DNA of 64,000 bases from Lentisphaerae bacterium GWF2_49_21. Its GTDB lineage: Bacteria > Verrucomicrobiota > Lentisphaeria > Victivallales > GWF2-50-93. Positions within the stretch are counted from its first letter, which is position 1; each line of letters begins with the position of its first letter. The stretch is taken from NCBI GenBank assembly GCA_001804805.1, contig MHBH01000020.1:62001-126000 (forward strand). Direction: 5' to 3'. The position numbers were made by a program, and so were the translations under genes. Shown here one piece after another: positions 1 to 64,000 of this stretch. The notes beneath the pieces were generated by a model. That model searched no databases. It saw only the letters and a program-made list of their open reading frames with translations, and was not told the origin of the DNA.

Positions 1-1054
1 CGCCTATTGCAAGGGCGATGGCAAGCATGCATGCGACAAACAGCAGCCACCTGCTTTCAAAATAATTGTCAAACACCTTGATTTTTTCTCCGATGACGAT
101 GGCCGAACTGTTCGCCAGATCGAAGGAATAGCAGAGGCCGTCCTTGCCAACCTTGATCTTGTTCACGAGTATGTCCGGGAACCTGTAGCCTGATGCCAGG
201 GGATCGATGACCTTTACCACCTTGCCGTCCTGTCCGTACTGCACCCAGGTGCGGTTCCCGCTGCTGGCGACCGTGAGGAGCGGCTTTTCCATTCCGGGAA
301 GCTTTATCAGGTACACGTTTGACGCCGCGAGCAGTTCATCCTTGGCAAATCCGACGGTCCCGATCTCGCGGAGCTTTGTACCGTCCGGGGAATACTCGTT
401 CACCTTGCCAGTGGCTCCGGATGTCACGAAGATATGCCCTTCAGAATCGACGGCTATCCCCATCCAGTTTGAATTCTCGGTGTTCACATCACCGAGTTCG
501 GTGATCCCGGCGGGAAGAGTGCCGTCCCTCATCTCGATGCCTGAGACATTGAGCTTCCAGATGTTGCGCCTGCCCGGAATATTGTTCAGGACGTAGCGGA
601 CGCCTTTGTCGTCGGTGCAAATCGCCAGATCCGGCGCCGACTTCATCTTGTCCATGGTGAGAGTGAGGATGTCTTCCGGCTTACCGTCGAACGTCCTGTA
701 TTTCCTGTATCTGATTCCGGTCTGTGACTGTGTTTTGAAGTCGTAGAGATAGCTGCCTACGATTATGCCTTCCTGGTATGAGTGCATCTGCCTGACCATG
801 TAGTAGCCATTGGCGTCGTCGCCCTCTATGCGGCTTCTCTTTTCGAGCTTGAGCCCGCCGTCCTTTCCGACGCCCGAGAGCTGGAGTAGAGTGTTGGCGG
901 ACTTCTCCACCACGAAGAGTTTGTCGTCCTGGTACGTGAACGCCACGGGGATGTCATACTTGCTGGTGATGAAACAGCGGGTGGCGGCAAGATAGACGGA
1001 TATTCCCGCAACGAGGATCAAGAACAACTGCAGCGTTATCGCTCTTGTTTTCAT
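1..1054 (-). CDS. Membrane-anchored propeller-like protein, 3' end cut by window edge
   Basis: An open frame of about 351 codons runs leftwards from an ATG at 1054 to the window edge without a stop, so the C-terminus is missing. It begins MKTRAITLQLFLILVAGISV, a basic residue followed by a hydrophobic stretch, which reads as a signal peptide or N-terminal anchor. The middle holds repeated short beta-type blocks such as NWMGIAVDSEGHIFVTSG and GKVNEYSPDGTKLREIG, resembling NHL or SMP-30-like propeller blades. A second hydrophobic segment (about residues 336-350, WLLFVACMLAIALAIG) sits at the cut end, so the propeller is probably extracytoplasmic and followed by a membrane helix. No catalytic motif is visible. 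The propeller assignment is inference from blade-like spacing. Confidence 0.75.
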   Translation of the reverse strand, partial: MKTRAITLQLFLILVAGISVYLAATRCFITSKYDIPVAFTYQDDKLFVVEKSANTLLQLSGVGKDGGLKLEKRSRIEGDDANGYYMVRQMHSYQEGIIVGSYLYDFKTQSQTGIRYRKYRTFDGKPEDILTLTMDKMKSAPDLAICTDDKGVRYVLNNIPGRRNIWKLNVSGIEMRDGTLPAGITELGDVNTENSNWMGIAVDSEGHIFVTSGATGKVNEYSPDGTKLREIGTVGFAKDELLAASNVYLIKLPGMEKPLLTVASSGNRTWVQYGQDGKVVKVIDPLASGYRFPDILVNKIKVGKDGLCYSFDLANSSAIVIGEKIKVFDNYFESRWLLFVACMLAIALAIG

Positions 1055-1079
1055 TCAATATAGAATCTTTTATTGGTTT

Positions 1080-1101
1080 GAGGCAATTTCAAAATTGCCT
1101 C
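1080..1101. repeat. 22-bp palindrome, copy 1
   Basis: GAGGCAATTT and its complement AAATTGCCTC face each other around a CA centre. An identical 22-base copy lies at 51372-51393, about 50 kb away, which marks it as a dispersed repeat and not a local terminator. Confidence 0.85.
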
Positions 1102-1120
1102 TTTTGAGCTGATTTCAAAA

Positions 1121-1219
1121 GTTGGAGTGCGCTGTCCCGACATCGCTGAGCCGGGATCTTAGACTTTAGCGTGTGTAACCTGTTGAATACCAGGACACGC
1201 TGAAGCTGTGAACTCCAAC
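1121..1219. repeat. REP pair of the GGAGT family (degenerate)
   Basis: The left end reads GTTGGAGTGC (1121-1130). The right unit at 1196-1219 is CACGCTGAAGCTGTG followed by AACTCCAAC, the same unit found beside the RAYT gene at 19810-20632. The left stem is degraded. Confidence 0.7.
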
Positions 1220-1408
1220 AAGCGTTATTCCCGCAACAAACGTTTTTCGTATTTTTGAAATCAGCTCGGGTTGTCAAGCATAACATTATTTCGAACTGCG
1301 GTAAATACAAACTTCGCGAGGACGGTTTGCAGAGTTCCAGGTTCCATCAGGCATGCGGCCTCGCATTATCATCAATAAAATGTAATTTATCAGACAAGAG
1401 ACTGAAAG

Positions 1409-1448
1409 GTACGTATTCAGTAAACTATGTCGTTTACTTAATCCGTAC
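1409..1448. repeat. 40-bp palindrome with TATGTC/GACATA centre, copy 1
   Basis: GTACG-ATT-AGTAAAC arms of 17 bases face each other around TATGTC with only two arm mismatches. A near-identical copy lies inverted at 5974-6013. Its position upstream of the GH95 gene would suit an operator, but the second copy lies between convergent genes, so a dispersed palindrome is equally possible. Confidence 0.75.
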
Positions 1449-1489
1449 TAAAATAAAATGCAAAATCACTGTTTTATGATTTATTAGAT

Positions 1490-1529
1490 GTAAATATTTG
1501 CTGAAGGACATACTTCAGTGAATATTTAC
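1490..1529. repeat. 40-bp palindrome with GACATA centre, different arms
   Basis: Arms GTAAATATT-CTGAAG and CTTCAG-AATATTTAC (17 bases, one mismatched pair region) flank the same six-base centre GACATA seen in the palindromes at 1409-1448 and 5974-6013. It ends 13 bases before the likely GH95 ATG and would place a hairpin in the leader. Confidence 0.75.
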
Positions 1530-1542
1530 TTTGAAAATCCAT

Positions 1543-4017
1543 ATGAAAAAAACGCCTGTAAAAAACAGAATGAAGCTCTTCTATCGCCAGCCTGCATCCG
1601 GTTTCACCGAGGCTTTGCCCCTTGGGAACGGCAGGTTCGGCGCAATGGTCTTCGGCTGTGTTGAAGAGGAGATTGTGCAGCTCAACGAGGACACGCTATG
1701 GGCCGGTGTTCCCGGAAAATATACGGTTCCGGACGCCAAATCTGCACTCCCGAAAATCAGGGAGGCCTTATTCAAGGATGATTTCCACGGTGCAAATGAG
1801 CTCTGCAAGAAGTTGCAGGGGCCGTTCTCCCAGTCCTACATGCCGATGGGCAACCTGAGGATAAAGTTCAAAGATCAGCCGGTACATGAGGAGTATTCAC
1901 GCGAACTCGATATCTCGAGGGCTGTAGCGAAAGTCGCGTATAAGTCCGGAAAGACAAATTATGAAAGAACTTATTTCACGAGCTTTCCCGACAATGCGCT
2001 GGTAATCAAATTCTCAGCGAAGGGGAAGGGGAGCCTTAACTTCACTGCCTCCATGGACAGCCTTCTGCGAAATTTGCAGGCGCGGATTGATGCGCAGACA
2101 ATTTCCATGTCGGGCAGAGCGCCGGTGCACATTGATCCGGAGTATTACAAGAGGGATAAGGTCACTTACGATGACAACGAGGGAGTTGGATTTGACGTAA
2201 GGATCAGAGTCGTTGCCGAAGGAGGGAGTGTCACCTCCACGGACAGTTCCATCGAGGTCAGGGACGCAAGTTCTGCCGTCCTGTTCCTGGTGTCAGCGAC
2301 AAGTTTCAACGGATTCGACGAGCTTCCCGGAAAAGAAGGACTGGATCCTGCACATGCCACAAGTCTCCGGCTTGAAGCTGTTTCAAAGAAGACGTTCGAC
2401 AGCATCCTGAAGGCGCACGTGAAGGATTACAGGAAGTTCTTTGACAGATGCTCCCTCGAACTTGGCACGTCTGGCATGGAAGAGCTTCCTACTGACGAGA
2501 GATTGAAAAGATATGACGGGGAAAAAGATCTGCAGCTTGCCGTTCTTCTATTCCAATATGGCCGCTACCTGATGATCGCATCTTCGCGTCCGGGAACGCA
2601 GGCGACCAACCTCCAGGGGATATGGAACGACCTCTTCCGTCCGCCATGGAGCTCCAACTATACGATAAACATCAACACGCAGATGAACTACTGGCCCGCA
2701 GAGCCTGCAAGCCTCTCGGAATGCCATGAGCCTCTTTTTGATCTGATCGGAAAACTTGCCGAGACTGGCGAGAAGGTCGCTTCGGAAAATTATGGATGCC
2801 ACGGCTGGACTGCGCATCATAATACAGATTTGTGGGGGCATGCGTGTCCGGTTGGCGACTATGGCAACGGAGATCCGAGGTGGTCCTGCTGGCAGATGGG
2901 AGGGGGATGGCTCGCTACTCACCTGTGGGAGCATTTTGCATTCAGCCAGGACAAGGAATTTCTTGAGGGGAAGGCCTATCCGCTCCTCAGGGGGTCAGCT
3001 GAATTCTACCTCGACTGGCTTGTTCCCGGCAAAATTGACGGCAGGGAATATCTGGTGACAGCACCTGCGACATCTCCGGAAAACGCCTTCATCGCCCCGG
3101 ACGGGAAGCACGAATGCGTCAGCATCTCAAGCACGATGGACATTGGTATAATCCGTGAACTTCTTGCCGACTGCAGCATGGCCGCTGAAATTCTCGGTGT
3201 GGACGAGGATTTGAGGGCAAGGATAAAAAATGCGCTGGACAGGATGCTCCCATTCCAAATAGGGAGGAACGGCCGACTCCAGGAATGGTTCAGGGATTTT
3301 GATGATTCGGAACCTCATCACCGGCATGTCTCCCATCTGTTCGCACTGCATCCCGGGAGCCAGATAGGAAAGGAGACGACGCCGGATCTTTTCAATGCAG
3401 CTAAACGGACGCTTGAGATAAGGGGCGATGAAGGTACCGGCTGGTCCCTTGCCTGGAAAATAAACTTTTGGGCAAGGCTTCTCGACGGAGACCGCTGTCA
3501 GGGACTTATCAACCGCATGCTTCGCGTGGTGGATGCGAAGGAAGGAGGAAGGATGAGCGGTGGTGGCGTCTACATAAATCTTTTTGACGCTCATCCGCCG
3601 TTCCAGATAGACGGCAATTTCGGAGTGACCGCCGGCATCTGTGAAATGCTTCTGCAGAGCCATGAGAAAATTGTCGATTGTCGATTGCCAAATGCCGATT
3701 TAAAGACTGGAAATGATTTAAAATCCAAAATGAATGGATTTGTAGTTCGCCTGTTGCCCGCGCTTCCGTCACAATGGGAGGACGGATCGGCAAGGGGGCT
3801 TGCCGCCAGGGGCGGTTTCACATTTGATATGGAATGGAAGAACAACCGGCTTGTCAGGACAGCTGTCCGCTCCGCATGCGGAAACATATTGCGGATACGT
3901 ACGGACAAGAAGCTAAAGGTTTGCTCGGAAGGCATTGACATTGCCTCTTCGTTCAGGGATGGGATTCTTGAATTCCGCACGTCCAAAGGGCATGTGTATG
4001 AGATTGTTTCTGAATAA
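1543..4017 (+). CDS. GH95 alpha-L-fucosidase-like glycoside hydrolase
   Basis: This 824-residue protein matches family GH95 throughout. The N-terminal domain starts [19 protein letters not shown] and continues into an LNEDTLWAG motif. The central (alpha/alpha)6 domain has [18 protein letters not shown] followed by the Asn-rich [10 protein letters not shown] motif, which holds catalytic Asn residues in known GH95 enzymes. Near the C-terminus come [14 protein letters not shown] and [10 protein letters not shown], the latter carrying a conserved Asp. Known members release terminal L-fucose (mainly alpha-1,2) with inversion; some act on galactose. No signal peptide is visible, so it probably works in the cytoplasm on imported oligosaccharides. 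A stretch of roughly 24 residues (bases 3661-3735) looks like an in-frame repeat insertion. An upstream TTG at 1531 is possible, but the ATG at 1543 is preferred; neither has a clear ribosome-binding site. The neighbouring AraC gene is convergent. Confidence 0.93.
3661..3735 (+). repeat. Probable in-frame repeat insertion inside the GH95 gene
   Basis: The coding sequence contains a short tandem motif (ATTGTCG ATTGTCG ATTGCC) followed by an AT-rich stretch encoding [20 protein letters not shown]. It falls exactly where GH95 proteins normally go from QSH directly to the LLPALP motif. The reading frame is preserved. Confidence 0.5.
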
Positions 4018-4068
4018 GATCCTCAAGGGTGCATGAGATGAATACCGGCATGGCCCGGATTAAGAATT

Positions 4069-4947
4069 TCATCCGCCTGTCCTCCGAATTTTACCTGGTG
4101 ATATCCCGAACTTGGACCGGAACGTCCTTGAAAAATGTGCGACACTCGCAAACCCGCAGATGTCCGCAATCTCCTTGATGCTTGCCGTGCTCATCTGCAG
4201 GAGATGTCGGGCTCGGGAGAGCCGTACCTCGCGGATGTATTCACTCGGTGGGATTCCGACATTCTTCTTGAACTGACGGACGAAGTGGTAATGGCTGAAA
4301 CCGGATGCCTTGGCCAGATCACCTACGGAAAGAGGACGATCCGCATGGCTCGTGCAGTAATCTAAAGCCCGTATGATGAAATGGGGATATGAATGTCCCG
4401 GAGCGCACGTTGCAAGGTCCCTCGAGGTGTTCATTATAAGTTCATAGGCCAGCATCGAAGCGGTCCAGCGGGAGTTGATTTTACGCTTATGGGCTTCAGA
4501 CAGAATCTTCCGGGCCGAGGCCACAGATGGAGATGCGGACGGAAGCCGGTTCACAGGTCCATGGAACGAGGTCAGTTCGCGGCAGAAGTTCAAGGCTGTG
4601 CTGCCGTTCATGCAGACGAACAGGAAATCCCAGTTGCCCGAGGGATCCGCCGGATAGTAGCGGTACACGTGGGGTGCGGTAAGCAGCATGAGCGTTCCCG
4701 GTGAAAGAGGGATGCCCTTCTTGTCTTCGAAATCCAGGATGCCTTCACCCGCCAGAGTATACTGCCAGACTGCAAACGGAATTATCGCCGGGTGCTGTCC
4801 GTCGCACAGGTAGTTAGGGTACTGGGAGGTGTTGCTATGGCCGCATGAAAGAAGCATTGCCGGCAACGGCATGTCATCACCGCCTCCATCCTTGCGGAAG
4901 GAGAACAATTCCTCGAAATAGGAGGTGTCCTTATATCTTAATAGCAT
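4069..4947 (-). CDS. AraC-family transcriptional regulator
   Basis: The 292-residue protein has an N-terminal cupin-like sensing half (about 1-150, with PFAVWQYTLAGEGILDFEDK and a region rich in His and Pro). The C-terminal half carries two helix-turn-helix units (about 190-290). The first includes LSVGDLAKASGFSHYHFVRQFK, the second IKEIADICGFASVAHFSRTFR followed by FGISPGKIR, the classic AraC/XylS signature. It is a cytoplasmic, ligand-responsive DNA-binding protein, and by its place between a GH95 gene and a pseudopilin gene it probably controls this carbohydrate locus. It is convergent with GH95 and divergent from the pseudopilin at 5034, so the 86-base gap at 4948-5033 probably holds its operator. 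The ligand cannot be told from sequence. Confidence 0.93.
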   Translation of the reverse strand: MLLRYKDTSYFEELFSFRKDGGGDDMPLPAMLLSCGHSNTSQYPNYLCDGQHPAIIPFAVWQYTLAGEGILDFEDKKGIPLSPGTLMLLTAPHVYRYYPADPSGNWDFLFVCMNGSTALNFCRELTSFHGPVNRLPSASPSVASARKILSEAHKRKINSRWTASMLAYELIMNTSRDLATCAPGHSYPHFIIRALDYCTSHADRPLSVGDLAKASGFSHYHFVRQFKKNVGIPPSEYIREVRLSRARHLLQMSTASIKEIADICGFASVAHFSRTFRSKFGISPGKIRRTGG

Positions 4948-5033
4948 AAAAAGTCAATAAAATAGCAAGATTTGATATTCTGATTTTAGTATTTACGTAT
5001 AGAAAACATAATGTATTTGCTTTATAATATAGC

Positions 5034-5891
5034 ATGAAATATCATATTCAAGACAAGAGGTATGATGATTTGAAATTGGGAATCAACAAATCAATGGTGA
5101 AGGAGGTGGCGGGAGCTGTCCGGAGAGGCTTTACGCTTATCGAGCTGTTGGTGGTGATTGCGATCATCGCAATCCTGGCGGCGCTCCTCCTTCCCGCCCT
5201 GCAGAATTCCAAGGAGCAGGCCAAGCGCATCTCCTGCGTCTCAAATCTCAAGCAGATAGGCCTTGCAATACTCACCTATGCCGACGACAACAACAACACC
5301 AGGCCATATCCGGAATCCACAGGCGTGTGGGACAATGGCCGGGGACTCAGGCTGGAAAATACGATAAGGGATTATGTAGGTACGACTGTCAAGAAGGACA
5401 ACGTGATCGGCGGCATATTCCTCTGTCCGAGTTCGAATATGACCGTCTTCCAGGCCCCCAACAGCTGGCCTGCGTGGGGCAACCTGCGGTACAAGCATGG
5501 CGATAACACCGGACAGTATGACCTGAACTCCTATAACGGCGGCAGGATCTACTGGACCGCCAACAATAGCGATGGTATGAGAACATTGTATTACAGACAA
5601 CCAGCATCATACCCCCTCCATTTCTGCTCGCGCGGAAGATCTGAAAATCCCGATGATACGAAGTACGGCTCGACCGATGACTGGAACGGACCGGTCTCAA
5701 GCTTTCACGGCTGGCTCGGTCCGCGCCCGACTGTCATGCTTGACGGGCATGCAATCATCATGATGACATTGAAATACAGGCAGAACCGCTGGCAGAACCT
5801 CGACATCGATCCCTTCACAAGCACCTGGTTCTGGGAGAACACCTCCACGCAGGGCTGCAAGAGGCTTGAAACCAGGCTTGAAGAATATTGA
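5034..5891 (+). CDS. Pseudopilin-like protein with prepilin-type N-terminus
   Basis: A prepilin cleavage/methylation segment is plain: [20 protein letters not shown], with the Gly-Phe cleavage site and the conserved Glu at +5. A long extracytoplasmic C-terminal domain follows (285 residues in all). Near the C-terminus [18 protein letters not shown] resembles the H-x9-DG motif of pseudopilin families that are greatly expanded in Lentisphaerota and Planctomycetota. These are assumed to be handled by a prepilin peptidase and a type II secretion or type IV pilus-like machine, but their role is unproven. A TATAAT box at 5023-5028 lies so close to the first ATG that a start there would be nearly leaderless; ATG 5094 is an alternative. 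It is divergent from the AraC gene and unlinked to other pilus genes. Confidence 0.88.
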
Positions 5892-5973
5892 AGAAAATTC
5901 TTGAATAAATCAGGCCAGCTGTTTTAAACGTAAAAACATGATGTTCCCAGCCAATTTTGGCATTTTATTTTTA

Positions 5974-6013
5974 GTACGTATTAAGTAAACGACATAGTTT
6001 ACTTAATCCGTAC
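5974..6013. repeat. 40-bp palindrome with GACATA centre, copy 2
   Basis: Arms GTACGTATTAAGTAAAC and GTTTACTTAATCCGTAC pair around GACATA with one mismatch. It is nearly the same as 1409-1448 in reverse orientation. It covers the stop codon of the minus-strand gene ending at 6003 and lies between convergent genes, where it could also serve as a two-way terminator. Confidence 0.8.
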
Positions 6014-7220
6014 CTTTCCAATAGGCGGCCTGGAGATAGAATATGCCTCCGCTCGAAACCTGTCCACAGTCAATCCGTGTGATGGCCTGCGCCAGCAGCT
6101 CCTGCTGGGAACGGGAAAACTTTTCCCTGTTTCCAATCAGCTGGGCCAGCGCAGCCTCTCCACTTTCACGGATGCAGTACCAGACTTTGCGATATTCGCC
6201 CACAAGACCGCCGCTCTTCCGCCAGTCGGGGCCGACCATCGTGAGGTCAAGTCCGCGGGCCAGGCAATCGGCATTGATGGCACGTCCAGCGCAGAGCTTT
6301 GATATCCTTTTCATGATCCCGTGCATCTTTTTCTTCAGAGACTTGTCCTGTTCAAGCAACGAAAGCAATTCCAATGAACATTGCATCTGCAACAGGGCGT
6401 ATGTCGGCTGTCCTCCTTCAAAGTCAAGGGACTGCTCCACGGCCGGCTCGAGATATCTGCGGTACATTTCGTGATACACCTGACGTCCGGTCACATCCCA
6501 CGCTGCAGCATATAGCATCGGCAGTCGCGCGGCTTCATGTCCCTTGACGTTCCACATCCTGCTGATGCCGTGCGTATCACGGGTGCCGTCTGCCCGCAGG
6601 GAATCATAATCGTTTTCTGGTGTGACATTCCGTATCATACGGTCTGCAATCGCGGAAACTATCGTGCCTATCTCCGCCTTCCTTTCAATTCCACAGAGCG
6701 GACTGCGGAAATAGTGCCATAGGCCGTGGACGGCATGCGTATACTGGTCACGGGAGGAATTTATATAAATGCCCTTGAGATCTTCGGCGCAGACGGCGCG
6801 CGCCAGGAATCCCGGGATCCCGTGTGCGGTAGCGCAGAGCTGGATTCCCTGGAAGACGGCATCAGCAAGTTCACGAAGCGTTTCATCTCCGGTGACCGCA
6901 TAGCGATCTGTAATCAGGCAAAGCATTACTCCTGCGGAAATCATGCAGTCCTCCATGCCGGTACCGTATCCATATATATTGGGATATTGACGGCGGACCT
7001 CGTCGGCAGCGGGGAGGTGCGCCAGTTCGTGTCCGGGCTCATAGCTGCTCAGGTAGTCGTAGAAAAGATGCGTATCATTCCTGTAGAAGCGTGACCACGT
7101 TGCTTCCCAGGCCTGCGTGCAAATTGATTGGATATGCTTTCCTGCCAGCGGACTGTCCTTGTCATCCGGGATGGATTTTCCGCCTGCCTTTTGAAAATAT
7201 TTTATTTTATCTCTTGACAT
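6003..7220 (-). CDS. Unknown 405-residue protein, possibly an alpha/alpha-barrel
   Basis: I do not recognise the family with confidence. The protein has no signal peptide and no membrane segment. It is rich in amphipathic helices with conserved-looking aromatic and acidic spots such as NIYGYGTGMEDCMISAGVML and the stretch around HEAARLPMLYAAAWDVTGR. Regularly spaced helix pairs of this sort are typical of alpha/alpha-barrel glycosidases or polysaccharide lyases (GH88, GH105, GH127-type folds). That is a guess from helical texture and from its place between a LacI gene and a fucosidase locus. The last codons lie inside a 40-bp palindrome. Its start overlaps the -35 box of the divergent LacI gene, so the two are probably regulated together. 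Confidence 0.7.
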   Translation of the reverse strand: MSRDKIKYFQKAGGKSIPDDKDSPLAGKHIQSICTQAWEATWSRFYRNDTHLFYDYLSSYEPGHELAHLPAADEVRRQYPNIYGYGTGMEDCMISAGVMLCLITDRYAVTGDETLRELADAVFQGIQLCATAHGIPGFLARAVCAEDLKGIYINSSRDQYTHAVHGLWHYFRSPLCGIERKAEIGTIVSAIADRMIRNVTPENDYDSLRADGTRDTHGISRMWNVKGHEAARLPMLYAAAWDVTGRQVYHEMYRRYLEPAVEQSLDFEGGQPTYALLQMQCSLELLSLLEQDKSLKKKMHGIMKRISKLCAGRAINADCLARGLDLTMVGPDWRKSGGLVGEYRKVWYCIRESGEAALAQLIGNREKFSRSQQELLAQAITRIDCGQVSSGGIFYLQAAYWKGTD

Positions 7221-7242
7221 GGCGCCATAAATAGGATATTAT
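7214..7242 (+). promoter_or_regulatory. Sigma-70 promoter of the LacI gene, overlapping a divergent start
   Basis: TTGACA at 7214-7219 and TATTAT at 7237-7242 are 17 bases apart, a near-perfect promoter for the gene starting at 7293. The same AT-rich block reads TATAAT on the other strand (7243-7238), upstream of the minus-strand gene starting at 7220. The two -10 elements overlap, so one bound repressor could silence both directions. Confidence 0.75.
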
Positions 7243-7292
7243 ATTTGATAGTACGTAATATCACAGAGAAAAATGCTTTTTCAAGGTGCCGG

Positions 7293-8354
7293 ATGAAAAT
7301 AGGCGGAAAAAAACAGAACGCGATGCCCACGCAGGCGGTTGTTGCCAGTGCCGCCGGCGTCAGCCAGCAGACAGTTTCACAGGCTTTGAGCGGAACAGGA
7401 AGGATCAGCGAATCCGTGCGCCGGCATGTCATCGAAGTTGCAAACAAGCTTGAATACAGGCCAAACAAGATGGCTTTAGCTTTGAGGAGGAATGACCATG
7501 GCACGATCGGCCTGATTGGGCTGGGTGACAGCAACCGGAGCTTTGTCCCCAATGTTCTTCTGCAGAATCTGCAGGCCAGTCTGTTGAAAATCCATAAACA
7601 TCTCGCCCTTGTTCCTGTGCTGCCATCTGAAATTGATGCCTTGAAGGATAATCCGGGAAAATTAGGCATTGACGGGGCATTTGTAAATATAACCAGAGGC
7701 GATATCAGGCCGTTGCTCAATATCTTCCAGTCTGCAGGCATCCCTGAAATCTGGATCAACAACAAGCAGAAATATAATTGCGTCTATCCTGACGATTATG
7801 GGGCGTCCTTCCAGATCACTTCGTTCTTGACATCACGGCAATACCTGGGAATTGGTTTTGTCGGTTATTCCCGGCGGCCGGACAGGCAGGTTGGAGAAAA
7901 CCATTATAGCGTCAAAGACAGATATCTTGGCTACAGGGATGCGATGGCGGGAGCCGGAATCAAGGCAACGCATTTCATCATTGACGAGATGACTACTGAT
8001 TCCTTGCGTTCATTCCTGAAAATGGCGCAGCCTTCACCTGTTCTCCTGTGCTACGAACTCAATCATGCGCTGCGTGTCCTGCTGATCGCAAAGACCGCGG
8101 GGGTGAAAATCCCGGAGGAATTGAAGATCATATATTTCCATGAGTCACCTTATTGGGACAAGGAGCTTGATGCAATGATCAGATGCCTGCCAATACCAAA
8201 CGACAAGCTCGCTGAAGCGGCAATTGCAATGTATGAAAACAAAAACAGGACACAGGCGAAGAATGTCAGATCCGTTCCTGTTCCATATGATTCCAGTTAT
8301 TTCAAGCACGTGCTGACCACCAGGGACTACGTTGATATAGTGGAGGGAAAATGA
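7293..8354 (+). CDS. LacI-family transcriptional regulator
   Basis: The N-terminus shows the LacI DNA-binding helix-turn-helix and hinge: [20 protein letters not shown], then [21 protein letters not shown] periplasmic-binding-protein-like sugar-sensing domain follows (about residues 60-350). I place the start at ATG 7293, preceded by AAGGT 5-9 bases upstream. A longer frame from TTG 7245 would run through the promoter and lacks a ribosome-binding site. The stop overlaps the start of the next pseudopilin gene (ATGA at 8351), so the two are translationally coupled. It is expected to repress this locus, including the divergent gene at 7220-6003, until a sugar ligand binds. The sugar is unknown. 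Confidence 0.92.
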
Positions 8355-9034
8355 AAAGCCGTAGAATTAAAATATCAGTATTTACATTGATTGAGCTGTT
8401 GGTCGTAATTGCGATCATCGCAATACTTGTGGCACTGCTCCTGCCTGCGCTCCAGCAGGCCAAGAACACTGCCTGGAGCACCGTCTGCAGGTCAAACCTG
8501 AAACAGCTTGCCGCCGCAGGCCTCCTGTATGCCAACGACAATGAGCAATATTTCACTCCTCTGGCGACATATTATTCAAGCCTTACCTGGAAGGGAATGA
8601 CCAGGACCGGCGCATGGGTATATTGGCAGTCGGCAATATACATGGGAAGTTATCTCGGTAATACAAATTCATGCTGCACCGCCTTTCCTGACCAGATCCC
8701 AACCAACAAGGTGTTCTTCTGCCCCAAATGGTTAAACGCCTGGAACGGATCCGGATCCCAGGTCAACCTCGGATTAGGTCTCAGGACCAGCAATTTTAAT
8801 GGTAACACAGGATGGCGGCCTCTTACCAGCGGTCAGAACATCAGCAAGGTGGTGACTTTTGTCGACACTCCCGGCATATGGGAGTGGAACAGCACTTCGA
8901 CGACAGGACAGTATCCGCCATCATACAGGCATTTAGACCGCTGCAACATTGCATTCCTGGATGGGCGTGTTGATTCGTCCACAAGCCTGTACAATGATTA
9001 TAGCAACGGTCTTATCGATGTCAATTTGAAATAG
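8351..9034 (+). CDS. Pseudopilin-like protein with H-x9-DG motif
   Basis: The 227-residue product opens with a prepilin-type segment, [20 protein letters not shown], with Val instead of Gly before the Phe. It then has the usual [19 protein letters not shown] helix. The C-terminus shows a clean H-x9-DG motif, [13 protein letters not shown]. The start ATGA overlaps the LacI stop codon. Proteins of this kind are predicted to be membrane-inserted, processed by a prepilin peptidase and exposed outside the inner membrane. Being coupled to a sugar-responsive regulator is unusual for a structural pilin and suggests a role in carbohydrate use or enzyme export. No other secretion gene is adjacent. Confidence 0.88.
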
Positions 9035-9125
9035 TTATGGAATCCCTTGGGTAGGAAGAAGAGGGAATTATGAAGAAAATGGCAAAGGCACATTAGGAAA
9101 AGGAAATTAACAAGGAGAATATGTC

Positions 9126-10616
9126 ATGATGGGAAACTTTTATACAAATGTTCGGGCAATCTGTGTGTCTTGCGCGGTGCTCATTTTGTCGCTCATTGCC
9201 GCCTGCGACGGATATTCCCTGGACAGGAGCGCCGCCTTCGAAATGAACAAGCGTCTGGGCCGCGGTGTTAACATCGGCAACACGTTTGAAGCTTCGCCCA
9301 AGGAGGACAGCTGGGGGAATCCGTGGAAACCGGAATATCTGAAGACGATCAGCGATCTGGGATTCAAGCACATACGCCTCCCGATAAATTGGGAGACTGA
9401 TGAGCGCGCCATGCTCGAGGCGCCATACACCATCAAACCGGAATTCATGACGCGGATCAAAGGCGTGGTGGATGAGGCGCTGAAAAACAAGCTTCTAGTA
9501 ATCGTCAACATGCACCACCACTGGAGAGTCCATAAGGATCCGGACGCCAGCAGGGATCGCTTCCTTTCACAGTGGGCGCAGATCGCCGAGGCTTTCAAGG
9601 ACTATCCCGACAGCGTGGTGTTCGAAGTCATGAATGAACCCCAGGGAAAACTGACCGGCGAGAAATGGGAAGTCTTCTTTGCGGATGCACTGGGCCAGAT
9701 CAGAAAGACAAATCCAAAGAGGATCGTCCTGATGGGTGCGGGTGAAGCGATACCCAATGATCCTTATCTGATCTATACGCCGCATTTCTACGGCCCGTTC
9801 AATTTCACACACCAGAACGCAAGCTTTGAAAATGGCGCGAAGGCATGGCTGGGTACCGAATGGCTCAATGCCAAATACGAACGTGCTTTTATTGAGCAGG
9901 CCGCGGATAAATTCGCGGCGTTCGGGAAGAAGCATGATATCCCCATCCATATCGGTGAATTCGGTGTCATCATCCATGCGGACATGGCATCTCGGGCGCG
10001 GTGGACCACATTTACGGCGAGGTGTTTTGAAAAGCGCAATTTCAGCTGGGCGTATTGGGATTTCAGCGCGTTGTTCGGCATATATGACCGCAAGGCTGGC
10101 AAGGTTTATCCCGAGATGGCCGATGCGCTGCTGCGCAATCCAATGCCAGAACCTGCCAAATCGGAGCTGAAGATCCTTTATAGCAGCAATTTTTCCACGG
10201 ATACGAACGGATGGAAGCTGAATGTCGGTGGCGGTGCCGAAGCCACAATGGTAGCTAAGGATGGAACGCTTGTTGTCAACATCACAAATCCCGGGAAAAA
10301 TGCCTGGAACGTCCAGCTGTCCAAATGGAGTTTCAGCCTGGAACAGGGAAAATTGTACATGGTCAGCTATGTTGCAAGTGACACTGCCGGACGGGATGTT
10401 ACTTCCTACATGGGAAAAGGTCCCGCTCCGTGGAATCATTATACGCACAGCAGGATAAGCCCCGAGGTCACTAATCCGTTCTATTGTTTTTCAATGGGGA
10501 CGCACTCCGATCCTAAGGCAGGAATTACCATGGACATCGGAGGAGGCAAGCCGTCAACGTTCGTTCTCAGCGAAGTGAAGCTCCAGGAGATCGTCATTAC
10601 GAATGGCAGGAAATAA
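9126..10616 (+). CDS. GH5 endo-beta-glucanase-like lipoprotein with C-terminal CBM
   Basis: The 496-residue protein starts with a signal segment ending in LIAAC, a good lipobox, so it is probably a lipidated, surface-facing enzyme. Residues about 35-340 form a GH5 (cellulase A) domain: [12 protein letters not shown], then [14 protein letters not shown], and the acid/base Glu171 in EVMNEPQG. The nucleophile Glu278 lies in HIGEFGV, followed by an AYWDFS motif. The last 140 residues look like a beta-sandwich carbohydrate-binding module of the CBM4/9/11/22 type. Expected activity is endo-hydrolysis of beta-1,4- or mixed-linked glucans or mannans; the substrate cannot be fixed. AAGGAG at 9112-9117 sits 8 bases before the ATG. 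It leads a co-directional cluster reaching 17697. Confidence 0.93.
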
Positions 10617-10632
10617 AGAAATGGAGGGTGTC

Positions 10633-11412
10633 ATGAATCAGAAAATATGCAGTTCGAGGGCTGGCCCTCGAAATACTTTTACATTGATCGAGCTGCTCGT
10701 GGCTGTGCCCGCCATAGTCCCGAGACCCGCCAAAAGCGGCGTACTCGGGACGACGGCGAGAGTAATTCGATTCACACTAATTGAATTGCTCGTGGTCATT
10801 GCGATCATCGCAATCCTGGCGGCGCTGCTGCTGCCGGCCTTGAATCAGGCGAAGGAGACCGCCAAGGCGATCAAATGTATCAATAATGAAAAGCAGATAG
10901 CTCTTGCAATGTTCAGCTACGCCGACGAGTGGGATGATTATCTCCCCAACCTTGGGGCATGGGGGATCAAGGAAACCTCTGATTACTATTCAAATGCCTG
11001 GGTGCAGCATGTTTCAAAATACACTGGAGGCAAAAACGTCTCAACGATCTCCGCTGTCGCCAACACTATATTTGAGTGCCCTAATTACCAGCAGACCAGT
11101 AATTTGAATGGTACGGTGAATGGATGGATTGGCAACGGCTACGCGACTAACCACCGTATTTATGGGACAGTAGATTCCAATAATAAATGGCAGTTCGCCA
11201 GGCTTTCAAAGTCAGCGAGCAAGGCCTCAACTACTTACCTCATGGGCGACGGAGGCATTTATAACAGCGTATTTTGCTTGTGCAAATATGATCACAATCA
11301 TTATTCCTGCCGCCACAGTTATAAAAGGATAATCAACCTTGCATATGTTGACGGGCATGCAGAAGGATTATCCCGGAGCGACTACTTAAAAGGGAGATTT
11401 TCCGCTTATTAA
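10633..11412 (+). CDS. Pseudopilin-like protein with two prepilin signal segments
   Basis: The 259-residue product carries the prepilin hydrophobic motif twice. The first copy, [11 protein letters not shown], is broken off after about ten residues. A linker of about 20 residues follows, then a complete copy, [20 protein letters not shown], and the usual [20 protein letters not shown] helix. The C-terminus has [10 protein letters not shown] of the H-x9-DG type. Two DNA palindromes (10653-10672 and 10717-10751) lie in the first 120 bases of the gene, and the second encodes the linker. The two copies differ at most synonymous sites, so this is not a fresh tandem duplication. ATG 10633 is chosen because GGAGGG precedes it by 5 bases; an upstream ATG at 10603 overlaps the GH5 gene. 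Only the second segment is likely to work as the membrane helix. Confidence 0.88.
10653..10751 (+). repeat. Two palindromes inside the 5' end of a pseudopilin gene
   Basis: Bases 10653-10672 form a perfect 20-bp palindrome (TTCGAGGGC, TG, GCCCTCGAA is the 3' arm within it). Bases 10717-10724 (GTCCCGAG) pair with 10744-10751 (CTCGGGAC), enclosing a nested CCGC/GCGG stem. Both are translated in frame, giving SSRAGPRN and [14 protein letters not shown]. Confidence 0.75.
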
Positions 11413-11503
11413 TTGATGAAGGCTGCGGGATCAAGCTTCAGTCGGCACGCGCCCCTGCGCCAACACGAAATATAAAGGTTCCCTGAAAACATATTAGGAG
11501 ATA

Positions 11504-12301
11504 ATGTATATGGCGGATTCTGCATCGAAATCAAATGCCGTCAACGGCTGGAAACTCGTCTGGTCGGATGAATTCGACAGGGACGGTCTTCCTGACAGCT
11601 CCAAATGGATTTATGAAGTTGGCTTCGTGCGCAACAAGGAGGAGCAGTATTACACGGAGGCCAGGCTTGAAAACGCCCGTGTTGAGAAAGGGATGCTTGT
11701 GATAGAGGGGCGCAGGGAGAAATTTCCGAATCCGGGATTCAAGGCAGGTTCAGACAAGTGGAGTGAGAACCGTGAATTTGCCGAGTATACTGCGGCAAGC
11801 ATCACTACCCAGGGAAAGTTCGCTGTGAAATACGGCAGAATTGAGATAAGGGCAAAACTCCCTCATGGAACTGGAATCTGGCCCGCTATCTGGATGCTCG
11901 GAACCAATATAACAAAGATCGCCTGGCCCCGCTGCGGCGAGATAGACATCATGGAGTACGTCGGGTTCGAACCGAACAGCGTCCATGCGACCGTCCATTA
12001 TAGCAGCGGCGGGAAGCACGCGCAGAAGGGAAGCAAGATAATCACGGAAAAGCCATATGATGATTTCCATGTATATGCCGTTGAATGGGACTCCGAGAAA
12101 ATGGATTTCTATTTTGACGACAAGTTCTATCACACCTACAAGCTGGATGATGCCGTTGAAGGCGGCTATAATCCGTTCCGTGATCCTCATTATCTCCTCA
12201 TAAATCTGGCAGTTGGCGGAAGCTGGGGAGGCAAGGTGGATCCATCAATATTCCCGCAGAAGTACCTGATAGATTATGTGAGGATTTACCAGAAGGCGTA
12301 G
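11504..12301 (+). CDS. GH16 laminarinase-like beta-glucanase
   Basis: The 265-residue protein is a single GH16 domain: WKLVWSDEFDRDGLPDSSKW at the start, then GRIEIRAKLPHGTGIWPAIW. The catalytic motif GEIDIMEYVG has Glu146 as nucleophile, Asp148, and Glu151 as acid/base. The domain closes with NLAVGGSWGG and YLIDYVRIYQKA. The insertion in the catalytic loop is of the laminarinase or licheninase type, so endo-cleavage of beta-1,3- or mixed-linked glucan is expected. AGGAG at 11496-11500 supports ATG 11504. No signal peptide is seen, although most GH16 enzymes are secreted. It may act in the cytoplasm, or export may use another route. It is followed after 7 bases by a transporter gene. Confidence 0.93.
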   Translation: MYMADSASKSNAVNGWKLVWSDEFDRDGLPDSSKWIYEVGFVRNKEEQYYTEARLENARVEKGMLVIEGRREKFPNPGFKAGSDKWSENREFAEYTAASITTQGKFAVKYGRIEIRAKLPHGTGIWPAIWMLGTNITKIAWPRCGEIDIMEYVGFEPNSVHATVHYSSGGKHAQKGSKIITEKPYDDFHVYAVEWDSEKMDFYFDDKFYHTYKLDDAVEGGYNPFRDPHYLLINLAVGGSWGGKVDPSIFPQKYLIDYVRIYQKA

Positions 12302-12308
12302 TCTTGTC

Positions 12309-13193
12309 ATGCTTGAAGGCATTGCATATTCCATATTGGCTGGTTGCTTTTTTGCGGCTGGTGCCGCCCTCTTCGCAGAAGTGTCAAGGCGAGGTCTTCC
12401 GTTCATGCTCTTTCTTTCATCCGGGGCTGTGATTGGCCTTGCCATCTCTTTGATGGCTATGGTTGACTGGCATGCGGCCGGTTCTGAAAAAAGGATTGGA
12501 GAACTGGCCTTGTGGATCATTCCAGGAGCCCTGGGCAATGTCGCAGGACATCTTGCAATGTCACGTGCAATGGCGATCGGCCGTGGGCCTGTCGCATGGG
12601 CGATAGGACAGGGAGGCCAGGCTTTGACATTCATCGCCACTGTCATGATATGGAGTGAAAAGCCCGGCACGCTTTCATGGTGCGGCCTGCTCATAATTCT
12701 CATGGGAGTGGCATTTCTGGCACGGACGAAAACCTCTATCAGTGCTGCGTCCCCGGCTCGTGGCTGGGTATTCTGGTCGCTTATGGCGATGATCTGCTAC
12801 GGGGTGAATCAGACTCTGATGTCCGTCCCTTCCCACTGGACGGGCTGGCATGATGCCGCACATCTCCGGCTGCCAATCACACTGGGTGTCATTGCTCTTT
12901 CAGGATTTGCATGCTCTGGAAAGACTGATTGGAAGATTCTGCGTGGAATCCTGCCATGGGCAGTTCCTTATGGCCTTGTGATATGCGGATGCTTTGGACT
13001 TGTCTATCTGTCGCTTGACCGTCTCAGCGCCGCAGGCTGTGCGGCCATAGGCTGGCCGCTTTCCTGCAGTACTGGAATACTGGGATATGCTGTCTGGGAA
13101 CACATTGTCCAGCGCCGACCTGTCAGCCGCGCCGAAATAATCGGAATCGCAACTGTTGTTATAGGAATCATCGCGTTGGCGATGCGCAATTAG
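12309..13193 (+). CDS. DMT-superfamily (EamA-like) membrane transporter
   Basis: The 294-residue protein is hydrophobic throughout with about ten predicted membrane helices in two repeated halves. The first half has GALGNVAGHLAMSRAMAIGR and a Gly/Pro-rich loop; the second starts near WVFWSLMAMICYGVNQTLM. This is the layout of drug/metabolite transporters, including sugar and rhamnose carriers of the same superfamily. Sitting between GH16 and GH2 genes in one apparent operon, it most likely moves a sugar or oligosaccharide product across the inner membrane. Spacing to the upstream gene is 7 bases; the ribosome-binding site is weak (GAAGG). Confidence 0.85.
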   Translation: MLEGIAYSILAGCFFAAGAALFAEVSRRGLPFMLFLSSGAVIGLAISLMAMVDWHAAGSEKRIGELALWIIPGALGNVAGHLAMSRAMAIGRGPVAWAIGQGGQALTFIATVMIWSEKPGTLSWCGLLIILMGVAFLARTKTSISAASPARGWVFWSLMAMICYGVNQTLMSVPSHWTGWHDAAHLRLPITLGVIALSGFACSGKTDWKILRGILPWAVPYGLVICGCFGLVYLSLDRLSAAGCAAIGWPLSCSTGILGYAVWEHIVQRRPVSRAEIIGIATVVIGIIALAMRN

Positions 13194-13222
13194 GCAAATT
13201 AAGCAATAAGGAGATTATAAAT

Positions 13223-14935
13223 ATGACAGTATTTCCACATTATCCGGAACGTAGGCACATCTGCCTGGATGGAATATGGGATTTCTCCTGGCTGGGATTC
13301 GAATGTGACATCGTTAAACTCAAACCCGCCGCACTGAAATACGACGGGCATATGGCTGTGCCAGGAGTATTTGACACATGCATCGATCTTTTCGGCAGGC
13401 GCGGTGTAGGCGTATATCGCAGGAAACTTCATCTTGAATCCGTTGCCGGACAGAAGCTCTGCCTGAAGATCGGCGGTCTCGGACTCTATGCGCGTTTGTG
13501 GTGGGACAACCGCGAGATCGGCGAATGCAAGCTGCCGTACTCGACAGTTGATTACGATTTCGATGCCGGAAAAGGCACGGAGCACGAACTGATCATTGCG
13601 GTGGACAACCGTTTTGATCCCGGAAGGATTCCTCTTTTCAATCCGAATTATGATTTCTACGGATACGGCGGAATTTACAGGAGCGTCAGTCTGCAGGTAC
13701 TTCCAGTTCTCCGCGTGGAGAGGGTGCGTGTCTCTACTATGGATGTCTCGAAAGGACTGGTACAACTGAAGATTTTGCTTGGCGGTAAGGCCCCATCCGA
13801 GCTGGAGTTCTCCGTAGGCTTTGACTATGGGCTGATAAAAAAGCTGCGGAAGAAAGTTGTGAAAGGGGAGATAGTGCTGGAACAGCTCGTTCCCAATTTT
13901 AGTCCATGGTCTCCGGGAAGTCCCAGTCTTCACACTGTCCAGGTTAAGATCATCGGCGACAGCATCGTCGAAAGATTTGGCATAAGGACAGTCCGGACAG
14001 AAGGCCAGAAGATTCTGGTCAACGGCAAGCCGGTGCGTCTTGTCGGTGTCAACCGGCACGAAGCACATCCGGAACTCGGGCCGGCCCAGACCTCGCACCT
14101 GATGCTCGATGATATCCGGCTGATGAAGGATCTGGGATGCAACTTCGTGCGCTGCGTACATTATCCGCAGGACCAGGCTTTCCTCGACATCTGCGACGAA
14201 ACCGGAATGCTGGTCTGGCAGGAGAGCATGGGATGGAACAACACCGGGAAGGAGGCCCTTGATCCGCAGTTCAGGAAACTCCAGATCGAACAGACCAGGC
14301 TTATGGTCTGCAACAGCATAAACCATCCTTCGGTGATCCTTTGGGGATTCATGAACGAGGGATGCTCCGAAACAAAGGCCGGCAGAAGGCTCTACATGGA
14401 CCTTGCAGAAACTGTCAGGGCGGAAGATCCTTCGCTGCTTGTGACCTTCGCATCCAACAAATGTGAAAAGGATCTCTGTTTCGATTTCGTGGATGTCATT
14501 GCAATTAACATATATCCCGGCTGGATATGGCCGACCGACTGGCTTACCGAAACATCCAAGATGATCAAGCCATGCGTGGAGGCGAAGGCGAAATTCGCAA
14601 GCAGTCCGGATCTCGCCGGCAAGCCGTTCATCATTTCTGAGATTGGCGCCTGCGCATTGTATGGATGCCACGACCGGGCAAACGCGCAATGGTCTGAGGA
14701 ATTCCAGGCGGAATATTTCGCGGAGGCATGCCGTTGCGTCCTTGGTAATCCCAGGTTTGCTGGAATTGCCCTGTGGCAGATGTTCGACACCAGATCCTTC
14801 GTCAACGCAGGAGAAGTACGTTGCAAACCGAGAGGCTTCAACTGCGCAGGTCTTCTGGACGAATATCGGCGTCCCAAGCTGGCATACGACACAGTCAGGA
14901 AGATCTTCCATGGAAACTCAAAGGCTCATAAATAA
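13223..14935 (+). CDS. GH2 beta-glycosidase
   Basis: The 570-residue protein has the three-part GH2 layout of beta-glucuronidase-size members: an N-terminal jelly-roll (about 10-165, with VYRRKLHLE and GYGGIYRSVSLQ), an Ig-like domain (about 166-265), and a TIM barrel from LVGVNRHEAHPELGPAQ onward. Acid/base Glu379 lies in WGFMNEG and nucleophile Glu473 in ISEIGA. Known members cleave beta-galactosides, beta-mannosides or beta-glucuronides; which applies here is open. No signal peptide is present, so it probably trims imported oligosaccharides. AAGGAG lies about 10 bases before the ATG. The stop is 14 bases before the next gene. A 570-codon open frame on the opposite strand is a mirror artefact. 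Confidence 0.93.
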   Translation: MTVFPHYPERRHICLDGIWDFSWLGFECDIVKLKPAALKYDGHMAVPGVFDTCIDLFGRRGVGVYRRKLHLESVAGQKLCLKIGGLGLYARLWWDNREIGECKLPYSTVDYDFDAGKGTEHELIIAVDNRFDPGRIPLFNPNYDFYGYGGIYRSVSLQVLPVLRVERVRVSTMDVSKGLVQLKILLGGKAPSELEFSVGFDYGLIKKLRKKVVKGEIVLEQLVPNFSPWSPGSPSLHTVQVKIIGDSIVERFGIRTVRTEGQKILVNGKPVRLVGVNRHEAHPELGPAQTSHLMLDDIRLMKDLGCNFVRCVHYPQDQAFLDICDETGMLVWQESMGWNNTGKEALDPQFRKLQIEQTRLMVCNSINHPSVILWGFMNEGCSETKAGRRLYMDLAETVRAEDPSLLVTFASNKCEKDLCFDFVDVIAINIYPGWIWPTDWLTETSKMIKPCVEAKAKFASSPDLAGKPFIISEIGACALYGCHDRANAQWSEEFQAEYFAEACRCVLGNPRFAGIALWQMFDTRSFVNAGEVRCKPRGFNCAGLLDEYRRPKLAYDTVRKIFHGNSKAHK

Positions 14936-14949
14936 GGAGTTCCAGGAAA

Positions 14950-17697
14950 ATGAAATTACATTATGAAACACATAAACAGGGGAAAATGAATATGAACATG
15001 AAATGGCCGTTCGCCGGAGTTGCGGCAATGATTGCAGCTTTATCTTTCTGGACAGGCGGTGTCAAAGCCGCAGACGCAGCACCACAGGGGATATCGCTTG
15101 ATCACCGAGGGCTTCTGAGCATTGGAGGAGGAGCCATCAGTTCCAACCTTGTCGCTTTCGGCCCCGGCTGGAAATATGCAGCCCAGGACTACTGCCTGGA
15201 AAATATCAAGAAGTCCGGCAAGGGCATGGACTTGAAATATGAGGCGGATTTCAATGTCCCAGGCGCCAAGCTGAAAATGATTGAAACTACAAAAGCGGTC
15301 AATGACAAGGGAAAGACGGGCCTGAAAGTCTCCTACACGATCAGCAGTCAGGATGCCGTCTCGCTCGATAACATGTATGTGGCTTTCCGCATGCCGGTAA
15401 AGGAATTTGCCGGTTCAACCATTACTTCGAACGGCGAGAAAGTCACGTTTCCCCAGACATATGAAAAAGAATATCTCGCATTCCCGAAAAACTCCTCAAT
15501 GATTTCCGTTGCAAACTCCAAGTTCACCATGAACATCAAGGGCGATAATCTTGATATCGCCCTTGTCGACGCCCGCGTCCAGAAGAACAATGAAAACTAT
15601 GAACTGCGTGTCAACTTCAAGAACTGCAAGGACTTTACAAGCACGGAACTGTCCTTTGGTGTTTTCTCCGAAGAAGCCCCGTTCTTCATTGCTGCGGACA
15701 AAAACTGGGTTGAGCTGCCGGTCGCCGCTGAGATCCAGGAAGGCGGCATTCTTGATTTCTCGTTCAGGTCTGACGCGCCTGCCGGCAAATATGGGCGCAT
15801 CGTTCCAGGCAGGGACGGCCATTTTGAATACGAGAAAAATCCGGGCTCACGCGTAAGGCTTGTCGGCACCAACACATGTTTCGGTGCAAACTATCTTTCG
15901 AAAGAAGCAGCTGACAGGCTGGCACGCACTTTCCAGCTCATGGGATATAACGCGATACGTTTCCACCATACCGACGTTGATCTGATAAAAGGAGCCTGGA
16001 GTGCAAAAAAGTCCGACGACATCAATGAAAGCCAGCTGGACAAGATAGATTATCTTTTCGCCGCGATGAAGAAAGCCGGCATTTATGTCACGATCGACCT
16101 GTACACGATGCGCCGCTTCGGTGCGGATGAGATCGAAGGATGGAACAAGTATGTGGACAATCCGAACGTGATCAAGGCGCTGGTTCCGATTCTTCCGGGC
16201 GCATTCAACGCCTGGACCAAGATGGCCCTGAAATGGCTGAACCACGTCAATCCTTACACCGGTATTGCGTGGAAGGATGATCCTGCCCTGGTGGCTATCT
16301 GCCCGGTGAACGAAGACAGCATCGCCTCCGTCTGGGCGCCAACCCCTGAAGTCAAGCAGCTCTATCTGGACCGTTTTGAAAAATGGAAGACTGAAAATAA
16401 CAAGTCCGGAAATCCAGATGCGCTTTTCGCACAGTTCCTGACCGAGCTCAAGGTGGCATCCAACAAGCAGATGGCAAAATTCTTCAAGGATAACGGTATT
16501 AATGCGATGATAACCGGAAGCAACTGGTGGGATACTATGGCGCAGACGTTCGAACGTACCGAGTTCGATCTGGTCGATAATCATCACTACTGGGATCATC
16601 CGCAGCCCAGCTACAATCAAAACAGCGATATGAAAACATCCCTGGCTTATGTCTGCCCGAATTTCATGACGCCGACCCGCATATTTGGCAGACCTTTCAC
16701 TGTTTCCGAATACAATTTCTGCGCGCCAAACCAGTTCCGTGCGGAAGGCGGCGCCATGTTTGGAGCGTACTCCGCGCTGCAGGACTGGGACGGTGTCTAC
16801 CGTTTCGCTTGGGCACACAGCGACAAAAACGTGATGGAACAGAAACCAATCGAAGGATTCGATACCGCCACGGATCCGCTCAATCTACTTACGGAACGAC
16901 AGATCATCCTCCTGTTTGGTCGCGGCGATGTGGCGCCGGCAAAAAAGAGATTCATATATGCAGTTACCATGGATGAAGCGACCAAAGGCGGCCTGGGTGA
17001 TATGTGGGGCAAAGGATTATTCCCACAGCCGTTCATCGCGACGGGACTGGTCTCCCAGATCGGTTCGCAGGTTGTGGATAACGGTCGGACGATTCAAGGC
17101 AAGTATGACGGGGTTGTTGCGGCAAGTGCTCCAGCCGCCGATGCCTTGTCCGGAAACCAGTTTGTCGATGCAAAGAATCTTACGAAGCTTCCGGAAAGCG
17201 GCGAAGAAATCGTGTCCGACAACGGACAGATCATCCTGAACAACAAGAAAGGATATGTTAAAATTGTCACCGACAAGACAGAATGCATCGTTGCTCCTGC
17301 GGCGATCGACCTCGGCGGGAAAAATCTCTCGGTGAAGAACCGTACTTTTTTCTCCTCGGTCTCAGCGTCCGCCATGGACAGCAAGCCGTTGGCGGAGAGC
17401 AAGCGCGTGCTCCTCTTCCATCTGACCAACGTGCTCAACACCAACATGCAGTTCAGCAATCCCAAAATGACGACGCTTGTGAAACGCGGCACCCTGCCGT
17501 ATCTGGTCCATGTCGGTTCCGCGGAGGTCTCATTGAAGAACAGCAATCCGGACATGAAACTCTACGTTGTGGATTTCGGAGGGAAACGCCTGCGTGAAGA
17601 AAAGACTGAATATGCTGACGGTGCATACAGCTTCAAGGCGGAAGTGTCCGCCAGCAATGGTCAGCCGGCGCTGATCTACGAGCTGGCGGAGAAATAG
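14950..17697 (+). CDS. Large secreted glycoside hydrolase, clan GH-A-like
   Basis: The 915-residue protein has a signal peptide (hydrophobic run after MNMNMKWPF, probable cleavage near VKAADA) and an N-terminal beta-rich region of about 270 residues. A TIM-barrel-like core with clan GH-A features follows: GTNTCFGANYLSKEAADRLA, then YNAIRFHH. Candidate acid/base Glu455 lies in CPVNEDS, VDNHHYWDHP follows, and candidate nucleophile Glu587 lies in TVSEYNF. A beta-rich tail completes it. This resembles large GH5/GH42-like hydrolases annotated in Lentisphaerota and Verrucomicrobiota, but I cannot assign a CAZy family. AAGGAG 9 bases upstream supports ATG 14950; ATG 14986 would shorten the leader. 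It is last in the glycan cluster, and its end overlaps the convergent ahbAB gene by 22 bases. Confidence 0.82.
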   Translation: MKLHYETHKQGKMNMNMKWPFAGVAAMIAALSFWTGGVKAADAAPQGISLDHRGLLSIGGGAISSNLVAFGPGWKYAAQDYCLENIKKSGKGMDLKYEADFNVPGAKLKMIETTKAVNDKGKTGLKVSYTISSQDAVSLDNMYVAFRMPVKEFAGSTITSNGEKVTFPQTYEKEYLAFPKNSSMISVANSKFTMNIKGDNLDIALVDARVQKNNENYELRVNFKNCKDFTSTELSFGVFSEEAPFFIAADKNWVELPVAAEIQEGGILDFSFRSDAPAGKYGRIVPGRDGHFEYEKNPGSRVRLVGTNTCFGANYLSKEAADRLARTFQLMGYNAIRFHHTDVDLIKGAWSAKKSDDINESQLDKIDYLFAAMKKAGIYVTIDLYTMRRFGADEIEGWNKYVDNPNVIKALVPILPGAFNAWTKMALKWLNHVNPYTGIAWKDDPALVAICPVNEDSIASVWAPTPEVKQLYLDRFEKWKTENNKSGNPDALFAQFLTELKVASNKQMAKFFKDNGINAMITGSNWWDTMAQTFERTEFDLVDNHHYWDHPQPSYNQNSDMKTSLAYVCPNFMTPTRIFGRPFTVSEYNFCAPNQFRAEGGAMFGAYSALQDWDGVYRFAWAHSDKNVMEQKPIEGFDTATDPLNLLTERQIILLFGRGDVAPAKKRFIYAVTMDEATKGGLGDMWGKGLFPQPFIATGLVSQIGSQVVDNGRTIQGKYDGVVAASAPAADALSGNQFVDAKNLTKLPESGEEIVSDNGQIILNNKKGYVKIVTDKTECIVAPAAIDLGGKNLSVKNRTFFSSVSASAMDSKPLAESKRVLLFHLTNVLNTNMQFSNPKMTTLVKRGTLPYLVHVGSAEVSLKNSNPDMKLYVVDFGGKRLREEKTEYADGAYSFKAEVSASNGQPALIYELAEK

Positions 17698-18710
17698 ACC
17701 GGACTCGTCTTCTTGTATTCCTTGAGCGAGCACAGCATCAGTCCGCCGGTCAATCCTGAAGATTTTGAAATTCTGGAGAACAGCTTCTGCAGCTTCTCCC
17801 AGCTGTCGGCGTAGATCATCGCGTAAAAATTGTAGGGGAAAGACGTGTGTTCAATCCTTTCGTAGCAGTGCGTGACGAACCTGAAGCCTGAGACCTGCCT
17901 GCCTATGCTGGAAATCCTGTTTTCAGGAACATTCCACACGCACATCGCATTGGCCTTGAACCCGATCTTCTGGTGGCGGACAATCAATGCAATCCTCCTC
18001 AAGATTCCTTCCTTCTTCCATCTTTTCAGCTTACACAGGATCTCCTTTTCAGTGAATCCTGTTTTCTCCGCCAGATACCTGAAAGGTTCAGAAACTACCG
18101 GAAGATTCCCCTGGAGAAGCCGTACCAGCTGCTTGTCCCGTTTCGTGAATTGGATTTTATCAATCCTTGTCTCTTTCGGCAGGTGCCTCCTGCTTATATT
18201 TTTTTCCGTTCCGGAAAAAAATATCACATCAACCTTGAACCTTTTGACGGAAGGGAAGACGAGTATGTTCCCGGCTCCCAGCTTCTTCTCGAAACGTTTC
18301 AGGCTTTTTTCAAAAACATCTTTCTTTTCTGAAAAAGTGAACCACAGGTTTGGGATTTTTACGGAGATGGAACTGCCGCCGCCTTTTCTGAGATCCGACG
18401 GCCATCCGCGGAGATAGCAGTGCGTAATCCCGTTGTGCCTTCCAATTTCCGAAACAACTTTCTTTTCATCCTTTGTTTTCAGCCTGAGCGCGCACAGTGC
18501 ACTCCTGTATCCGAGACGCTTGGAATCAAATATCCCGCCAAGCCTCCGTGCCGCACCGGTTTTGAACAGGTCTTCTAACCATCCCAGTATTTCCGGTTCG
18601 GAAACATTGAATTCCCCTGCGAATTTCGCAAAAGGCCGGGAACTGATGGATATCCCCTGCTGAAGAGCAAGAAGGAGTTCCTGGTTTTTTATTGTGATTT
18701 TACGACTCAT
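17676..18710 (-). CDS. Siroheme decarboxylase, AhbA-AhbB fusion
   Basis: The 344-residue protein is two AsnC/Lrp-like siroheme decarboxylase modules in tandem. Module 1 (about 1-160) has GAARRLGGIFDSKRLGYRSA and THCYLRGW. Module 2 (about 180-340) has GILRRIALIVRHQKIGFKAN and THCYERIEHTSFPYNFYAMI. Despite the DNA-binding-like fold, AhbA and AhbB act as enzymes: they decarboxylate the C12 and C18 acetates of siroheme to give 12,18-didecarboxysiroheme, the first step of the alternative haem route of sulfate reducers and archaea. Separate ahbA and ahbB genes are common, and fusions occur among NirDL-type proteins. It is 29 bases downstream of ahbD on the same strand and overlaps the end of the convergent hydrolase gene. 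Confidence 0.88.
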   Translation of the reverse strand: MSRKITIKNQELLLALQQGISISSRPFAKFAGEFNVSEPEILGWLEDLFKTGAARRLGGIFDSKRLGYRSALCALRLKTKDEKKVVSEIGRHNGITHCYLRGWPSDLRKGGGSSISVKIPNLWFTFSEKKDVFEKSLKRFEKKLGAGNILVFPSVKRFKVDVIFFSGTEKNISRRHLPKETRIDKIQFTKRDKQLVRLLQGNLPVVSEPFRYLAEKTGFTEKEILCKLKRWKKEGILRRIALIVRHQKIGFKANAMCVWNVPENRISSIGRQVSGFRFVTHCYERIEHTSFPYNFYAMIYADSWEKLQKLFSRISKSSGLTGGLMLCSLKEYKKTSPVYFSASS

Positions 18711-18739
18711 CTTTTATTAAGTTCCAAATTACTTGTTTT

Positions 18740-19789
18740 TCATATATTTTCCTGCCTCGCAGGAAAATATCTGCACAAGTTTTCTTCTCCAAGCATGTCT
18801 CCGTCTTTGGCGTATGCTCTGGCCCTGCACCCACCGCAGATCCTGCGAAATTCGCAGATGCCGCATTTGCCATGGTAGCAGTCGACGTTCCTGAGCTCCT
18901 GGAAGATCTTTGATGTTTCATATATTTTCTTGAAGTCGAAATTGTCATTCCTCAGATTGCCGGCCTCAACATCGAGAAAACCGCATGGCTGGACTATTCC
19001 TGTATGGGAGACAAACACAAATCCTCTGCCTCCAAGACAGCCTCCTCCGGGATGTTTTGAGCTTTCTCCGGGATCCTGCGCCTTGATCCTCGCAAACTGG
19101 GGTGCACACGTGCATTTTACGATTATAGGCGAAATCTTCTGGAGCTCATAAACCTTCTTCAGAGTCTCTTCATATTCTACAGCAGTCAGCCCTTGATCTT
19201 TCAATGCGGAACCTCGTCCTGTCGGCACAAGCATGAAAATGTCGAAGGCCACGGCTCCCAGCTTCAAAGCCAATTCATAGATCCTGTCAATTTCACTGAG
19301 ATTGCTTCTGGTGACAGTTGTGTTTATTTGGAATTCGATCTTTTCGGCTATGGCGTTCTTCAGTCCTTCCATTGTGGATTCGAAGGCGCCGGCAACACCA
19401 CGGAACTTGTCATGGGAGACGGAGGTCGCGCCATCGATGCTTATGCTTATTCTCCTGATGCCGGAATCCTTGATTTTTCGGGCCGTCTCAGGTGTGATCA
19501 TCTGGCCGCAGGGAGCCATGACGACTCGAAATTCCTTGTCCGAAGCATAACGCGCAAGCTGGAAGATGTCCGGACGCATCATCGGTTCACCGCCGGTTAG
19601 AATAAGGATAGGTTTTGCAAAGGAAGCTATGCTGTCAATCAGTTTCATGCCTTCTTCCGTGGAGAGTTCCCCGGAATATTCCATGTCACGCGAAGCCCCG
19701 CGGCAGTGCTGGCATTTCAAATGACAGCGCCGCGTAGTCTCCCAGGCGACAAGACGAAGTTCGGTTTGTTTGTTTTCAGTATGGTTCAT
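18740..19789 (-). CDS. ahbD: Radical SAM haem synthase AhbD
   Basis: The 349-residue radical SAM protein has the CHLKCQHC cluster motif (CxxxCxxC) near residue 22, the ILILTGGEP motif, and RRISISIDGA. A Cys-rich C-terminal SPASM-like region contains CGFLD, CYHGKCGICEFRRICGGC and a final Cys, enough for one or two more [4Fe-4S] clusters. With a siroheme decarboxylase next to it, the expected reaction is oxidative decarboxylation of the two propionates of Fe-coproporphyrin III to give haem b. AhbC/NirJ proteins are close relatives; the shorter N-terminus and overall pattern favour AhbD here. Inverted REP units (19810-19914) and a transposase separate it from ahbC. Confidence 0.85.
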   Translation of the reverse strand: MNHTENKQTELRLVAWETTRRCHLKCQHCRGASRDMEYSGELSTEEGMKLIDSIASFAKPILILTGGEPMMRPDIFQLARYASDKEFRVVMAPCGQMITPETARKIKDSGIRRISISIDGATSVSHDKFRGVAGAFESTMEGLKNAIAEKIEFQINTTVTRSNLSEIDRIYELALKLGAVAFDIFMLVPTGRGSALKDQGLTAVEYEETLKKVYELQKISPIIVKCTCAPQFARIKAQDPGESSKHPGGGCLGGRGFVFVSHTGIVQPCGFLDVEAGNLRNDNFDFKKIYETSKIFQELRNVDCYHGKCGICEFRRICGGCRARAYAKDGDMLGEENLCRYFPARQENI

Positions 19790-19809
19790 GGTTGAATTCC
19801 AAACAATAC

Positions 19810-19914
19810 CACGCTAAAGCCGTGAACTCCAACATTTGAACAATAAAGAAAATTCAGGATAGTGACACTTATTATGCATTCTTGTCTTTCGTTGGAGTTC
19901 ACAGCTTCAGCGTG
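19810..19914. repeat. Inverted REP pair on the 3' side of the RAYT gene
   Basis: CACGCTAAAGCCGTG with ACTCCAAC (19810-19833) faces GTTGGAGTTCACAGCTTCAG with CGTG (19891-19914). Each unit folds as CAC-GCT/AGC-GTG with a bulged base. The spacer is about 57 bases. It is the same arrangement as at 20538-20632. Confidence 0.88.
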
Positions 19915-19916
19915 TC

Positions 19917-20513
19917 TTAATTATCCCAGTCCTTCCCCATATCGCTTATGTCATATTCTTTCCATATTCTGATTGTCTCTTCTCTTCCTTTGTCCATTAA
20001 GAAGGATTTGAAACTTGAAAAAGGCCAGTCCTGCCATTTTTTGACATATTCATGTTTTACAGGATTGTTATGGATATAGTTTATCGTAGCCCAGAAGTGT
20101 CTTTCAGATTTTATAGCATGTTCAAGCGCATTAAACCAAACTCGTCTGCCTCTTGAATTCTCTTCTTTATTCCAATAATACGAGGATGAACCATGTATTT
20201 GATGGAGTTTTTTCAAGGAACTTTTGAGATCTGTTGTTTTTATCAGAAGATGGTAGTAATTAGGCAATATGCTCCAAGCGTATATTTCTTCTGTTGCCAA
20301 TTTAAAGGATTGAGTGATTGTTTCTTCAAGCTTGCGAATTCTCTCTATGGAAAAACCTATTATTGGGTGATGTTCATAACAAGCTGCAGTAATATGGAAT
20401 TCCGAATTGTCCCCTTGGATATGCGGGGGCGAATGCCATGGCAGTTTTTGTGTTTGTCTGGTCTTTAAAACATCGGCACGCATTTCCTGCGTCATTTTTC
20501 TCCAGTTATACAT
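19917..20513 (-). CDS. REP-associated tyrosine transposase (RAYT, Y1 family)
   Basis: This 198-residue protein matches the IS200-like Y1 transposase family used as REP-associated transposases. It has the basic start YNWRKMTQEM, FHITAACYEHHPIIGFS, and AWSILPNYYHLLIKT at the position of the HUH metal motif. It ends with TINYIHNNPVKHEY plus DWPFSSFKSF, whose Tyr in YIHNNP is the usual nucleophile position. Family members cut and rejoin single-stranded REP DNA. The first His of HUH reads Tyr here (NYYH), which may weaken catalysis or mark a subfamily. The gene is more AT-rich than its neighbours and sits between two inverted REP pairs, inside the ahb gene set. ATG 20513 is preferred over TTG 20525. 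Confidence 0.85.
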   Translation of the reverse strand: MYNWRKMTQEMRADVLKTRQTQKLPWHSPPHIQGDNSEFHITAACYEHHPIIGFSIERIRKLEETITQSFKLATEEIYAWSILPNYYHLLIKTTDLKSSLKKLHQIHGSSSYYWNKEENSRGRRVWFNALEHAIKSERHFWATINYIHNNPVKHEYVKKWQDWPFSSFKSFLMDKGREETIRIWKEYDISDMGKDWDN

Positions 20514-20537
20514 ATAAGCCCCCAATCAAGAAAAGAG

Positions 20538-20632
20538 CACGCTAAAGCTGTGAACTCCAACGAATGCAGAAATAATCAGTTTTCATGTTGTGCTCTTTGT
20601 TTGTATTAGTTGGAGTTCACAGCTTTAGCGTG
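20538..20632. repeat. Inverted REP pair on the 5' side of the RAYT gene
   Basis: CACGCTAAAGCTGTG with AACTCCAAC (20538-20561) faces GTTGGAGTTCACAGCTTTAG with CGTG (20609-20632), a perfect inverted repeat of 24 bases. Together with 19810-19914 it brackets the transposase gene, a typical BIME plus RAYT layout. Confidence 0.92.
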
Positions 20633-21791
20633 TCTTGATTTCCCTGTCGTTCAAATAACATGCCGGATCCGAAGCCCAGAGATCGCCTGTCAGAGCCTCG
20701 GTCCTTGCCCTGAAATTCCCGGCGCAGACATCGAGGAAACGGCATTTCGCACAGCGTCCGGTGACCAACTTGTGTTTCTCGCGTAATTTCTGAAGAAATT
20801 CACCCGGCTTGCTGGGCCATATCCCGCTAAAAGGTTTTTCCCTGATGTTTCCGACAGGATGATTCCGCATGAACTGGTCCGGATAGACCGTGCCGTCCCA
20901 GCTGACGCATGCGATACCGACGCCGCTGCTGTTGCCCCCGGTCATTTCTAGAAGATCAAGGACTTCTTTTGCGCGAGGGCTGTTTTCCTTCAGCATCCTG
21001 AGATACAGATATGGACCGTCACAGTGGTTGTCGACTGTCAGGACTTCCGTGCATATTCCACGCTTGTGCAGATTGGCAGTGCGGTCAATTATCAGATCGA
21101 CGGTCTTCCGTGTGATTTCCGGAGAAAGGATCTCCTTCCTGATGTCCGAGCCTCGTCCGCTGCAGACAAGATGGTAGAAGCAGGCCCTTTGGATGGATTC
21201 CTTTTCAATCAGATCGAATATGAAAGGGACTTCCTTGTAGTTCTTCTTCGTGATCGTAAATCTGATACCGACCTTCAATCCTGCCTTATTGCATGCCCTT
21301 ATCCCTGAAATAGTTTTTGCGAATGCCCCCTTTTTTTCGCGGAACTTGTCGTTCACGGTTTCAGAGCCGTCAAGGCTTATGCCGACATATGATACGCCTG
21401 CGTCCTTGAGTTTTTTTGCCATGGAGGCATTGATCAGGGTTCCATTTGTCGAGATCACCGCGCGCAGGCCCTTGGAAACTGCGAACTTCGCAAGTTCCGG
21501 GATGTCCTGACGCATGAGCGGTTCTCCGCCGGAAAAAAGAAGCACGGGAACTGCGAACTTCGCAAGATCTCCGATGAAAGTCTTGGCTTCTGCGGTCGTG
21601 AGTTCGTTGTCGATGGAGAGGGAAGACTCTGAACTGGAATAGCAGTGCTGGCAGAGAAGGTTGCAGCGTTTCGTCGCATTCCAGACGACGATCGGTTTCC
21701 GCTGGGCAGGGGAATGCCCGGGTTTCCGCGAATATCGCAGAGAATCTGAAGCCTCAGCTTTTCCGATGTAAAGTCTTGATATTCCAATCAT
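20625..21791 (-). CDS. ahbC: Radical SAM 12,18-didecarboxysiroheme deacetylase AhbC
   Basis: Starting at ATG 21791 the protein has 388 residues and opens with MIGISRLYIGKAEASDSLRY, the start expected of AhbC/NirJ proteins. Next come CNLLCQHCYSS (CxxxCxxC cluster), LLFSGGEPLMR, and YVGISLDGS. The C-terminal set CAKCRFLDVCAGNFR plus further Cys suits an auxiliary [4Fe-4S] cluster. AhbC removes the C2 and C7 acetate groups of 12,18-didecarboxysiroheme to give Fe-coproporphyrin III, the substrate of AhbD. A longer open frame to 21998 exists but reads through palindromic repeats and is rejected. The stop lies inside the REP unit next to the RAYT gene, so the REP-RAYT insertion abuts the gene. Confidence 0.87.
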   Translation of the reverse strand: MIGISRLYIGKAEASDSLRYSRKPGHSPAQRKPIVVWNATKRCNLLCQHCYSSSESSLSIDNELTTAEAKTFIGDLAKFAVPVLLFSGGEPLMRQDIPELAKFAVSKGLRAVISTNGTLINASMAKKLKDAGVSYVGISLDGSETVNDKFREKKGAFAKTISGIRACNKAGLKVGIRFTITKKNYKEVPFIFDLIEKESIQRACFYHLVCSGRGSDIRKEILSPEITRKTVDLIIDRTANLHKRGICTEVLTVDNHCDGPYLYLRMLKENSPRAKEVLDLLEMTGGNSSGVGIACVSWDGTVYPDQFMRNHPVGNIREKPFSGIWPSKPGEFLQKLREKHKLVTGRCAKCRFLDVCAGNFRARTEALTGDLWASDPACYLNDREIKTR

Positions 21792-22143
21792 AGTATTAAA
21801 TCCGAATATCGAAATCCGAAACAATGTTAATTCAAGAACAGCTCTTGCGAGCTTAACTACCAACGGATTTCCAATTCTTAAGCATGAGCTTGTAGTGTTA
21901 ACGTCGCAAGACGTGTTCTTTATTAAAGTACCTCTCTGTAGGGCAATTGCAAAACTGCCAGAAAGGCTTATCGGGGGATAAATCCCGTTGGAGTACAAAC
22001 TTTAGTTTGTCTTTGTATTCAGTTAGTTACGCAAGCTGAAGCTTGTACTCCAACGGGATTTATTTGCCAAGCAAACCTTTATGGCAGTTCTGCAATTGTC
22101 CTCAATGCTTGAAAATATTCATCGCAGGTATTAGCTTCACTAT
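21792..22143. other. Intergenic region made of nested palindromes
   Basis: Contains two TTGC-loop hairpins in opposite orientation (21834-21860 and 21892-21920). It also contains a nested inverted structure at 21941-22101: outer arms GGGCAATTGCA.. / ..TGCAATTGTCC and perfect inner 21-base arms (21978-21998 with 22043-22063). The inner loops carry REP stems CAAACT/AGTTTG and CAAGCT/AGCTTG. No gene is supported. Confidence 0.8.
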
Positions 22144-22626
22144 ATGATACGAAAAGCAAAAACAACCGATGCGAAAACAATATGCTCGATATACAACTAT
22201 TATATCGAAAACACGGTAGTCACGTTCGAAGAAGTCCCTCTGTCTGCAAGTGAAATGGCAAAAAGGATAAAGGACATAGGGAAGGACTTTCCCTGGATTG
22301 TGTATGTCGAAGGCAAACAGATCCTCGGATATGCCTACGCAGGCAAGTGGAAGACACGTTGTTCATACAGGCTGACGGTAGAAAGCACCGTTTATCTGCA
22401 CCGTGACGCCGTAGGCAAAGGGATAGGGACGAAACTCTACAAGGCTCTTCTGCCAATGCTCAAGAAGAACGGCTTTCACGTGGTGGTCGGAGGAATCGCC
22501 CTGCCGAACAAAGGAAGCGTGGCATTGCATGAAAAGTTCGGTTTTAAGAAAGTCGCCCACTTCAAGGAGGTCGGCTTCAAGTTCGGGAAATGGATAGATG
22601 TCGGGTACTGGGAATTAATATTTTGA
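22144..22626 (+). CDS. GNAT acetyltransferase, phosphinothricin/methionine sulfone type
   Basis: The 160-residue protein is a full-length GNAT domain: MIRKAKTTDAKTICSIYNYY and ENTVVTFEEVPLS at the N-terminus, the acetyl-CoA binding loop DAVGKGIGTKLYKAL (about 90-104), and ALHEKFGFKKVAHFKEVGFK near the end. The pattern fits the Pat/MddA subfamily, which acetylates small amines such as methionine sulfone, methionine sulfoximine or phosphinothricin, often as detoxification. The actual substrate is unknown. It stands alone between two palindromic intergenic regions. Confidence 0.9.
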   Translation: MIRKAKTTDAKTICSIYNYYIENTVVTFEEVPLSASEMAKRIKDIGKDFPWIVYVEGKQILGYAYAGKWKTRCSYRLTVESTVYLHRDAVGKGIGTKLYKALLPMLKKNGFHVVVGGIALPNKGSVALHEKFGFKKVAHFKEVGFKFGKWIDVGYWELIF

Positions 22627-22694
22627 CAGGATAACTGGATTTGCATGATAGATTGAATTCAATAAATCCGGGTAATCCTGTAATCCTGTCAAGA
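22624..22694. repeat. Imperfect inverted repeat of the CAGGATAACTGGATT family
   Basis: TTGACAGGATAACTGGATTT at 22624 onward faces AATCCGGGTAATCCTGTAAT with CCTGTCAAG before 22695. It is a loose, tandem-like inverted repeat between two genes. Confidence 0.6.
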
Positions 22695-22720
22695 AAATAA
22701 ATATAAAGGAATTACTATAA

Positions 22721-23734
22721 ATGAAAAAGATTGGTCTGATGGGATGCGGGGCGGTGGCTAACTACGGGCACATACCTGCGATACTCAATGTAAAAGAACT
22801 CAAGTTGCATGCGATATTTGATCCGTTCGAGAAGAACCTTCTGGCAATGCAGAAGAAATACGGGATTCCAAACGCTTTCACGGATCCGGAGAAATTCTTC
22901 AAATCTGGGATCGAGGCTGTCAGCATTACTTCCCCTGCGCCGTGCCACAGGCAGAACGTCCTTGATGCGGCAAGATACAAGATGCCTGTGATCTGCGAGA
23001 AGCCTCTTGCCATGGACAGGAAAGAATCCATGGAAATGATAAGAGTGATGAAAAAGGCGAAACTACCGCTCTACACCGGATTCTGCTACAGGTTCAGTCC
23101 GTGTGCATTGAAAATCCGGGAGCTGCTCAAGAAAAAAGCAATTGGAGATGTCCGTTCGCTCCGGCTCATCTACAACTGGGACTGCCATGGGAAATATGAA
23201 CTCGATGGAAAAGGGAAGAGGATCATCCAGAAACGGCGCGAAGACAGGATGCTCGAGGGCGGGCCGATGGTCGACTGCGGAACCCATCAGATCGATCTTG
23301 CAATGTTCTGGCTGAATTCAGAAATTGTCTCATATCACGGATACGGCGCCTGGGTTGACAAGTATGAGGCGCCTGACCACGTATGGCTTCATATGGACCA
23401 TGCGAACGGTGCCCATACCATGGTCGAGATCAGTTATTCTTACCATTTCACTTCCAAGCACAAGTCCAAGGAGTTTGTCTATGAGCTTATCGGGACTGAC
23501 GGCGTGATCCGCTACGATCGCGAAGCAGAAAGCTTCATTATGAGAAATTCCAACGGCACTTTCAAGTTTGAATTCCATCATGAAAAGAATTTCGAGGGCG
23601 TCTACAAGGAATGGGCGAAATCCCTGCATACGGGAAAATCCGAGCTCCTGACCACCGCCGAAGCAGGCATGAAAGTAACCGACATTGCCCGCGAAGCCAC
23701 GAATGAGGCGATAAGGAACCGGAAAGGCAATTGA
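22721..23734 (+). CDS. Gfo/Idh/MocA-family NAD(P)-dependent oxidoreductase
   Basis: The 337-residue protein has the N-terminal Rossmann fold (GLMGCGAVANYGHIPAIL), the family motif CEKPLAMD near residue 93, whose Lys is catalytic, and GGPMVDCGTHQIDLAMFWL with the conserved Asp/His pair near residue 185. The C-terminal alpha/beta domain is complete. Members oxidise or reduce sugar or inositol alcohol groups; the substrate is not evident. The gene lies near an ADP-ribosylglycohydrolase family gene and an AraC regulator, so a role in carbohydrate use is likely. A-rich leader with AAAGGAATTA before the ATG. Confidence 0.93.
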   Translation: MKKIGLMGCGAVANYGHIPAILNVKELKLHAIFDPFEKNLLAMQKKYGIPNAFTDPEKFFKSGIEAVSITSPAPCHRQNVLDAARYKMPVICEKPLAMDRKESMEMIRVMKKAKLPLYTGFCYRFSPCALKIRELLKKKAIGDVRSLRLIYNWDCHGKYELDGKGKRIIQKRREDRMLEGGPMVDCGTHQIDLAMFWLNSEIVSYHGYGAWVDKYEAPDHVWLHMDHANGAHTMVEISYSYHFTSKHKSKEFVYELIGTDGVIRYDREAESFIMRNSNGTFKFEFHHEKNFEGVYKEWAKSLHTGKSELLTTAEAGMKVTDIAREATNEAIRNRKGN

Positions 23735-23844
23735 CATACAGTTATCAGATGTCAGGTGTCAGGTGAAGAACGAATGACAATGAGAATACAAGAATTCTGC
23801 ATGTGTTTTCTTTCCTGAACACTGACACCTGAACACTTCTGCTA

Positions 23845-25353
23845 TCAGCCCATTACACTGCCATTCAGTAAAGTTATCGGTACGAGCATTACCGTCGGCC
23901 TTCCCTCGGTGGTGATCTCCAGCACCGCCCGGTTCATCGACTTTGCCAGTTTCGTGGCAGTAAATTCAAAGTCGAAACTGAGGTTCATTCCGCCAAGATG
24001 CGGCTGAACGCCCAGGGCATATGCGTCGGCGGACGGTGTCACCGTCCATCCTTCCGGCAGATACCAGTGCATTGACAAATTTGCCTGCATGCTGCGAGTG
24101 TGGGCTATTTTGATTGTGACCTTCTTGGGAATTCCGAGTTTGATGAGGGGGGCGTCGCCGTAGTCGACGAATACCGTGAAGAGATCGAAGTCGTAGGCTG
24201 GCATCTTCATTCTTTCGATGAGAGCCTTGCCGTTGTCCTTGCATTTCAGGGAAGAGAGATTGAGATCCGAAAGATCCGTGGCTTCGGTGCAGCACATCTT
24301 CTCCGAATTGTTGATCAGCAGATTCTGTTTTGCGAGCTTCACAGTTCTTTCAGTGAGATCATCGACGTTCTTGGGAATCGCTCCGCCAATGTCGCCGAGG
24401 TCGAGGACTATTGTGAGTATTCCTCTGCCGATAGGATCGATCCACTTCTGCGGAATGGCCTTCGCGCCATGGATTATCCCCCAGATCGAACCGGCAGTCG
24501 CGGCGGTGCAGTCGGTGTCCTCACCGAGGTTGACGGCCATGCACTGGACCTTCGGGAAATCATTTCCGCCATAGAGCAGGGGGGCGATGGTGAAGGCTAT
24601 ATTCGAAGGAACGTCGTAGCCCAGGACACCATCCTTGAAGCCTTTCCTCTTGTCCTCCTCACTGCAGTTCATATAGGTGAATCCACCGCGGTGGTGCTTC
24701 AGTACCTCGTCGCGGGTCTGGAGCCAGGTCTTTTTTGACTTGAAGCATTTGAGGGTGGTGTTGACAGCCTTTGTCACGCCGCAGTCTTTTGGTATAAAGG
24801 ACAGTCCGATGTCGATCAGCTTGAAAATGTCCTTCTCGACGAACGCGGCGCTTTCCAAAGCCGCCATGAATATTTCAGCATACGAGCCTTCGCCGTCGCC
24901 GTGGTCGAGTATGGCGTCCTTGCAGGCGAGTTTTGCAGCGACATGTGGGAGTCCGGGCGAAATGCATGCCCATATCTCAGATCTTATATATGCACCGCAG
25001 CTATGTTTGTACATGTTGCCGAAAGTTCCGCTGAGAGGGGGCTGGAGCCCGGAACGCATGTTGATCTTTCCTGTGCCATATTCGGCCCAGTGCGGAGTCA
25101 CATAGCTGCACCAGTATTCGGCGAGGGTGTGCGAAGAGACTCCGATGCCATGCCTTTCCATGGCCGCAAGCCAGAGGAGCTGGATGTCGAGATCATCGTT
25201 CGGAAGGGGATTGCCGTTGAGTTCCTGGACATAGAACTTCACGTTGTTCACCTGGCGGTGCCATTCGAACGGTGCGCCGATCGTGCCTCCGATGTTCTTT
25301 CCGATCCAGCAACCGAGTACCTTGTCGCGGAATTCTTTTTCATTGATACGCAT
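23845..25353 (-). CDS. ADP-ribosylglycohydrolase-fold protein
   Basis: The 502-residue protein opens with the family signature DKVLGCWIGKNIGGTIGAPF and LPNDDLDIQLLWL, and about 230 residues later has NLGEDTDCTAATAGSIWG, the DTD motif that binds divalent metal in this fold. The last 160 residues form a beta-rich extra domain. Classic members remove ADP-ribose from proteins or dinitrogenase reductase. Many members in carbohydrate loci of PVC bacteria have this longer form and unknown substrates, so hydrolysis of a sugar N- or O-glycosidic bond is all that can be said. It is divergent from the AraC gene at 25481, which is its likely regulator. Confidence 0.87.
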   Translation of the reverse strand: MRINEKEFRDKVLGCWIGKNIGGTIGAPFEWHRQVNNVKFYVQELNGNPLPNDDLDIQLLWLAAMERHGIGVSSHTLAEYWCSYVTPHWAEYGTGKINMRSGLQPPLSGTFGNMYKHSCGAYIRSEIWACISPGLPHVAAKLACKDAILDHGDGEGSYAEIFMAALESAAFVEKDIFKLIDIGLSFIPKDCGVTKAVNTTLKCFKSKKTWLQTRDEVLKHHRGGFTYMNCSEEDKRKGFKDGVLGYDVPSNIAFTIAPLLYGGNDFPKVQCMAVNLGEDTDCTAATAGSIWGIIHGAKAIPQKWIDPIGRGILTIVLDLGDIGGAIPKNVDDLTERTVKLAKQNLLINNSEKMCCTEATDLSDLNLSSLKCKDNGKALIERMKMPAYDFDLFTVFVDYGDAPLIKLGIPKKVTIKIAHTRSMQANLSMHWYLPEGWTVTPSADAYALGVQPHLGGMNLSFDFEFTATKLAKSMNRAVLEITTEGRPTVMLVPITLLNGSVMG

Positions 25354-25455
25354 TTTAAATCTCCTTGATAATTATTCTTTATGGCATTAAAGTGCCATAA
25401 ATAAAATTATATTACTTGCATAAAAACGGCAAATAATTGCACAAAACCGACAAAT

Positions 25456-25482
25456 ATAAATTTTTGCCGGGCAAAAATTTAT
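25456..25482. promoter_or_regulatory. Perfect 27-bp palindrome on the AraC start codon
   Basis: ATAAATTTTTGCC, a central G, and GGCAAAAATTTAT form a perfect palindrome ending within the ATG at 25481. It could be an autoregulatory operator or an mRNA hairpin hiding the start; no other ribosome-binding site is visible. Similar ATAAATT...AATTTAT hairpins lie at 48627-48649 and 60628-60652, so a dispersed repeat is an alternative. Confidence 0.65.
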
Positions 25483-26371
25483 GAATAAAAGAAAAGTCAG
25501 CGCAGTCAATCCCTCGAAATGGTTTGAGGACATCTGTTTCCGGGGAACGGACTCGCCTGTAGTGGTGATGAGGGCGGAACATCGGGAGGACATCGGAAGA
25601 CATATCCACGATTTTGCCGAACTTGTCCTGGTCCTCGAGGGGACCGGTATGCATGGGTTCGGAAACAAGTCATACAAGCTCCAGGAGGGCGACTGTTTCA
25701 TTATCGAGCCGGGGATGCATCATTCCTACAATTCCTGCGAAGGCTTGAAGCTTGTGAACATCCTCATAAGATCATCCTTTGTCGAAAAATACTGGGAGAT
25801 GCTGAAGGAGGATCCTGCTTATGCGATCCTTTTGGGAAGGCAGGCGGACGAAAAACGGAGCACCTTGAAAAGACCGTCCCTCTCCCAGGAGGAACTTGAT
25901 TCCTGCATGAGGATCGTGGCCGAGATCGAGCGCGAAAGAAAAGAGATGAAAAGAAGCCATACGGTGATGATGACAGGGCTCCTGCTTGAGCTCTTTGTGA
26001 GGATTTTCAGGTCGGTGCAGAGGGCGGGAGCGGTCAAGGACGACTTGCGCAGCCCGTGGCTGTCGAAGGTCCTCGATTATCTCGAGATACATTTTGCCGA
26101 GGAGATCCCGATAAGCCTTCTCCAGAAGATGGCAGGAATGTCGGAACGTTCGTTCCAGAGGCATTTTTTGGAAATGACGGGATTGACGCCTCTTCGCTAC
26201 ATCCTGCGTCTCCGGATAGCCCATGCGTGCAGGCTCCTGAGAGAGGGCAACAAGTCCGTCTATGAAGCTGCTTCACTTTGCGGAATCGAGAACTGCAGCT
26301 ATTTCTGCCGACTGTTCAAGAGCATCACGGGCCATTCTCCCAGGAAATACGCGAAACTTTCAAATAAGTAA
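25481..26371 (+). CDS. AraC-family transcriptional regulator with cupin sensor
   Basis: The 296-residue protein has an N-terminal cupin (RHIHDFAELVLVLEGTGMHG, then LQEGDCFIIEPGMHHSYNSC) likely to bind a small carbohydrate. The C-terminal double helix-turn-helix has ISLLQKMAGMSERSFQRHFL, then VYEAASLCGIENCSYFCRLF and HSPRKYAK. It is divergent from the ADP-ribosylglycohydrolase gene with a 127-base gap. The gap contains an 18-bp palindrome ATGGCATTAAAGTGCCAT (25381-25398) and the 27-bp palindrome on its own start codon. Regulation of the divergent gene and of itself is the natural reading. Confidence 0.92.
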   Translation: MNKRKVSAVNPSKWFEDICFRGTDSPVVVMRAEHREDIGRHIHDFAELVLVLEGTGMHGFGNKSYKLQEGDCFIIEPGMHHSYNSCEGLKLVNILIRSSFVEKYWEMLKEDPAYAILLGRQADEKRSTLKRPSLSQEELDSCMRIVAEIERERKEMKRSHTVMMTGLLLELFVRIFRSVQRAGAVKDDLRSPWLSKVLDYLEIHFAEEIPISLLQKMAGMSERSFQRHFLEMTGLTPLRYILRLRIAHACRLLREGNKSVYEAASLCGIENCSYFCRLFKSITGHSPRKYAKLSNK

Positions 26372-26420
26372 GGCGGTTTCTTGCCACGCCGAATGGCTGT
26401 TGTTAAACCGCCAATTATTT

Positions 26421-26473
26421 GTCGGGTTCCTTCGACAAGCTCAGTACAGGTCAGGACAGGTAAAACCCGACAT
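26421..26473. repeat. REP-like palindrome, TGTCGGGTT family
   Basis: TGTCGGGTT (26421-26429) pairs with AACCCGACA (26465-26473). Between them lies CCTTCGACAAGCTCAG and a CAGGTCAGGACAGG repeat. Similar sequences are common interspersed palindromes in many bacterial genomes. It lies between the AraC gene and the DUF202 gene. Confidence 0.7.
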
Positions 26474-26580
26474 ACTTGTAATGAAGTACCTATGTCGATG
26501 AAAGCTAAACAGTACCAAATCTTGAAATAAGCATGAAACTAAAGTAGTTTTCCCTCAAAAATAATATCAAGGTGGAATTT

Positions 26581-26892
26581 ATGTCAGACCCATATGAACG
26601 GTTCCAGAACGAGGATTTGATCCTCAGGGATGAGCTTGCGGTCGATCGAACCCTGCTTGCGAATGAAAGGACGCTTATGGCATATCTCCGGTCAGGCGTC
26701 GCCCTGATCCTTGCCGGCGCCACATTCATCCATTTCTCAACCCAGCCCTGGTTTGGATTTCTGGGGATGGCCTGCATACCCGCAGGTGTTGCCGTAATGA
26801 TATTCGGATGGAGCCGCTATCGGAAAGTCAGGATCAGCATCGACAAGATCAGGAACAAGCTGGCATCCAAGCCGGATATTACAGGGGGGTAA
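26581..26892 (+). CDS. DUF202-family small membrane protein (YidH-like)
   Basis: The 103-residue protein has the DUF202 signature LLANERTLMAYLRSGVALIL, two membrane helices (about 38-56 and 62-80) and a basic tail. The family is found in many bacteria; the function is unknown. ATG 26581 is chosen because AAGGTGG lies 6 bases upstream; an upstream GTG at 26572 is inside that site. Confidence 0.88.
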   Translation: MSDPYERFQNEDLILRDELAVDRTLLANERTLMAYLRSGVALILAGATFIHFSTQPWFGFLGMACIPAGVAVMIFGWSRYRKVRISIDKIRNKLASKPDITGG

Positions 26893-26899
26893 GTAATAC

Positions 26900-27055
26900 G
26901 GATGATTGGATTGCTGGATGAATGGATGATTGGGTTTGAATACAATGGAATTTCAATAACACATGAAAACATTAAAGAAGTCGTATTGTAACTTTTCTAT
27001 TATTCTTAAGTTCCTCATATGCAACCATCCAGTAATCCATTCATCCAATCATCCC
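26900..27055. repeat. Long imperfect inverted repeat, GGATGATTGGAT family
   Basis: A run of ATTGGATG-like units (26900-26934) faces its near complement at 27022-27055, around an AT-rich centre. A related single arm occurs at 45497-45530 inside the Ehr operon. Confidence 0.75.
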
Positions 27056-27072
27056 GAAGGTGAAATAATATC

Positions 27073-27987
27073 ATGCTGACAGGAATCCACATCCTCCTGA
27101 CATACACCTGCAATCTGAAATGCGACCATTGCTTCCTTTACAGCAGCACAACGGCAAAAGGGACAATGACGATGGCGAAAATAAATGAGCTGTTGCAGGA
27201 GTCGAGGAAGATTGGGACTGTCCAGGAGATATTTTTCGAAGGAGGGGAGCCGTTCCTGTTCTACCCCCTCATGGTCGAAGGAGTCCGCGGGGCGCGGGAG
27301 ATGGGATTCAAGACAGGCATTGTGACAAACGGATACTGGGCTACGGATCCGAAGGACTCGGAGCTCTGGCTCAAACCTCTTGCCGAACTGGGGATTTTTG
27401 ATCTGACTATAAGCGACGACGAACTCCATTACGGTGACGATCCAAACAGGCCTTCCAAATGCGCGCTTGCCGCAGCTGCGAAGCTGGGGCTGCCGGTGCA
27501 TTCGATCTGCAAGACAAAGCCAGTAATAAAAATTTCTACACAGCCTGATTCAGAAATAGGAAAACCTGAAATAACCGGAGGGACAAAGCTCAAGGGGAGG
27601 GCGGTTGAGAAGTTTGCCGCTGATCTTCCTGTCAGGAGCCGGAAGGAATTCATAAAGTGCCCATATGAGGATCTAGCCAATCCCAAGCGCGTCCACATCG
27701 ACTGCTACGGCAACGTCCAGGTCTGCCAGGGCATCAGCATCGGCAACTGCTGGAAGACGCCTCTGTCGGAGTTGATAAAACGATATGATCCTTTGAAGCA
27801 TCCCATCTGCGGTCCTTTAATAAGGGGAGGCCCGGCCCGTCTAGTTGAGGAGCATAAGCTTGAAATGGATGAAAAATACGTCGACGAATGCCATCTCTGT
27901 TATGCCGCGAGGCTTGTCCTTCTGGAGGAATTTCCGGAATGCCTTGCCCCAAGGCAGGTCTATGGGCTGGATGATAAACGGCCTTGA
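27073..27987 (+). CDS. Radical SAM protein of unknown substrate
   Basis: The 304-residue protein begins with TYTCNLKCDHCFLYSS (CxxxCxxC cluster at about residues 13-20) and has FFEGGEPFLFYP and the GIVTNGYWAT stretch. C-terminal Cys residues in FIKCPYEDLANPKRVHIDCY, QVCQGISIGNC and DECHLCYAAR suggest a second cluster of the SPASM/twitch type. Such proteins often modify peptides or assist metal-cofactor synthesis. No precursor peptide gene or partner enzyme is adjacent. The segment at about residues 150-180 (IKISTQPDSEIGKPEITGGT) is repeat-like and may be an insertion. The C-terminus meets the coiled-coil gene tail to tail with a one-base gap. Confidence 0.85.
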   Translation: MLTGIHILLTYTCNLKCDHCFLYSSTTAKGTMTMAKINELLQESRKIGTVQEIFFEGGEPFLFYPLMVEGVRGAREMGFKTGIVTNGYWATDPKDSELWLKPLAELGIFDLTISDDELHYGDDPNRPSKCALAAAAKLGLPVHSICKTKPVIKISTQPDSEIGKPEITGGTKLKGRAVEKFAADLPVRSRKEFIKCPYEDLANPKRVHIDCYGNVQVCQGISIGNCWKTPLSELIKRYDPLKHPICGPLIRGGPARLVEEHKLEMDEKYVDECHLCYAARLVLLEEFPECLAPRQVYGLDDKRP

Positions 27988-27988
27988 A

Positions 27989-29734
27989 TTATCGCCTTAC
28001 AGGAGGGGGAGGTCCGGTCCTTTCTTCTCCTGTACGATCATCGAACTCGAATAATTCATCCATCTTCACGATCTTGTCCAGAAGCTTCTGCAGGGCTGGC
28101 TTGTTGGTCTTGACGCTGAAGATTTTGTCCGACTTGTCCTTGATAATTATCATATAACCGCCGTATTCAGCGCCATACTTGTTCACGTTCATCTTGTTGA
28201 ATTCCGTGTTTCCCTTCATGTCGAGTTCGACAGTTTCCTTCTTCTTAATGGAAAGATCCTTCTTTTCAAGCATCAGTATCTGGCAGATGTGCTTGTCGGA
28301 CGTGTTATCACCGACAACATACGCCTCAACCTTGTAGCCTGTAAAATCGGTGGCGGCGGTGTTTGTCAACGACACTTTCATACTTATGTCCTGAATAACA
28401 TAGACATCGCCGATCAGTGTCTGCCTGTTTGTGTTCTTTGTGTTTGCATCCACCTTTATAGTGATATGCTGCGGAGTGAAGACGAATTCCTTAGGAGCCG
28501 GATCCTCCTTTACGCTGAGCTTCGCAATCTCCACGGCCTTCTTGTCTTCGATCTCTTTCTTCAGCCCCTTTATCTTTTCAGCGAGATACTCTGTCAGGAT
28601 TCCGCCGGGCTCAAGGGCTTTTTCAGCATTCTCATAGTTGCCCGTCTCTACTTCCATGACAGCGGAAAAGACAGCCCTTGACGCCTTGTCCATCTTGTCG
28701 GATCTTTTTATTTTCTCTTCCGGAGAAAGATTGGCAAGGCTGATTTTCGTCTCCATCATTGCGGTGCCTACAGGCCTCTTGACATATACAGATTCCTCCT
28801 TGATCCTGCTTATCTCGGCGGTCGTGAAAGCCCCGTCCATCTTCACGGTGATCTTTCCTCCCACGTCGGACTTGCAGTTTTCCAGGATGAACTTCTCCGG
28901 ACTCTGCATGGTCTCGAGCATGGTTTTTACCGGCGCGATATCATCCAGTTTTCCGGACTGGTTCCTGCCGATAAAATCGTTGTAGGCGGCAAGGGATTCG
29001 GAGGCCTTGTTCTTAACCAGCATTCCAGAAATGCTTTTGAGCAGTTCGATCTTGGATTCATTGAATTTTTTCTGGTCTTCGGCTATCGCCCTCGCGGATG
29101 CAAGATGCTTCTCCGCGATCCTCAGGCGCTCCTCAGCGGTTTCCTGGGCGAGAGCTCCGGAATAATCCTTGTATATGGCTGCGGCATCTTCAAATTCCTT
29201 GTTCTTGACAAGCTCCCCGGTTTTAACTTCGAGATCGGATATTATCTTTTCAATTGTCTTCTTCCTGAGGTCATGAAGGTTTGCTATCTCAGCCGAGGCC
29301 TTCTTCTCATAATCAGTTCCCGGCATGGAGGTTTTGACTGAAGTCAGGTTTGCTATGGCGACATTGATGAGGGCGGGATTTTTGACGGCTTCATCCCTGG
29401 ACGAGAGAGCCTTTGTCCATTTCTCCTCCTGGACCTTGGCGGCGCGCTCCTTCGCCTCCTGTTCCTCCCTGAGCTGATTTTCCTTCGCGATGCGAGCCTC
29501 CTCGGCCCTCTGCTCTGCAATCTTCTGCACCCTCATCCTTTCAGCGTCACTCGCGTTCTTTGCGATGATCATACCGAAGAAGACACAGATTATTATGAAG
29601 AGGACGCCAGCGAAGATGAAATAAACTTTATAATTAAATTTTGCGATAGCAACAGGCTGTGCGGCAGGCTGTCCTTCAGAACTCCCCGCAGGCTTTACGC
29701 CGTTTGGTTTTTTAGGATCTATCTTATCAGCCAT
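27989..29734 (-). CDS. Single-pass coiled-coil protein of unknown function
   Basis: From ATG 29734 the protein has 581 residues. It has a Pro/Ala/Lys-rich cytoplasmic head (about 1-40), one strong membrane helix (VYFIFAGVLFIIICVFFGMI), then a long charged coiled coil rich in Glu, Ala and Arg. Further helical segments and a C-terminal beta-rich domain follow, ending in GPPPPVRR. AAAGGAG 8 bases before the ATG supports this start over one 21 bases upstream. The large part is probably outside the inner membrane. I recognise no family. Similar layouts occur in periplasmic structural or scaffold proteins of PVC bacteria. Confidence 0.8.
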   Translation of the reverse strand: MADKIDPKKPNGVKPAGSSEGQPAAQPVAIAKFNYKVYFIFAGVLFIIICVFFGMIIAKNASDAERMRVQKIAEQRAEEARIAKENQLREEQEAKERAAKVQEEKWTKALSSRDEAVKNPALINVAIANLTSVKTSMPGTDYEKKASAEIANLHDLRKKTIEKIISDLEVKTGELVKNKEFEDAAAIYKDYSGALAQETAEERLRIAEKHLASARAIAEDQKKFNESKIELLKSISGMLVKNKASESLAAYNDFIGRNQSGKLDDIAPVKTMLETMQSPEKFILENCKSDVGGKITVKMDGAFTTAEISRIKEESVYVKRPVGTAMMETKISLANLSPEEKIKRSDKMDKASRAVFSAVMEVETGNYENAEKALEPGGILTEYLAEKIKGLKKEIEDKKAVEIAKLSVKEDPAPKEFVFTPQHITIKVDANTKNTNRQTLIGDVYVIQDISMKVSLTNTAATDFTGYKVEAYVVGDNTSDKHICQILMLEKKDLSIKKKETVELDMKGNTEFNKMNVNKYGAEYGGYMIIIKDKSDKIFSVKTNKPALQKLLDKIVKMDELFEFDDRTGEERTGPPPPVRR

Positions 29735-30129
29735 ATGAAAAACTCCTTTAATCAACGTTAAAAAATCCAGCTGTGTCCGGCCTGTCCGCTCTCAGAGGGC
29801 AAGCACGTATGAATATACCTGTATTTACGGGCACAGGTTACAGCAGTGGCACATAATTAAATGCCAAAACCGGTAAAATCAACAAAATCCCCATTTTAAT
29901 TTCATTAGAATATTTGCAGGAAAGGTATATTGTTCAACGGTAAATCGGTAGCTATGCTGGGAGACTGGCATAGTTTTGGCTTGGCTGTTACAAATTAAAA
30001 TTCCAAGCTCCAAAATCCAAGTTCCAAACAATGTGTAAATTTCAAATATTTGTTTGAAGTTTGAATATTGGGATTTGGAGCTTGTTTGGAATTTGTCCGC
30101 CGCGGCGGATTGGAACTTGGAATTTAGAT
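29735..30129. other. Intergenic region with a long inverted repeat upstream of thiH
   Basis: About 395 bases. The last third (29994-30126) is an inverted repeat of TTCCAAGCTCCAAAATCCAA type facing TTGGGATTTGGAGCTTG. It includes a perfect 14-bp palindrome TCCGCCGCGGCGGA at 30096-30109. No TPP-riboswitch core was seen although a thiamine gene follows. The open frame that extends thiH upstream to 30061 reads this repeat. Confidence 0.7.
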
Positions 30130-31272
30130 ATGGCCGCCTCTGGCGCTACAATACAGGAACTTATGATGGCATATGTAGATATAGACAAGACTGCACTACA
30201 AAGGCGGTTTGTGGGAATTTCGGCGGACGAGGTCAGGCACAGTCTCGGGAAGGACAGGCTCAGTTCCGCCGACTTCATGAACCTGATTTCACCGTCAGCC
30301 GCCAAATTCCTCCCTCAGATGAGGAAAAAAGCGGCGGTCCTGAAAAAAATGCACTTCGGGAAGACTGTCAGGATCTACGCCCCGCTCTACGTCTCCAGCT
30401 ACTGCATAAACAACTGCCTCTACTGCGGATTCAGGACCGGCAACAAAAGTGAAACGAGGAAGAGGCTCTCGCTTGAACAGATCCGCAAGGAGGCTGTTGC
30501 GATTAAGAAGCTCGGGATTGATTCCGTGCTCATTGTTAGCGGTGAAGATCCTATATTCGTCTCCCTTGGATTCCTGGAGACGGCCGTGAAGGAACTCAAA
30601 AGAATATTCTCATATGTCTCGCTGGAAATATATCCTCTGGACGTCGAAGGCTACCGGACCCTCTTCAAGGCGGGAGCCCACGGACTCACAATCTATCAGG
30701 AGACCTATGACAGGGAACTCTACAGGCACCTGCATCCGTCCGGACCCAAGAGGGATTATGACAACCGCCTTGCGGCGCCGGCAAGGGCTGCCGAGGCAGG
30801 ATTCTACAATATCGGGATAGGCGCCCTTCTTGGACTTTACGACTGGCGGAGCGAAGCCGTCTCCATTGCGGCCCATGCGTCATGGCTCATGAAGAAATAC
30901 TGGAAGAGCAAGATGCAGTTCTCTTTCCCGAGGATCACCCCGATAGAAGGAGCATTCAAGGTGCCTGCCCCTGTTTCCGAAAAGGAGCTCGAACAGATGA
31001 TGCTGGCGTTCCGCCTGAGCTTTCCTGAATGTGACATGGTCCTCTCGACCCGCGAAAACTGCGAATTCCGCAATAGGGCGGTGCTGCATTCAGTGAACAT
31101 GATGAGCGCGGGCTCTTCCGTGGTGCCGGGCGGATACGCCTCTCCGCGCGAAGGGAAGCTCGGACAGTTCAGCCGCCGTGACGCAAGAACTGTCAAAGAG
31201 GTGGCGAAGGATCTGAAGAAGCTCGGACTTGAAGCGGTCTTCAAGGACTGGGATAAGTGCATGGGCTTGTAA
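30130..31272 (+). CDS. thiH: 2-iminoacetate synthase ThiH
   Basis: From ATG 30130 the protein has 380 residues. ThiH is a radical SAM enzyme that splits tyrosine to give dehydroglycine (2-iminoacetate) for the thiazole ring of thiamine. The motif CINNCLYCGFR (CxxxCxxC) is followed by SLEQIRKEAVAIKKLGIDSV, LIVSGEDP, GAHGLTIYQETYD and FPRITPIEGAF, all typical of ThiH. The extra 23 residues of the longest frame come from an upstream palindromic repeat and are unlikely to be real. thiS and thiF follow on the same strand. The thiazole synthase gene thiG, which ThiH serves, is not in this window. Confidence 0.9.
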   Translation: MAASGATIQELMMAYVDIDKTALQRRFVGISADEVRHSLGKDRLSSADFMNLISPSAAKFLPQMRKKAAVLKKMHFGKTVRIYAPLYVSSYCINNCLYCGFRTGNKSETRKRLSLEQIRKEAVAIKKLGIDSVLIVSGEDPIFVSLGFLETAVKELKRIFSYVSLEIYPLDVEGYRTLFKAGAHGLTIYQETYDRELYRHLHPSGPKRDYDNRLAAPARAAEAGFYNIGIGALLGLYDWRSEAVSIAAHASWLMKKYWKSKMQFSFPRITPIEGAFKVPAPVSEKELEQMMLAFRLSFPECDMVLSTRENCEFRNRAVLHSVNMMSAGSSVVPGGYASPREGKLGQFSRRDARTVKEVAKDLKKLGLEAVFKDWDKCMGL

Positions 31273-31382
31273 ATACGTGAACTTCGAACACTGAACATCG
31301 AACTTCCAACGTCGAATATGGGAGTTGAAAATGGAGCGCCCTACGAGGGAATTCCAAATCGGATTTTATTTGTTCGTAGGTA

Positions 31383-31398
31383 ATCCGCCTAGGCGGAT
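31383..31398. repeat. Perfect 16-bp palindrome
   Basis: ATCCGCCTAGGCGGAT lies in the thiH-thiS gap. Its core resembles the TCCGCC/GGCGGA palindrome before thiH. Confidence 0.75.
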
Positions 31399-31444
31399 GT
31401 TCTTGAAAATTTTCTTGCAAGGATGAAATTGAGAAGGAACCGTC

Positions 31445-31642
31445 ATGAAAATAATTTTAAATGGTAAAAGCAAAAATGTGGAGGCGAAAAACCTCCAGGC
31501 TCTCCTTCTGGAGCTGAAATTCGATCCGGAACGGGCGCTTGTGTCGCTGAATGGGAATGTCGTTGAGAAGAAGAAGTTTTCAAAGACAGCCCTTTCCGAC
31601 GGCGACAAGGTGGATGTCTTCTCCTTCGTGGGAGGAGGGTGA
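31445..31642 (+). CDS. thiS: Sulfur carrier protein ThiS
   Basis: The 65-residue ubiquitin-like protein starts MKIILNGKSKNVEAKNLQAL and ends in VDVFSFVGGG, with the C-terminal Gly-Gly tail that is adenylated and thiocarboxylated. This length and ending are typical of ThiS, which donates sulfur to the thiazole of thiamine. It lies between thiH and thiF. MoaD-type proteins are alternatives, but the neighbours favour ThiS. Confidence 0.92.
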   Translation: MKIILNGKSKNVEAKNLQALLLELKFDPERALVSLNGNVVEKKKFSKTALSDGDKVDVFSFVGGG

Positions 31643-31738
31643 GTAATGCAGGCTTTCCAGCCTGTATTTCCTGAAACGGAGAATCGGCGAAACGGAGAAA
31701 CGGTGAGATTCAAGACAAAAGCAGATACGTTTAAAATG

Positions 31739-31845
31739 TAGGAGTTCACAACTTCAGTTGTGTGCAAGTGTACTTTATAGAAAAAGGAACGCCGACCTCC
31801 AGGTCGGCATCAAAAGCCGGTCTGGAGACCGGCGCTCCTTTAGGG
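31739..31845. repeat. Three short REP-type stems upstream of thiF
   Basis: CACAACTTCAGTTGTG (31747-31762) is a perfect stem preceded by GGAGTT. Then GCCGACCT/AGGTCGGC and GCCGGTCT/AGACCGGC follow as two perfect stems bounded by GGAAC and GCTCC. They account for the false N-terminal extension of thiF. Confidence 0.85.
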
Positions 31846-31875
31846 AAAATAAAACAAAAGCAAAGGAATCTGAAA

Positions 31876-32499
31876 ATGGGAATTTCAGGAAAACTGTTCT
31901 TCACCTCGAATCCTCCGGGCGTCTATGAAAAACTGCAGGACAAGAGCGTCTTCATTGCCGGAGCAGGGGGCCTTGGATCGAATGTCGCGATTGCACTGGT
32001 ACGCGCAGGAATTGGTTCGATGACCATTGTCGATTTCGACAAGGTGGAACCAGCGAACCTGAACCGACAGCAGTATTACAGGGACCAGGTCAAGATGATG
32101 AAGGTAGATGCGCTCAGGATGAATCTCGCCAGGATCAATCCCGATCTTAAGATAAAGACAATCTGCGAAAAGATTTCCCCTGAAAACATCGATGACATAA
32201 TTCCTGCGTCCGCAGGAATTATCTTTGAATGCTTCGACCGTGCCGAGGCCAAGGCGATGTTCTCGGAGTTCTGCCTGAAAAACCGGAAAGCCATCCCTCT
32301 CATCACGGTCTCAGGTCTGGCCGGACTCGGTTCATCGGATGAAATCAAGATCAAAAAAGCCGGCAAGAAGTTCTGGGTGATCGGTGACGGCAAGACCGAG
32401 ATGAATCCTGAGAACGGCACTGTTTCCTCAAGAGTCGCGCTCGTGTCAGCAATACAAGCCCACATAGGCATCAGGATCCTGCTCGGACTGGAGAAGTAA
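31876..32499 (+). CDS. thiF: ThiF-family adenylyltransferase for ThiS
   Basis: From ATG 31876 (AAAGGA 9 bases upstream) the protein has 207 residues, the size of the short ThiF family 2. It has the ATP-binding GAGGLGSNVAIALVRAGI loop, the VDFDKVEPANLNRQQYY motif that is diagnostic of E1-like enzymes, and FECFDRAEAK. It activates the C-terminus of ThiS by adenylation. The long form lacks support: its first 38 residues read through two REP stems. The zinc-binding Cys pairs of E. coli-type ThiF are absent, as in other short forms. Confidence 0.9.
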   Translation: MGISGKLFFTSNPPGVYEKLQDKSVFIAGAGGLGSNVAIALVRAGIGSMTIVDFDKVEPANLNRQQYYRDQVKMMKVDALRMNLARINPDLKIKTICEKISPENIDDIIPASAGIIFECFDRAEAKAMFSEFCLKNRKAIPLITVSGLAGLGSSDEIKIKKAGKKFWVIGDGKTEMNPENGTVSSRVALVSAIQAHIGIRILLGLEK

Positions 32500-33043
32500 G
32501 AAATTATTAACCACGAAACACACGAATTACACGAAAAGGTGTTTTGCTTGTAGTAGCGCATCTTTGCGCGTTAAGTAGGTACGTGCTTCAGCATGTACCA
32601 TCTTAATCTGAGAATGGGACAGGCTTCCGACTTCGCCCAAGGGGCTACGCCGGACACAGAAAGCCCATCCCTACTTCAAGAACTCTCGAACACGAGCTAC
32701 TACGAACGGAAACCATAAATCCGACTTTAGCCCTCAAGAGCTTGGATTCTTGCCTTTGGCCGGTGTCAACTGTATTATATACCGGTGCCGTTTGCAAAAC
32801 AGATTGCTGCGGAGATGTTCATTGTTGGAGTTCACAGCTTTAGCGTGTCTTGGATTTCAAGTTTATAGGTGCTTAATCTGCGATGTTAGCGATAGACATT
32901 AAGTTAAGTCGTTTAAGAAGGGACAGCCTAAAGGCTGGACTCCAAAGTTTGGAGTTCACACTTTAGTGTGTCCTCTTAGTTCTTAAGAGAAGTGACAGTG
33001 TATTTTTAATGTTGAATATTTGCAGTGAACAGGATTCCCTGTC
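32500..33043. other. Repeat-filled intergenic region
   Basis: About 540 bases without a gene. From left to right it holds a GCGCA/TGCGC hairpin (32551-32570; related copy at 49610-49630) and GGTACGTGCTTCAGCATGTACC (32578-32599). A single GGAGT-family REP unit follows at 32824-32847. Last comes a head-to-head pair at 32924-32970 with two different perfect stems (CAGCCT/AGGCTG and CACACT/AGTGTG). No promoter for the next gene was certain. Confidence 0.75.
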
Positions 33044-35920
33044 ATGAATAAAACTCTTGCAACAATACTCCTTCTTGTAGTTTTATTCTTTCCTTTCTCT
33101 CTCCATGCCCAGGAGCAGGCTCCTGCCCAGCCGGTCGCCAGTGAAACCAAGCCCAAGGACTACGGCGCGGGATTCGAAAAGTTCTACAAGCTGGGTCTTC
33201 CGGACGTGGCGAACGGAAAATATGTTTATCTGAGCTGGGGATTGATTGAGGATTATGATGAGTCACCGGGGAGAAATGGAATCAAATACTCTTCGAACTG
33301 GCTGGTCAAGGAGAACAAGAAAGGCCTAAGCACGTTCATCGTTAGCGGTTGCTACAAGGTGGATGTCTATGACAGCGATTACTTGAAGGAGATCAAGGAG
33401 GAGGAATCTCTGGAAAAGAAGAGCTTGGGGATGGGTGGGCCTGACGTGTCCGAAGATGACGATCGGCGTGGAGCTAAATGGAAGGATGCGGACCTCAAAA
33501 AGGATATTGACAAGATACTGCTTTATATGGACCTAAGGAAAAATGATAAATATTCACCAATAGAAAAGTATGAATGGGGGCATCTCCTGATATTTGCAAT
33601 TCACGCCTACCGGATTGGCTATAAGGATGACGCCAACAGGCTTGCCCATGCACTTTTCAACTTGACGTCACCCACCCCGCAGGAGGTGGTTACGGAGGCG
33701 ATTGGAGTGATCGCCGAGGTAAGTTACGAGGAGGACCTTTTAAAATTATATGAGAACGGGAGCTGGGTAGAATTTTCAAAGAAACTGGATACGTTCCTTT
33801 CTAATTTTACTTCCGGCTGGCGTGGGCTTCCCGCCGTAAGATCACTTGCTGAGAAAGCAAGGAAGATGGCTTCCTATGCATCTATTCCTGAAATCGAAGG
33901 CAAGGATATAACTGATGAAGACAGGCAGCTTGCCTTGGAACTTGCAGGATTCGGCTTGAAAGGAGTCGATAAGAACGAAGTAGATGAGAATTCATTTAAA
34001 TCCCTGCACAGAGAGCTATGGCTCCTGCCAGAAGGGGAAAAAGTTAAGGGAAGTGGAGGCAGGCAGGAGAATGTCATAGACAGGATTAAGAAGAGAGGAA
34101 TGAAGTCCATTCCACTTCTTCTTGCATTACTAAAGGATGACTATCTTTTGAAGGCTGATATTCTTTATCTAAAAGGACCAATGGATTTTGAAAGGGAAAT
34201 GCTTTATGGAACGCTCCGGCGCCCAATTTCACGACAGGATCTGGCATTGTGTCTTTTGGAGCCCTTGTTGAATCTTTCTGATATCTATGAATCGCTGAAG
34301 GAGGACAGGCAGGTCCTGTTCAAAAGATTTTCTGACTGGTACGATGAACACAAGAACGAGACGCCAGTCCAGCTTGCCAGGTTCTACCTGGCCGAAGGCG
34401 ATTATTCCTTCCATCAGGAGAAGGCAATGTATTATTTGATCAAAAACGGAAAAGAAGAGGACTTTAAGTATGTTGAGAAATATTTACTCGGTGCTGATCC
34501 TGTAATCTGCCTGAACCTTGCCAAGGAATACTTTCTTGCGCGTGGCGGAAATGCCAGGGGATTTGCCGGGAAAATGCTTGAGAAGCTGAATGATAATCCT
34601 GATGAAAACGACAAGTCAATACGGACGGCAATAACAATCTTCAGGGATTACCAGCTTAGCGCCAAGGAAATCATCGGAGAGATGGTTTCAGGTAAAAGGC
34701 CATTTGAAGGCAGCAATGAACTTCTTTCTATCAAGCTAAAGGAGGAAAAGCCCGAGGACGTGCTGGGGATGCTCCTGAATGCTGCGATTACCGCGAAGGA
34801 TTCGGATCTAAGTGCAAAATTTATCGAATTCATCTCGTTTGGCATGGGAGGATATTTTTATGAAGGATACAACACGCCGTCAGGCGGTCGATTGCCGCCA
34901 ATCAAGGGAACACTCGAGCTCTGGAAGAAGCTACTTGCGGATACAAGGCCGCTGGACGGGCAGAAACTTGAATCATACTTGGAATCAAAAGTTGGAACGG
35001 TGGGGGAAATGACTGCTTTGATCCTGGAAATGCTATATGGCAATTATTACGAAACTGCGAGTGGTTGTGGTTTGAATGACATGCAAAGTTATATGGCGAT
35101 AATTCTGGGCAAGGACACAATACGGAATATTACCAGGGCACGTATAGAGAAAATCCTTGAAGGTGTGAAAGCCGAAGAGCTGCCCAAATATCCAAATGCT
35201 GCAAATGTCAGCAATGCAAGGAAGAAAACGATAATTGAACAGGTTGAGAAAGCAAAAGATGATGATATTGCGAAGCTGATCTCGTCGTTAACGGATGAGG
35301 AGAAACTGGTGATATATTATGAGGAGGATAACAGACCGGAAGTAGACAATCTTTTTACCCGTTTCTGGAAGGTGGCCAACAATGTCAGCAACCTTGAGTC
35401 AGAGGTTCCCGAGTGGAATGATCTCAAGGGGCTTGATATCGGTGGCAGGCCGTTTGACAAGGCAACTTGTGAAAAGCTCCTTGAGATATCCAGAAAGCTG
35501 GCACTTGAAGGAAAGGCGGCAAAGATTGAGGTTAAAAGAAAACCTTTCTTTGGCGGAGTGACGATCAGGATGTCAAGAATTGTTGAAGATCTGAAAGCAA
35601 TGGCATCCAAGGATGGAAAGGAAGATGAAATAGAACATCCATATGACAAGGGAGTTGTATCTGGCGTCATAGCCTTCTGTCACTTTATGGATTTCTGCTT
35701 GGACTGGCCCCTCAAGGATAAAAAGCAGGAATTAGGGAAAACGGACGAGGATGATGAAGAAAATGATCCGATGTTGAAAATACGAAAGGAATTCTGGGTA
35801 AGGGTTGAAGAATTCTGCAACGGCAAGAAAGACATACTAGGATCGGCTTATATCGAATTCAAAGGCTGGCCCCCAAAGATGAAAATCCAAATCCAGGAAC
35901 AAGATTCCTTAAAGAGATAA
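33044..35920 (+). CDS. Giant secreted protein, paralogue A (unknown family)
   Basis: This 958-residue protein starts with a signal peptide (MNKTLATILLLVVLFFPFSL, cleavage near LHAQE). It is mostly helical and charged, with no enzyme motif I can name. It shares many blocks with the protein at 37005: KPKDYGAGFEKFYKLGLPDV, IKKRGMKSIPLLLALLKDDY, NGKEEDFKYVEKYLL, FDKATCEKLLEISRKLALEG and a KEFW block near the end. The helical middle, with blocks about 35-40 residues long that recall HEAT or TPR-like repeats, may be a binding scaffold. The fate (periplasm or outside) is unknown. A sugar epimerase gene sits between the paralogues after only 19 bases, so the three may form one unit. Confidence 0.82.
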   Translation: MNKTLATILLLVVLFFPFSLHAQEQAPAQPVASETKPKDYGAGFEKFYKLGLPDVANGKYVYLSWGLIEDYDESPGRNGIKYSSNWLVKENKKGLSTFIVSGCYKVDVYDSDYLKEIKEEESLEKKSLGMGGPDVSEDDDRRGAKWKDADLKKDIDKILLYMDLRKNDKYSPIEKYEWGHLLIFAIHAYRIGYKDDANRLAHALFNLTSPTPQEVVTEAIGVIAEVSYEEDLLKLYENGSWVEFSKKLDTFLSNFTSGWRGLPAVRSLAEKARKMASYASIPEIEGKDITDEDRQLALELAGFGLKGVDKNEVDENSFKSLHRELWLLPEGEKVKGSGGRQENVIDRIKKRGMKSIPLLLALLKDDYLLKADILYLKGPMDFEREMLYGTLRRPISRQDLALCLLEPLLNLSDIYESLKEDRQVLFKRFSDWYDEHKNETPVQLARFYLAEGDYSFHQEKAMYYLIKNGKEEDFKYVEKYLLGADPVICLNLAKEYFLARGGNARGFAGKMLEKLNDNPDENDKSIRTAITIFRDYQLSAKEIIGEMVSGKRPFEGSNELLSIKLKEEKPEDVLGMLLNAAITAKDSDLSAKFIEFISFGMGGYFYEGYNTPSGGRLPPIKGTLELWKKLLADTRPLDGQKLESYLESKVGTVGEMTALILEMLYGNYYETASGCGLNDMQSYMAIILGKDTIRNITRARIEKILEGVKAEELPKYPNAANVSNARKKTIIEQVEKAKDDDIAKLISSLTDEEKLVIYYEEDNRPEVDNLFTRFWKVANNVSNLESEVPEWNDLKGLDIGGRPFDKATCEKLLEISRKLALEGKAAKIEVKRKPFFGGVTIRMSRIVEDLKAMASKDGKEDEIEHPYDKGVVSGVIAFCHFMDFCLDWPLKDKKQELGKTDEDDEENDPMLKIRKEFWVRVEEFCNGKKDILGSAYIEFKGWPPKMKIQIQEQDSLKR

Positions 35921-35939
35921 AGGAAAGGCGATAACATCA

Positions 35940-36803
35940 ATGGAACTTGGCAGAATAAAGTTCGGAGCACATATTTTCCTGTGGACGGAGAGATGGTCGT
36001 CTGAGGAGATACGGCTGATATCACGGGCGAAGAAGCTAGGGCTTGATGTCCTGGAGATCGCCGTCGGCGACGATGTCGAGTTTGATGCGGAAAGAATAAA
36101 ACGCTGTGCTGCCGACAATGAAATTGAGATCGTGATAAGTCCCGGCGGGATTTGGCCGATGGAGGCGGACATCTCATCTTCCGATCCTAAAAACAGGAAG
36201 GTAGGCCTTGAATGGCACAAGCAATGGATTGAAAAAGGTGCGCAAGCAGGAGCCACTGCCTATACCGGCGCGCTGTATTCCCATCCCGGACACATCGACA
36301 GGCGGAAAATCACCGAAGACGAACTTAAATATACAGCAATCAATCTCCAGTTCCTTGCGGAATTCGCAGCAAAACGGAATATGAAAATTGTCCTTGAGCC
36401 GATGAGCCATTTTCGGGTTAGCCTTGTCAATACACCCTCACAGCTGACGGAACTGATAAAAAGAACCGAGAGCAAAAACCTCTACGCTCTAATGGATACA
36501 TATCATCTTGTGACGGAGATCCGTGACTATGCTGAGGCTGTGAAGACACTTTCGCCCTGGCTTTGGGGTATCCACGCCTGCGAGAATGACCGTGGTGTTC
36601 CAGGCGGAGGGATCATGCCATGGGACAAGATTTTCAGCGCACTGAAGAAAAACAAGTTCGACGGTTATTTCATCCTGGAGACCTATAACAGCTCGATCAG
36701 GAAGGGGGATTTCGCAAGTTCCAGAGGAATGTTCCATGATGTGTGTCCGGATGGAGATGAGTTCGTGAAACAGGGGATAAATTTCATAAAAGGAAATTTC
36801 TGA
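35940..36803 (+). CDS. Sugar 3-epimerase-like TIM-barrel isomerase
   Basis: The 287-residue protein fits the xylose-isomerase-like TIM barrel family and within it the D-tagatose/D-psicose 3-epimerases. It starts KFGAHIFLWTERWS and shows the four expected metal and catalytic residues: Glu in IVLEPMSHF, Asp in LMDTYH, His in IHACENDRG, and Glu in FILETYNSS. The reaction is C3 epimerisation of a keto-sugar using a divalent metal, in the cytoplasm. It follows paralogue A by 19 bases and precedes paralogue B after a palindromic gap. The preceding gene contributes a GATAAAGGAAAGGCG leader with AAAGG as ribosome-binding site. Confidence 0.88.
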   Translation: MELGRIKFGAHIFLWTERWSSEEIRLISRAKKLGLDVLEIAVGDDVEFDAERIKRCAADNEIEIVISPGGIWPMEADISSSDPKNRKVGLEWHKQWIEKGAQAGATAYTGALYSHPGHIDRRKITEDELKYTAINLQFLAEFAAKRNMKIVLEPMSHFRVSLVNTPSQLTELIKRTESKNLYALMDTYHLVTEIRDYAEAVKTLSPWLWGIHACENDRGVPGGGIMPWDKIFSALKKNKFDGYFILETYNSSIRKGDFASSRGMFHDVCPDGDEFVKQGINFIKGNF

Positions 36804-36842
36804 TTTGAATGATTTAATGATGAGTCCTTTTTGAGGACGAAT

Positions 36843-36955
36843 CTTTGGAGTGCGGCACCCCTGTGCCGCTTTGTATTCCGCTGGAAGCGGGATTAATTAG
36901 TTAATAACAGCTCCGCTGTAAAAGAAAAGCGGCACAGGGGTGCCGCACTCCAAAG
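36843..36955. repeat. Perfect 30-bp inverted repeat (REP pair)
   Basis: The arms 36843-36872 and 36926-36955 are exact reverse complements over 30 bases. Each arm is itself a hairpin (GCGGCA, CCCC, TGCCGC) next to the TTTGGAGT flank shared with the RAYT-linked REPs. It lies between the epimerase and paralogue B. Confidence 0.93.
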
Positions 36956-37004
36956 TCAGGCCAAAGCTCCTGACAAATTGAATAAAAGACTAAAGGGGGG
37001 AGAC

Positions 37005-39974
37005 ATGAGAAAAACTGCGAAGATCGCAATTTTCCTGGCAGTTTCATGCCTTCCATTCTTTGCCTGCTCAGAGGACATCCAGGACCAGCCTCCGATTGCT
37101 CCTCTTTCAACTCCTGAATCACCTAAAAAGAATTCTCCCCCTGCCGCGAAGGACAAGGATTCCAAGCCCAAGGACTACGGCGCGGGATTCGAAAAGTTCT
37201 ACAAGCTCGGACTTCCGGACGTCTCAAAGGGGAAGTATGTCAGTTTCATTTTTGATGGTTCTCCTATGGAATACGATGATGCGTTCATTAGCAGTGACCG
37301 GTACAAAGCATTCATGCTTGAAGAGAACAAGCAGGGCAAGAGCATTTTTGTTATCAACAATACCCAAGTGATTGAAGCCTATGACAAGGATATCCTTGAA
37401 AATATACGGAAGGAGGAGGCTGAAGAGCAGAAGAAACAGGGAAAGGAGATCAACCAGTATTTCAGATATGGCTATTACGGCTCAGATGAAAAGGGGAGAC
37501 GCGGGGCCAAGTGGAAGGTCGCTGATTTCAAGAAGGATCTTGAAGATAAGATTGAACCGTTGGGAAAACATGAAAATGATAGAACTTATGAATTTGGTTC
37601 TCTGCTGCTTACGGCGGCGCATGCATACAGGCTTGGGTACAAGGACGAGGCGAACAGGCTTGCCGATGCGGTATTTAAATCATATCCTCCGCAGCAGGCC
37701 GTGACCGAGGCAATCGGGATTATAGCCGAAGCGAAGTACGAAGAGGCGCTCGATAAGTTTTATGCCGATGGAAACTGGATCGAATTTTCTAAACAGCTCG
37801 AAAAACTCCTCGCGACTTTCAAATCCGGATGGAATGAACGCCCGGCCGTCATGATGCTCGCCGAGAAGGCTGCGAAGATGGCGTCTTACACAAAAGTTTT
37901 GGAGCTTGAGGGGAAGGATCTGACAGATGAGGACAGGAAGCTGGCCGTAGAGCTTGCGGGATTTGGCAGAAGAGGGGGCGTTAAGGTTCAATATGATCTG
38001 GAATCCCTGGCAGTCCTGTATAACGAGTTGTGGATTTTGCCTGTTGAAAGCTCTGACGACAAGGCGGGCGATATCCACGAAAGCATCATTGACAGGATTA
38101 AGAAGAGGGGGATGAAGTCAATTCCACTGCTGCTTGCGCTCCTTAAAGATGATTATCTTTTGAAAGTTGACAGAAGGGATATCGGGGGCCTGTCGGATCC
38201 GAGAAGTTTAGATATGTTGGGTAATGATTTGGAGAGGATGTATGATTCAATATGGAGGCCTCTTTCCCGTCAGGACATTGCACTGATGCTCCTGGGCCCG
38301 TTGTTCAATTATGACGATACCAGTGAGGCCTTGAAGGAAGGGAAAAAAGCCCTAATTCAAAAGTATTTCGAATGGTACGAACAGCATAAGAACCAGACAC
38401 CTGTTGAAATTGCCAGGGTTTATTTGAGTGACGAAGAGGGCAAACATAGATTTACAGCAATGTCTTTCCTGATAAAGAACGGCAAGGAGGAGGATATCAA
38501 ATTCGTCGAGACGTTTCTATCTGATGGCGGTCTGGTCGAGAATTTGCACCTTGCCAGGGATTTTTGCCTTGAGAGGGGAGACAAGGGAAAGGAGTTTACT
38601 GAAAAAGTTCTTAAGGCTCTGCAAAATGATGCCTTGCCAGAGGATCCCGAGAAAGGATTTATAAATGAAACCAGGGCAATTTTAAACGATCTGATTTCAC
38701 CGCAAAGCGTTCAAGAAATCATGAACGGAATTGCTTCAGGTAAAAGGCCTTTCGATGAGAACAGAAGCCTCCTTTGCCGTAAAGTCGAAAAAGAAAAGCC
38801 AAGGGATATTATCAATATTTTTCTCGGCGGAGCTTTAAGCTCCAGGGAGCCCTGGACAAGCGCACATATCCTGTGGTTACTCGACAGTGCGATCAGAAAT
38901 TACTTTTATAATTACTCACGGCTCCGGTATGACGAAGATATTTCAGGATATCTCCCGCCAATCAGTGAAAGTGCTGAGCTTTGGGAAAAGCTTCTTGCCG
39001 ACACCAGGGAGATAAAAGATGAAAATGAGAGGGACATTCACCAGAGGATAGTCCGTGAATCATCGAAAAGGACAATTGGAGAAATAGCGGAATCAGCATT
39101 GGAATCGCTTTATGGCGGGTCGGAAACTAAAGCCAGCAGGATTAACAACAATTTTTCTGAAATCATCGGGCAGGAAACATTGAATTCCATAACAAAAGCC
39201 CGCATTCAAAAAATCCTTGCCGGGGTAAAGGCATCCGAGCTTTCCAGATATCCCGATGCGAACAAGGTTAGTGAGCAAAGGAAGAAGGAAATAATTGAAA
39301 TGTTTAAAACGGCAAAGGATGAAGATGTCCTGAAGTTGGTGGCTTCCCTGAACAACGATGAAAAACTGGCGATATTTAGGGACTCCGGAAGAGATGTTCT
39401 GCTTTCGGAAACTGAAGACGGGAACATAATTTTGAAGTTCTGGAAGCCTGCGAACACAATAAATAGTATTGAATCTGAAGCGCCTGAATGGAATGATCTG
39501 GGTGTGATTGGCGGAATGAAGGGAAAGCCATTGGATAAGGCAACCTGTGAAAAGCTATATGATATCTGCAGATCTCTTGCGCGCGAAGGCAAGACCGTTA
39601 GAATATGGATTCAAAAGAAAGCCTGTTTCGGTGGTATCTCGATCAGGCTGACCAAGATCCCTGAAATAAAGGAAAAGGAGTCCAGCGAAGAAGTTGATGA
39701 TTGGCAAGATGCCTATGATAAAGGGTATACATGGAGCGGATTCAATTTTACAAGATACAATATGCATGAATACATGTGGCCGCTTGATGTAAGAAAAGAA
39801 GAAAATAAGGAGATTGGGAAAACTGATGACTTGCCAGATGACGTTTACACTGTGCAGATGAATGCCCAAAGGAAGGAATTCTGGATGATGGTTGATTATA
39901 TGTGTTCCGGCCAAATGAATGTCCTCCAACCGCTTACAATAACCTTTACCGGGTATCCGGCCAAGAAGAAATAA
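37005..39974 (+). CDS. Giant secreted protein, paralogue B (unknown family)
   Basis: From ATG 37005 (AAAGGGGGGAG just upstream) the protein has 989 residues. The signal segment ends in LPFFACSED, a possible lipobox with Phe at -3, so it may be a lipoprotein, unlike paralogue A. The body follows paralogue A along its length: KPKDYGAGFEKFYKLGLPDV, GRRGAKWKVADFKKDLE, HAYRLGYKDEANRLADAVF, DRIKKRGMKSIPLLLALLKD, FDENRSLLCRKVEKEKP, PLDKATCEKLYDICRSLARE. Differences concentrate in the loop regions. No catalytic motif is recognised. Two long, diverged copies bracketing an epimerase suggest an old duplication. The frame from 36978 is longer but lacks a ribosome-binding site. Confidence 0.82.
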   Translation: MRKTAKIAIFLAVSCLPFFACSEDIQDQPPIAPLSTPESPKKNSPPAAKDKDSKPKDYGAGFEKFYKLGLPDVSKGKYVSFIFDGSPMEYDDAFISSDRYKAFMLEENKQGKSIFVINNTQVIEAYDKDILENIRKEEAEEQKKQGKEINQYFRYGYYGSDEKGRRGAKWKVADFKKDLEDKIEPLGKHENDRTYEFGSLLLTAAHAYRLGYKDEANRLADAVFKSYPPQQAVTEAIGIIAEAKYEEALDKFYADGNWIEFSKQLEKLLATFKSGWNERPAVMMLAEKAAKMASYTKVLELEGKDLTDEDRKLAVELAGFGRRGGVKVQYDLESLAVLYNELWILPVESSDDKAGDIHESIIDRIKKRGMKSIPLLLALLKDDYLLKVDRRDIGGLSDPRSLDMLGNDLERMYDSIWRPLSRQDIALMLLGPLFNYDDTSEALKEGKKALIQKYFEWYEQHKNQTPVEIARVYLSDEEGKHRFTAMSFLIKNGKEEDIKFVETFLSDGGLVENLHLARDFCLERGDKGKEFTEKVLKALQNDALPEDPEKGFINETRAILNDLISPQSVQEIMNGIASGKRPFDENRSLLCRKVEKEKPRDIINIFLGGALSSREPWTSAHILWLLDSAIRNYFYNYSRLRYDEDISGYLPPISESAELWEKLLADTREIKDENERDIHQRIVRESSKRTIGEIAESALESLYGGSETKASRINNNFSEIIGQETLNSITKARIQKILAGVKASELSRYPDANKVSEQRKKEIIEMFKTAKDEDVLKLVASLNNDEKLAIFRDSGRDVLLSETEDGNIILKFWKPANTINSIESEAPEWNDLGVIGGMKGKPLDKATCEKLYDICRSLAREGKTVRIWIQKKACFGGISIRLTKIPEIKEKESSEEVDDWQDAYDKGYTWSGFNFTRYNMHEYMWPLDVRKEENKEIGKTDDLPDDVYTVQMNAQRKEFWMMVDYMCSGQMNVLQPLTITFTGYPAKKK

Positions 39975-40100
39975 CTGCTTTTTAGCCTCACTTTGAAGAA
40001 AATCATAGAAATCTTCAGTTTATATGAAAGATTCCACCTTCCTCCCGTGTAGTACCCTATAGAAAAGGACGAAAAGGGTTAACTAAAAGGAGGAACGAAC

Positions 40101-40892
40101 ATGAAAAAGAACTTAATGGTGACGATGGCGGCGGCTTTAATCCTGGGGCTCGGGACCGGATTCATGGCTGAGGCTGGCGGCGGACATGTCGTGAAACAGA
40201 AGGCAAACAAGGAAGCTGTTAAATGCGCAACTGCGGAGAAGGTCAAGGCAAACAAGGACTGTGCCAAGGACAAGATTGAGGCCGGCAAGGCCTGCGTGAA
40301 GGACAAGATTGAGGCTAAAAAGGCCGCTCATGAGGCCGTAAAGGAGAAAATCAGCGCCAATAAGGAAAACAGGGAAGCTGTCAAGGACAAAGTAAACAAC
40401 AAGATAGAGACAAGGCGCGAGAACTATGTTGACAATCGCCAGGATCACCAGACGGACAGGATCCAGCATGGGATCAACAGGGGTTATCTGACACCTGAAG
40501 AGACCCAGAGCCTCAAGATCCAGCAGCAGGAAATAGCCGCATTGGAAAGCTCCTACAGGTCTGACGGCAAGCTTTCAATGCCTGAGATGAAGGATCTTCA
40601 GAGCGCGCTCAACGTTGCGAGCGCCAACATCTGGGCGGAGAAGCATGATACGGACGGCGTCCAGATGGCGACCTACAGGCTTGGCAAGGATGTATTTGCC
40701 AAGAGTTCCTTCACCAGCCAGATGGCGAACCAGGACATGACCGGTGCCGATGCGAAGGCCCTGACTAGCGACTTCAGGAAGATGCTCGGTCTCAAGACCA
40801 GTCTTGCAAACGACAATCTTTCGGATGAGGAACGCACCCAGAAGCAGACTGAATACAATGAGCTTCTGAACAAGTATTTCGAAGTTCGGTGA
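40101..40892 (+). CDS. Secreted helical Lys/Glu/Ala-rich protein
   Basis: The 263-residue protein has a clear signal peptide (MKKNLMVTMAAALILGLGTG, cleavage near AEAGG). A repetitive helix of KDKIEA/KEKISA-type units (about 40-115) follows, then a domain starting RIQHGINRGYLTPEETQSLK and including SYRSDGKLSMPEMKDLQSAL and IWAEKHD. That second block resembles a small periplasmic domain seen in many Gram-negative bacteria (GxLTxxEaxxL ... DGxLTxxE ... KHD); its role is unknown. AAAGGAGG 8 bases before the ATG is a very strong ribosome-binding site and a good terminator follows, so it is likely a well-expressed single-gene unit. Confidence 0.85.
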   Translation: MKKNLMVTMAAALILGLGTGFMAEAGGGHVVKQKANKEAVKCATAEKVKANKDCAKDKIEAGKACVKDKIEAKKAAHEAVKEKISANKENREAVKDKVNNKIETRRENYVDNRQDHQTDRIQHGINRGYLTPEETQSLKIQQQEIAALESSYRSDGKLSMPEMKDLQSALNVASANIWAEKHDTDGVQMATYRLGKDVFAKSSFTSQMANQDMTGADAKALTSDFRKMLGLKTSLANDNLSDEERTQKQTEYNELLNKYFEVR

Positions 40893-40913
40893 GAGCTGAA
40901 CCTTTTTGGAATA

Positions 40914-40956
40914 AAGGATGACGGGCCAAGGGGGCCGTCATCCTTCTTCTTTTTTC
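40914..40956 (+). terminator. Rho-independent terminator after the secreted helical protein
   Basis: AAGGATGACGG (40914-40924) pairs with CCGTCATCCTT (40935-40945), followed by a pyrimidine run containing TTTTTT. It is 21 bases past the stop codon. Confidence 0.92.
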
Positions 40957-41201
40957 TTCTAATGGAGCGCCGGCGTCTCGCCGGCAATAATAAAGAACAG
41001 CTCTTGCGAGCTTGACTACAAACGAAATTGCACGTAATTGAATACAAGACTAAGATTCAGCCTAAAGGCTGTACTCCGAACACGTAATATTTAAAATCAA
41101 TGTTTTGGTTCACGATGAGAGCGTTTGGAGTACGGGCTTTAGCCTGAATCTTTAGGATTCCCATAATCAGGTCCGCGAATATCGCATTTCCCGCCACCTA
41201 T

Positions 41202-41230
41202 TGACATTTTATGACATGCAGTGTAAAATG
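41202..41230 (+). promoter_or_regulatory. Near-consensus sigma-70 promoter of the regulator-Ehr operon
   Basis: TTGACA (41202-41207), 17 bases, then TAAAAT (41225-41230). Transcription would start near 41237, giving a leader of about 29 bases to the ATG at 41266. TGACAT occurs at 41212 and 41233 around the -10 box and could be part of an operator. Confidence 0.75.
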
Positions 41231-41265
41231 ATGACATTCATCCAACCATCCAAGGTTTTTATCGT

Positions 41266-41946
41266 ATGCAATTGACTGTTCATGATGTCGCAACATATTT
41301 CAACGTATCCGAAAGGACCGTTTACCGCTGGATCGACCAGAAGATTGTTCCAGCGTACAAGATCAACGACCAGTTCAGGTTCAACCGCGCCGAGCTTATC
41401 GAATGGGCCGCTTCCCAGAAGATAAATGTTTCACCGGATATTTTCGAATCGCAGCAGACCCCCGAGGACACAGTTCCCTCGATCTCCGAGTCCGTCAAGT
41501 CCGGCGGAATCTTCTTCCGAATTGAAGGTTCCGACAAGAAGACGGTCCTTAAGAACATCGTTGACATCATGAAGCTTCCCGACAATGTCGACAGGAGTTT
41601 CCTGTTCGACGTGCTTCTCGCCCGTGAGAACATGGCATCGACAGGAATCGGAGAAGGAATAGCTATCCCGCATGTGCGGAATCCGGTGGTGCTGAATGTC
41701 AATATTCCGATCATAACATTGTGCTTCCTTGAAAAACCGATCGATTTCGGGGCGCTCGACAAGAAGGATGTGTTCTGTCTGTTCACCCTGATATCCCCGT
41801 CGCCCCGCGTCCATCTCCAGCTCATCTCCAGGCTCGCGTTCCTCCTCAAGAATCCGAATGTCAGAAAAATCCTTGAAAAGCCCGGTACCCGCGAAGAGAT
41901 CCTTAAGGAGATCGAAAAGGCTGAAACAAAGGTGAACGTCAAATGA
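41266..41946 (+). CDS. DNA-binding domain fused to PTS EIIA (fructose/PtsN type)
   Basis: The 226-residue protein has an excisionase/MerR-like helix-turn-helix at residues 1-50 (LTVHDVATYFNVSERTVYRW, then NDQFRFNRAELIEWAASQKI) and a linker. A complete EIIA type-2 domain follows (about 80-222), with the phosphorylatable His136 in GEGIAIPHVRNP and the later FCLFTLISPSPRVHLQLIS block. Such EIIA domains are phosphorylated by HPr or NPr; here the domain probably senses phosphotransfer or energy state and controls DNA binding. Its stop overlaps the start of the first Ehr subunit gene (ATGA at 41943), so regulator and complex are translationally coupled. No sugar permease is present. Confidence 0.9.
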   Translation: MQLTVHDVATYFNVSERTVYRWIDQKIVPAYKINDQFRFNRAELIEWAASQKINVSPDIFESQQTPEDTVPSISESVKSGGIFFRIEGSDKKTVLKNIVDIMKLPDNVDRSFLFDVLLARENMASTGIGEGIAIPHVRNPVVLNVNIPIITLCFLEKPIDFGALDKKDVFCLFTLISPSPRVHLQLISRLAFLLKNPNVRKILEKPGTREEILKEIEKAETKVNVK

Positions 41947-43922
41947 ACCTTCTCCTCGCAGGTTTTTTAATACTTCTATTGTCATCCTTCGTTCCTCTTT
42001 TCAGTGGAAGGGAAAACCGTGTCGCCGCACTTTCAGTGGTCATCGGTACGATCCTCTGCCTGATTTTTTCATCGAATATCTGCCTGGACAGTCTGATCAC
42101 CGGGGGCAGCTATGAAATTTCCTTTCGGATGATGATCCCGTTTGCGAACTTCGCAATCGGCATCGACCCCTTGAGCGCATTCTTCCTGATGCCGCTGCTT
42201 CTGCTTTCGGCGCTGTGCGCCGTCTACGGCATGTCATATATGGAAGGAAAGGATGAAGGAGGAACCAGCTGGTTCTTCTTCGGAATGCTCGTGCTCGGAA
42301 TGTCGATCGTCGTCGTCGCCAGGAACGGCATGCTTTTCCTGATTGCCTGGGAGATAATGACTCTCGCGTCGTTCTTCCTGGTGACTCAGGACCACCAGAA
42401 AAAGGAAACTCGCAAGGCTGGCTGGATCTACCTGGTCGCCTCGCATATAGGTGTCGCCTTCATATTTGCGGTATTCGCAATTCTCGGAAGGAACGTAGAC
42501 AGGCTTGATTTCGAAATGTTCCAGGTCCTAAAATCAGGGACAACGGCTTCAACGGCTGTCTTTATCTTCGCGCTCATAGGTTTTGGATCAAAGGCCGGTT
42601 TCATCCCGCTCCACATCTGGCTTCCCGAAGCGCATCCCGCCGCGCCAAGCCATGTGTCATCGCTGATGTCCGGAATCATGATAAAGGTCGGGATATACGG
42701 GCTTCTCAGGACTTTGACTTTCCTTGGTATGCCACCGCTCTGGTGGGGAGTGACACTGATCGTGATCGGTTCGAGTTCGGGGATACTCGGAGTGCTTTTT
42801 GCGCTTGCGCAGCATGACATCAAAAGACTTCTCGCATATCACAGCGTGGAGAACATCGGCATCATCGCGCTCGGAATCGGAATGGGTCTCGTCGGGATTT
42901 CGTGCGGGGAACCGGTAGTCGCCGTGCTGGGATTCGCCGGTGGACTGCTCCATGTCGTCAACCACTGCATCTTCAAAGGGCTTCTCTTCCTCGGGGCAGG
43001 GGCGGTCATACATGAGACCGGCACCGGCGAGATGGACCATCTCGGAGGGCTGATGAAGAAAATGCCGCGTACCGGGATCTGTTTCATGACAGGTTCGGCG
43101 GCGATCTCCGGACTTCCTCCCTTCAACGGATTTGTCAGCGAATTCCTGATCTTCCTGTCGGCACTCGGTGGAGTGACATCCATGATAATTCCTCTTTCGT
43201 TCTGCTCGATCGTCGTTATCATCTCGCTCGGGCTGATAGGCGGGCTTGCGACGGCGTGCTTCTCGAAGGCCTTCGGGACAATCTTCCTGGGTGAACCGCG
43301 TTCAGAACATGCGGCACACGCAAAGGATCCTGATGCCCGCATGACAATGCCGATGCTCATCCTTGCGATCCTCTGTCTGGCGATCGGGATTTCCGGCGGA
43401 TCGATCCTGCTGTTCCTCGGTACAGCGGTTTCCGAGGTGTCGGGTCTTTCAATGACCGCCTGCGCGATCGGACTCAGGACGGCGGCATATCCGCTGATGG
43501 CGATAGCAATGCTTTCTACGCTTCTCATGGTGCTGGGATTATTCCTGTTTACGGCACGCAGGGCGATGCCGCGCGCCCATATTGAATCCAAGGTGCCGAC
43601 ATGGGACTGCGGTTACGCGAAACCGGAACCCAGGATGCAGTACACATCTTCTTCGTTCGCACAGCCGCTGACACAGATATTCTCGTTTTTCCTGAGGACA
43701 AGGACAAAGAATCCCGACACCTCGGAAACTTTTCCCAGGGGGAATTCCTTCTCTACTGAAACCCCCGACTTCTGGCAGGAATACATCTTTCGCCCGATGG
43801 TCGCCTTTTTCGCAAAGCTGTCGGCGGGGATTGCCCGTTCTGATACAGGCAGGATACATATCTATATCCTTTACATAATAATAACGGTCCTGATTCTTTT
43901 AATGTGGAACTTTTTCAAATGA
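41943..43922 (+). CDS. HyfB-like antiporter-type subunit of an Ehr complex
   Basis: The 659-residue membrane protein is a proton-translocating NuoL/M/N-type subunit with about 15 helices. The hallmark block is GFIPLHIWLPEAHPAAPSHV, followed by SSLMSGIMIKVGIYGLLR and DIKRLLAYHSVENIGIIALG, with the buried Lys and Glu of the ion channel. It resembles HyfB/HycC of formate hydrogenlyase complexes. A C-terminal extension after about residue 530 holds a soluble loop and a final helix, as in HyfB. It starts at ATGA overlapping the regulator and overlaps the next gene by four bases. Confidence 0.92.
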   Translation: MNLLLAGFLILLLSSFVPLFSGRENRVAALSVVIGTILCLIFSSNICLDSLITGGSYEISFRMMIPFANFAIGIDPLSAFFLMPLLLLSALCAVYGMSYMEGKDEGGTSWFFFGMLVLGMSIVVVARNGMLFLIAWEIMTLASFFLVTQDHQKKETRKAGWIYLVASHIGVAFIFAVFAILGRNVDRLDFEMFQVLKSGTTASTAVFIFALIGFGSKAGFIPLHIWLPEAHPAAPSHVSSLMSGIMIKVGIYGLLRTLTFLGMPPLWWGVTLIVIGSSSGILGVLFALAQHDIKRLLAYHSVENIGIIALGIGMGLVGISCGEPVVAVLGFAGGLLHVVNHCIFKGLLFLGAGAVIHETGTGEMDHLGGLMKKMPRTGICFMTGSAAISGLPPFNGFVSEFLIFLSALGGVTSMIIPLSFCSIVVIISLGLIGGLATACFSKAFGTIFLGEPRSEHAAHAKDPDARMTMPMLILAILCLAIGISGGSILLFLGTAVSEVSGLSMTACAIGLRTAAYPLMAIAMLSTLLMVLGLFLFTARRAMPRAHIESKVPTWDCGYAKPEPRMQYTSSSFAQPLTQIFSFFLRTRTKNPDTSETFPRGNSFSTETPDFWQEYIFRPMVAFFAKLSAGIARSDTGRIHIYILYIIITVLILLMWNFFK

Positions 43923-44851
43923 GTGATTTCGATAAATTTCTAATGGCGCAAGTGGGTTTTATCGCTGCGCTAATCCTTTCCCCGCTGATTCCGGGGATCA
44001 TAAACCGGACCAAGGCTGTCTTCGCAGGAAGACAGGGGCCTCCGCTTCTGCAGCTGTACTACGATCTGTTCAAACTGCTCCGCAAGGGGGCGGTCTACAG
44101 CAATACGACTACCTGGGTGTTCAGGGCGGCTCCGATCGTCAGTCTTTCAGCCGTCATCGGAGTTCTGATGCTCATTCCGTGCACCGGAGCGACTCCGGCG
44201 CTGATCTCCTTCCAGGGCGACATCATCTTCTTCGCATACCTTTTCGGGATATCAAGATTCTTCACGGTGACTGCGGCGCTTGACACAGGTTCGGCTTTTG
44301 AAGGAATGGGAGCGAGCCGGGAAGTCCTTTATGCGGCTCTCGCAGAACCTGCGTTCCTTATCGCGCTCTCTTCTCTCGCCTGCCTCAACAACCAGATTTC
44401 CATTACTGGAATTTTCATTGCAAGCACGGCAAATCCTTTTGCGAACATCGCAGTGATCCTGCTGGTGGCCGTCACTTTGACGATCGTGCTCCTTACTGAA
44501 AACTGCAGGGTGCCGGCCGACGATCCGAACACTCATCTTGAACTTACGATGATCCATGAGGTCATGGTTCTTGACTACGGCGGTTCTGATCTGGCATATA
44601 TCCTGTACGGAAGCGCTCTCAAGCTCTGGGCGTTCGCATCAATACTTGTCGCGATCGTATTGCCGGCGAGGACCGGTTCGTTATTTCTCGATTCGGCTGT
44701 TTTTGTGGGCGGGATTTTCATTGTCGCTGTAATTGTCGGTGTCATCGAATCGACAATGGCGAGGTTCAGGCTGGACAAGATCCCGAAGATGCTGATAGCC
44801 GCAGCGGCTTTGTCCGCAACGGCTCTGCTCCTAACTATAACAAGAGGTTGA
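43919..44851 (+). CDS. HyfC/NuoH-like membrane subunit
   Basis: From ATG 43919, overlapping the upstream stop as ATGA, the protein has 310 residues and about eight helices. GRQGPPLLQLYYDLFKLLRK matches the NuoH/HycD membrane-arm anchor. The acidic LLTENCRVPADDPNTHLELT followed by MIHEVMVLDYGG is the conserved loop near the quinone-like or catalytic junction. It joins the soluble arm to the antiporter-like subunits. Confidence 0.93.
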   Translation: MSDFDKFLMAQVGFIAALILSPLIPGIINRTKAVFAGRQGPPLLQLYYDLFKLLRKGAVYSNTTTWVFRAAPIVSLSAVIGVLMLIPCTGATPALISFQGDIIFFAYLFGISRFFTVTAALDTGSAFEGMGASREVLYAALAEPAFLIALSSLACLNNQISITGIFIASTANPFANIAVILLVAVTLTIVLLTENCRVPADDPNTHLELTMIHEVMVLDYGGSDLAYILYGSALKLWAFASILVAIVLPARTGSLFLDSAVFVGGIFIVAVIVGVIESTMARFRLDKIPKMLIAAAALSATALLLTITRG

Positions 44852-44853
44852 AG

Positions 44854-45489
44854 ATGAACATCGCTGATTCAATAATGATTCTTCTGTTGCTGACCAACCT
44901 CGGCCTGCTGGCGTCGAGCCGTCTCAACGCCTGTATCAAGACTGTAGCCATCCAGGGGCTGATCGTCGGACTCCTGCCCCTAGTCGCCACGAAGGGGCCG
45001 CTGACCATATATTCCTTCCTTCTCGCGCTACTGATAATCACCGTGAAGGGGATTGTCTTTCCATATCTCCTCAAATACACCCTCAGATCGGTGGATGTGC
45101 GGCGCGAGATCGAACCGTTCATCGGATACGGGGCATCGATAATCATCGGCATTGTGGCGCTGATTTGCTCCTTCTGGCTGAGCATGCACATTCCGTTCCC
45201 GGACAAAATACTTTCGGCGACCGCGCCGGCCGTGGCTTTCTTCACCATCTTCTGCGGACTTTTCCTGATCGTGAGCCGGGTGAAGGCCCTGACCCAGGTC
45301 ATGGGCTACATCGTCTTTGAAAACGGCATCTACATATTCGGTTCGGCGCTCTTCATCGAACAAAGCTTCCTCGTGGAGCTCGGAATAATACTGGACGTGT
45401 TCGTCGTCGTGTTCATCATGGGGATAATGATGTTCCATATAAGCAGGGCGTTTGACCATATAGATACGGACAAGCTGGGAGAGAAGTAA
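44854..45489 (+). CDS. HyfE/NuoK-like membrane subunit
   Basis: The 211-residue protein has about seven helices. The C-terminal part (VMGYIVFENGIYIFGSALFI, with a conserved-looking Glu in the membrane) corresponds to NuoK/HyfE. ATG 44854 follows AGAGG and starts two bases after the upstream stop. A repeat-filled gap of 163 bases separates it from the next operon gene. Confidence 0.9.
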   Translation: MNIADSIMILLLLTNLGLLASSRLNACIKTVAIQGLIVGLLPLVATKGPLTIYSFLLALLIITVKGIVFPYLLKYTLRSVDVRREIEPFIGYGASIIIGIVALICSFWLSMHIPFPDKILSATAPAVAFFTIFCGLFLIVSRVKALTQVMGYIVFENGIYIFGSALFIEQSFLVELGIILDVFVVVFIMGIMMFHISRAFDHIDTDKLGEK

Positions 45490-45652
45490 GCAATGGATGA
45501 TTGGATTGTTGGATGACTGGATGAATGGGTAAGTAAGAATTGAATATCCAATATCGAACAAGGAATTTCCAATGTCCAAGGATTAAAAATGTAAAACTTG
45601 ATCTGTTGGAAATTGGATATTGGGTGTTGGATATTGTTATAAGGAAAAGAAA
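45490..45652. repeat. Palindromic repeats inserted within the Ehr operon
   Basis: First a GGATGATTGGATTGTTGGAT run (45497 onward), then an inverted repeat of ATCCAATATCGAACAAGG / TTGGAAATTGGATATTGGG type (about 45543-45640). All other gaps between the Ehr membrane and CD-subunit genes are two bases or overlaps, so this is a secondary insertion. Confidence 0.75.
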
Positions 45653-47107
45653 ATGATTCTGGCGTTGATAATACTGTTGCCGGCGGTTGCAGGGCTTGCT
45701 GCGTTTTTCATAACGTGGCCTTTCCTGAGAAGGGCTCTGCTGCTCCTTACCGCCGTTTCCCACGCCGCCCTCATTGCCTTCTGCTGGATTGTCAGGCCTG
45801 AGCCGATCCTGAATGGATGGATCGCACTCGACTCGGCCGGGCTTCTCTTCATGACGGTTTCGGGAGTGCTCTTTCTCGCCGCATCCATCTATGCGATAGG
45901 ATATCTCAGCAGGGAACCGAAGGAACAGCAGGATACCGACGAAGGATTCTTCTTCACCAACACTCCGGAAAACATCTTCATCGCCTGCCTCCAGCTTTTC
46001 CTTTCTGCAATGGCGCTTGTCTGCACGAGCCAGCATTTCGGGCTTCTCTGGGTGGCGATCGAGGCCACGACCCTGGCCAGCGCACCCCTGATCTATTTCC
46101 ACCGCCACCACAGGTCTCTCGAAGCCACCTGGAAATACGTGCTGATATGTTCCGTAGGAATCGGACTCGCACTGCTTGGAACCCTTATCCTTACGGTTTC
46201 AGCTTCTGCAATCCATAACAACCTCATGATTTCAGAATTGACCGACAACAGCCAGCTGATAAATCCGGAGTGGCTGAAGGCGGCGTTCCTCCTGTTCCTT
46301 GTCGGATACGGCACGAAGATGGGACTTGCCCCGCTGCATACCTGGCTTCCTGCGGCCCACAGCGAATCACCGTCCCTTGTCTCCGCCCTCCTTTCCGGTG
46401 CGCTCCTCAACTGCTCGTTCCTTGGCATCCTGAGGATACACCAGGTCTGCGTATATGCCGGACAGTCCGAGTTCAGCTGCAATCTCCTGATCTTCTTCGG
46501 ATTATTCTCGATGGCAGTTGCCGCAGTCTTCATAATAGCTCAGAAGGATTTCAAACGGATGCTCGCGTATTCGAGCGTCGAACACATGGGGATCCTGGCA
46601 CTTGGTGTCGGACTCGGCGGAACCGCCGTCTTCGCCTCGATGTACCATCTGATCAACCATTCGCTGACAAAAGGAATGCTCTTCCTCGCGGCGGGGAACA
46701 TCATCGCCTTCTACAAGACAAGGACCTCGTCGGATGTGAAGGGTATTCTCAAAAGGATCCCGGCGACCGGCATCCTCTGGACCGCAGGCCTTTTCGCCAT
46801 CGCCGGATTCCCGCCGTTCGGGCTTTTCGTGAGCGAATTCACGATCTTCAAGACGGCATTCGACCAGGGGCATTTCTACATCTGCGCCATCTTCCTGGCG
46901 CTTCTCGCACTGATCTTCGCCGGCATGGCCTATGTGATGCTCAACATGTCGCAGGGGGAGAATGCTGACGGGAAGGAAAAAGAATCCCTGCTGATGGTTC
47001 TTCCACCGGTCGTCCTCGGAATCATAACGCTCATCCTAGGTCTTTATATCCCGGACTTCCTGACAAACGTCCTCAATGAAATTTCAATTATCTTCGGAGC
47101 GCTCTGA
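45653..47107 (+). CDS. HyfF-like antiporter-type subunit
   Basis: From ATG 45653 (AAGGAAAAG just upstream) the protein has 484 residues and about 14 helices. KMGLAPLHTWLPAAHSESPS, then LVSALLSGALLNCSFLGILR and DFKRMLAYSSVEHMGILALG identify a NuoM/HyfF-type ion-pumping subunit. It is the second antiporter-like subunit of the complex. The stop and the next start share bases (TGATG at 47105). Confidence 0.92.
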   Translation: MILALIILLPAVAGLAAFFITWPFLRRALLLLTAVSHAALIAFCWIVRPEPILNGWIALDSAGLLFMTVSGVLFLAASIYAIGYLSREPKEQQDTDEGFFFTNTPENIFIACLQLFLSAMALVCTSQHFGLLWVAIEATTLASAPLIYFHRHHRSLEATWKYVLICSVGIGLALLGTLILTVSASAIHNNLMISELTDNSQLINPEWLKAAFLLFLVGYGTKMGLAPLHTWLPAAHSESPSLVSALLSGALLNCSFLGILRIHQVCVYAGQSEFSCNLLIFFGLFSMAVAAVFIIAQKDFKRMLAYSSVEHMGILALGVGLGGTAVFASMYHLINHSLTKGMLFLAAGNIIAFYKTRTSSDVKGILKRIPATGILWTAGLFAIAGFPPFGLFVSEFTIFKTAFDQGHFYICAIFLALLALIFAGMAYVMLNMSQGENADGKEKESLLMVLPPVVLGIITLILGLYIPDFLTNVLNEISIIFGAL

Positions 47108-48630
47108 TGAATATTTCCCCATACATAAGCGTCTTCAACGGAGAGACGGTGAAGCTTGAAAATGTGCCGGTGCTGGACTTCGAGGAGTTCAGGGAGACGC
47201 TGCTGTCGCTGAACGGGAAGAACGGACGGCTCTCTTCGCTTTTCGGAATGCCGGTGGAATACAATATGACGAGGATTTTTGCGATAATCGCAAAGGACAG
47301 GCTGGGCAACCTCTGCATTCTTTCGACCGAAGTCGGCGACAGCTATAAATCACTCACTCCTGACTGTCCGCAGGCGCACTGGTTCGAGAGGGAGATTGCA
47401 GAGCAGTGGGGGATAGTTCCGGAAGGGCATCCCTGGCTCAAGCCCATCCGTTTCCACAAACCATATTCCGAGGACAGGGATGCATGGAAAAGGAAGGAAG
47501 ACGAGGAGATTCTTCCATGCGTCACGGATTATTACAAGGTTGACGGAGAGGAGATACATGAAGTCGCGGTCGGTCCTGTCCATGCCGGGATCATCGAACC
47601 CGGTCACTTCCGTTTCCAGTGCCATGGTGAAACAGTTTTCAATCTTGAGATCTCGCTCGGATACCAGCATCGCGGTATCGAAAGGAAGCTTGTTGGCGCA
47701 CCGGACGGTAAGACAATCCATTACATGGAGACGGCTGCAGGCGACACTTCAATTGGACATGCCACTGCTTACTGCGAGGCGCTGGAATCACTGGCTAAAT
47801 GCAATGTCCCGCTCCGGGCTCAGGCGATACGTGGAATTCTTCTCGAGCTTGAACGGCTTGCAAACCACGCTGGTGACTTGGGCGCGTTGGCGGGTGACGT
47901 GGCATATCTGCCGACATCATCATTCTGCGGCAGGATCCGCGGGGATTACCTGAACATAACCGCGCTCATCTGCGGAAACCGCTTCGGCAGGAACGTCATC
48001 AGGCCTGGCGGAGTAATGTTCGACATCGACAATGAGATGAAGGCTGAAATACTGAAAAGGCTTGATGCTGCATTCAAGGACACTGAAAACGCCGTCGATC
48101 TGCTCTGGGATAATCCGTCAGTGCAGGGACGCTTCGAAGAATGCGGCAAGCTCAGCAGGGAACTCTGCACAAAGATCGGCACCGTCGGACCTGCGGCCCG
48201 TGCCTGTGGAGTTGAACAGGACGTGAGATTCGATCTGCCATCGGGGATATTCCGTTTCGCGCAGATATCTGTTTCGACATACCATACGGGCGATGTATTC
48301 TCAAGGGCGTTCGTAAGGATGATGGAGATCAGGAATTCTGTGAAGTTCATCCGCGAACAGCTTGCGAACCTGCCGGAAGGGAAGATCATGGAACCTTGTG
48401 GCAAGGCCAGCGCGGATTCCCTGACCGTAACACTCGCCGAAGGCTGGCGCGGCGAGATCTGCCATACGGCGATCACTGATTCCAAAGGACATTTCGAACA
48501 TTACAAGATAGTGGATCCGTCGTTCCATAACTGGTTCGCCCTGGCGAATGTCCTGAAGAACGAACAGATTTACAATTTCCCGTTGTGCAACAAGAGTTTC
48601 AATTTGTCCTATTGCGGGCATGACTTATAA
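47107..48630 (+). CDS. NuoCD/HyfG-like fused large subunit without NiFe ligands
   Basis: The 507-residue protein joins a NuoC-like domain (about 1-125, HWFEREIAEQWGIVPEGHPW) to a NuoD/hydrogenase large-subunit domain. Where NiFe hydrogenases have the N-terminal CxxC ligand pair, this one reads METAAGDTSIGHATAYCEAL (about 207-226), as in NuoD-like proteins. Where they have the C-terminal DPCxxCxxH/R ligands, it reads IVDPSFHNWFALANVL (about 468-483). With all four cysteine ligands missing it cannot hold the NiFe centre. This is the mark of energy-converting hydrogenase-related (Ehr) complexes, whose electron acceptor is unknown. It will often be mislabelled as formate hydrogenlyase. Confidence 0.92.
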   Translation: MNISPYISVFNGETVKLENVPVLDFEEFRETLLSLNGKNGRLSSLFGMPVEYNMTRIFAIIAKDRLGNLCILSTEVGDSYKSLTPDCPQAHWFEREIAEQWGIVPEGHPWLKPIRFHKPYSEDRDAWKRKEDEEILPCVTDYYKVDGEEIHEVAVGPVHAGIIEPGHFRFQCHGETVFNLEISLGYQHRGIERKLVGAPDGKTIHYMETAAGDTSIGHATAYCEALESLAKCNVPLRAQAIRGILLELERLANHAGDLGALAGDVAYLPTSSFCGRIRGDYLNITALICGNRFGRNVIRPGGVMFDIDNEMKAEILKRLDAAFKDTENAVDLLWDNPSVQGRFEECGKLSRELCTKIGTVGPAARACGVEQDVRFDLPSGIFRFAQISVSTYHTGDVFSRAFVRMMEIRNSVKFIREQLANLPEGKIMEPCGKASADSLTVTLAEGWRGEICHTAITDSKGHFEHYKIVDPSFHNWFALANVLKNEQIYNFPLCNKSFNLSYCGHDL

Positions 48631-48649
48631 ATTTTCGGAGAAAATTTAT
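48627..48649 (+). promoter_or_regulatory. Hairpin with ribosome-binding site in its loop
   Basis: ATAAATTTTC (48627-48636) and GAAAATTTAT (48640-48649) are perfect arms around a GGA loop. The Shine-Dalgarno-like GGAG for the next gene sits at the loop and arm edge, 11 bases before ATG 48652. It overlaps the preceding stop codon. It may tune translation of the electron-entry subunit, or be a dispersed palindrome (compare 25456 and 60628). Confidence 0.6.
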
Positions 48650-48651
48650 TT

Positions 48652-49416
48652 ATGTTGAATGAAATCAGAGCAAGAATAAAACAAGGCTACCGGACGGCTC
48701 CATTCCCGAGCAAGGAAATGAAACTGCCTGAACGCTATCTCGGAGTCCCGATAATCGAAAAGAAGAAATGCGGGGAATCCGACTGCAGGAACTGCGTCAA
48801 GTCATGCCCTCTCTCCTGTATCTCAAAGACCGATAAAGGCATTACAATCGATCTCGGCATCTGTATTTTCTGCGGTGACTGCGCCAGGGCATGTCCTTCC
48901 GGAGGCATCACGTTCTCCAGGCATTATGCGATGTCGGTGAACAACAGGGCCGACCTGAAACTTTCAGGAAAGACCTTGAAGCTCGCAAAGGCGCTCGAAG
49001 ACAAATCAAAAGCAATCTTCGGACATTCACTGAAGCTGCGCGAGGTGAGCGCCGGCGGATGCAACGCCTGCGAGGCCGACACTAACGTCCTCAACACACT
49101 TGCCTGGGATCTTGGGAGATTCGGGATCCAGTTCGTTGCTTCACCGCGACATGCCGACGGACTTTTCATCACGGGTGCCGTCCCTCAGAACATGCTGCTC
49201 GCCCTGAAAAAGACCTATGACGCCATACCCGAGCCGAAACTCGTAATTGTCGCCGGGGCATGCGCGATCTCAGGCGGGATCTTCAAGGACCATCCGGAAG
49301 TGAATAACGGCGCCGACAATATTCTTCCAGTCGATCTCTATATCCCCGGATGTCCTCCGCATCCGGCGACAATCCTCGACGGCCTGCTGAGACTGCTTGG
49401 AAGAATTGAATTGTAA
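48652..49416 (+). CDS. Ferredoxin-NuoB-like fused subunit of the Ehr complex
   Basis: The 254-residue protein has two [4Fe-4S] ferredoxin sites (CGESDCRNCVKSCP at about 41-54, with longer spacing after the first Cys, and CIFCGDCARACP at about 74-85). A NuoB/HycG-like small-subunit domain follows: SAGGCNACEADTNVL, GACAISGG and YIPGCPPHPAT supply the four Cys of the N2-type cluster. This combines the roles of HyfH and HyfI in one chain. Electrons would enter from a soluble donor such as ferredoxin and reach the CD-like subunit. It is the last gene of the operon. Confidence 0.92.
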   Translation: MLNEIRARIKQGYRTAPFPSKEMKLPERYLGVPIIEKKKCGESDCRNCVKSCPLSCISKTDKGITIDLGICIFCGDCARACPSGGITFSRHYAMSVNNRADLKLSGKTLKLAKALEDKSKAIFGHSLKLREVSAGGCNACEADTNVLNTLAWDLGRFGIQFVASPRHADGLFITGAVPQNMLLALKKTYDAIPEPKLVIVAGACAISGGIFKDHPEVNNGADNILPVDLYIPGCPPHPATILDGLLRLLGRIEL

Positions 49417-50131
49417 GTAGGTACGGACTTCAGCCTGTACCATTCTTCAATTTCCTGGTACAAGCTAAAGCATGTACCTGCTACAAATGACCGAATTACT
49501 TTCTTGATGTACAGTTCGCCGTACGCCTGCGGCGTATAAATCACGTCGAATGTTTTCAAGAGACCAGCGGGTTTGGAAATAAACTCAATCAGGAGTGGAT
49601 TTCGCTTGTAGTAGCGCATGTTTGCGCGTTCTTCGATTTCCAATAGGAGCGCCGGTCTCCAGGTAAACCGGTATCATTCTGAGGTAAACCAGTGCCATGC
49701 CAATGCCGTTAACTTAAGATATAACACGTTAATGTCTTGCATGTTATATTCTGATGACGAATCCTGAAGGGATTGAGTAATATAGCCTGTGGCTTCAGCC
49801 ACAGATTTCGTATAAAAGATGATTCGTCCTGTAGGGACGGAATATACTCTGCCCCTTCAGGGCAAAACAAATTTTGGGATCCAATACCTATGGTTGAAAC
49901 CATAGGCTTTATTACCTAACGCACTCCATGCGTAAAGATAAAAACAATATAAACCCTGTATTATTAAGTTGTTGCGCCTACGTTAACGGCATTGGCATGG
50001 CACCGTCCTCCCCTCTCATCAGAAAAGCTTAACGCGTATCAAACCTGCTGATGAGCGGTGGAAGTGATTTCCTGAGCGCCTTTTTTCAGCGGAGTCAATA
50101 GCAAGAGTACCCCCCGCTCTTCAACTTGGCG
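49417..50131. other. Repeat-rich gap after the Ehr operon
   Basis: About 715 bases. Contains a REP pair GGTACGG..GTACC (49420-49441) facing GGTACAAGC..GTACC (49457-49478), a GCGCA/TGCGC hairpin near 49610-49630, a GCCGGT stem near 49650, and the 313-bp inverted-repeat element at 49691-50003. No gene is supported in it. Confidence 0.8.
49691..50003. mobile_element. 313-bp element with perfect 22-bp terminal inverted repeats
   Basis: GTGCCATGCCAATGCCGTTAAC (49691-49712; quoted here in parts as GTGCCATGCC and AATGCCGTTAAC) is exactly reverse-complemented at 49982-50003. Inside are at least six small hairpins in a row: AATCC/GGATT, CTGTGGCT/AGCCACAG, TTCGTCC/GGGACGGA, GCCC/GGGC, CCTATGGTT/AACCATAGG and ACGCA/TGCGT. 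There is no open frame, so it is a non-coding, MITE-like or structured element. No target-site duplication is obvious. Confidence 0.75.
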
Positions 50132-50968
50132 TTATTTTAAGAATTTATGCAATTCGATTGAAACAACATCAATACCCATATTAGCAAGCGCAATCAACGA
50201 ATATTTTTTTACAAGCCATTTGACAAACTCACAACCGAGATAATATCCAACATCCGAATGCCCCAAAACACTGCACCAATCTCCAAAAAAGTCTTGCGTA
50301 CTTTCACCCGCGTCAACACGGCGAAGGTATTCATTAGACAGTACAATTTTATTTGACTCACACCAGTTACGCCATCCATTGATGTCCTGATGATAGTATG
50401 AAAAATCACCGCACAGAAGTTGCTCGCAATACATAGCAATACCTTCACGAAAAAGTTGCCAGATGGACTTTTCGCCTTGTTTTGTCAGTCCGGGATGCGG
50501 TGTTCCAGCCATGTCATGCCATAAATGACCGAGTTCATGATATATGAGCGAAGCCATTCTTTTTTCATTGCACCAATCAAGCTCAATAATTTTTTCCACA
50601 CCAAGAAGAACCGCTTTTTTACCATCAAGCGTTGTCGCCCAACCAGCACCATTGCACAACCCTAAATATAAAATAATATCCGCCTGTAAATCAGTTCCAA
50701 ATACACCCGTGAACCGTTGTTGCAGGGTTTGTGTAGCGGAAAGGAAAGAGTTGTGCGTTTCCTCCAGCTTGTTTGTATTGTTCAATGCCTGCTGTACGAT
50801 AGGAAGTACCTCTTGATTGAAATTATATGAACAGCTGTCATTCAATAGTTTTTGGGGCAGCAATTTGGATATCTGAGCAGCATAACATTCCCATATGGAC
50901 ATATTGAAACCATTTTTCATACTGTCTGATAATATCAATATTTCGGGATAGGTATCTACGATTTTCAT
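50132..50968 (-). CDS. Predicted zinc metallopeptidase (HExxH), AT-rich
   Basis: The 278-residue protein has a gluzincin-type motif YHELGHLWHDM (His144, Glu145, His148) and a downstream Glu in LFREGIAMYCEQL that could be the third zinc ligand. The layout resembles predicted Zn-dependent proteases of the DUF2268 type. No signal peptide is seen, so action in the cytoplasm or as a toxin-like or phage-related enzyme is possible. Base and codon use (AT-rich, many Asn, Ile and Lys codons ending in A or T) differ from the flanking genes. The gene lies between a 313-bp inverted-repeat element and direct repeats, so recent transfer is likely. Function is unknown. Confidence 0.78.
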   Translation of the reverse strand: MKIVDTYPEILILSDSMKNGFNMSIWECYAAQISKLLPQKLLNDSCSYNFNQEVLPIVQQALNNTNKLEETHNSFLSATQTLQQRFTGVFGTDLQADIILYLGLCNGAGWATTLDGKKAVLLGVEKIIELDWCNEKRMASLIYHELGHLWHDMAGTPHPGLTKQGEKSIWQLFREGIAMYCEQLLCGDFSYYHQDINGWRNWCESNKIVLSNEYLRRVDAGESTQDFFGDWCSVLGHSDVGYYLGCEFVKWLVKKYSLIALANMGIDVVSIELHKFLK

Positions 50969-51022
50969 CTTGTATCACCGTTTATTAGCCAATTACATAG
51001 TTCAAAAGACCATATGTACTGC

Positions 51023-51082
51023 CGGGCCATTCGGGTCCGGGCCATTCGGGTCTGGCACTCCGGGCCATTCGGGTCTGGCACC
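51023..51082. repeat. Three direct repeats of CGGGCCATTCGGGTC
   Basis: Copies start at 51023, 51038 and 51061. The last two extend to CGGGCCATTCGGGTCTGGCA plus C. They lie just upstream of the AT-rich peptidase gene. Confidence 0.88.
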
Positions 51083-51371
51083 ATATTTATTATAATACAC
51101 ACTCATAATTAGGCTGAGTATTGTCATATCTGCATCTTATATTAAGTATTTATGCAATAGAATATCAAGTTAATAAACTCAATGATTTCACTGACATTTT
51201 CCGGTAAGATAATGCACTGAATCGGAATTGACAATCCGGAACCGTTTCAAGCCGCATTCGCCAGCCTTCTTCCCGAGCCAGTTCCAAGAGAACTGGGTCA
51301 CACTCTTGCTATGGCTTTCATGAAGTAATTATCATCTGATGTAATATTGGAAGAACAATGGTCGTAATATA

Positions 51372-51393
51372 GAGGCAATTTCAAAATTGCCTC
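51372..51393. repeat. 22-bp palindrome, copy 2
   Basis: Exactly the same 22 bases as 1080-1101. Confidence 0.88.
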
Positions 51394-51406
51394 TATTGAG
51401 AACGAT

Positions 51407-51441
51407 AAAAAAAGGGACGGTGTCCAGCCGTCCCTTTTTTT
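51407..51441. terminator. Bidirectional rho-independent terminator
   Basis: AAAAAAAGGGACGG (51407-51420) and CCGTCCCTTTTTTT (from 51428) form a GC stem with A and T runs on both sides. It can end glnK transcription arriving on the minus strand. Confidence 0.9.
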
Positions 51442-51486
51442 GCTTTAAATTATCTGGAAAGTAGCACAGCCGTCCCGGCTGTAATT

Positions 51487-51538
51487 ATAATTTTCACTGG
51501 CTGGCCCCGGCATCGGGGCAGATCCCAGTGAAAATTAT
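51487..51538. repeat. Nested hairpin overlapping the glnK stop codon
   Basis: ATAATTTTCACTGG (51487-51500) pairs perfectly with CCAGTGAAAATTAT (51525-51538), enclosing a smaller CCCG/CGGG stem. The stop codon of glnK lies in one arm. It may protect or end the amt-glnK mRNA. Confidence 0.8.
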
Positions 51539-51876
51539 CCTATGGCGACGCCTCCGGTCTCGCCCGTCCTGATCCTCGTGCATTCCTCGAGGTCCAACAC
51601 GAAGATTTTTCCATCGCCGACCTCGCCTGTGCGTCCGCCTGCGATTATCGCGTCGACTACAGGCTTGACGAATGCTTCATTGACGGCGATCTCGAGCTTG
51701 ATCTTCTTGAGGAGGCTGCCGGCCTCCTTGTGGCTCCTGTAGACGGTCGCGACTCCCTTCTGTCGGCCTCTCCCCATCACGGAAGTGACTGTCACAAGAT
51801 GAATCTCCTTCTCCTCGAGCTTCTGCAGGACGTCGTCCATCCTGTCCGGCTGTATCACTGCAATTATATATTTCAT
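51535..51876 (-). CDS. glnK: PII nitrogen-regulatory protein (GlnK/GlnB-like) lacking Tyr51
   Basis: The 113-residue protein is a full PII trimer subunit: MKYIIAVIQPDRMDDVLQKL, GRGRQKGVATVYRSHKEAG in the T-loop, and the C-terminal signature TGEVGDGKIFVLDLEE with IRTGE. Position 46 is Tyr, as in many PII proteins, but position 51, the uridylylated Tyr of proteobacterial PII, is Glu. Regulation by uridylylation is therefore unlikely, while ATP/ADP and 2-oxoglutarate binding should remain. It is 12 bases downstream of the amt gene and would gate that ammonium channel. Confidence 0.93.
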   Translation of the reverse strand: MKYIIAVIQPDRMDDVLQKLEEKEIHLVTVTSVMGRGRQKGVATVYRSHKEAGSLLKKIKLEIAVNEAFVKPVVDAIIAGGRTGEVGDGKIFVLDLEECTRIRTGETGGVAIG

Positions 51877-51888
51877 ATTCCACCTCCT

Positions 51889-53424
51889 CTATTCTAATGT
51901 TGTGTAGGCTGCTTCACGATGTTCGGTGAGATCGAGTCCGACGCGTTCCTCATGTTCGCCGGTCCTGAGTCCGAAAAGCTTGTCGACGATCCAGAACAGG
52001 GCATAGCTGACCACGAAGGCATACACCATGGTGATGGCGACGGCCTTGAGCTGTATCATCAGCTGTCCGGGATTTCCGTAGAAGAGCCCGTTTGCCCCTG
52101 CTGAATTTATTGCGGTTGTCGCAAAGAGTCCCGTGGCTATCGCGCCCCAGATTCCGCCGATTCCGTGGACTCCGAATGCGTCGAGTGAATCGTCATACCC
52201 GAACTTCGCCTTGCAGAAGCTGACGGAAATATAGCATATCACGCCAGAACCGAGGCCGATGACTATCGCTCCCATCGGAGTGACGAATCCGGATGCCGGC
52301 GTGATCGCCACAAGTCCGGCTACTGCTCCTGTGATTACGCCCAGGACAGTTGAACGCTTGTTGAATACGAGATCCATTATTGCCCATGCGAGTCCTGCAG
52401 CCGCTGTCGCAACATGCGTCACGACGAATGCGCTTGCGGCAAGTCCGTTCGCGGCAAGTGCGCTTCCGGCATTGAAACCGAACCATCCGAACCAGAGGAG
52501 TCCGGCGCCGAGGACTGCAAATGGAAGGTTGTGGGGAGGGGACATCTTGTCCGGATACCCCATTCTTTTTCCGAGGAAGAGCGCGGCCGCGAGCGCCGCC
52601 ATTCCAGCGTTGATGTGTACGACGGTTCCGCCTGCGAAGTCAAGGGCTCCCATTCCTCCGAAGGTTCCGAGAAGTCCCTTGTCGGCCCACACCCAGTGGC
52701 AGACCGGATCATATACTATGGTTGTCCACAGCAAGGTGAATATGCAGAACGGTACGAATCTTATGCGTTCCGCAAACGCGCCGATGATGAGTGCGGGCGT
52801 GATCACCGCAAACATGGCCTGGAAGATCATGAAGGCCTGATGCGGAACGGTCGTGCCATATACCGCATGAGGTTCAAGGCCGACACCCTTCAGTCCAATC
52901 CAGGACAGATCGCCGATGAAACCTTTTATATCGGGTCCGAATGACAAGCTGTAGCCAATAATCACCCACTGCAGGGTCACCAGGCAGAGGATGATCATGC
53001 ACTGCATCAGCACGGAAAGTACGTTCTTCCTTCTGACGAGTCCTCCGTAGAAGAAGGCGAGTCCGGGCGTCATCAGCATGACGAGTGCTGCGCTTGCGAG
53101 GAGCCAGGCGGTGTCGCCGGCGTTGATTGCGGGGGCCGCAGCGATAACCGGAGCAACTGCTGCAGCGGCCGGTGCGGCAGCAACACTTGCAGCCGGCGCA
53201 GCCGGAGCAGCTGTGGCTTCAGTTGTCGCTGTAGCTGGGGCCGAGGGGACGGCCAGTGCTGTTGTCACTGCCGGGGTAGCCACAGTGACGGCTGGTGCAG
53301 CAGGTTTATTTGTAGCGGCGGCGCCCAGTGGGAATGCCGGCGGAGCCTCCTCTGCCCATGCAATGCCGGTCATGAGCAACGCGGCAAGCAGAGGCATTCC
53401 GATGATCAGTTTCCTCTTTTTCAT
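51889..53424 (-). CDS. amt: Ammonium transporter (Amt/MEP/Rh) with long Ala/Pro-rich N-terminus
   Basis: From ATG 53424 the protein has 511 residues: a signal peptide (cleavage near AWAEE), about 75 residues made almost only of Ala, Pro, Thr and Val, then the eleven-helix Amt core starting NAGDTAWLLASAALVMLMTP. The pore His pair is present in GGTVVHINAGMAALAAALFL and in FGVHGIGGIWGAIATG. It conducts ammonium across the inner membrane under PII control. The Ala/Pro-rich segment, probably a periplasmic linker, is unusual in length. Start 53424 is favoured by AGGAAG upstream and by the sigma-54 site at 53485-53500, which rules out a start at 53496. Confidence 0.93.
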   Translation of the reverse strand: MKKRKLIIGMPLLAALLMTGIAWAEEAPPAFPLGAAATNKPAAPAVTVATPAVTTALAVPSAPATATTEATAAPAAPAASVAAAPAAAAVAPVIAAAPAINAGDTAWLLASAALVMLMTPGLAFFYGGLVRRKNVLSVLMQCMIILCLVTLQWVIIGYSLSFGPDIKGFIGDLSWIGLKGVGLEPHAVYGTTVPHQAFMIFQAMFAVITPALIIGAFAERIRFVPFCIFTLLWTTIVYDPVCHWVWADKGLLGTFGGMGALDFAGGTVVHINAGMAALAAALFLGKRMGYPDKMSPPHNLPFAVLGAGLLWFGWFGFNAGSALAANGLAASAFVVTHVATAAAGLAWAIMDLVFNKRSTVLGVITGAVAGLVAITPASGFVTPMGAIVIGLGSGVICYISVSFCKAKFGYDDSLDAFGVHGIGGIWGAIATGLFATTAINSAGANGLFYGNPGQLMIQLKAVAITMVYAFVVSYALFWIVDKLFGLRTGEHEERVGLDLTEHREAAYTTLE

Positions 53425-53484
53425 TTTCGCTTCCTCTCTATTTGGTTTCAAGTTTCGATTTCTTTGAAATTTGAAACGGGTAAT

Positions 53485-53500
53485 AGCAGTCATCATGCCA
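53485..53500 (-). promoter_or_regulatory. Sigma-54 (-24/-12) promoter candidate for amt-glnK
   Basis: On the minus strand it reads TGGCAT-GATGA-CTGCT, with GG and GC at the exact spacing of the consensus and two mismatches. It lies about 60 bases upstream of the amt ATG. Sigma-54 control of amt-glnK is classic in nitrogen regulation. Confidence 0.6.
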
Positions 53501-53854
53501 AGTGGTTTCTGGCAGCGGTTAAAAGCATGGAGGACAAGTAATTATAAATATCGAGTAAAATGCGTGATGGTAAGGATAAGTTATATGCATGATACAAATA
53601 TGAGAACTGCCTGCCTGTAGTCAACGCATTATTGCGTGTCGGAATTATCTGGAAATCACAGCCAAAAACGGCTTGATTACCAGCGGGAGATCCTAAAGGA
53701 AATACTGACAGGATGTCTTGTTTTAAGTAATTACAAATATGTGTACAGGCAGGGTCAATAATAACAAAAATGTAATAATAAGAATAGATGCGTACTTTAT
53801 TGTAATAATTATATCTTGTTTGTCATCAAAGATTTGCAGATATCGATTCCGGGA

Positions 53855-53870
53855 TGGCACGGCCATTGCT
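53855..53870 (+). promoter_or_regulatory. Perfect sigma-54 (-24/-12) promoter for the secretin pair
   Basis: TGGCACGGCCATTGCT matches the consensus TGGCAC-N5-TTGC(A/T) at every fixed base. Transcription would start about 12 bases later (near 53882), in front of AAAGGAGG and ATG 53906. Confidence 0.82.
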
Positions 53871-53905
53871 AAAGGGACAAACGTTTTTAAAACAAAGGAG
53901 GCAAT

Positions 53906-55384
53906 ATGAAAACAGGAAAATGGAAAATCGCGGCGGTGATGATGTTCGCATATTTTTTTGCGGCATCCTATCTGCTCTGCGCACAGGAGCAGAGGCAGAT
54001 AAAGGTCATCGAGGACAGGGATCAGACCTATATGTCCTCAAAGGTCTACGAGCTCAAGAGCATCAAGGCTGCGGATCTCACGCCCTTCATCCAGGGCGCC
54101 GTCAAGAGATACTACAACCAGTCCAGCGTCGACAGGCTGTCCTTCCCGGAAGGCGGAAAGGAGTTCATAGCGGTCAACATGCCGACGGCGATGGTGCCAT
54201 TCGTCGACGACATGGTCGCGAAGCTTGACAGGGCGGGGAAAGTGGACGAGAACAATTCAACGGTCGAAGGGACCGGAATATACAGGTTCGTCTACTGTCC
54301 GAAATACCGCGCCTCCTCCGAGATGGAGGTGATCGGCAGGACGATCACGAACGGCGACGGGGAATATTATTTCGATGCATCGACCAGCATGTTCTACTGG
54401 AAGGATTCCAGCTCCTATGGAAACACGTCGCTGGAATGGTTCAAGGCGTTCGACAGGCCCGTGCCGCAGGTGCAGCTGACCTTGAACGTCTACGAGGTGA
54501 CGGACGACGACCTGACTGAGCTGGGCATCGACTACGTCGCCTGGAAGAACGGTCCGGGAGCGAACATATTCAACGCCGGATATGACTTCCTGAGCTCCAA
54601 GTTCATGTCGCAGAACAGCAGCTGGTCGAACATGCTGAACGTGTCGAATATGGCATCGCATTCCTGGGCCGGATTCCTGGTAGCGCCGAACATCGACATG
54701 ACCTTCATCAAGCTGCTCGCGCAGAAAGGAAAGGCGAGGATAGCGACGTCCGGATCGCTGACGGTCGTGAACGACTTCACGTCACCGGATCCCGGCATAG
54801 GCAACTTCGACGGCGCAAAATATAAGCTGAGGTTTACGCCCAGCTACCAGAACATACAGAAGAGCTCGGACCAGAACACGAGCGTGGATACGGCCGATGC
54901 GGATTTCCTCTTCTACATCAGGCTGCCTGTCATTAATTTCAATGACAAGGGGGACAAGGCGGCGGCGCTGGAATTCGGATGGTACCTGAACATCATGGAC
55001 ACCGTCGAGAAGGTAAGCAACGGAACCCCGATCCAGAACTCCTCGCAGTTCTATTCATGGACAACGTTGGACGCAGGCGGAGAGAAGCTCCTGGCGTCAT
55101 ACACGAAGGTGCAGGAGGTGAAGCAGGAGAACGGCATACCATTGCTGAGCGATATACCGGTATTGAAATACATATTCGGCTCCACGAACGTGTCGAAGAG
55201 CACATCGAAGGTCTATGTGACGGTAAAGGCGGAGGCCGTGAGGCCTGAATCTTCGCTCTCGGAATGGGCGGGCAGGATCGTGACTGCCGGCGAGATGCTC
55301 AGGGAGGGAGATAAGCCCGGGGCCGAAAAGAAGGATGTGGAATCCAAGCCTGCCGAAGCTGTAAAAGAAGATGACAAGAAATAA
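53906..55384 (+). CDS. Secretin-like outer-membrane protein A
   Basis: The 492-residue protein has a signal peptide (after MKTGKWKIAAVMMFAYFFAA) and N-terminal ring-like domains with a KVYELKSIKAADLTPFIQGA block of N0/N1 type. The C-terminal secretin signature is NGIPLLSDIPVLKYIFGSTN (about 408-427). Secretins form large gated outer-membrane channels of type II/III secretion and type IV pilus systems. Compared with GspD (about 650 residues), the beta-region is short. No gspC-M genes are adjacent. AAAGGAGG supports the start, and 24 bases separate it from the next secretin-like gene. Confidence 0.82.
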   Translation: MKTGKWKIAAVMMFAYFFAASYLLCAQEQRQIKVIEDRDQTYMSSKVYELKSIKAADLTPFIQGAVKRYYNQSSVDRLSFPEGGKEFIAVNMPTAMVPFVDDMVAKLDRAGKVDENNSTVEGTGIYRFVYCPKYRASSEMEVIGRTITNGDGEYYFDASTSMFYWKDSSSYGNTSLEWFKAFDRPVPQVQLTLNVYEVTDDDLTELGIDYVAWKNGPGANIFNAGYDFLSSKFMSQNSSWSNMLNVSNMASHSWAGFLVAPNIDMTFIKLLAQKGKARIATSGSLTVVNDFTSPDPGIGNFDGAKYKLRFTPSYQNIQKSSDQNTSVDTADADFLFYIRLPVINFNDKGDKAAALEFGWYLNIMDTVEKVSNGTPIQNSSQFYSWTTLDAGGEKLLASYTKVQEVKQENGIPLLSDIPVLKYIFGSTNVSKSTSKVYVTVKAEAVRPESSLSEWAGRIVTAGEMLREGDKPGAEKKDVESKPAEAVKEDDKK

Positions 55385-55408
55385 CTTTTCAAACAAGGAG
55401 GAACTACA

Positions 55409-57388
55409 ATGAAAAAAGGAAGAGAGAACTTATATAAGGCGATGATCGGCACGGCTGCGCTTCTGCCGCTTGCGACGTTCGCAGATTCGAACTTCGGGCC
55501 TACGCCGGAGGCCGCCCCGAAAGGCAGCCAGATCCAGACCCAGCTCTGGGTGCAGGTCAAGGATGACACCAAGCAGGTGCATCTGATATCGGCGAACAAT
55601 GATCCGAATATAATCACGAAGGTGTATGTCCTCAAGAATGCGGATCCCTACGAGCTGCGTCCGTATTTCCGCGAGGCGGTGAAGGCGAAGAGGATCGCGG
55701 AGGACTTTGAGAGGCAGTCCAACGGCGATATCAAGACGAACATAACCAAGGTTGAGTGCATCAAGTACAACGACGGCACTGGCGCGCTGATAGTTTCCGC
55801 CGAGGACTACAGGTTCGGGAAGCAGGCCAATGGAATGGGCTTCGACGACATGGTGGCGATGCTTGACCAGCCGAAGATCAAGTCCACTCCGGGAAATGCG
55901 TACTATGCCTATTTTCCGAAATACTGCGACGCCAACTGGCTGTATACCGTGCTGAGGAATGTCGGACTGAACCGTCCCGACGATCCGTCCGAGCTCGAAG
56001 GCGGCAGGGACAAGGTGGGAGTCGACAAGAACCTCAACGCCCTCCTGTTCAACGTGCCCAAGTACCAGGTGAAGACGATCAACGACATGATCAAGCAGTA
56101 CGACACGCCGACGACGGAAGTCGCATTGAAATACACGATCTATGAGATCGACGCGGAGAACGACGGCCAGATCGGTGTGGACTTCCAGGCCTGGAAGAAC
56201 GGTCCGGGATCAGATCTGTTCTCGCTTGCGAACAGGACAGGCTACCAGTGGGATTTCGTGAACAACATAGTGGCCACGCCTGATATCGGCAAGCAGCACG
56301 TCAAGTATATCAAGTTCAATCCGAAGTGGAACACCAAGTATCTTGACTTCCTCGTGTCGAAGTCCAAGGCGCACGTCATAACCTCCGGCGACATGGCGAT
56401 AATGAACGCCCAGGAAGGATATGTCGAATGCAGGACGGGCCTGACGAACTACCAGGCCGGGGAGAAGATTCCCGACGTCAACATGTTCGACTACATCAAG
56501 CTGACCGGCCAGACCGTGAATGTCGACGGGACCTTGCCAGCAGCAGCCGTAGATACGCAGTACATGTTCTCCGCCACGGACAGGCAGGGCAATACAATAA
56601 CCCTGAACACGGCGTTCTTCGGAAACTTCATGCTGTCACGCAGCTTCGACGGATACCGCTACTATTACACGGTCGAAATTGATTCCACTACAGGATCCGG
56701 AACCTTTTTCGTTGGCAAGGGCGGACAGAATATCGGAACGAAGGTGAACAACTGCCTGAGCGCAAGCCTGCAAATTTGCACGGCGACTACTGTAGGGGTC
56801 GATGCGGCTGGCGGTAACAACGTAGTGTCCTCATACGCATGGGTGCCTGTCAGCAACTGGCAGCTCGATCAGAACTTCACCGCGTACAAGAACAGGAAGA
56901 CTGATACCGCCATCAACAGCTATGGGTTCAACATGAGGATCAAGCCCGTGGTCTGTGAGAAGGCTACGACCCTGGACATCGCGCTGGTCAACAACAACCT
57001 GATCGGGTTCAGGAGCGACGGCTCCCCGAGGATCTCGAAGAGCGAGCTCAACACCCAGGTCATGGTTGACAACGGCGGAACCAAGTTCGTCATCGGCGGG
57101 CTTGAGAAGAAGGCCCTGGTAAGGAGCGTAAACAAGGTTCCGTGGCTTGGAGACATACCCGGACTCGGCTGGCTTCTCGGCAGCGAATCCGAGACAACAA
57201 AGAAGTCGCAGCTTGTCGCGGTCGTCGAGTGCGTGCCGGCAACTCCGAACATGCCGGTTCCTGAAAACATCGCGAAGGAGATGAAGGAGGTCAATGAAAA
57301 GACAGTCGATGCTGGAACGACGAACTCGTACGGCTTCGACCAGCTTCTGATCGACAAGGAAAAGAAAGGATTTGATCCGCTTCCATGA
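55409..57388 (+). CDS. Secretin-like outer-membrane protein B
   Basis: The 659-residue protein has a weak signal segment (AMIGTAALLPLATFADSNFG) and ring-like domains sharing the KVYVLKNADPYELRPYFREA and DVAxxW-type blocks with protein A (YFPKYCDANWLYTVLRNVGL). The C-terminal secretin signature is NKVPWLGDIPGLGWLLGSES (about 576-595), followed by a TKKSQLVAVVECVP strand. It is a paralogue of protein A from the same operon, both sharing a KNGPG block (AWKNGPGANIF in A, AWKNGPGSDLF in B). Two different secretins side by side may build one mixed channel or two pores. AAGGAGG precedes the ATG. Confidence 0.83.
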   Translation: MKKGRENLYKAMIGTAALLPLATFADSNFGPTPEAAPKGSQIQTQLWVQVKDDTKQVHLISANNDPNIITKVYVLKNADPYELRPYFREAVKAKRIAEDFERQSNGDIKTNITKVECIKYNDGTGALIVSAEDYRFGKQANGMGFDDMVAMLDQPKIKSTPGNAYYAYFPKYCDANWLYTVLRNVGLNRPDDPSELEGGRDKVGVDKNLNALLFNVPKYQVKTINDMIKQYDTPTTEVALKYTIYEIDAENDGQIGVDFQAWKNGPGSDLFSLANRTGYQWDFVNNIVATPDIGKQHVKYIKFNPKWNTKYLDFLVSKSKAHVITSGDMAIMNAQEGYVECRTGLTNYQAGEKIPDVNMFDYIKLTGQTVNVDGTLPAAAVDTQYMFSATDRQGNTITLNTAFFGNFMLSRSFDGYRYYYTVEIDSTTGSGTFFVGKGGQNIGTKVNNCLSASLQICTATTVGVDAAGGNNVVSSYAWVPVSNWQLDQNFTAYKNRKTDTAINSYGFNMRIKPVVCEKATTLDIALVNNNLIGFRSDGSPRISKSELNTQVMVDNGGTKFVIGGLEKKALVRSVNKVPWLGDIPGLGWLLGSESETTKKSQLVAVVECVPATPNMPVPENIAKEMKEVNEKTVDAGTTNSYGFDQLLIDKEKKGFDPLP

Positions 57389-57511
57389 GTGCGGAAAAGG
57401 AATGGGATAAAGGTGTCGGGTGTCAGTGTTAAGGGAGAAAATGTGTTAAGGTCTTGAGATTTTCCGGATTCCAGAACTGACACCTGAACACTGACAGCTT
57501 TTTTACAATTT

Positions 57512-57568
57512 AGGGATACTCGTGCCGGCTGCAGACTCAACCCCCCGCTCGCCGGTGCGGGTATCCCT
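57512..57568. terminator. Terminator-like hairpin after the secretin genes
   Basis: AGGGATACTCGTGCCGGC (57512-57529) pairs with GCCGGTGCGGGTATCCCT (57551-57568), with 15 of 18 standard pairs and two GU pairs in RNA. No long T run follows, so termination is uncertain. Confidence 0.5.
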
Positions 57569-57695
57569 TCTTAATCGAATGCATTTGTGCTATCCAAATT
57601 ACCTTGTCCTGATCCGCATGATCTTTACCTGTTTTTGATTAGGAAAAACAGAAGTTCAGGATATATTTCCCCGCATTCTTGAACTGATTGTCCAT

Positions 57696-57763
57696 GTTGG
57701 AGTACAAGCTTCAGCTTGCATAGACTTCTGAATGCTAAGACAAACTAAAGTTTGTACTCCAAC
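57696..57763. repeat. REP pair of the GGAGT family
   Basis: GTTGGAGTACAAGCTTCAGC.. (57696 on) faces ..AAACTAAAGTTTGTACTCCA plus AC (ending 57763). Stems are CAAGCT/AGCTTG and CAAACT/AGTTTG, the same two stems as the pair at 21986-22055, in reverse order. Confidence 0.88.
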
Positions 57764-57804
57764 GGGGTTTTATTCCGTAATAAATATTCTCTGAAGTGAT
57801 TGAT

Positions 57805-59343
57805 ATGAACAGCAAATTTTCTTTAGCCAGCATATTTTCCGACAACATGGTCCTCCAGAGGAATGTCAAAATTCCAATATGGGGGACCGCCGAACCCGGA
57901 GAGGAGATCTCCGTCGACTTTGCAGGACAGAATAGATCCGCTGTCACCGGGAAGGATTCAAAATGGCTGACTCACCTCGATCCGATGCCAGCAAGCTGCG
58001 AACCTCGCAAAATGATAATTTCTTCATCAGCTCCAAATCCTACAATCTCCCAATCCCAATATCAGCAAATCACAAATATCCTCGTGGGCGAAGTCTGGAT
58101 AGCGGGCGGACAGTCGAACATGCAGTTCGCTCTTGCGGATTCGATGGATGCTAAAAAGGTTGTTTCCAAGGCGGATCACTTGGAGATACGATGCTACCAG
58201 GTGCCGAGGATCCCTTACGTGGGCGCAGACCTTGAGAATCCTGCTGCGTATTTCGCAAAGCCCGAATGGAAGGTGTGCACCCCGAAGAATGCGGGAGCCT
58301 ATCCAGCGGTCGCCTACCACTTCGCTGTGAAGATCAAGAAGGCGCTGAAGGTCCCGGTCGGGATAGTCAGCTGTAGCTGGGGCGGGACTTCCGCATCGTC
58401 ATGGATGAGCGAGAAATATCTTTCCTCGGACAAGGATATCAAGATCTATCTGGATGAATACCAGGCGCTGGTTTCCAATCTTGACATGGAGAAGTACGAG
58501 AAGGACCGTAGCGCATATGACAGTGCTGTTGACAAATTTGTGAAGATGAAGGAAAAGGCGGTGAAGGAGAACATTTCCGGCGCGGAACTCGACAAGCTGC
58601 TTGGTCCATATCCTTGGCCGCCTCCAGCCGGACCGAAGAATTTCCAGACGCCTTCCGGTCTTTACCATACGATGGTCGAAAAGATTGCTCCATACGCAGT
58701 GAAAGGTGTCATCTTCTATCAGGGTGAGAGCGACGTCGAAAAGGCGTCCCTGTATGAAAAGCTTTTCGCCAAAATGATACAGAACTGGCGTGACGACTGG
58801 AAAAATCCTGATCTGCCTTTCCTCTTCACCCAGATAACCACTTATGGTTGCGATGGAAAACCCGACAATGAAGACTGGGCAGTCCTCAGGGAGCAGCAAC
58901 TGTTTGCGACAAAGAAGATTTATAATGCATACATGGCCGTCAGTATCGACGTGGGGGACATGACCGACATCCATCCGGAAAATAAAAGGCCCATAGGTGA
59001 ACGTCTCGCCCTGATTGCAAGATGCAAAGTGTATGGACAGAAGATTGTGTGTTCCGGGCCTGTGTTCCATGAGATGCAGATCAATGGAGACAAGGCAATC
59101 CTTTCGTTCAATCATATCGGCAAAGGGCTGGTTTCAAAGGGGAAATCCCTCAAAGGATTCAAGATCTGCGGGCCTGACAAGGTTTTTGTCGATGCAAAGG
59201 CGGAGATCAAAAAAGACACTATCGAAGTTTCCAGCAGCCAGATAAAAGTTCCAAGGGCCGTGCGTTACGGCTGGGCGAACTATGCAGAGATCAATCTCTT
59301 CAACAAGAACGGTCTGCCCGCCAGCCCGTTCCGGACGGAGTAG
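57805..59343 (+). CDS. Sialate O-acetylesterase-like SGNH hydrolase
   Basis: The 512-residue protein opens with the family-typical SLASIFSDNMVLQRNVKIPI, then carries the SGNH blocks: GEVWIAGGQSNMQFAL with the catalytic Ser, VSCSWGGTSASSWMS, FYQGESDV, and DIHPENKRPIGERLA with the catalytic Asp and His. A beta-rich C-terminal region is present. Such enzymes remove O-acetyl groups from sialic acids or plant and algal polysaccharides. No signal peptide is visible. A stretch near residues 72-90 (SSAPNPTISQSQYQQI) seems inserted compared with the usual spacing before GEVW and is AT-rich. GTG 57796 is an alternative start. Confidence 0.88.
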   Translation: MNSKFSLASIFSDNMVLQRNVKIPIWGTAEPGEEISVDFAGQNRSAVTGKDSKWLTHLDPMPASCEPRKMIISSSAPNPTISQSQYQQITNILVGEVWIAGGQSNMQFALADSMDAKKVVSKADHLEIRCYQVPRIPYVGADLENPAAYFAKPEWKVCTPKNAGAYPAVAYHFAVKIKKALKVPVGIVSCSWGGTSASSWMSEKYLSSDKDIKIYLDEYQALVSNLDMEKYEKDRSAYDSAVDKFVKMKEKAVKENISGAELDKLLGPYPWPPPAGPKNFQTPSGLYHTMVEKIAPYAVKGVIFYQGESDVEKASLYEKLFAKMIQNWRDDWKNPDLPFLFTQITTYGCDGKPDNEDWAVLREQQLFATKKIYNAYMAVSIDVGDMTDIHPENKRPIGERLALIARCKVYGQKIVCSGPVFHEMQINGDKAILSFNHIGKGLVSKGKSLKGFKICGPDKVFVDAKAEIKKDTIEVSSSQIKVPRAVRYGWANYAEINLFNKNGLPASPFRTE

Positions 59344-59575
59344 GGCTACCATCTGAATATGGTGATTTGATTCTTTGCAATTGCTTAATAGGGAATACCA
59401 GTCATCTCATCGAAGTAAGAAAGAAACAGCTCTTGCGAGCTTAACTACGAACGGATGCAATTAAGAAAGCCAGAAAATACCTCATATGACCGAAACTGCA
59501 CAGTTATTGCCTGTTTTTGACAAGAATAAATCCTTTGTGGAAATACAGTAGTTTCAAAAAGAAAAAGGATTTATC
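59344..59575. other. Intergenic gap with a TTGC-loop hairpin
   Basis: Contains one TTGC-loop hairpin (59421-59448, AACAGCTCTTGCGAGCTTAA) matching copies at 21834 and 40993. Nothing else was seen. Confidence 0.75.
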
Positions 59576-60631
59576 ATGAAAAAGAAAAGTATAATTTTCA
59601 CTGGCAAAGAGGCTGTCGAACTGATTGAAGAGGAACTCCCGAAGATAAATGACAACCAGATCCTGATTGAAACGGTAAAAACACTGATCAGCACCGGAAC
59701 AGAAAGCACCTGTTACCGCCGTAATTTCGCGCCGGGCACGCACTGGGACAACTGGGTCAAATATCCGTTCTATACCGGATATCTCAACGTCGGGAAAGTC
59801 ATCGAAGTCGGAAAGAATGTCAAGGACTGGAAGAATGGCGACAGGGCCGTCTCGCGTTCCGGACATTCAAGCCACATCATCGCCGACGCCGTAGAGAGCA
59901 AAAACACCTCCAAGGCTGATGAAGGCGACTGCACTCCGCTCAACAGGGCGGTGAAAGTTCCTGACAATGTCATAGATGAGGAAGCCGTCTGGATGGGGCT
60001 CGGTAAGATCGTGCAGGTCGGTGTCAGGGCCGCGGAACACAAACTCGGTGACGATGTGGTTGTCATCGGACTAGGTCTTCTCGGACAGCTTGTGGTCCAA
60101 TACGTGAAACTTCTCGGGGCCTCCGAGATCATCGCGATAGATGTCTCCCAAAAGCGTCTTGACATGGCGAAGGCGCATGGTGCCACGCAGATACTGAAGA
60201 TGTCATCGGCGGAAGCTGAACCGATAGTCAAGAAACTTACTGGCGGAAGGAAGGCGGACGTCGTGTATGATGTTACCGGACATCCTGCGGTTTTCGCAAC
60301 TGCCTTGCCGCTTGCGCGCAACTTCGGCACGGTGGTGCTCCTTGGGGATCCAGGAGCGCCGAATCTCCAGACATTGACGCCGGACCTGATCACGCGCGGC
60401 CTCAGGATTGTCGGGGCGCACGACTGCCATCCGCCGACCATGCCGAACCAGTTTGTCAGATGGTCCTCACAGGAGATGTACGAACTTTTCCTGAAGTACC
60501 TTTCGCGCAAGGAGATGAAGGTCTCCGATCTTATCACGAACCACTTCAAGCCGGAGGACTGCAAGAAAGCTTTCACCTATCTGCAAACGGACCGCGAGAA
60601 CGCGATGGGCGTGATCTTCGACTGGAAATAA
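59576..60631 (+). CDS. Medium-chain dehydrogenase/reductase (zinc-dependent type)
   Basis: The 351-residue protein has the GroES-like N-terminal domain (LISTGTESTCYRR, GYLNVGKVIEVGKNVKDWKN, GDRAVSRSGHSSH) and the Rossmann domain with the VVVIGLGLLGQLVVQYVKLL nucleotide loop and an AIDVSQKRLDMAKAHGA acidic site for NAD(H). The four-Cys structural zinc loop is missing, as in several MDR subgroups. The likely role is oxidation or reduction of a sugar or polyol; the substrate is unknown. The stop codon lies inside a perfect hairpin (60628-60652). Confidence 0.88.
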   Translation: MKKKSIIFTGKEAVELIEEELPKINDNQILIETVKTLISTGTESTCYRRNFAPGTHWDNWVKYPFYTGYLNVGKVIEVGKNVKDWKNGDRAVSRSGHSSHIIADAVESKNTSKADEGDCTPLNRAVKVPDNVIDEEAVWMGLGKIVQVGVRAAEHKLGDDVVVIGLGLLGQLVVQYVKLLGASEIIAIDVSQKRLDMAKAHGATQILKMSSAEAEPIVKKLTGGRKADVVYDVTGHPAVFATALPLARNFGTVVLLGDPGAPNLQTLTPDLITRGLRIVGAHDCHPPTMPNQFVRWSSQEMYELFLKYLSRKEMKVSDLITNHFKPEDCKKAFTYLQTDRENAMGVIFDWK

Positions 60632-60652
60632 ATTCTGCCTTGCAGAATTTAT
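60628..60652. repeat. Perfect hairpin on a stop codon
   Basis: ATAAATTCTGC and GCAGAATTTAT pair around CTT. The stop TAA (60629-60631) is in the left arm. Shares ATAAATT...AATTTAT ends with 25456-25482 and 48627-48649. Confidence 0.8.
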
Positions 60653-60690
60653 GACGATGAACTGTTCTTGATGGCATATTCATGGCAGAT

Positions 60691-60719
60691 TGCAAAACAA
60701 GAAGTTTTGTGATATAGTT
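60691..60719 (+). promoter_or_regulatory. Sigma-70-like promoter of the fourth pseudopilin gene
   Basis: TTGCAA (60691-60696), 17 bases, TATAGT (60714-60719). A leader of about 53 bases would precede ATG 60779. Confidence 0.5.
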
Positions 60720-60778
60720 CCCTGTTGTCATAAAGTCGGGATGGTTTTCGTAATAGGCGGATCCTTTTGGGAGGCATT

Positions 60779-61558
60779 ATGGTTACAGGAAAATCTCAGC
60801 GGATTTCCCGCTTGCATGCATTTACTTTAATCGAACTCCTGGTAGTGATTGCCATAATAGCCATACTTGCCGCACTGCTTCTTCCTGCTCTCAAGGCTGC
60901 ACGTGAATCCGCAAAGGGCATAGACTGCCTTTCCAACCAGAAGCAGGTGATGTTGGCATACTTGCATTATTCGGACGATTTCAATGACAATGTTCCAGGA
61001 TACCAGTTCAGGCACGTTCCGTGGGGTGGAGAATGGGCATGGTGCATTTATTTCATTGGCTGGACTAACTGTCATCCGTTTACTGGAAGTTCTGGTCCGG
61101 ACTACCTCACAAACAGGACAGTTGTCCGCTGCCCATACTATCCTCCTTACAAGGCGATACTTGAAAGCGACAGCGGTGCCGCCTGGGGTTCCTATGGGGT
61201 TCTCGGTACGCTTACAACTGTGAATGGCGTAGATGTGAGCGAGGCCGGAAAAGCCTTTTTCGAACAGCCTGGCTGGGTATGGGGAGGCCATGCCTGGAAC
61301 CTGAGGAAACTCTCCAAGCCTGATAAAATCCCCTGGATTGCAGACTCTGGAAGCGACAGCAGCAAACAGCAGACGGATCTCTTCACTGTATCAGCTGCAT
61401 GGCCAGCCGGAGGGTATGCCGTAATGATGAGGCATAACGAAAGGGCGAATGTGTGCTTTGTTGATGGGCATGCCGATTCATTCAATGGAAACAGGCTCAA
61501 GGAAGAAACAGGAGTAGCCCGCTACTTTACCAGCCAGTGGGGACAGAGGAATCCTTAG
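60779..61558 (+). CDS. Pseudopilin-like protein with H-x9-DG motif
   Basis: From ATG 60779 (GGGAGG 5 bases upstream) the protein has 259 residues. [20 protein letters not shown] is the prepilin segment, with Ala in place of Gly before Phe. [20 protein letters not shown] is the usual following helix. [17 protein letters not shown] near the end is a perfect H-x9-DG motif. It is flanked by a dehydrogenase gene and a heparinase-like gene, another case of one pseudopilin per carbohydrate locus. Confidence 0.9.
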
Positions 61559-61716
61559 CAGCGTGTCGGACTTAAGGCCTTTCCGCTTTTACATATCCTT
61601 GTCCCGCATATGAAAAAACAGCGGGACAAAGATATGCCATTTAAAAATCCCATCTGTGGCTGCAGAAGTCCGAAAGTGGCTCTCCGGAATAACCGCCTGA
61701 GAGGCGTTGTTCGGAT
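61559..61716. other. Convergent gap with hairpins
   Basis: ATATCCTTGTCCCGC (61596 region) pairs with GCGGGACAAAGATAT (61620 region). A second small stem AACCGCCT/AGGCGTT lies near 61690. Either could serve as terminator between the converging genes. Confidence 0.6.
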
Positions 61717-64000
61717 TTACTTTTCCGTTAGCTTCTCCAGAATCTTCCTGTCGAATTCAGCATCCGTTCCGGGAAGCCTGAACACCGTGACGAAACGATG
61801 ATCCTTTGATTTTTCCGCTGTGTTCACGCGCAATGCATGCCATGGTTTTCCGTCCTTGAGGACTTCAATATATTTCTTCACCGGAATGCATTTCTCAATT
61901 GAAATTATTTCCTTTTTGCCATAGAAGAGGATCTTGCATCCTGAACGGTTCTCAAATGCAGGAATTCTTCCATTGGTGATCTTTTTCCATGGAAAATCTG
62001 AACCCCAGGAGAGCGTAAGCCTCCTGTCAGACTTGCATTTGACATCGTCCATCACGGCGAATCCCTTTCCGCGAATTCCGCAGACAGTCCTTTTCCAGCT
62101 TTTCAGCCCGAGAGAGGACGGATAGTAGCACGCAAGATCGATTTCAGCCCTGTCTAGGCCTTTGGTTTTAAATATTTTCAGTTGGGGCGGTTTGATATCG
62201 AATGGAGGCGGGGCCATCCAGACGTGTCCGTCATTATGCTGTCCCTGTCCATCTACAAGCAATACGTTGTGCTCCCCGCTGAGTTTGCACCAGGTGTATC
62301 CAGTATCCGCCAGTGTCCATTTGCCATCGTAGTTAAAAAGGATATTGCCTGCATCGGGATGGTGATGCCCATAGTTGTAGGTGTGCTGGTCCTTTTCGAA
62401 CAGTTTGTAGCCCTGCGGAGGACCTGTCAGGAAATACGTTTTGGCCTTTGGATCCAGGTTCATTACGAAATAGCCGCAGTCGTCGAAATAGGAGCTGCTG
62501 GATTCCGAAGCTTTGCCCGGCTTGAAATCGGAAGGGTTGAGCTCCGGCGCCCATATCATGTTCAGGAAGTTCACGAGAATGCAGTGGTAATTGAAATGAT
62601 CCGGATTGTACTTGAAGAATTTGTACAGGATCCTGCCGGTCAGCCTGCGGACATCCGAAGTTGCGGAATGGCGGCAGTAATCCCACATCGCCAGCGATGG
62701 CAGATATCCGGGCTGGCCGGTGCCGTCGTCGGTGGAGAATCCTTCCTCGGTATTTTCGGGAAGCAAGGTGTCGACGAACCTCCAATGCTTTTCCAGCCAT
62801 TCGTCAGGGATGAACTTTTCCCCGGTGGACTGCTGCAGCAGCATGAGTGAAGGCATGAGTCCGACCATTCCGAAAGCAGTATATCCGTTGCCTTCGTGGT
62901 ATGAACCATCCGGAGGGAGGGCGTCAATGAACCTCTTGAAAGCGGCAATCCCAACATTGAGCCAGAATATCGCCCTCTTGTTCCGCCCCAGCAGCAGAAG
63001 GCCGGCGAGTATGAGGGTCTGATTTCCGAAGAACGCATGGTTCTGCGCCGTGACACCCGGCCATGAACTGCGCGAATGGATTATCCATTTCAGCATCTGT
63101 TCCGCCTGATATGCGATCTTCTCCTCCATTCTCGCGGCTCTTTCCTTCCCCAGCTTTTCACGGTGCCAGCTGAGCGCGACAGCAAGACCCAGCATGTTGA
63201 AATCCGCCGTCAGATCATTGTCATGGTCTGCTCCGACTGGATCCTCCGAGAACCCCCAGTAAGGCAGATCTGCAAAGGCGTCAATCCAGCGTTTCAGCTG
63301 CTCAAGATCCGTCTCAGAAGGACGGACAAGAAGCCTGAGTGACAGTGCTGACATGTAGTTTCCGGGGAAGATGACGCTGTCCTCGTAGCGCTTGCCGGTC
63401 CGTGAGGTCGTACCGCTGACGACTTTTGCCTCCTCCACGTTTTTCGGGGGAGGGGCTCCTGCGCAGTCGTCTAGAGTCTTGTCCAATGATGCAGCCCATT
63501 CGGAAGAAGACCAGTTCCTCCTGATGCTGTCAATCCTTGTCTTGTCAAGCCAGAATTTCTGTCCAGCCTTGAAGTCCTTCTCCGTATAATCCGCCATGAA
63601 ATCGGCGAAACGTTCGATCCTGACATTTGTCCATTTTGCGTTTTTCACAGATGAAGAGAGCTTTAGTGTGACTGTTTTCCTTGAGTCGAGGTAGAAGCCG
63701 ATCCTGCCGTTGAAGTATTTTTTGTCGAGTTCGGTCTTCCGTGGAATGAATACTCTGCTTTTCCGTTTCAATGCCGATGTGATTTCCAGTTCCACGTGTG
63801 GAAGCAGGCATTCGCCCCTGTTTTTGGCGAATGAGGGCGCATAGTCCCAAGGTCCCGTGCGCCGCCCCATGAATTCGAAGTATAGCGAATCCGCTTCAAA
63901 ATCCGGAGCCTCGAATCCGTATATTATCTCATAGAGTCCTTCATCAAGAGTTCCTGTCCATTGTTTTCCATGTCTTACGCAATCAAGCAAATCCTTTTTC
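61717..64000 (-). CDS. Heparinase II/III-like polysaccharide lyase, 5' end cut by window edge
   Basis: An open frame of about 760 codons runs from beyond the right edge to a stop at 61717. The last internal start-like codon (TTG 63990) is unlikely to be the real one. An N-terminal beta-rich region is followed by an alpha/alpha-toroid (about 150-480) with PPDGSYHEGNGYTAFGM, where a Tyr/His pair is expected to act. The C-terminal beta-sandwich begins with the heparinase II/III motif HTYNYGHHHPDAGNILFNYD and GEHNVLLVDGQGQ. Such lyases cut uronic-acid-containing polysaccharides (heparin, heparan, alginate and others) by beta-elimination. The substrate is undetermined. The downstream neighbour is a convergent pseudopilin gene. 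Confidence 0.88.
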   Translation of the reverse strand, partial: KKDLLDCVRHGKQWTGTLDEGLYEIIYGFEAPDFEADSLYFEFMGRRTGPWDYAPSFAKNRGECLLPHVELEITSALKRKSRVFIPRKTELDKKYFNGRIGFYLDSRKTVTLKLSSSVKNAKWTNVRIERFADFMADYTEKDFKAGQKFWLDKTRIDSIRRNWSSSEWAASLDKTLDDCAGAPPPKNVEEAKVVSGTTSRTGKRYEDSVIFPGNYMSALSLRLLVRPSETDLEQLKRWIDAFADLPYWGFSEDPVGADHDNDLTADFNMLGLAVALSWHREKLGKERAARMEEKIAYQAEQMLKWIIHSRSSWPGVTAQNHAFFGNQTLILAGLLLLGRNKRAIFWLNVGIAAFKRFIDALPPDGSYHEGNGYTAFGMVGLMPSLMLLQQSTGEKFIPDEWLEKHWRFVDTLLPENTEEGFSTDDGTGQPGYLPSLAMWDYCRHSATSDVRRLTGRILYKFFKYNPDHFNYHCILVNFLNMIWAPELNPSDFKPGKASESSSSYFDDCGYFVMNLDPKAKTYFLTGPPQGYKLFEKDQHTYNYGHHHPDAGNILFNYDGKWTLADTGYTWCKLSGEHNVLLVDGQGQHNDGHVWMAPPPFDIKPPQLKIFKTKGLDRAEIDLACYYPSSLGLKSWKRTVCGIRGKGFAVMDDVKCKSDRRLTLSWGSDFPWKKITNGRIPAFENRSGCKILFYGKKEIISIEKCIPVKKYIEVLKDGKPWHALRVNTAEKSKDHRFVTVFRLPGTDAEFDRKILEKLTEK

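Follow-up and report, generated by a model that had tools for sequence, protein, structure and literature searches.

Two tandem secretin genes, SEC1 and SEC2, were found divergent from amt-glnK in a 64,000-nucleotide stretch of the genome of Lentisphaerae bacterium GWF2_49_21 (the window), and judging from promoter sequence they very probably are members of a nitrogen regulon. The earlier note had claimed nitrogen control of this pair, and the secretin promoter indeed bears a composite of an upstream dyad and a sigma-54 site that is typical of nitrogen-assimilation genes of relatives. We give about an even chance to the wider reading that, in this order, duplicated secretin pairs act as outer-membrane channels for the uptake of particular nutrients. 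Each pair would belong to the regulon of its own nutrient (nitrogen with sigma-54, phosphate with PhoB, and others) and be matched to an inner-membrane importer, and re-wiring would have occurred several times, which would make the pairs a secretin-based counterpart of substrate-specific porins. The features of the locus are listed in Table 1.

Table 1. Features of the secretin locus in the window, followed by the amt arrangements and the small genes found beside secretin pairs.
Feature	Position or genome	Strand	Evidence or description
glnK, P-II signalling protein	51535..51876	-	PF00543 86 bits, E 1.9e-24
amt, ammonium transporter	51889..53424	-	PF00909 432 bits, E 2e-129
sigma-54 promoter, amt-glnK	53485..53500 (read 53500-53485)	-	TGGCATGATGACTGCT, 2 mismatches
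Candidate enhancer (UAS) dyad	53761..53776	.	ATAACAAAAATGTAAT, ATAACA-AAAA-TGTAAT, 11/12 positions of ATTACA-N4-TGTAAT
sigma-54 (-24/-12) promoter, secretin pair	53855..53870	+	TGGCACGGCCATTGCT, exact match, 0 mismatches
SEC1, first secretin, 492 aa	53906..55384	+	PF00263 38.1 bits (cut-off 27.5), E 1.5e-9; profile matches to solved secretins
SEC2, second secretin, 659 aa	55409..57388	+	PF00263 70.5 bits, E 1.7e-19; profile matches to PilQ and GspD
amt arrangement 1	own genome, G003		divergent
amt arrangement 2	G004		amt-glnK-SEC1-SEC2, perfect sigma-54 site
amt arrangement 3	G007		SEC2 then PII-amt
amt arrangement 4	G131		PII-amt, small lipoprotein-like gene, SEC1-SEC2; perfect sigma-54 site upstream
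Small genes, about 150 aa	L126 6512-6979; L155 6814-7263; L144 3810-4238; L151 10855-11298; L262 3770-4309; others		no clear Pfam family, mostly with lipobox

Both SEC proteins exceed the curated cut-off of PF00263, and profile searches with them matched solved chains of phage pIV, PilQ and GspD. The secretin domain lies near the C-terminus of each protein, and by inspection there is a signal-like segment at the N-terminus. AlphaFold models of the two secretins, built from five-row alignments each, were poor, with mean pLDDT values of 42.5 and 35.3. The open frame of amt begins at 53496, within the promoter, and the preferred start is 53424, behind AGAGAGGAAG. About 3 kb downstream of the pair, at 60767-61558, the window encodes a pseudopilin-like protein, which carries a methylation motif at its N-terminus and weakly matches SBP_bac_10 (DUF1559). 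Elsewhere in the same genome (G000:C78:35949-40672), long open frames (about 890 aa) contain four weak tandem secretin-domain matches.

The earlier note had described a perfect sigma-54 site before the secretin genes and a two-mismatch site before amt-glnK, facing away from each other, and this was confirmed by our scan and by alignment with genome G003, in which the one close ortholog was found (secretin 83% identical, divergent amt retained). The two divergent sites have 354 bases between them. In the intergenic alignment, both -24/-12 sites and the dyad are preserved while most other bases have changed; the G003 counterparts of the secretin and amt sites are TGGCATGGGCATTGCT and a perfect TGGCACGCGCCTTGCT at the equivalent position, respectively. 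By count alone the sigma-54 sites are near chance, with 29 matches of up to two mismatches in the window versus 32.1 expected and four exact matches in the 5.9-Mb genome versus one for the reversed pattern, but they are beyond chance by position, spacing and conservation. Sites were graded on our own score scale with a working threshold of at least 25, which five sites in the window reached; only the site at 53855 has a strong dyad (11/12) 70-130 bases upstream. The palindrome at 53624-53637 (ACGCA-TTAT-TGCGT, with 5-base arms, the whole not self-complementary) had been proposed as a shared enhancer. It is absent from G003 and was rejected in this role, for which the dyad at 53761-53776 fits better. 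A direct repeat, AAGTAATTAYAAATAT, was also seen at 53536-53551 and 53725-53740, and its second copy is well preserved in G003.

The dyad sits 94 bases upstream of the secretin -24 element, and ATTACA-N4-TGTAAT is common to many amt promoters of relatives at about the same distance. A search of 41 genomes (the window's own and 40 relatives) for the composite of this dyad, 65-95 bases and a sigma-54 site gave 45 matches in 24 genomes, while the reversed control gave none. Sorted by the next gene, the matches preceded glutamine synthetase III (GSIII; 14), amt/PII (11, one of them, L083, assigned via the amt gene known at that locus), glutamate-synthase (gltB)-type GATase_2 (4), SEC1 (4), other glutamine amidotransferases (GATase; 3), glutamate dehydrogenase (3), NMT1-type binding proteins (2), and nifH, a sigma-54 activator, CP_ATPgrasp and a position with no gene called (one each); the consensus had been drawn up by eye, ahead of the search, on promoters of amt and SEC1, so these promoters helped to define it, whereas those of GSIII, the gltB-type gene, glutamate dehydrogenase and nifH did not. 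Among the targets, a single representative per class was checked against Pfam, the amt and SEC1 classes excepted. The four SEC1 genes behind the composite are those of the window's own genome, G003, G023 and G036, and the three matches in the own genome precede SEC1, a second amt and GSIII. Since the composite is found before nitrogen genes as well as before SEC1, SEC1-SEC2 very probably belong to the same regulon.

Whether the genome holds rpoN and NtrC-like activators had been asked earlier; rpoN was found, together with four strong sigma-54 activators, two of which, scanned against Pfam, were a GAF-AAA-Fis protein and a receiver-AAA-Fis protein. The amt promoter of the window has no strong dyad of its own (the best is 8/12 within 70-130 bases). 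The strong dyad nearest to it is that of the secretin promoter, 276 bases off, so the single dyad at 53761-53776 may serve both promoters. In G019 (L201 1942-2760, G019:C62), nifH lies behind the same dyad and sigma-54 site, and nitrogen fixation thus seems to be part of the regulon in this relative. The activator gene behind the composite in G021 (L173 1-1455, G021:C51) encodes a GAF-type protein that may be self-regulated; a similar protein is encoded on C86 in the window's genome. ATTACA-N4-TGTAAT presumably differs from the sites of NtrC and NifA, and we do not recognise it as a known enhancer motif. We know of no nitrogen regulon described for this order.

SEC1 relatives are present in 36 of the 41 genomes. 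Altogether 75 SEC1 genes were collected, of which 73 were scored and two had no scorable upstream DNA. A sigma-54 score of at least 25 was found upstream of 9/73 (maximum 29, next best 24.0), compared with 170 of 12,094 background windows of 350 bases, true promoters included (binomial tail 7e-7, n=71). Among 26 further genomes of the order, 5/55 SEC1 genes reached the same threshold (next 23; 59 rows minus four of G002, which was not a new genome), and since these five belong to genera already represented, they add no new lineages. Conservation in relatives, asked about in the earlier note, thus holds for both sites in the one close ortholog, and the sigma-54 site is not general for SEC1. The assigned pattern applies to a minority, since a sigma-54 score of at least 25 and a 12-of-12 PHO-like box are both missing at 57 of the 73 scored genes. 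At a locus of the same genus (L123 7371-9180, G001:C97), the dyad, sigma-54 site, ribosome site and SEC1-like first codons precede another secretin gene that is distantly related; the sequence looks as though a gene swap had taken place behind the promoter.

Other pairs are associated with phosphate genes. The proteobacterial PHO box (TGTCAT repeats) gave no signal upstream of SEC1. A CTAACA repeat was read off the pst-linked loci and then scored, so part of its fit there follows from how it was chosen. The perfect repeat YTAACA-N5-YTAACA (12/12) was found upstream of seven SEC1 genes and in about 0.13% of background windows; five of the seven adjoin pst or pho genes, and the sigma-54 scores of all seven lie below 25. 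Over whole genomes, the stricter CTAACA repeat was only twofold enriched (39 matches versus 20 in the control), with 22 of the 39, counted by eye, within 5.5 kb of a PhoU-domain or SEC1 gene. The window pair itself has a PHO-like repeat at 9/12 positions, a level attained by about 12% of background windows, as against up to 12/12 in paralogs. A metallophosphoesterase without signal peptide, which we take to be possibly a lipid-remodelling enzyme, adjoins phosphate-type pairs at L093 8186-8929, L094 7884-8615 and L097 7349-8080.

Importer genes repeatedly adjoin the pairs. In 11 genomes (nine loci of the first set, G002 and G202), pstS and other pst genes come after SEC2; counted by eye, 10 of these genomes belong to the 29 (out of 41) that have a pst-type PhoU. 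Linkage of amt-glnK to the pairs was found in five genomes and in four arrangements (Table 1). NMT1-type ABC genes follow SEC2 in G023, G028 and G040, and similar ABC genes lie downstream in G128, G140 and G184 (six genomes), while in G012 the pair is followed by an SBP_bac_8 protein and a permease. The earlier suggestion of a nutrient-linked export or uptake channel fits well, because relatives of the pair adjoin pst, amt and ABC importers. The small genes adjoining several pairs form two clusters of six and five loci, with a lipobox in eight of the 11 called frames, and the small lipoprotein could be a pilotin. The genes divergent from a sigma-54 secretin pair in G005 (L100 4643-10779, G005:C1) resemble, by eye, an Rnf electron-transport cluster.

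In a phylum sample, SEC1 was found at E 1e-20 or better in 48 of 194 genomes, all of the order to which the window's genome belongs; among plasmid records, SEC1 had no match. In the tree, built from 73 SEC1 proteins (two of the 75 stretches, shorter than 300 aa, were left out), the nitrogen label must have changed at least five times and the phosphate label at least seven times, whether by gain or by loss. The nitrogen pair of the window falls together with phosphate-type pairs of the same genus (support 83; 100 for each subgroup). Family identity, the regulon signature, the linkage and repeated re-wiring are supported by the sequence data.

We consider it reasonably probable that the secretin pairs are nutrient-regulon outer-membrane channels serving nitrogen and phosphate regulons, by the following mechanism in full. 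Upon nitrogen shortage, an activator, presumably NtrC- or NifA-like, would bind the dyad at 53761-53776 and loop to sigma-54 RNA polymerase at 53855-53870, switching on SEC1-SEC2, and the same dyad could drive the divergent amt-glnK promoter. SEC1 and SEC2, alone or together, would build an outer-membrane channel, through which ammonium or other nitrogen compounds would pass to the periplasm, from there to be taken in by Amt and further importers of the inner membrane. Paralogous pairs would play this part for phosphate, where they adjoin pst and some have PHO-like boxes, and for the substrates of NMT1-type ABC importers.

Known secretins have roles in secretion, pili and phage exit, and carry periplasmic gates. 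For the pairs described here, we infer that the direction of transport is uptake, which appears somewhat likelier than export. Three points favour it: importers recur as partners, Porin_O_P (PF07396, the porin family searched) was found in 0/41 genomes, and no T2SSE was seen by eye within 35 kb of a SEC pair among the matches listed. It counts against this direction that ordinary porins already let ammonium and phosphate through, so the need for a large gated channel is not obvious. The main rival is export, which we regard as rather unlikely: a common type II secretion or pilus-like machine, with its genes at another place in the genome, would use each pair as an alternative gate in the outer membrane, and the pair would be produced in scarcity to release scavenging enzymes such as proteases and phosphatases. 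Secretins of the PF00263 family are indeed known exit pores, and T2SSE-type ATPases occur in all 41 genomes, but, as stated above, none of those listed was seen near a pair. The linked genes encode importers and not secreted hydrolases, the metallophosphoesterase beside three phosphate-type pairs starts without a signal peptide, and enzyme export would hardly account for an ammonium transporter as partner. In favour of export, a secreted lipoprotein of Caulobacter is reported to be tied to phosphate starvation (PMC2996285).

It appears improbable that the pair, with a pilus-like apparatus, draws in large nitrogen- or phosphate-rich molecules such as DNA or peptides instead of small ions. PilQ serves DNA uptake in competent bacteria, secretin channels are wide, and the pseudopilin-like protein lies close downstream; however, the constant neighbours of the pairs are small-molecule importers, and no competence or pilus genes were found beside the pairs, judged by the gene labels used. 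That the -24/-12 match and the amt-secretin neighbourhood are coincidental and without function is highly improbable. Two-mismatch sites in the window are no commoner than chance predicts, and genome-wide the exact sites show no clear enrichment; however, the sites are conserved in G003, the dyad distance is fixed, the composite was found 45 times, at nitrogen genes, versus none for the reversed control, and amt is linked in four arrangements.

Secretins are textbook exit gates. With duplicated pairs that repeatedly carry nitrogen or phosphate signals and adjoin the corresponding importer, the secretin as an entry channel becomes a directly testable question, and in this little-studied bacterial group the pairs may be dedicated entry gates for scarce nutrients. 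The analysis also yields a candidate nitrogen regulon for the order and a means of using promoter and neighbouring genes to predict the substrate of a given pair.

Compared with known systems, the pairs share with the GspD, PilQ and pIV secretins (PF00263) the C-terminal secretin domain and the signal-like N-terminal segment, but differ in being a tandem pair with nutrient-regulon promoters and importers as neighbours, with no nearby secretion ATPase among the matches listed. Hxc of Pseudomonas is a phosphate-induced type II secretion system. As in Hxc and the Caulobacter case, a secretion-type system would answer nutrient shortage; those systems secrete proteins, whereas here duplicated secretin pairs lie beside importers. 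OprP and OprO (Porin_O_P) are phosphate-specific porins and would be the functional counterpart, as nutrient-specific outer-membrane channels in the regulon of their nutrient, but they belong to an unrelated family; the window pair matches Secretin. NtrC- and NifA-type regulons likewise have -24/-12 sites, an upstream dyad at a fixed distance and glutamine synthetase, amt-glnK, glutamate synthase and nifH as targets; the difference is that outer-membrane secretins are included here.

In the same superphylum, the Akkermansia PilQ Amuc_1098 is an abundant outer-membrane secretin of 907 residues assigned to type IV pili, and the available part of PMC4960237 shows no tie of this protein to nitrogen or phosphate importers. 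Sigma-54 has been linked in general with envelope functions and ammonium transport as a controller of the bacterial exterior (PMC3162934), but the word "secretin" is absent from the main text of that paper. Secretins, sigma-54 nitrogen regulons and phosphate-specific porins are each already known. Among titles and the beginnings of abstracts, which give partial coverage, on secretins in Lentisphaerae, Victivallis and Akkermansia and on secretins in phosphate or ammonium transport, the Pho regulon or nutrient uptake, no report was found of duplicated secretin pairs linked with nutrient regulons and importers, and it is this linkage that appears to be new here.
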